DNA from: Reyranella sp.
Lineage (GTDB): Bacteria; Pseudomonadota; Alphaproteobacteria; Reyranellales; Reyranellaceae
Length of the DNA: 11,463 bases
NCBI GenBank assembly: GCA_016780605.1
Contig: JADHLS010000079.1
Coordinates: 1 to 11,463 of the forward strand
Direction of reading: 5' to 3'
Below, piece by piece: positions 1 through 11,463 of the stretch; positions within the stretch are counted from its first letter, which is position 1, and each line of letters begins with the position of its first letter. The translations under genes were made by a program, and so were the position numbers. A model generated the notes under the pieces. The model saw only the letters and a program-made list of their open reading frames with translations, was not told the origin of the DNA and made no database searches.

Positions 1-1097
1 TCGATGGCGACCACACCCGGATCATCGGCCCGTACCACGCCGACGACAGGCTGAAGGCGTTCGGCGGCTATTTCGCCTCGGTGAACCGCAACAAGAAATC
101 TATCGCCATCGACCTCAAGCAGCCCGAGGGGCGCGAGCTGGTCATGCGCCTGTGCGACGGCGCCGATGCCGTGGTCGAAAACTACCGCGGCGGCGTCATG
201 GATCGTCTCGGTCTCGGCTACGAGACCCTGCACGAGCGCTTCCCCAAGCTGGTCTACGCGACCATCCGCGGCTTCGGCGATTGGCGCACCGGCAAGAGCC
301 CCTACACCGACTGGCCGGCCTATGACGTCGTCGCCCAAGCGTTCGGCGGCGTCATGGCCATCACCGGGCCGGACGGCCACACGCCGATGAAGGTCGGCCC
401 CGGCATCGGCGACCTCATGCCGGCCACCATGTGCGCCGTCGGCATCGTCAGCGCCATCCTGCGCGCCCACAAGACCGGCAAGGGCCAGTTCGTCGATGTC
501 GGCATGGTCGACGCCATCCTGTCGATGTGCGAGCGCATCGTGCACCAGCACGCCTACACCGGCGGCGTGCCGGTGCCGGAGGGCAACCACCATCCCCTGC
601 TCTGCCCGTTCGGCATGTTCCCGGCCAGGGACGGTCACGTCACCATCGCCGCCCACGCCGACACGCACTTCCCGATCCTGTGCCGCCTGATCGGCCGGCC
701 CGAGATGGGCGTCGACCCGCGGCTCGCCACGGTGCAGGATCGCCGCGCGCACCAGGACGAGATCATCGCCGCGGTGTCGGCCTTCACCGGTCAGCGGACC
801 AAGCAGCAGCTGCTGGACCATCTCGGCGGCCAGGTGCCGTTCGCCCCGGTCAATGACGTGCGCGACGTGTTCGCCAGCCCGCACTTCGCCGCCCGCGACA
901 TGGTCGTGTCGGTGCCCCATCCCGGCCTCGACCACGAGACCAGGGTGGCGGGCGTCGCCATCAAGATGAGCGAGACGCCCGGCCGTGTGCGCCATCGCGC
1001 CCCCTTGCTGGGGGAACATACGGATGAGTATCTGACCGGTCTTGGCCTCGGTGGCGCGGATATTGCGCGCCTGCGGGCCCAGAAAATCGTTGCTTGA
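1..1097 (+). CDS. CaiB/BaiF family CoA-transferase (5' truncated by window)
   Basis: A family III CoA-transferase that moves CoA between carboxylic acids in the cytoplasm. The acid used here cannot be told from sequence. The frame is open from base 3, so the true start lies upstream. The first visible residues already match the family (a GDxTR-like stretch, then FGGYF, NRNKKSI and DLKQPEGREL). ADAVVENYRGGVMDRLGLGYE follows, then the GQFVDVGMVDA segment, whose Asp codon near base 510 aligns with the catalytic Asp that forms the acyl anhydride in formyl-CoA transferase. About 364 residues are visible, so only a short N-terminal part is missing for a family of roughly 390-400. The stop TGA is at 1095-1097. 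A HpcH/HpaI lyase starts 25 bp downstream on the same strand, suggesting an operon that acts on a CoA thioester. Family assignment is secure; substrate is unknown. Confidence 0.93.
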   Translation, partial: DGDHTRIIGPYHADDRLKAFGGYFASVNRNKKSIAIDLKQPEGRELVMRLCDGADAVVENYRGGVMDRLGLGYETLHERFPKLVYATIRGFGDWRTGKSPYTDWPAYDVVAQAFGGVMAITGPDGHTPMKVGPGIGDLMPATMCAVGIVSAILRAHKTGKGQFVDVGMVDAILSMCERIVHQHAYTGGVPVPEGNHHPLLCPFGMFPARDGHVTIAAHADTHFPILCRLIGRPEMGVDPRLATVQDRRAHQDEIIAAVSAFTGQRTKQQLLDHLGGQVPFAPVNDVRDVFASPHFAARDMVVSVPHPGLDHETRVAGVAIKMSETPGRVRHRAPLLGEHTDEYLTGLGLGGADIARLRAQKIVA

Positions 1098-1122
1098 GAT
1101 CGTTGCCTGAGGGAGACCCGAA

Positions 1123-2037
1123 ATGACCGACCGTCCGCGCCGCGCCCGCCGCGTGCAGCTTTCCACGCCCGGCTCGAGCGAGAAGATGATGCAGAAGGCA
1201 TCCGAGTCGAAGGCCGACCATGTCTTCCTCGACCTCGAGGATGCCGTCGCCCCCAGCCAGAAGCGCGACGCCCGCAAGAAGATCGTCGAGGCCCTGAAGA
1301 CGCTGAACTGGAAGGGCAAGACACGCTGCGTGCGCATCAACGACCTCACAACGGAATACGCATTCGAAGACATCATCGAGGTGGTCGAAGGCGCGGGCGA
1401 GCATCTCGACACCATCATGATGACCAAGGTCCTGACTCCGGCCGACATCCTGTTCGCCGACAAGCTGCTGCACCAGCTCGAGAAGAAACTGAAGCTCAAG
1501 AACCGCATCGGCCTGGAAGCCCTGATCGAGGAGGTCGAGGGCATGCAGAACGTCGACGCCATCGCCAAGTCGACGCCGCGGCTCGAGTGCCTGGTGTTCG
1601 GCATGGGCGACTTCTCGGCCTCGATGGGCGTCACCAACAAGAATGTCGGCGAGACCGACGGCTATCCCGGCGACATCTGGCACTACGCCCGTTTCCGGCT
1701 GGTGATGGCCTGCCGCGCCGCCGGCATCGATCCGGTCGACGGTCCGTTCGCCGACTTCAAGAACCCCGAGGCCTATCGCGAGGAGTGCCGGCGCTCGATG
1801 ACCCTGGGCTGCGTCGGCAAGTGGGCGATCCATCCCTCGCAGATCGAGCATGCGCTGGAGATCTACTCACCCAAGCCCGAGGACGTGGCGCGGGCGCGCA
1901 AGCTCGAGAAGGCCTATGCCGAGGCCGAGGCCAAGGGCCTGGGCGCCATCAACGTCGACGGCATCATGGTCGACGTCGCCTCGATCCGCATCCTGCGCAA
2001 CACGATCCTGAACAAGGCCGACCTGTTCGGGATGTAG
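1123..2037 (+). CDS. HpcH/HpaI aldolase/citrate lyase family protein (malyl-CoA lyase-like CoA-ester lyase)
   Basis: 304 residues, a normal length for CitE-like/malyl-CoA lyases, which are Mg-dependent TIM-barrel enzymes that make or cleave 3-hydroxyacyl-CoA thioesters such as malyl-CoA, citramalyl-CoA or beta-methylmalyl-CoA. Visible family marks are STPGSSEKMMQKA near residues 14-26, the FLDLEDAV strand at 35-42, RIND at 71-74, the IEEVEG segment with likely Mg ligand Glu136, FGMGDFSASMG with likely second ligand Asp163, and GKWAIHPSQ at 232-240. Spacing of the two acidic ligands (27) fits the malyl-CoA lyase type. GAGGGAGA lies about 9 bp before the ATG. It follows the CoA-transferase by 25 bp, so the transferase may supply its CoA-ester substrate. 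The exact substrate is an inference; a stand-alone citryl- or citramalyl-CoA lyase is an alternative. Confidence 0.9.
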   Translation: MTDRPRRARRVQLSTPGSSEKMMQKASESKADHVFLDLEDAVAPSQKRDARKKIVEALKTLNWKGKTRCVRINDLTTEYAFEDIIEVVEGAGEHLDTIMMTKVLTPADILFADKLLHQLEKKLKLKNRIGLEALIEEVEGMQNVDAIAKSTPRLECLVFGMGDFSASMGVTNKNVGETDGYPGDIWHYARFRLVMACRAAGIDPVDGPFADFKNPEAYREECRRSMTLGCVGKWAIHPSQIEHALEIYSPKPEDVARARKLEKAYAEAEAKGLGAINVDGIMVDVASIRILRNTILNKADLFGM

Positions 2038-2056
2038 GGCGGCAATGCACAGCACA

Positions 2057-2162
2057 CCTCACCCTGAGGAGGGCGGGAAGCGCCCGTCTCGAAGGGTGGA
2101 CACGAGCACATCGCCTGTTGCCCACCCTTCGAGACGGCCCTCCGGGCCTCCTCAGGGTGAGG
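2057..2162. repeat. Long imperfect palindromic intergenic repeat
   Basis: Left arm 2057-2099 and right arm 2122-2162 are reverse complements over almost their whole length (outer CCTCACCCTGAGGAGG, inner CGTCTCGAAGGGTGG), separated by a 22-base loop. Each arm also carries a small internal GC-rich inverted repeat near 2072-2085 and 2137-2147, where the two arms differ, so a branched fold is possible. This is the look of dispersed palindromic repeats in rhizobial and related genomes (recalled, not searched). It starts 20 bp after the lyase stop and ends one base before the first possible start of the MFS gene. It could therefore act as a transcript terminator or stabiliser for the upstream operon. 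Confidence 0.85.
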
Positions 2163-2163
2163 C

Positions 2164-3387
2164 GTGTTCGTACGAGCTCGTCCGGTGAATCGCGCGGTCA
2201 TCCCGGTGGCGAGCATGCTCGCCATCCAGGCGATGATCTCGCTCTGCGTCCTGGCGCTCAGCGTCATGATGCCGGCGGTTGCGACCGACCTCGCGATCGA
2301 TCCCAAGCTGGTCGGCGTGTTCACGGCAATCATCTACGCCGTCGCGGCGGTCCTGGCGCTGATCGCCGCCGAGCCGATCGTGCGGCTGGGCGCGGTGCGC
2401 GTCTGCCAGTTCGCGCTGCTGATGGGCGCCATCGGGCTTGCCTTCAATGCCCTGGCGCTGGTGGCGACGACGGTCATCGCCGTGCTGTTCATCGGCGCCG
2501 CGCAAGGTCCGATCAACCCCGCCGCCGCTCATGTCCTGGCCCAGCGCGTGCCGCGGGAATGGTTCGGCATCGTGTTCTCCATCAAGCAGACCGGTGTGCC
2601 GCTAGGCTTCGCCCTGGCCGGCGTGCTCTTTCCCTTCCTGCTGGCGCATTTCGGCTGGCGCGGCGCCAGCCTGGTGGCGGCGGTGATGGCCCTCGCGACG
2701 ATCCTGATCGTCGAGCTGATACGGCCGGGCATCGACGTCGTGGTGACCGCCGGCCGACCAACGGCTAGCATCTGGCGGTCGATCCGCTACGTGCTGGGCC
2801 ACGCCCAGCTGCGCGTGCTGGGCTGGTCGGCGTTCGTCTATGTGATCGCCCAGCACACCTTCACCTTCTACCTTGTGACCTATCTCTACGAACATTGCGG
2901 CCTCAGCATTGCGCGCGCGGGCCTGCTGCTGGCGCTGTCGCAGATTGCCGGCACCGTCATGCGCCTGGTCAGCGGCGCCGCCGGCGATCGACTGCCACGC
3001 ATGAAAGTGCTGGCCTGGACGGGCATCGCCATGACGGCCGGGTGTGTGGCCACCGGCCTCATCCAGGCCGACACGCCCTTCTGGCTGATCGCCGTGGTCG
3101 TGATCGGCTACGGCTCGGTGGTGATCAGCTGGAACGGCACATCACAAGCGGAGTTTGTCCATCTCTCGCCGCCCGGCGAAGCGGCGGCCATCGCCGCCGT
3201 GCAAACGGCGCTCGCCTTCTCCGGCGCCGTGTTCGGACCACCGCTGTTCGCCCTGATCGCCTCGGCCGTGAGCTACCGTGCGGCGTTCTTCGCCGTGGCG
3301 GCCTGCGTGCTGGCAGCCGCCGTCTGGCAGGTTGCGGCCGCGCGCGCCCTGCCGGTCGCTACGGCTCCTGCATCCCCGCCACCGTGA
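2164..3387 (+). CDS. MFS transporter
   Basis: A 407-residue, very hydrophobic inner-membrane protein with about 12 predicted helices in two halves, the usual size for a major facilitator. The first helix covers roughly residues 13-37 and the central cytoplasmic loop lies near 185-205. SGAAGDRLPRMK near residues 272-283 resembles motif A (G..xDRxxR) of the second half; the equivalent loop in the first half (AEPIVRLGAVR) is divergent. Substrate is not predictable. The start is uncertain: GTG at 2164 directly abuts the palindrome, whose AGGGTGAGG is the only Shine-Dalgarno-like sequence; GTG at 2185 and ATG at 2215 are alternatives, the latter cutting into helix 1. The last 29 bp overlap the convergent Bug/TctC gene. 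Confidence 0.88.
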   Translation: MFVRARPVNRAVIPVASMLAIQAMISLCVLALSVMMPAVATDLAIDPKLVGVFTAIIYAVAAVLALIAAEPIVRLGAVRVCQFALLMGAIGLAFNALALVATTVIAVLFIGAAQGPINPAAAHVLAQRVPREWFGIVFSIKQTGVPLGFALAGVLFPFLLAHFGWRGASLVAAVMALATILIVELIRPGIDVVVTAGRPTASIWRSIRYVLGHAQLRVLGWSAFVYVIAQHTFTFYLVTYLYEHCGLSIARAGLLLALSQIAGTVMRLVSGAAGDRLPRMKVLAWTGIAMTAGCVATGLIQADTPFWLIAVVVIGYGSVVISWNGTSQAEFVHLSPPGEAAAIAAVQTALAFSGAVFGPPLFALIASAVSYRAAFFAVAACVLAAAVWQVAAARALPVATAPASPPP

Positions 3388-4312
3388 CGATCTCGCCCCA
3401 CTTCCTGGTCTCGCTGGCCTGAAAAGCGGCAAGGTCCTCGGGCGTACCGGGGAACGGGATGCCGTAGGTGGTGCGGGTGAGCGTGCGATAGCTCTCCGAC
3501 TTCATCGCCTCGTGCACCAGCGCATTCAGCTTGTCGACGATCGGCCTCGGCGTGCCGGCCGGCACGTACATCGCCGTCCACGCCCACATCTCGAAGCCCG
3601 GCACGGTCGAGTCGATGGTCGGGAACTGCTCCAGCCCGGGAATCGGCTTCTTGCTGGTGATGCCGAGGCCGCGGGCGCGGCCGTCGAGCACCGCCGGAAG
3701 CCCCGCCGTGAAGTCCGAGAAGATGATGTCGATGCGGCCGCCCAGCAGGTCGGCGACGGCTTGCGGCTGGGATTTGTAGGGCACGCCCAACAGGTCGATC
3801 TTGGCCATGACGCGGAACAGCTCCGCACCGCCGCGGCTCGAACCGTTGCCGCTGCCGAAGGAGAGCTTGCCCGGCTCCTTCTTCGCGAGCGCAATGAAGT
3901 CGGCCACGGTCTTCACCGGCAGCTCGTTCTTCACCATGACAATCTGTGCGCCGAGCGTCAGCCCGCACACCGGCGTGAAACTCTTCACCGGGTCGTAGCT
4001 CAGCTGCTTGTAGACATGCGGGTTGATCGCCTGCGTCGTCTGGGTGGTGATGAAGAGCGTGTAGCCGTCGGGAGCGGCCTGGGCCGCCGCCTGGGCGCCG
4101 ATCTGGCCTTCGGCGCCGGGCCTGTTGTCGACCACTACCGGCTGGCCGGCGAGCTTGCCGAGCTCGTTGGCGATCACGCGCGCCACCGTGTCGGTGGCGG
4201 TGCCCGGCCCGAAGGGAGCGATCACGCGCAGCGGCTTGGAGGGATAGTCCTGAGCCGATGCCGGCAGCGCACCCAACGCAACAATTGCTGCCAGCCAGCC
4301 AAAGAGCCTCAT
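3359..4312 (-). CDS. Bug family (TctC-like) tripartite tricarboxylate transporter substrate-binding protein
   Basis: About 317 residues, standard for the Bug/TctC family of periplasmic solute receptors. A signal peptide covers about residues 1-20 (basic start, hydrophobic core, cleavage at ASA before QDYPSKPLRV). Next come the family marks IAPFGPGTATDTVARV, VVVDNRPGAEG.IGAQAAA, GYTLFITT, INPHVYKQLSYDP and a C-terminal YVPAGTPRPIVDKLN. ATG at 4312 is chosen because GGAGGG lies five bases upstream; the TTG at 4315 is less well spaced. Bug proteins bind small carboxylates and related solutes, but the ligand cannot be read here. No TctA/TctB membrane genes occur in the window, so it is an orphan receptor, as is frequent in this family. 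The stop of the preceding small gene is 12 bp away, so it may be co-transcribed with it. Confidence 0.92.
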   Translation of the reverse strand: MRLFGWLAAIVALGALPASAQDYPSKPLRVIAPFGPGTATDTVARVIANELGKLAGQPVVVDNRPGAEGQIGAQAAAQAAPDGYTLFITTQTTQAINPHVYKQLSYDPVKSFTPVCGLTLGAQIVMVKNELPVKTVADFIALAKKEPGKLSFGSGNGSSRGGAELFRVMAKIDLLGVPYKSQPQAVADLLGGRIDIIFSDFTAGLPAVLDGRARGLGITSKKPIPGLEQFPTIDSTVPGFEMWAWTAMYVPAGTPRPIVDKLNALVHEAMKSESYRTLTRTTYGIPFPGTPEDLAAFQASETRKWGEIVTVAGMQEP

Positions 4313-4324
4313 CAAATCCCTCCC

Positions 4325-4621
4325 CTAGTCCTTCTTCTGATCCGGCGAGACGTACTGACGCTCGCCCGAGGCGGGATTGTAGAAGACGTCGACCGCCCGA
4401 CCAGTGTCGGGATCGATAAAGCGCTCTGCAGTTTTGACCCAGCCGGCGCCCGGTCTTTCGCTGCGCAATGGCTTGTAGATCACGCGCTCGAGCAGCGTGC
4501 CGGCGGTGATCACACCGCCAACGATCAACAGCCACAAGGCGGGCCACAGCTCCAGCCCGACCATGATCACGCCCGCCAATAGCATCAGGATGCCGACGCC
4601 GAGGACGATGCCGCGCAGCAT
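4325..4621 (-). CDS. Small two-helix membrane protein, function unknown
   Basis: 98 residues. Two hydrophobic stretches (about residues 4-22 and 25-44) with a short acidic turn (LELWP) form a helical hairpin. A soluble tail of about 55 residues follows, containing ERFIDPDTGRAVDVFYNPASGERQYV. That tail reads like a short beta-rich motif seen in conserved hypothetical proteins of alphaproteobacteria (recalled, not searched). The gene starts one base after the stop of the UPF0145 gene (TGAGATG), which implies translational coupling with it. No enzyme motif or metal site is visible. The coding call rests on coupling, codon use and a coherent membrane topology. Confidence 0.75.
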   Translation of the reverse strand: MLRGIVLGVGILMLLAGVIMVGLELWPALWLLIVGGVITAGTLLERVIYKPLRSERPGAGWVKTAERFIDPDTGRAVDVFYNPASGERQYVSPDQKKD

Positions 4622-4622
4622 C

Positions 4623-4949
4623 TCAGCTGCGGACGGGCTCGATGACCGCCGCCGTTCCGTAAGCCACGATCTCGCTCATGGTCTGGCCGATCTCCGAGGA
4701 GTCGAAACGCATCATCAGGATGGCGTTGGCGCCCATCGCGGTCGCGTTGGCCACCATGCGGTCGGTGGCGTGACGGCGCGCCTCCTCCAGCATCTGGGTG
4801 TATTCGTTGATCTCGCCGCCGACGATCGAGCGCAGGCCGGCGACGATGTTGCCGCCGATGCCGCGGCTGCGGACCACCACGCCGAACACCTGTCCCAGGG
4901 TGGTGACGGTACGATGGCCGGCGACGTTCTCGGTTGTGGCGATGAGCAT
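4623..4949 (-). CDS. UPF0145 (YbjQ-type) putative heavy-metal-binding domain protein
   Basis: 108 residues, matching the single-domain YbjQ/UPF0145 family, a small oligomeric fold of unresolved role sometimes labelled heavy-metal-binding. The family pattern is clear: an N-terminal MLIATTENVAGHRTV, then GVVVRSR, a GEINEYTQMLEEARRHATDRM helix with its conserved acidic and Arg residues, MGANAILMMRFD and the closing AYGTAAVIEP strand. No cysteines are present, so any metal site would use other ligands. GGGAGAAGG lies about five bases before the ATG. It is first of three closely packed minus-strand genes and is divergent from the GST gene across a 119-bp spacer. Confidence 0.9.
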   Translation of the reverse strand: MLIATTENVAGHRTVTTLGQVFGVVVRSRGIGGNIVAGLRSIVGGEINEYTQMLEEARRHATDRMVANATAMGANAILMMRFDSSEIGQTMSEIVAYGTAAVIEPVRS

Positions 4950-5068
4950 GAGCCTTCTCCCAAAGGTTACAGGACGGTAACTATCTGCGTCTCCAAACCG
5001 TGATCAAGTAACCGTTGTCAGCGCCATCGCCGCGAGGGACCTTTGCCGTCCTGCCAAGGGAGGGAACG
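4950..5068. promoter_or_regulatory. Divergent spacer between UPF0145 and GST genes
   Basis: This 119-bp spacer must hold promoters for both directions. It contains three related short elements: GGTTAC at 4965-4970, GGTAAC at 4976-4981 and GTAACC at 5008-5013. The first and third are reverse complements, and the first two form a GTTAC/GTAAC dyad around six bases. They could be regulator half-sites. I see no convincing -35/-10 pair. GCGAGGGACCTTT at 5032-5044 matches 13 bases of the 7421/7790 repeat and may be a fragment of it. Confidence 0.3.
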
Positions 5069-5743
5069 ATGAAGCTTTACATGCATCCGGTTTCCACCAC
5101 GAGCCGTCCGGTGATGCAGTTCATCGCCGACAACAACATCAAGTGCGACATGGAAGTGGTCGATATCCTGAAGGGCGCGCACTACGAGCCGGCCTACAGC
5201 AAGATCAATCCCAACCACCTGATCCCCATGCTGGAGGACGGCGACTTCCGCCTCACCGAGAGTGCGGCGATCCTGCGCTATCTCGCCGAGAAGATCGATT
5301 CGCCTGCCTACCCGAAGGACCTCAAGCAGCGCGCCCGCGTGAACGAGGTCATGGACTGGTTCAACTCCAACTTCTATCGCGACTGGGGCTATGGGCTGAT
5401 CTATCCGCAGCTCTTCCCGAACCTCAAGCGCGAGGACGCCAAGGTGCAGGAGGCGGTGGTCGCCTACGGCAAGGAGAAGTCCAAGGTCTGGCTGCAGATC
5501 CTGAACGATCATTTCATCGGTTCGAAGAAGTACCTGTGCGGTAACCAGCTCACGGTCGCCGATTACTTCGGCGCCGCCATCGTCACCGCCGGCGAGCTTG
5601 TCCATTGCGATTTCTCGGCCTATCCCAACATCAAGCGCTGGCTCGACACCTTCAAGGCCGGGCCGAACTACGCCAAGGTCTACGAAACCTTCACCGGCTT
5701 CTGCGCCTCGACCAAGGGACAGCCGTGGCAGGCGATCACCTGA
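5069..5743 (+). CDS. Glutathione S-transferase family protein (theta-like)
   Basis: 224 residues, normal for a soluble cytoplasmic GST. An N-terminal thioredoxin-fold domain covers about residues 1-78: MHPVSTTSRPV contains the likely catalytic Ser12 in theta-type position, NPNHLIPML carries the cis-Pro53, and the glutathione-binding ESAAI sits at 64-68. The helical C-terminal domain includes LTVADYFGA near 161-169, the usual N-capping Asp motif. The ATG at 5069 is chosen because AGGGAGGGAA lies just before it; an upstream extension to 5015 is open but lacks a good ribosome site. It leads a plus-strand run with the VOC protein 26 bp downstream, so conjugation or isomerisation of an electrophilic catabolite is plausible. 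The substrate is unknown. Confidence 0.93.
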   Translation: MKLYMHPVSTTSRPVMQFIADNNIKCDMEVVDILKGAHYEPAYSKINPNHLIPMLEDGDFRLTESAAILRYLAEKIDSPAYPKDLKQRARVNEVMDWFNSNFYRDWGYGLIYPQLFPNLKREDAKVQEAVVAYGKEKSKVWLQILNDHFIGSKKYLCGNQLTVADYFGAAIVTAGELVHCDFSAYPNIKRWLDTFKAGPNYAKVYETFTGFCASTKGQPWQAIT

Positions 5744-5769
5744 TTGAGAGGAACCCTCAGGAGAAACAA

Positions 5770-6276
5770 ATGATCAAGGGTCTGCACCACAACGCCTATC
5801 GCTGCCGCGACTCGGAGGAGACGCGGAAGTTCTACGAGGACTTCCTCGGCCTGCCGCTGGTCAATGCCTTCAAGATCGAGACCACCCAGACCGGCCGCAA
5901 GACCGGCACCGGCGTGCTGCACTCCTTCTTTCAGCTCGACGACGGCTCGTGCCTCGCCTTCTTCGAGGCGCCGGACATGCCATTCGAGTTCAAGGAGCAG
6001 CACGACTTCGACCTGCACATCGCCCTCGAGGTCGAGCCCGACGCGCTCGAGAAGATGTTCGCCAAGGGCAAGGCCGAGGGCCGCGAGGTCCGCGGGGTGA
6101 GCGACCACAAGTTCATCCGCTCGATCTATTTCCGCGATCCCAACGGCTACGTCATCGAGCTCGCGGCCAAGACTCCGGGCAAGGAAGCCGACATGGATCC
6201 CAGGAAGAACCGGGCGCGTGAGATCCTGAACGCCTGGCAGACCGACAAGCGCCAGCCGGCACAGAAGGTGGCGTAG
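5770..6276 (+). CDS. VOC (glyoxalase/extradiol dioxygenase-fold) family protein
   Basis: 168 residues, cytoplasmic. The domain runs from about residue 3 to 133: HHNAYRCRDSEETRKFYEDFLGLPLV is the classic first beta-alpha-beta unit, and DPNGYVIELAAK the closing strand. Likely metal ligands are His6 or His7, Glu66 in FFEAPD, His83 in DLHIALEV and Glu130. The VOC superfamily includes glyoxalase I, extradiol dioxygenases, epimerases and resistance proteins; this single-module protein cannot be placed further. A charged tail of about 35 residues (PRKNRAREILNAWQ) follows the domain. CAGGAG lies about seven bases before the ATG. Its position between a GST and an NHL protein suggests shared transcription. 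Confidence 0.9.
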   Translation: MIKGLHHNAYRCRDSEETRKFYEDFLGLPLVNAFKIETTQTGRKTGTGVLHSFFQLDDGSCLAFFEAPDMPFEFKEQHDFDLHIALEVEPDALEKMFAKGKAEGREVRGVSDHKFIRSIYFRDPNGYVIELAAKTPGKEADMDPRKNRAREILNAWQTDKRQPAQKVA

Positions 6277-6297
6277 CAAGAAACGACGGAGGAGATG

Positions 6298-7395
6298 ATG
6301 AAGCGTGGCGTTGTGGCGGCGGTGGCCGCCTGTCTGAGTGCGTTCGCGTTTTCGTCAGCCTCCGTCGCCGCCGACCCGCCACAGTTCCAGGTCGATCCGT
6401 TCTGGCCCAAGCCGTTGCCCAACAACTGGCTGCTGGGCCAGGTGGCGAGTGTCGCCGTCGGTCCGGACGACCATGTCTGGATCCTGCAGCGGCCGCGCTC
6501 GCTCACCGACGACGAGAAGGGCGCGACGCTGAAGCCGCCGCGCAACAAGTGCTGCGTCCCTGCCCCGTCGGTCATGGAGTTCGATCCCGACGGCACCTTC
6601 ATCCAGGGCTGGGGCTTCGGGACCATCACCCCATGGGTCGCCAACGAGCACGGCATCCATGTCGACAAGGCGGGCTTCGTGTGGATCGCGGGCAACGCGC
6701 CCAACGACAGCGCCATCTTCAAGTTCACCAAGGACGGCAAGCCGGTGATGACCATCGGCAAGCTGGCCCCGAGCGGCGGCAGCAACGACACCACGCTGCT
6801 TGGCCGGCCGGCCGACATCCAGGTCGACATGGACGCCAAGGAGGTGTTCGTGGCCGACGGCTACGGCAACCGCCGCGTCATCGTGTTCGATTCGGAGACC
6901 GGCGCCTTCAAGCGCTACTGGGGCGCCTACGGCAACAAGCCCAACGACGACAAGCAGGCCGCCTACGATCCGGCCGCGGCGCCGTCGCAGCAGTTCGCCA
7001 ACCCGGTGCACTGCGCCAAGCCCTCGAAAGACGGTTTCGTCTATGTCTGCGACCGCACCAACAACCGCATCCAGGTGTTCAAGAAGGACGGCACCTTCGT
7101 GACCGAATGGTTCTACGACAAGCCGACGCTCGGTGCCGGCGCGGTGTGGGACCTGAACTTCTGGCCCGACGCCGACCAGACCTGGCTGTTCAACATCGAT
7201 GGCGAGAATAACCTTTTGCGCATCCTGCAGCGCAGCGACGGCAAGGTGGTCGGCGGCTTCGGCCGCTCGGGCCGCCAGGCCGGCAACTTCCACTGGGTGC
7301 ACAGCATCGCCGTCGATTCCAAGGGCAACATCTACACCGGCGAAGTCGACAACGGAAAGCGCGTGCAGAAGTTCAAGCCGGACCGGACACCGTGA
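6298..7395 (+). CDS. Exported NHL-repeat six-bladed beta-propeller protein
   Basis: About 365 residues. A signal peptide is evident (MKRG, hydrophobic stretch to about residue 24, cleavage after SVA before ADPPQ), so a periplasmic site is expected. The mature protein repeats blade-like units ending in VWI, VFVADGYGNRRVIVFD, VYVCDRTNNRIQVFKKDGTF and IYTGEVDNGKRVQKF, the NHL pattern shared with the lyase domain of peptidyl-glycine alpha-amidating enzymes. An adjacent Cys pair occurs in NKCCVPAP near residues 85-86, with more Cys in HCAKPS and YVCD. ATG at 6298 is preferred over 6295 because GGAGG (6288-6292) is then five bases upstream. It is 21 bp after the VOC gene. NHL propellers can be scaffolds or lactonase/lyase-like enzymes; no specific activity is assigned. 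Confidence 0.88.
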   Translation: MKRGVVAAVAACLSAFAFSSASVAADPPQFQVDPFWPKPLPNNWLLGQVASVAVGPDDHVWILQRPRSLTDDEKGATLKPPRNKCCVPAPSVMEFDPDGTFIQGWGFGTITPWVANEHGIHVDKAGFVWIAGNAPNDSAIFKFTKDGKPVMTIGKLAPSGGSNDTTLLGRPADIQVDMDAKEVFVADGYGNRRVIVFDSETGAFKRYWGAYGNKPNDDKQAAYDPAAAPSQQFANPVHCAKPSKDGFVYVCDRTNNRIQVFKKDGTFVTEWFYDKPTLGAGAVWDLNFWPDADQTWLFNIDGENNLLRILQRSDGKVVGGFGRSGRQAGNFHWVHSIAVDSKGNIYTGEVDNGKRVQKFKPDRTP

Positions 7396-7420
7396 CGCAC
7401 GGCGTCAGGCACGCGAAGAC

Positions 7421-7449
7421 TGTCATCCCGAGCGCAGCGAGGGACCTTT
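7421..7449. repeat. Left 29-bp inverted repeat of the GIY-YIG unit
   Basis: A 29-base sequence containing ATCCCGAGCGCAGCGAGGGA. Its reverse complement occurs at 7790-7818 with a single mismatch. It begins 25 bp after the NHL gene stop. Read on the minus strand it encodes the residues KGPSLRSG and the TGA stop (7423-7425) of the repaired GIY-YIG frame. The half palindrome GAGCGCAGCGAG resembles widespread intergenic repeats of alphaproteobacteria (recalled, not searched). Confidence 0.9.
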
Positions 7450-7738
7450 CGCTGCACCGGGGTCGTTTAGATCAGCCCATGTCGGGTTCGACGCCTGAAC
7501 AAGAGCGTCCTTTTTGGCGCGGCTCCAGCCTTTTATCTAGCTTTTCGCGACCGATGGCCTCGTCGATGTATTGGAACTCCTCGACGTGGACCAGGGTGTT
7601 CACCCGGTATCTGCGGGTGAAAGAACCACCGCGACCATCGCCGTGGTCGGCAATCCGTCTCTCCAAGTCATTAGTCACGCCGACGTACATCACGTTCCGG
7701 CTGACGTTGGTCAGGATGTAGACGTAGTAAGCGTGCAT
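7423..7738 (-). pseudogene. GIY-YIG nuclease family gene (UPF0213/YhbQ-like), frameshifted
   Basis: The start ATG at 7738 follows GGAAGGG by three bases. The protein opens MHAYYVYILTN (the 'GIY' strand), then MYVGVTNDLERRIADH (the 'YIG' strand with conserved Arg and His), FTRRYRV and EAIGREK with the likely metal-binding Glu65. Just after this the frame goes wrong. As sequenced it ends at 7472 after 88 residues with an unrelated tail. Dropping one base between 7531 and 7540 restores KGWSRAKKDALVQASNPTWA, the family's normal C-terminal helix, then DLN and a stop at 7423-7425 (104 residues). Removing the A at 7539 gives REKQIKGW, the best family match; removing one base of the four-T run 7531-7534 gives REKLDKGW. 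The active-site half is intact, so this may be a recent mutation, a recoded gene or a sequencing error. Confidence 0.8.
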
Positions 7739-7789
7739 TGGCCCTTCCGTCTCATAAACAAGACGGTGGCCAGGCCCGTTCCGTTACAT

Positions 7790-7818
7790 AAAGGTCCCTC
7801 GCTACGCTCGGGATGACA
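7790..7818. repeat. Right 29-bp inverted repeat of the GIY-YIG unit
   Basis: Reverse complement of 7421-7449 except at base 7804 (A where the left copy predicts G). It lies about 50 bp upstream of the GIY-YIG start and 30 bp from the 3' end of the small exported-protein gene, in the convergent space between flanking genes. The 7396-7848 stretch contains only this unit and short linkers. Confidence 0.9.
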
Positions 7819-7848
7819 ACGTCGTTGGACTAACCGGGCTGGCTCCTA

Positions 7849-8313
7849 TCACTTCTGCGGCTCGCTGATGTATCTGTCGAATTCGGCGTCCAGTTCGGCG
7901 TCAATGGCCTTGGCATCCCGCATGAACTGACCCCAGGTTATTTGACCTGCAATCAGGCGCTCATAGTTGGCATCTGATTGGGCCTGGGAGACAAGCAGGG
8001 CGGGGATCATTGCCGCATGTGCCCCGGCCACTTCCAGCGCGAATCGATGACAAGGAATGATGTAATCGCGAAGCAGGATCCGCAGCTGCTGCGCCTCCTC
8101 CGCCGTAGCCTTGTCCGTGCTGAAGACGATGTCCGGCGAGGCTCGCGAGCCGAGTTTGTGCCTCAATGCCAGAAAAGGAGGGCTGGCGTTCAGCTTCGCC
8201 TGGCATTCTGCCAACGCCCGGCGGGAACCTTCGTGAGAGCGCTGCGCCGTGGCGGTGCCTGGAATGAGGGCACACACCACCAGAAAGATCAGAACGCGAG
8301 CAATAGTCATCAT
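7849..8313 (-). CDS. Small exported protein, function unknown
   Basis: 154 residues that I do not recognise as a named family. The N-terminus is a good signal peptide (MMTIARVLIFLVVCALIPG, cleavage near ATA before QRSHEG), so the mature protein of about 130 residues is probably periplasmic. It has two cysteines, Cys37 and Cys88, which could form one disulfide. The rest looks helical, with an acidic C-terminal segment ITWGQFMRDAKAIDAELDAEF that recurs in small secreted or lipoprotein hypotheticals of alphaproteobacteria (recalled). There is no lipobox Cys at the cleavage site. AAGGAGA lies about seven bases before the first of two adjacent ATG codons. It is 56 bp downstream of the HpaB-like gene on the same strand and may share its transcript. 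Confidence 0.75.
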   Translation of the reverse strand: MMTIARVLIFLVVCALIPGTATAQRSHEGSRRALAECQAKLNASPPFLALRHKLGSRASPDIVFSTDKATAEEAQQLRILLRDYIIPCHRFALEVAGAHAAMIPALLVSQAQSDANYERLIAGQITWGQFMRDAKAIDAELDAEFDRYISEPQK

Positions 8314-8369
8314 TTGCCAGTCTCCTTACCAGCAAGACGACTGCTGCTCTGACTTCGTTACAGCTTCCC

Positions 8370-9779
8370 CTACCCTTTCGCTCCCGCCGCCGCCAAAGCC
8401 TTCGCCTTGGCGTCGGCCATCGGGTACGTCCGATGCATCATGATGCGCTGGGCGTTGAGGCCGCCGCCGGCCTGCAGGGCGACGACGAACTGCCAGCCAC
8501 CGTAGGCGTCGGCCGTGAGGTCGCGGATCAAATTGTAGACGCGCATGCGGGTCTCGGGCTCGGCGCCGGGCACGCTCTTCAGGTACTTGCGCAGGTACTT
8601 GCCGGATTCCTCGTTCCGGAGATCGGCCTCCAGCGGCACGGTGATCACCAGCCCGCCGCTGACGTCGTGCAGGTGCCGCACCATGGCGTGGTAGTTCGAC
8701 GCCCAATGGAACTTGGCAACGTTGATGGCGAGGGTGTTGGGATGGATCATGCCCGACGGCGTGCGCTCGTAGTGTCGGCAGGCATAGTCCAAGCTCATGC
8801 GCATCATCTCGGCGAAGTTGATGAGCTCGGACACGGCGTTCTGGCCAATTGGATCCCGCTCCTTGCCCTGATGCTCGAGGACGAGCTGGGCGAGGCCGAC
8901 ATAGAGCTGGGAGAGGCGCGCGGCATCGACCACGCCGCCAGTGCGTTCCCACAGGCCCAGCGATTGGGCAAACAGGCTCGCGAGCTGGACCTCGCCGGCG
9001 AGAAACACCCGCTCCCAGGGCACGAAGACGTCGTCGAACACGACGAAGCCTTCCGGGATGCTGTGATGGGCGCTCGCCGGATAGTCGAAGGCGTTGAGCT
9101 CGGCCGGCGCGAAGCTGCGGTTGATGATCTTGACCCCAGGGGTGCTGACCGGGATCGAGAACGACACCGCATAGTCGGTCTCGTCCTGGCGCATGCCCTT
9201 GGTCGGCATCACCACGAGCTCGTGGCAGAGCGAGGCGCCGGTGATGTGCAGCTTGGCGCCGCGCACCACGATGCCGTCATTCCGGCGCTCGACGATGCGC
9301 AGGTAGAGGTCGGGATCGTCCTGCTCGTGCGCCTTGCGCTTGCGGTCGCCCTTGGCGTCGGTGATGACCTCGGCGGCGCGCAGGTCGTTGTCGCGGGCGT
9401 GGCGGTACATCGCCTCGATGTTGGCGGCATATTGCGGGTTCACCTTGGCGACGGCGTCCTTGACGCTCATCAGCGCCATGTAGACGCCGCTCACCAGTCC
9501 CACGATCGAGGTGTGGTGCATCAGCTCCACGCGCTTGGCGAGCTGAGCTTCCTCGCGCGGCACCTCGAAGATGCGGTGAGCGCGGCCGCCCTCCTCCGTC
9601 GTGTAGGCCCTGAGCTCGCCATGCTCGCGATCGTCATAGTCGTAGTCGCGCGAGGCAACCTCGATCGACACGCGAAAGCGCGGGTGACTGGTGATGTCGT
9701 CGATGCGCTCGCCGTCCCAGTAGGTGACGCGGCCGTCGCGCAGGCTTTCGACGTATTGGGCAGCGGTCTTGAGGCCCAT
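8370..9779 (-). CDS. 4-hydroxyphenylacetate 3-hydroxylase (HpaB) family flavin-dependent oxygenase
   Basis: About 469 residues, normal for the HpaB family: two-component FADH2-dependent monooxygenases that ortho-hydroxylate phenols, using flavin from a separate reductase. An N-terminal domain runs to about residue 150 (TAAQYVESLRDGR opening). The middle domain contains DPDLYLRIVERRNDGIVVRG, AKLHITGA, FVVFDDVFVPWERVF and GLWERTG. The helical C-terminal domain includes FHWASNYHAMVRHLHDVSGG and GKYLRKYLKSVPG. The related 4-hydroxybutyryl-CoA dehydratase uses a 4Fe-4S cluster held mainly by Cys; this protein has only two Cys (186 and 335) and HHTSIVG where the CxxxC would be, so the hydroxylase reading is favoured. 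ATG 9779 is preferred over 9782 because AGGAGG is then better spaced. No HpaC-type reductase is in the window. The DLH-family gene precedes it by 7-10 bp. Confidence 0.88.
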   Translation of the reverse strand: MGLKTAAQYVESLRDGRVTYWDGERIDDITSHPRFRVSIEVASRDYDYDDREHGELRAYTTEEGGRAHRIFEVPREEAQLAKRVELMHHTSIVGLVSGVYMALMSVKDAVAKVNPQYAANIEAMYRHARDNDLRAAEVITDAKGDRKRKAHEQDDPDLYLRIVERRNDGIVVRGAKLHITGASLCHELVVMPTKGMRQDETDYAVSFSIPVSTPGVKIINRSFAPAELNAFDYPASAHHSIPEGFVVFDDVFVPWERVFLAGEVQLASLFAQSLGLWERTGGVVDAARLSQLYVGLAQLVLEHQGKERDPIGQNAVSELINFAEMMRMSLDYACRHYERTPSGMIHPNTLAINVAKFHWASNYHAMVRHLHDVSGGLVITVPLEADLRNEESGKYLRKYLKSVPGAEPETRMRVYNLIRDLTADAYGGWQFVVALQAGGGLNAQRIMMHRTYPMADAKAKALAAAGAKG

Positions 9780-9789
9780 CATGCCCTCC

Positions 9790-10530
9790 TTAACCGAGGT
9801 TGCGGCGATAGAGCGAGATCAGGCGTTCCCAGTGTCGCTCAGCGGCGGGCTTGTCGTAGCACCAGCGTTGCGGGAACGCGAAGCCGTGATGAACTCCCAT
9901 TTGGATCTCGAGCTCGCCCTTCGCCCCTGAGGCGTCGAACAGCTTTTTCAGCTCCTTCACCATGTCGGGCGGCGCGAGATCGTCATGCTCGGCGCAGGAG
10001 ATGTAGAGCTCGCCCCTGGCCTTGCCGAGAGTGAGGTGCGGGCTCTCGGCGGCGTCGCTCACCAGCCAAGTCCCGTAGAACGAGGCGGCAGCCGCGATGC
10101 GGTCGGGAAAACGCGCCGCAGCGGCCAGGGAATACGGCCCGCTCATGCAGTAGCCGTGGGTACCGACCGGGCCCTTCTTCGATTCCTTCTGCGCATCGGC
10201 GAAGGCGATCAGGGCGGCGACGTCGTCCATCACCGGCGGGATCGTCATCTTGGTGCGCACCGCCCGCATGCGGGCCTGCTCGGCGCTGCCTTTGTCCAGC
10301 ACGTCGGGGCCGTACTTGGTGTCCTTGCCGGCGCGGTAATAGAGGTTGGGCAGCAACACGTAGTAGCCCATGCTCGCGAGCCGCCGGCTCATGTCGTAGA
10401 GCTCCTCGCGAATGCCGGGCGCGTCCATGAGGAACAGCACCGGCGGGTAAGGGCCGCCCCGTTCCGGATGGCAAACGAAGGTTTCAATCGCGCCGTCCTT
10501 GGTCGGGATATCCAGAATCTTCTCGATCAT
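9790..10530 (-). CDS. Dienelactone hydrolase family protein
   Basis: 246 residues, an alpha/beta hydrolase of the DLH class acting in the cytoplasm. Family members hydrolyse dienelactones in chlorocatechol and related pathways, though many are general ester or lactone hydrolases. The nucleophile is Cys128 in GYCMSGP (the G-x-C-x-G elbow), the acid is Asp183 or Asp184 in CAEHDDLAPPD, and the base is His215 in VHHGFAFP. The early VLFLMDAPGIREELYDMSRRLASMGYYVLLPNLYYR pattern is also typical. ATG at 10530 begins MIEKILDIPTKDG and is preceded by GAGGAGGG; an extension to 10572 adds 14 residues with no domain match. Its TAA overlaps the Shine-Dalgarno of the HpaB-like gene, a strong operon sign. 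It is probably a later step of the same catabolic route; the substrate is unknown. Confidence 0.92.
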   Translation of the reverse strand: MIEKILDIPTKDGAIETFVCHPERGGPYPPVLFLMDAPGIREELYDMSRRLASMGYYVLLPNLYYRAGKDTKYGPDVLDKGSAEQARMRAVRTKMTIPPVMDDVAALIAFADAQKESKKGPVGTHGYCMSGPYSLAAAARFPDRIAAAASFYGTWLVSDAAESPHLTLGKARGELYISCAEHDDLAPPDMVKELKKLFDASGAKGELEIQMGVHHGFAFPQRWCYDKPAAERHWERLISLYRRNLG

Positions 10531-10617
10531 CCGCCTTGTTTCCCTCCTCGTGCTTGTTGCGCATGCCAGCACCTTGCTACGCTTTGCTCAACAACAAAGC
10601 CCTGGGAGGGGACCCTG
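10531..10617. promoter_or_regulatory. Divergent spacer between DLH operon and ABC binding-protein gene
   Basis: 87 bp between two divergent starts, so it should hold both promoters and any shared operator. A small dyad GCTTTG (10581-10586) / CAAAGC (10595-10600) sits just upstream of the plus-strand ribosome site GGGAGGGG. A TTGTTG at 10554-10559 is a weak plus-strand -35 candidate without a good -10. No regulator gene is adjacent in the window. Confidence 0.3.
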
Positions 10618-11463
10618 ATGAAGCGTGCGTTTTGTGGTGCAGTATTGGCGGTGGCGGCTCTCGCCGGCTCGGCGTCGGCGCAGCAACTGTCCGACAGCGT
10701 CGTGAAGATCGGCGTGCTCACCGACATGTCGTCTCTCTATGCCGACATCAACGGCCCCGGCGCCGTCATCGCGACTCAAATGGCGATCGACGATTTCGGT
10801 GGGACGATCGGCGGCAAGAAGATCGAGCTGGTCCAGGCCGACGTCCAGAACAAGGCCGATGTGGCGGCCACCGTCGCCGGCCGCTGGTACGACACCGAAG
10901 GCGTCGACATGATCCTGGGCGCCGGCGCGTCGTCGTCCTCGATCGCCACCTCGCGCGTCGCCGCCGACAAGAAGCGCATCTACATCGCGCCCGACCCCGC
11001 CTCGTCGGACATCACCGGCAAGCTCTGCAACGCCTACACGGTCCATTGGGTCTACGACACCTTCGCGCTTGCCAATGGCACCGGCTCGGCCGTCGTCAAG
11101 GCCGGCGGCGACAGCTGGTTCTTCCTCACCGCCGACTACGCCTTCGGCTACGCCCTGCAGCGCGACGTCGCCAACGTCGTGACCAAGGCGGGCGGCAAGG
11201 TGCTGGGCGAGGTGCGCCATCCGATCAACACCTCCGACTTCTCGTCCTTCCTGCTGCAGGCCCAGGCCTCCAAGGCCAAGGTCATCGGTCTTGCCAACGC
11301 CGGCGGCGACACCATCAACTCGATCAAGCAGGCCTCGGAGTTTGGCATCGTCAAGGGCGGCCAAAAGCTCGCCGGCCTGCTGGTGTTCATCTCCGACGTC
11401 CACTCGCTCGGCCTCGAGCGCGCCCAGGGGCTGAACCTCACCGAGGCCTTCTACTGGGACCTC
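10618..11463 (+). CDS. LivK-type ABC transporter substrate-binding protein (3' truncated by window)
   Basis: 282 residues are visible and the frame is open to the window edge; family members are about 390-410 residues, so roughly the last quarter is missing. A signal peptide covers about residues 1-21 (MKRAFCGAVLAVAALAGSASA, cleavage before QQLSD). The mature protein starts with VVKIGVLTDMSSLYADINGPG and AIDDFGG, then GKKIELVQAD.QNKADVAATVAGRWYD, ILGAGASSSSIATSRVAA, FFLTADYAFGYALQRDV and INTSDFSSFLLQAQASKAKVIGLANAGGDT. This is the type I periplasmic binding fold of the branched-chain amino acid (Leu/Ile/Val) uptake family. In alphaproteobacteria such receptors often bind aromatic acids or other solutes rather than amino acids. 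ATG 10618 has GGGAGGGG seven bases upstream. It is divergent from the DLH/HpaB-like operon, which hints that it could import that pathway's substrate. Confidence 0.95.
   Translation, partial: MKRAFCGAVLAVAALAGSASAQQLSDSVVKIGVLTDMSSLYADINGPGAVIATQMAIDDFGGTIGGKKIELVQADVQNKADVAATVAGRWYDTEGVDMILGAGASSSSIATSRVAADKKRIYIAPDPASSDITGKLCNAYTVHWVYDTFALANGTGSAVVKAGGDSWFFLTADYAFGYALQRDVANVVTKAGGKVLGEVRHPINTSDFSSFLLQAQASKAKVIGLANAGGDTINSIKQASEFGIVKGGQKLAGLLVFISDVHSLGLERAQGLNLTEAFYWDL

Follow-up and report, generated by a model that had tools for sequence, protein, structure and literature searches.

The window, by which we mean the whole 11,463-nucleotide stretch of Reyranella sp. DNA analysed here, contains a small gene of the GIY-YIG nuclease type lying between two inverted copies of a 29-nt repeat (Table 1). 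The two arms are 340 nt apart and 97% complementary, with a single mismatch that falls at the variable loop base, and they head the list of inverted pairs returned by a repeat search of the window. When the 29-mer was written with N at the loop position and allowed up to 3 mismatches, it matched the window twice, at these two arms, and 200 shuffles gave no match. Both copies carry a TGTC tag. An earlier note on this DNA had described a GIY-YIG gene enclosed by 29-bp inverted repeats that differ at one base, and that description is accurate, with the open reading frame matching PF01541 (GIY-YIG) at E 3.5e-15.

Table 1. Features of the repeat-enclosed unit and its neighbours in the window
Feature	Position	Strand	Remark
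Left REP-like repeat	7421..7449	+	TGTC head outward
GIY-YIG nuclease ORF, 88 aa	7472..7738	-	frameshifted near codon 66-68
Right REP-like repeat	7790..7818	-	TGTC head outward, inverted relative to the left copy
Whole unit, gene within a head-outward REP doublet	7421..7818	.	spacer 340 bp, against 9-12 bp in gene-less doublets
NHL beta-propeller protein, left neighbour, outside the unit	6295..7395	+	flank in the empty-site comparison
Small protein, right neighbour, outside the unit	7849..8313	-	"exported" is the label of the earlier note

The right-hand neighbour has no Pfam match. Two further observations belong to the window itself. At 2053-2166, in an intergenic stretch, lies a further palindromic doublet (CCTCACCCTGAGGAG...CGTCTCGAAGGGTGG plus its inverse) whose type differs from that of the unit, and CTCGAAGG or CCCTGAGGAG repeats resembling it flank GIY genes at four other loci (L122, L126, L129, L130). 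At 5013-5044, adjoining the start of a GST gene, lies a partial match to the 29-mer (its GCGAGGGACCTTT end), which is possibly a repeat remnant.

The nuclease gene and its protein

PF01541 is the sole domain found in the window protein, in which no HUH/Y1 transposase domain was found, and its closest named loci are those of Reyranella. Members of the GIY-YIG superfamily are recognised by two tyrosines, an arginine, a glutamate and an asparagine; among 150 relatives of the window protein, Y4, Y15, R25, E62 and N81, which we take to be these catalytic residues, are conserved at 0.95-0.99 and, together with the PF01541 match, they place the family in the superfamily. Within the window gene the frame shifts near codon 66-68, the Asn region is lost through this frameshift, and the conserved C-terminal segment continues in another frame, which enters the left-hand repeat and terminates there (KGPSLRSG-stop). 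Repeat-encoded C-terminal residues also end seven of the ten relatives that were fetched (two others also look frameshifted), and the common length of relatives is 104 aa. Because the C-terminal part sits in the other frame, and relatives end in the repeat, the window copy is probably broken or decayed, or else the MAG sequence is wrong at this point. This frameshift was beyond the reach of the earlier note.

We modelled an intact relative (P0004, pLDDT 88.7), and the folds nearest to the model are UPF0213 (1zg2, E 5e-5), Slx1 (E 8e-3) and, more weakly, a UvrC domain (E 0.2). Among solved structures, PDB 1zg2 and 1ywl are the sole sequence matches with E <= 0.01, and UPF0213/YhbQ-like GIY-YIG proteins have both fold and length in common with the window family. 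The label "UPF0213-type", which the earlier note had attached to the gene, is therefore apt at the level of fold and distant homology, but no NCBIfam family matches the window protein. To judge from the model, a structure-specific nuclease of this sort would suit a hairpin target. A defence-system reading was also considered and set aside, PADLOC matching neither of the two proteins scanned.

The repeat, its hairpin and its doublets

The fold of the repeat was examined in 49 distinct repeats sharing the core GANCGNAGNGA, for which the reversed-pattern control gave 1 hit. A 5-bp outer stem is fully paired in 30 of the 49, where 500 shufflings of the 3' arms gave 3.8 on average and never more than 10; an inner pair covaries (G-C 36, A-T 8, C-G 4, other 1), and in the middle of the loop all four bases are found. 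In the predicted DNA fold, 4-5 bp are followed by two G.A mismatches that form an internal step, then by 2 bp and a GNA loop of three bases; GCGNAGC is an unusually stable DNA mini-hairpin. Folding energies of single sequences were not below those of shuffles (z -0.2 to -0.9).

That the repeat is a dispersed palindrome, as the earlier note had supposed, is borne out by the window's own assembly (G000, 4.34 Mb, 61% complete), where its 23-base core occurs in 22 copies at up to 3 mismatches and the reversed control in none. All six gene-less doublets read in this assembly have the + - arrangement, with TGTC heads outward and tails 9-12 bp apart, and several apparently single repeats adjoin a variant partner. 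Since the arms so often stand in head-outward doublets, the gene unit can be described as a doublet in which the 9-12-bp spacer has been exchanged for a gene. The window motif is present in 26 of 41 genomes, its own included (25/25 of the genus and 1/16 of the others, with 0 for the control pattern), and within the genus there are between 1 and 334 copies per genome, counts that at 2 mismatches include some of a sister repeat type. A generic form of the repeat is found in 15 of the 18 genomes behind the loci that match the window protein, with 0 control matches, and one Lachnospiraceae genome has 184 copies of it. Close pairs are head-outward in 13/13 cases in G022, 13/14 in G001 and 5/5 in G000. 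In G015, a Reyranella genome that is 99% complete and has 49 repeat copies with no GIY match, ten of the 15 close pairs have the opposite (- +) geometry and five are head-outward; another genome, G014, has 147 window-type copies and no GIY match of at least 80 bits.

Copies of the repeat can lie close to the gene. In the single-contig Reyranella genome G022 (locus L080), 35 of 37 copies are within 300 kb of it (expected 3.8), in the region C1:2.45-2.82 Mb. In G016, 6 of 20 copies are near the gene (expected 2.2), and two of these six are the gene's own flanks. Clustering around the gene is therefore not general, being strong in the former of these two complete genomes and unclear in the latter. 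At one G016 locus (L071) a GIY gene is flanked by two repeats in the same orientation, of a TTCC/GGAA stem type, with no inverted pair.

The window's repeats share with the CGTC REPs (Di Nocera 2013, PMC3733652) the CGTC/TGTC head, a stem that begins with AT, the doublets in opposite orientation and the concentration in Alphaproteobacteria. According to that paper, CGTC REPs are found mainly in Alphaproteobacteria and include Neisseria dRS3 and Rickettsia RPE-4 and RPE-6, are defined by an 8-9-bp stem with AT at the first two positions, a 4-5-nt loop and a CCA-like tail, and form a superfamily apparently without a dedicated transposase, whose mode of spread was left open. The window repeat departs from this description in its stem, which is of 5+2 bp and includes a tandem G.A step, and in its tail, which is CTTT; with a predicted fold of 4 bp, the G.A step, 2 bp and a 3-nt loop it falls outside the stem and tail definition. 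The repeats of some other units (L216, L226, L197) resemble that definition by eye, and CGTC or TGTC is visible in the flanking repeats of many more, again by eye and uncounted. By their sequences, then, many of the repeats that flank GIY genes look like members of the CGTC-REP superfamily, and the window's own fits in its tag and its doublets.

Flanking repeats, protein lineage and empty sites

The earlier note had proposed to test whether inverted copies flank such GIY-YIG genes far more often than other genes. They do, in loci that are the best matches to chosen queries rather than random GIY genes, and with a strong flank defined as an inverted-repeat score of at least 20. In a non-redundant pool (matches lying within 60 bases of an end left out, and the removal of redundant proteins taking 181 to 176), strong inverted repeats within 300 bp enclose 86 of 176 GIY matches, against 2 of 201 control ORFs drawn from the same loci; the controls are at least 100 aa and at most 3 kb long and keep clear of both the GIY gene and the locus ends. 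At 90 of the 176 matches a strong flanking repeat is absent. In Alphaproteobacteria the score of at least 20 is reached at 61 of 113 GIY matches (one match near a locus end dropped, some units on the same contig counted twice) against 3 of 1604 random intervals of the same loci. A class-wide sample gives, among the matches listed, 22/57 flanked against 8/1140 controls, all eight from one locus. Most further matches in the genus were fetched, two at contig starts being left out. Four of 30 matches are flanked in Bacteroidota and one of 29 in Clostridia, with 0/600 controls each and one match dropped from the comparison as a whole. By a structural test, three of the five strong matches in Clostridia have head-outward REP hairpins on both sides. 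The 24 weak Clostridia matches, presumed to be YhbQ-like proteins, have no flanking REP hairpins (0/24), unlike the window unit, and are a weak control in that their control intervals are also REP-free. Thus the association of GIY genes with inverted repeats is general in the sampled Alphaproteobacteria and weaker in Bacteroidota and Clostridia. A strict structural REP finder, requiring five perfect outer pairs, was rejected as too strict because it misses the window's own repeats; summed over seven groups, it still gave 47/235 against 10/4700, gene positions being approximate in Bacteroidota and at the weak Clostridia matches.

Across 85 units (score of at least 20, no stop, at least 60 aa), protein similarity and repeat similarity are correlated with a Mantel r of 0.48, where 2000 permutations reached 0.12 at most; in the 40 units of the Reyranella subset r is 0.67, with null values of up to 0.24. 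Thirty-three units share their genome with a paralogue, and for these the repeat belonging to the nearest protein from another genome is the more similar one in 26 cases and the less similar in 4, with 3 ties. Repeat type tracks the lineage of the GIY protein, not the host genome, and as the repeat goes with the protein, several GIY genes and several repeat types are found side by side in one genome (G005 and G012, for example).

In addition, whole units come and go between relatives. The earlier note had suggested looking for an empty site at the junction of the NHL gene and the exported-protein gene, and one exists: in a related genome (G004), the counterparts of the NHL protein (93%), of the exported protein's gene (50%) and of HpaB (93%) follow one another as they do in the window, and neither a GIY gene nor a repeat lies among them. 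In another (G012), a decayed unit occupies the position that the unit has in the window, and the exported protein finds no match. In Azospirillum lipoferum 4B a unit lies between sufB and sufC, flanked by whole doublets, and it is missing from A. ramasamyi, A. oryzae, B510 and A. thermophilum. Seven of 11 related Sphingobium plasmids match a unit-bearing stretch over its whole length. Among the other 4, TomTYG74 and TomTYG64 (L238, L239), which have no unit, carry in its place a single palindrome of the unit's own repeat that looks like its two outer ends joined, which may be a collapsed unit or a pre-existing repeat. Sinorhizobium Ak57 has a unit, and K101 has no GIY gene but does have repeat-like pieces; three Shinella records have a unit, which H4-D48 and zoogloeoides XJ20 do not. 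A tblastn search of the empty stretches at these polymorphic sites gave no GIY remnant. Units are, in short, polymorphic among relatives at five sites, namely the window and four plasmid sites, with the direction of change not polarised at the window. The spacers at empty sites have diverged, so none of the sites read gave an exact junction or a junction clean enough for a target site or duplication. The two findings that the earlier note named as refuting its repeat-spreading system, repeat pairs no commoner around GIY-YIG genes than elsewhere and a unit fixed in all relatives, were both looked for and neither was obtained; the system is thus partly supported, with the part of the nuclease in the spread a proposal. 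On the Novosphingobium plasmid pNL2, a direct repeat of about 53 bp brackets a unit (L227, 1760-1812 and 2370-2422), and it occurs once in the related plasmid ES2-1 (79% and 81% matches).

A REPIN-like reading and its rivals

The earlier note had drawn an analogy with RAYTs and REPs, and it is an apt one, since a gene lies between inverted copies of a dispersed palindromic repeat. Both systems have palindromes that are dispersed, tagged at one end and arranged in doublets, and in both the repeat can supply a stop codon to the gene between its inverted copies; the difference is that REPINs and RAYTs have a GTAG tag and an HUH/Y1 (IS200-like) transposase, in place of which we find YGTC and a GIY-YIG nuclease, and no RAYT transposase domain. 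Free-standing GIY-YIG homing endonucleases share the nuclease fold and the pattern of presence and absence with the window unit, which, unlike them, involves no intron or intein, lies between genes and is enclosed by dispersed repeats. The third relevant system is Ssn, reportedly described in Nature Communications in 2025 as a GIY-YIG family that cleaves single strands at the repeats belonging to it, with Neisseria as the first case. Neisseria Ssn is said to act on a repeat with hundreds of copies in the genome and to modulate transformation. A small GIY-YIG protein with a dispersed repeat as its partner is common to both systems; the description of Ssn reportedly concerns its cleavage and its effect on transformation, and not a polymorphic unit enclosed by repeats. 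One of our loci (L203) has a relative in a Neisseria gonorrhoeae record (48% over 94%), with CGTCATTCCCGC repeats around that GIY gene, which is presumably ssn. The pairing of nuclease and repeat is thus probably already known for this one family. Among the literature matches listed, judged by titles and the openings of abstracts, we found none tying GIY-YIG proteins to REP, REPIN or CGTC repeats, and none for an enclosed polymorphic REPIN-like unit or for a tie to the whole CGTC class.

We favour, at a little better than even odds (about 0.55), the reading that we are dealing with a second kind of REPIN-like replicator, in which a small free-standing GIY-YIG gene lies inside a doublet of its own CGTC-type repeat, and we infer that mobilisation is by an Ssn-type nuclease. 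Each repeat would fold in single-stranded DNA, be it the lagging-strand template, gaps or incoming DNA, into a YGTC tag, a 5-bp outer stem, the tandem G.A step, a short inner stem and a GNA loop, and the nuclease would recognise the folded repeat and cut it hydrolytically at the tag or close by. Where two repeats stand head-outward, both tags would meet at the base of one long hairpin, and we propose that cutting there would free or expose a doublet-sized strand, which repair could then copy elsewhere; no strand-transfer step is known for GIY-YIG nucleases, which hydrolyse DNA. The gene-bearing doublet would be the autonomous form and doublets with 9-12-bp spacers the non-autonomous one, and the frameshifted copy in the window would today either rely on another copy or no longer function. 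In favour of this reading are the flank counts, the doublet geometry, the covarying stem, the match between repeat and protein lineage, the different repeats of the Y1_Tnp genes, the conserved residues, the nearest folds and the polymorphic sites. Against it weigh the GIY nuclease's chemistry, the diverged spacers with no clean junction, the repeat-rich genomes G015 and G014, the 90 matches with no strong flank, the weak signal in Clostridia and Bacteroidota, the folding energies, the clustering that was clear in one genome of two, and the choice of loci by best match.

The strongest competitor, which we nevertheless hold to be unlikely, is an Ssn-type system without self-mobilisation, in which cutting of single-stranded DNA at dispersed repeats modulates DNA uptake or recombination, the repeats spread by recombination and selection, and the gene is flanked by repeats simply since it is located among its own targets. 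The reported action of Neisseria Ssn, the homologous Neisseria gene amid its repeats, and the repeat copies without a GIY match in G015 are all consistent with it, but on its own it leaves unexplained both the enclosure by an inverted pair oriented like the gene-less doublets and the presence or absence of entire units.

It is more improbable that a RAYT or other transposase moves the repeats and that the GIY gene is a passenger, inserted into or captured by a doublet. The doublet geometry does resemble that of REPINs, and Y1_Tnp genes are present in 13 of the 26 genomes searched, with two in the window's own. Yet at 12 of 16 Y1_Tnp loci, which doubled as a positive control for the flank method, the inverted repeats (score of at least 18) are all of other types, the window motif is found at 0 of the 16 loci in the same genome set, and repeat type tracks the GIY protein across genomes. 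We therefore rejected a RAYT as partner of the window-type repeat, the Y1_Tnp genes in the same genomes carrying repeats of other types; PMC3733652 likewise reports that, in CGTC-bearing species, CGTC units flank no RAYT or other IS200 transposase. Most Reyranella Y1_Tnp genes (L140-L153) are flanked by repeats of their own, several of the GGACCGCGGGCCTCCAGGCCCGCTCATG type.

Very improbable, too, is a nuclease that acts as a host-side cleaner, removing REP hairpins or cruciforms, with the repeats as substrate and not cargo. Slx1, a branched-DNA nuclease, is indeed among the close folds, but a cleaner gene needs no repeat-enclosed, polymorphic positions, and window-type repeats are commoner, rather than scarcer, in genomes with a window-type GIY gene of at least 80 bits, although this association is weak (10 versus 15 genomes, one-sided p 0.013 with kinship ignored). 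Finally, the idea of a small gene sitting by coincidence between two intergenic terminator-like hairpins, which the hairpin-forming repeats and their position between genes in the window might bring to mind, is refuted as a general explanation by the flank counts for GIY matches and controls and has practically no chance of being right.

Beyond the window, it is a tentative suggestion, at somewhat less than even odds, that the CGTC REPs do have dedicated enzymes, namely the small GIY-YIG nucleases, and that these constitute a second REPIN-type class, unrelated to RAYTs and spread over several phyla, that would copy its repeats by a hydrolytic, structure-specific nuclease and host repair in place of a transposase. 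With a gene inside CGTC-type repeats whose lineage predicts the repeat, the question of how these repeats spread becomes directly testable with one protein and one oligonucleotide. If the nuclease does move the repeats, this would be a REPIN-like population sustained without a transposase.
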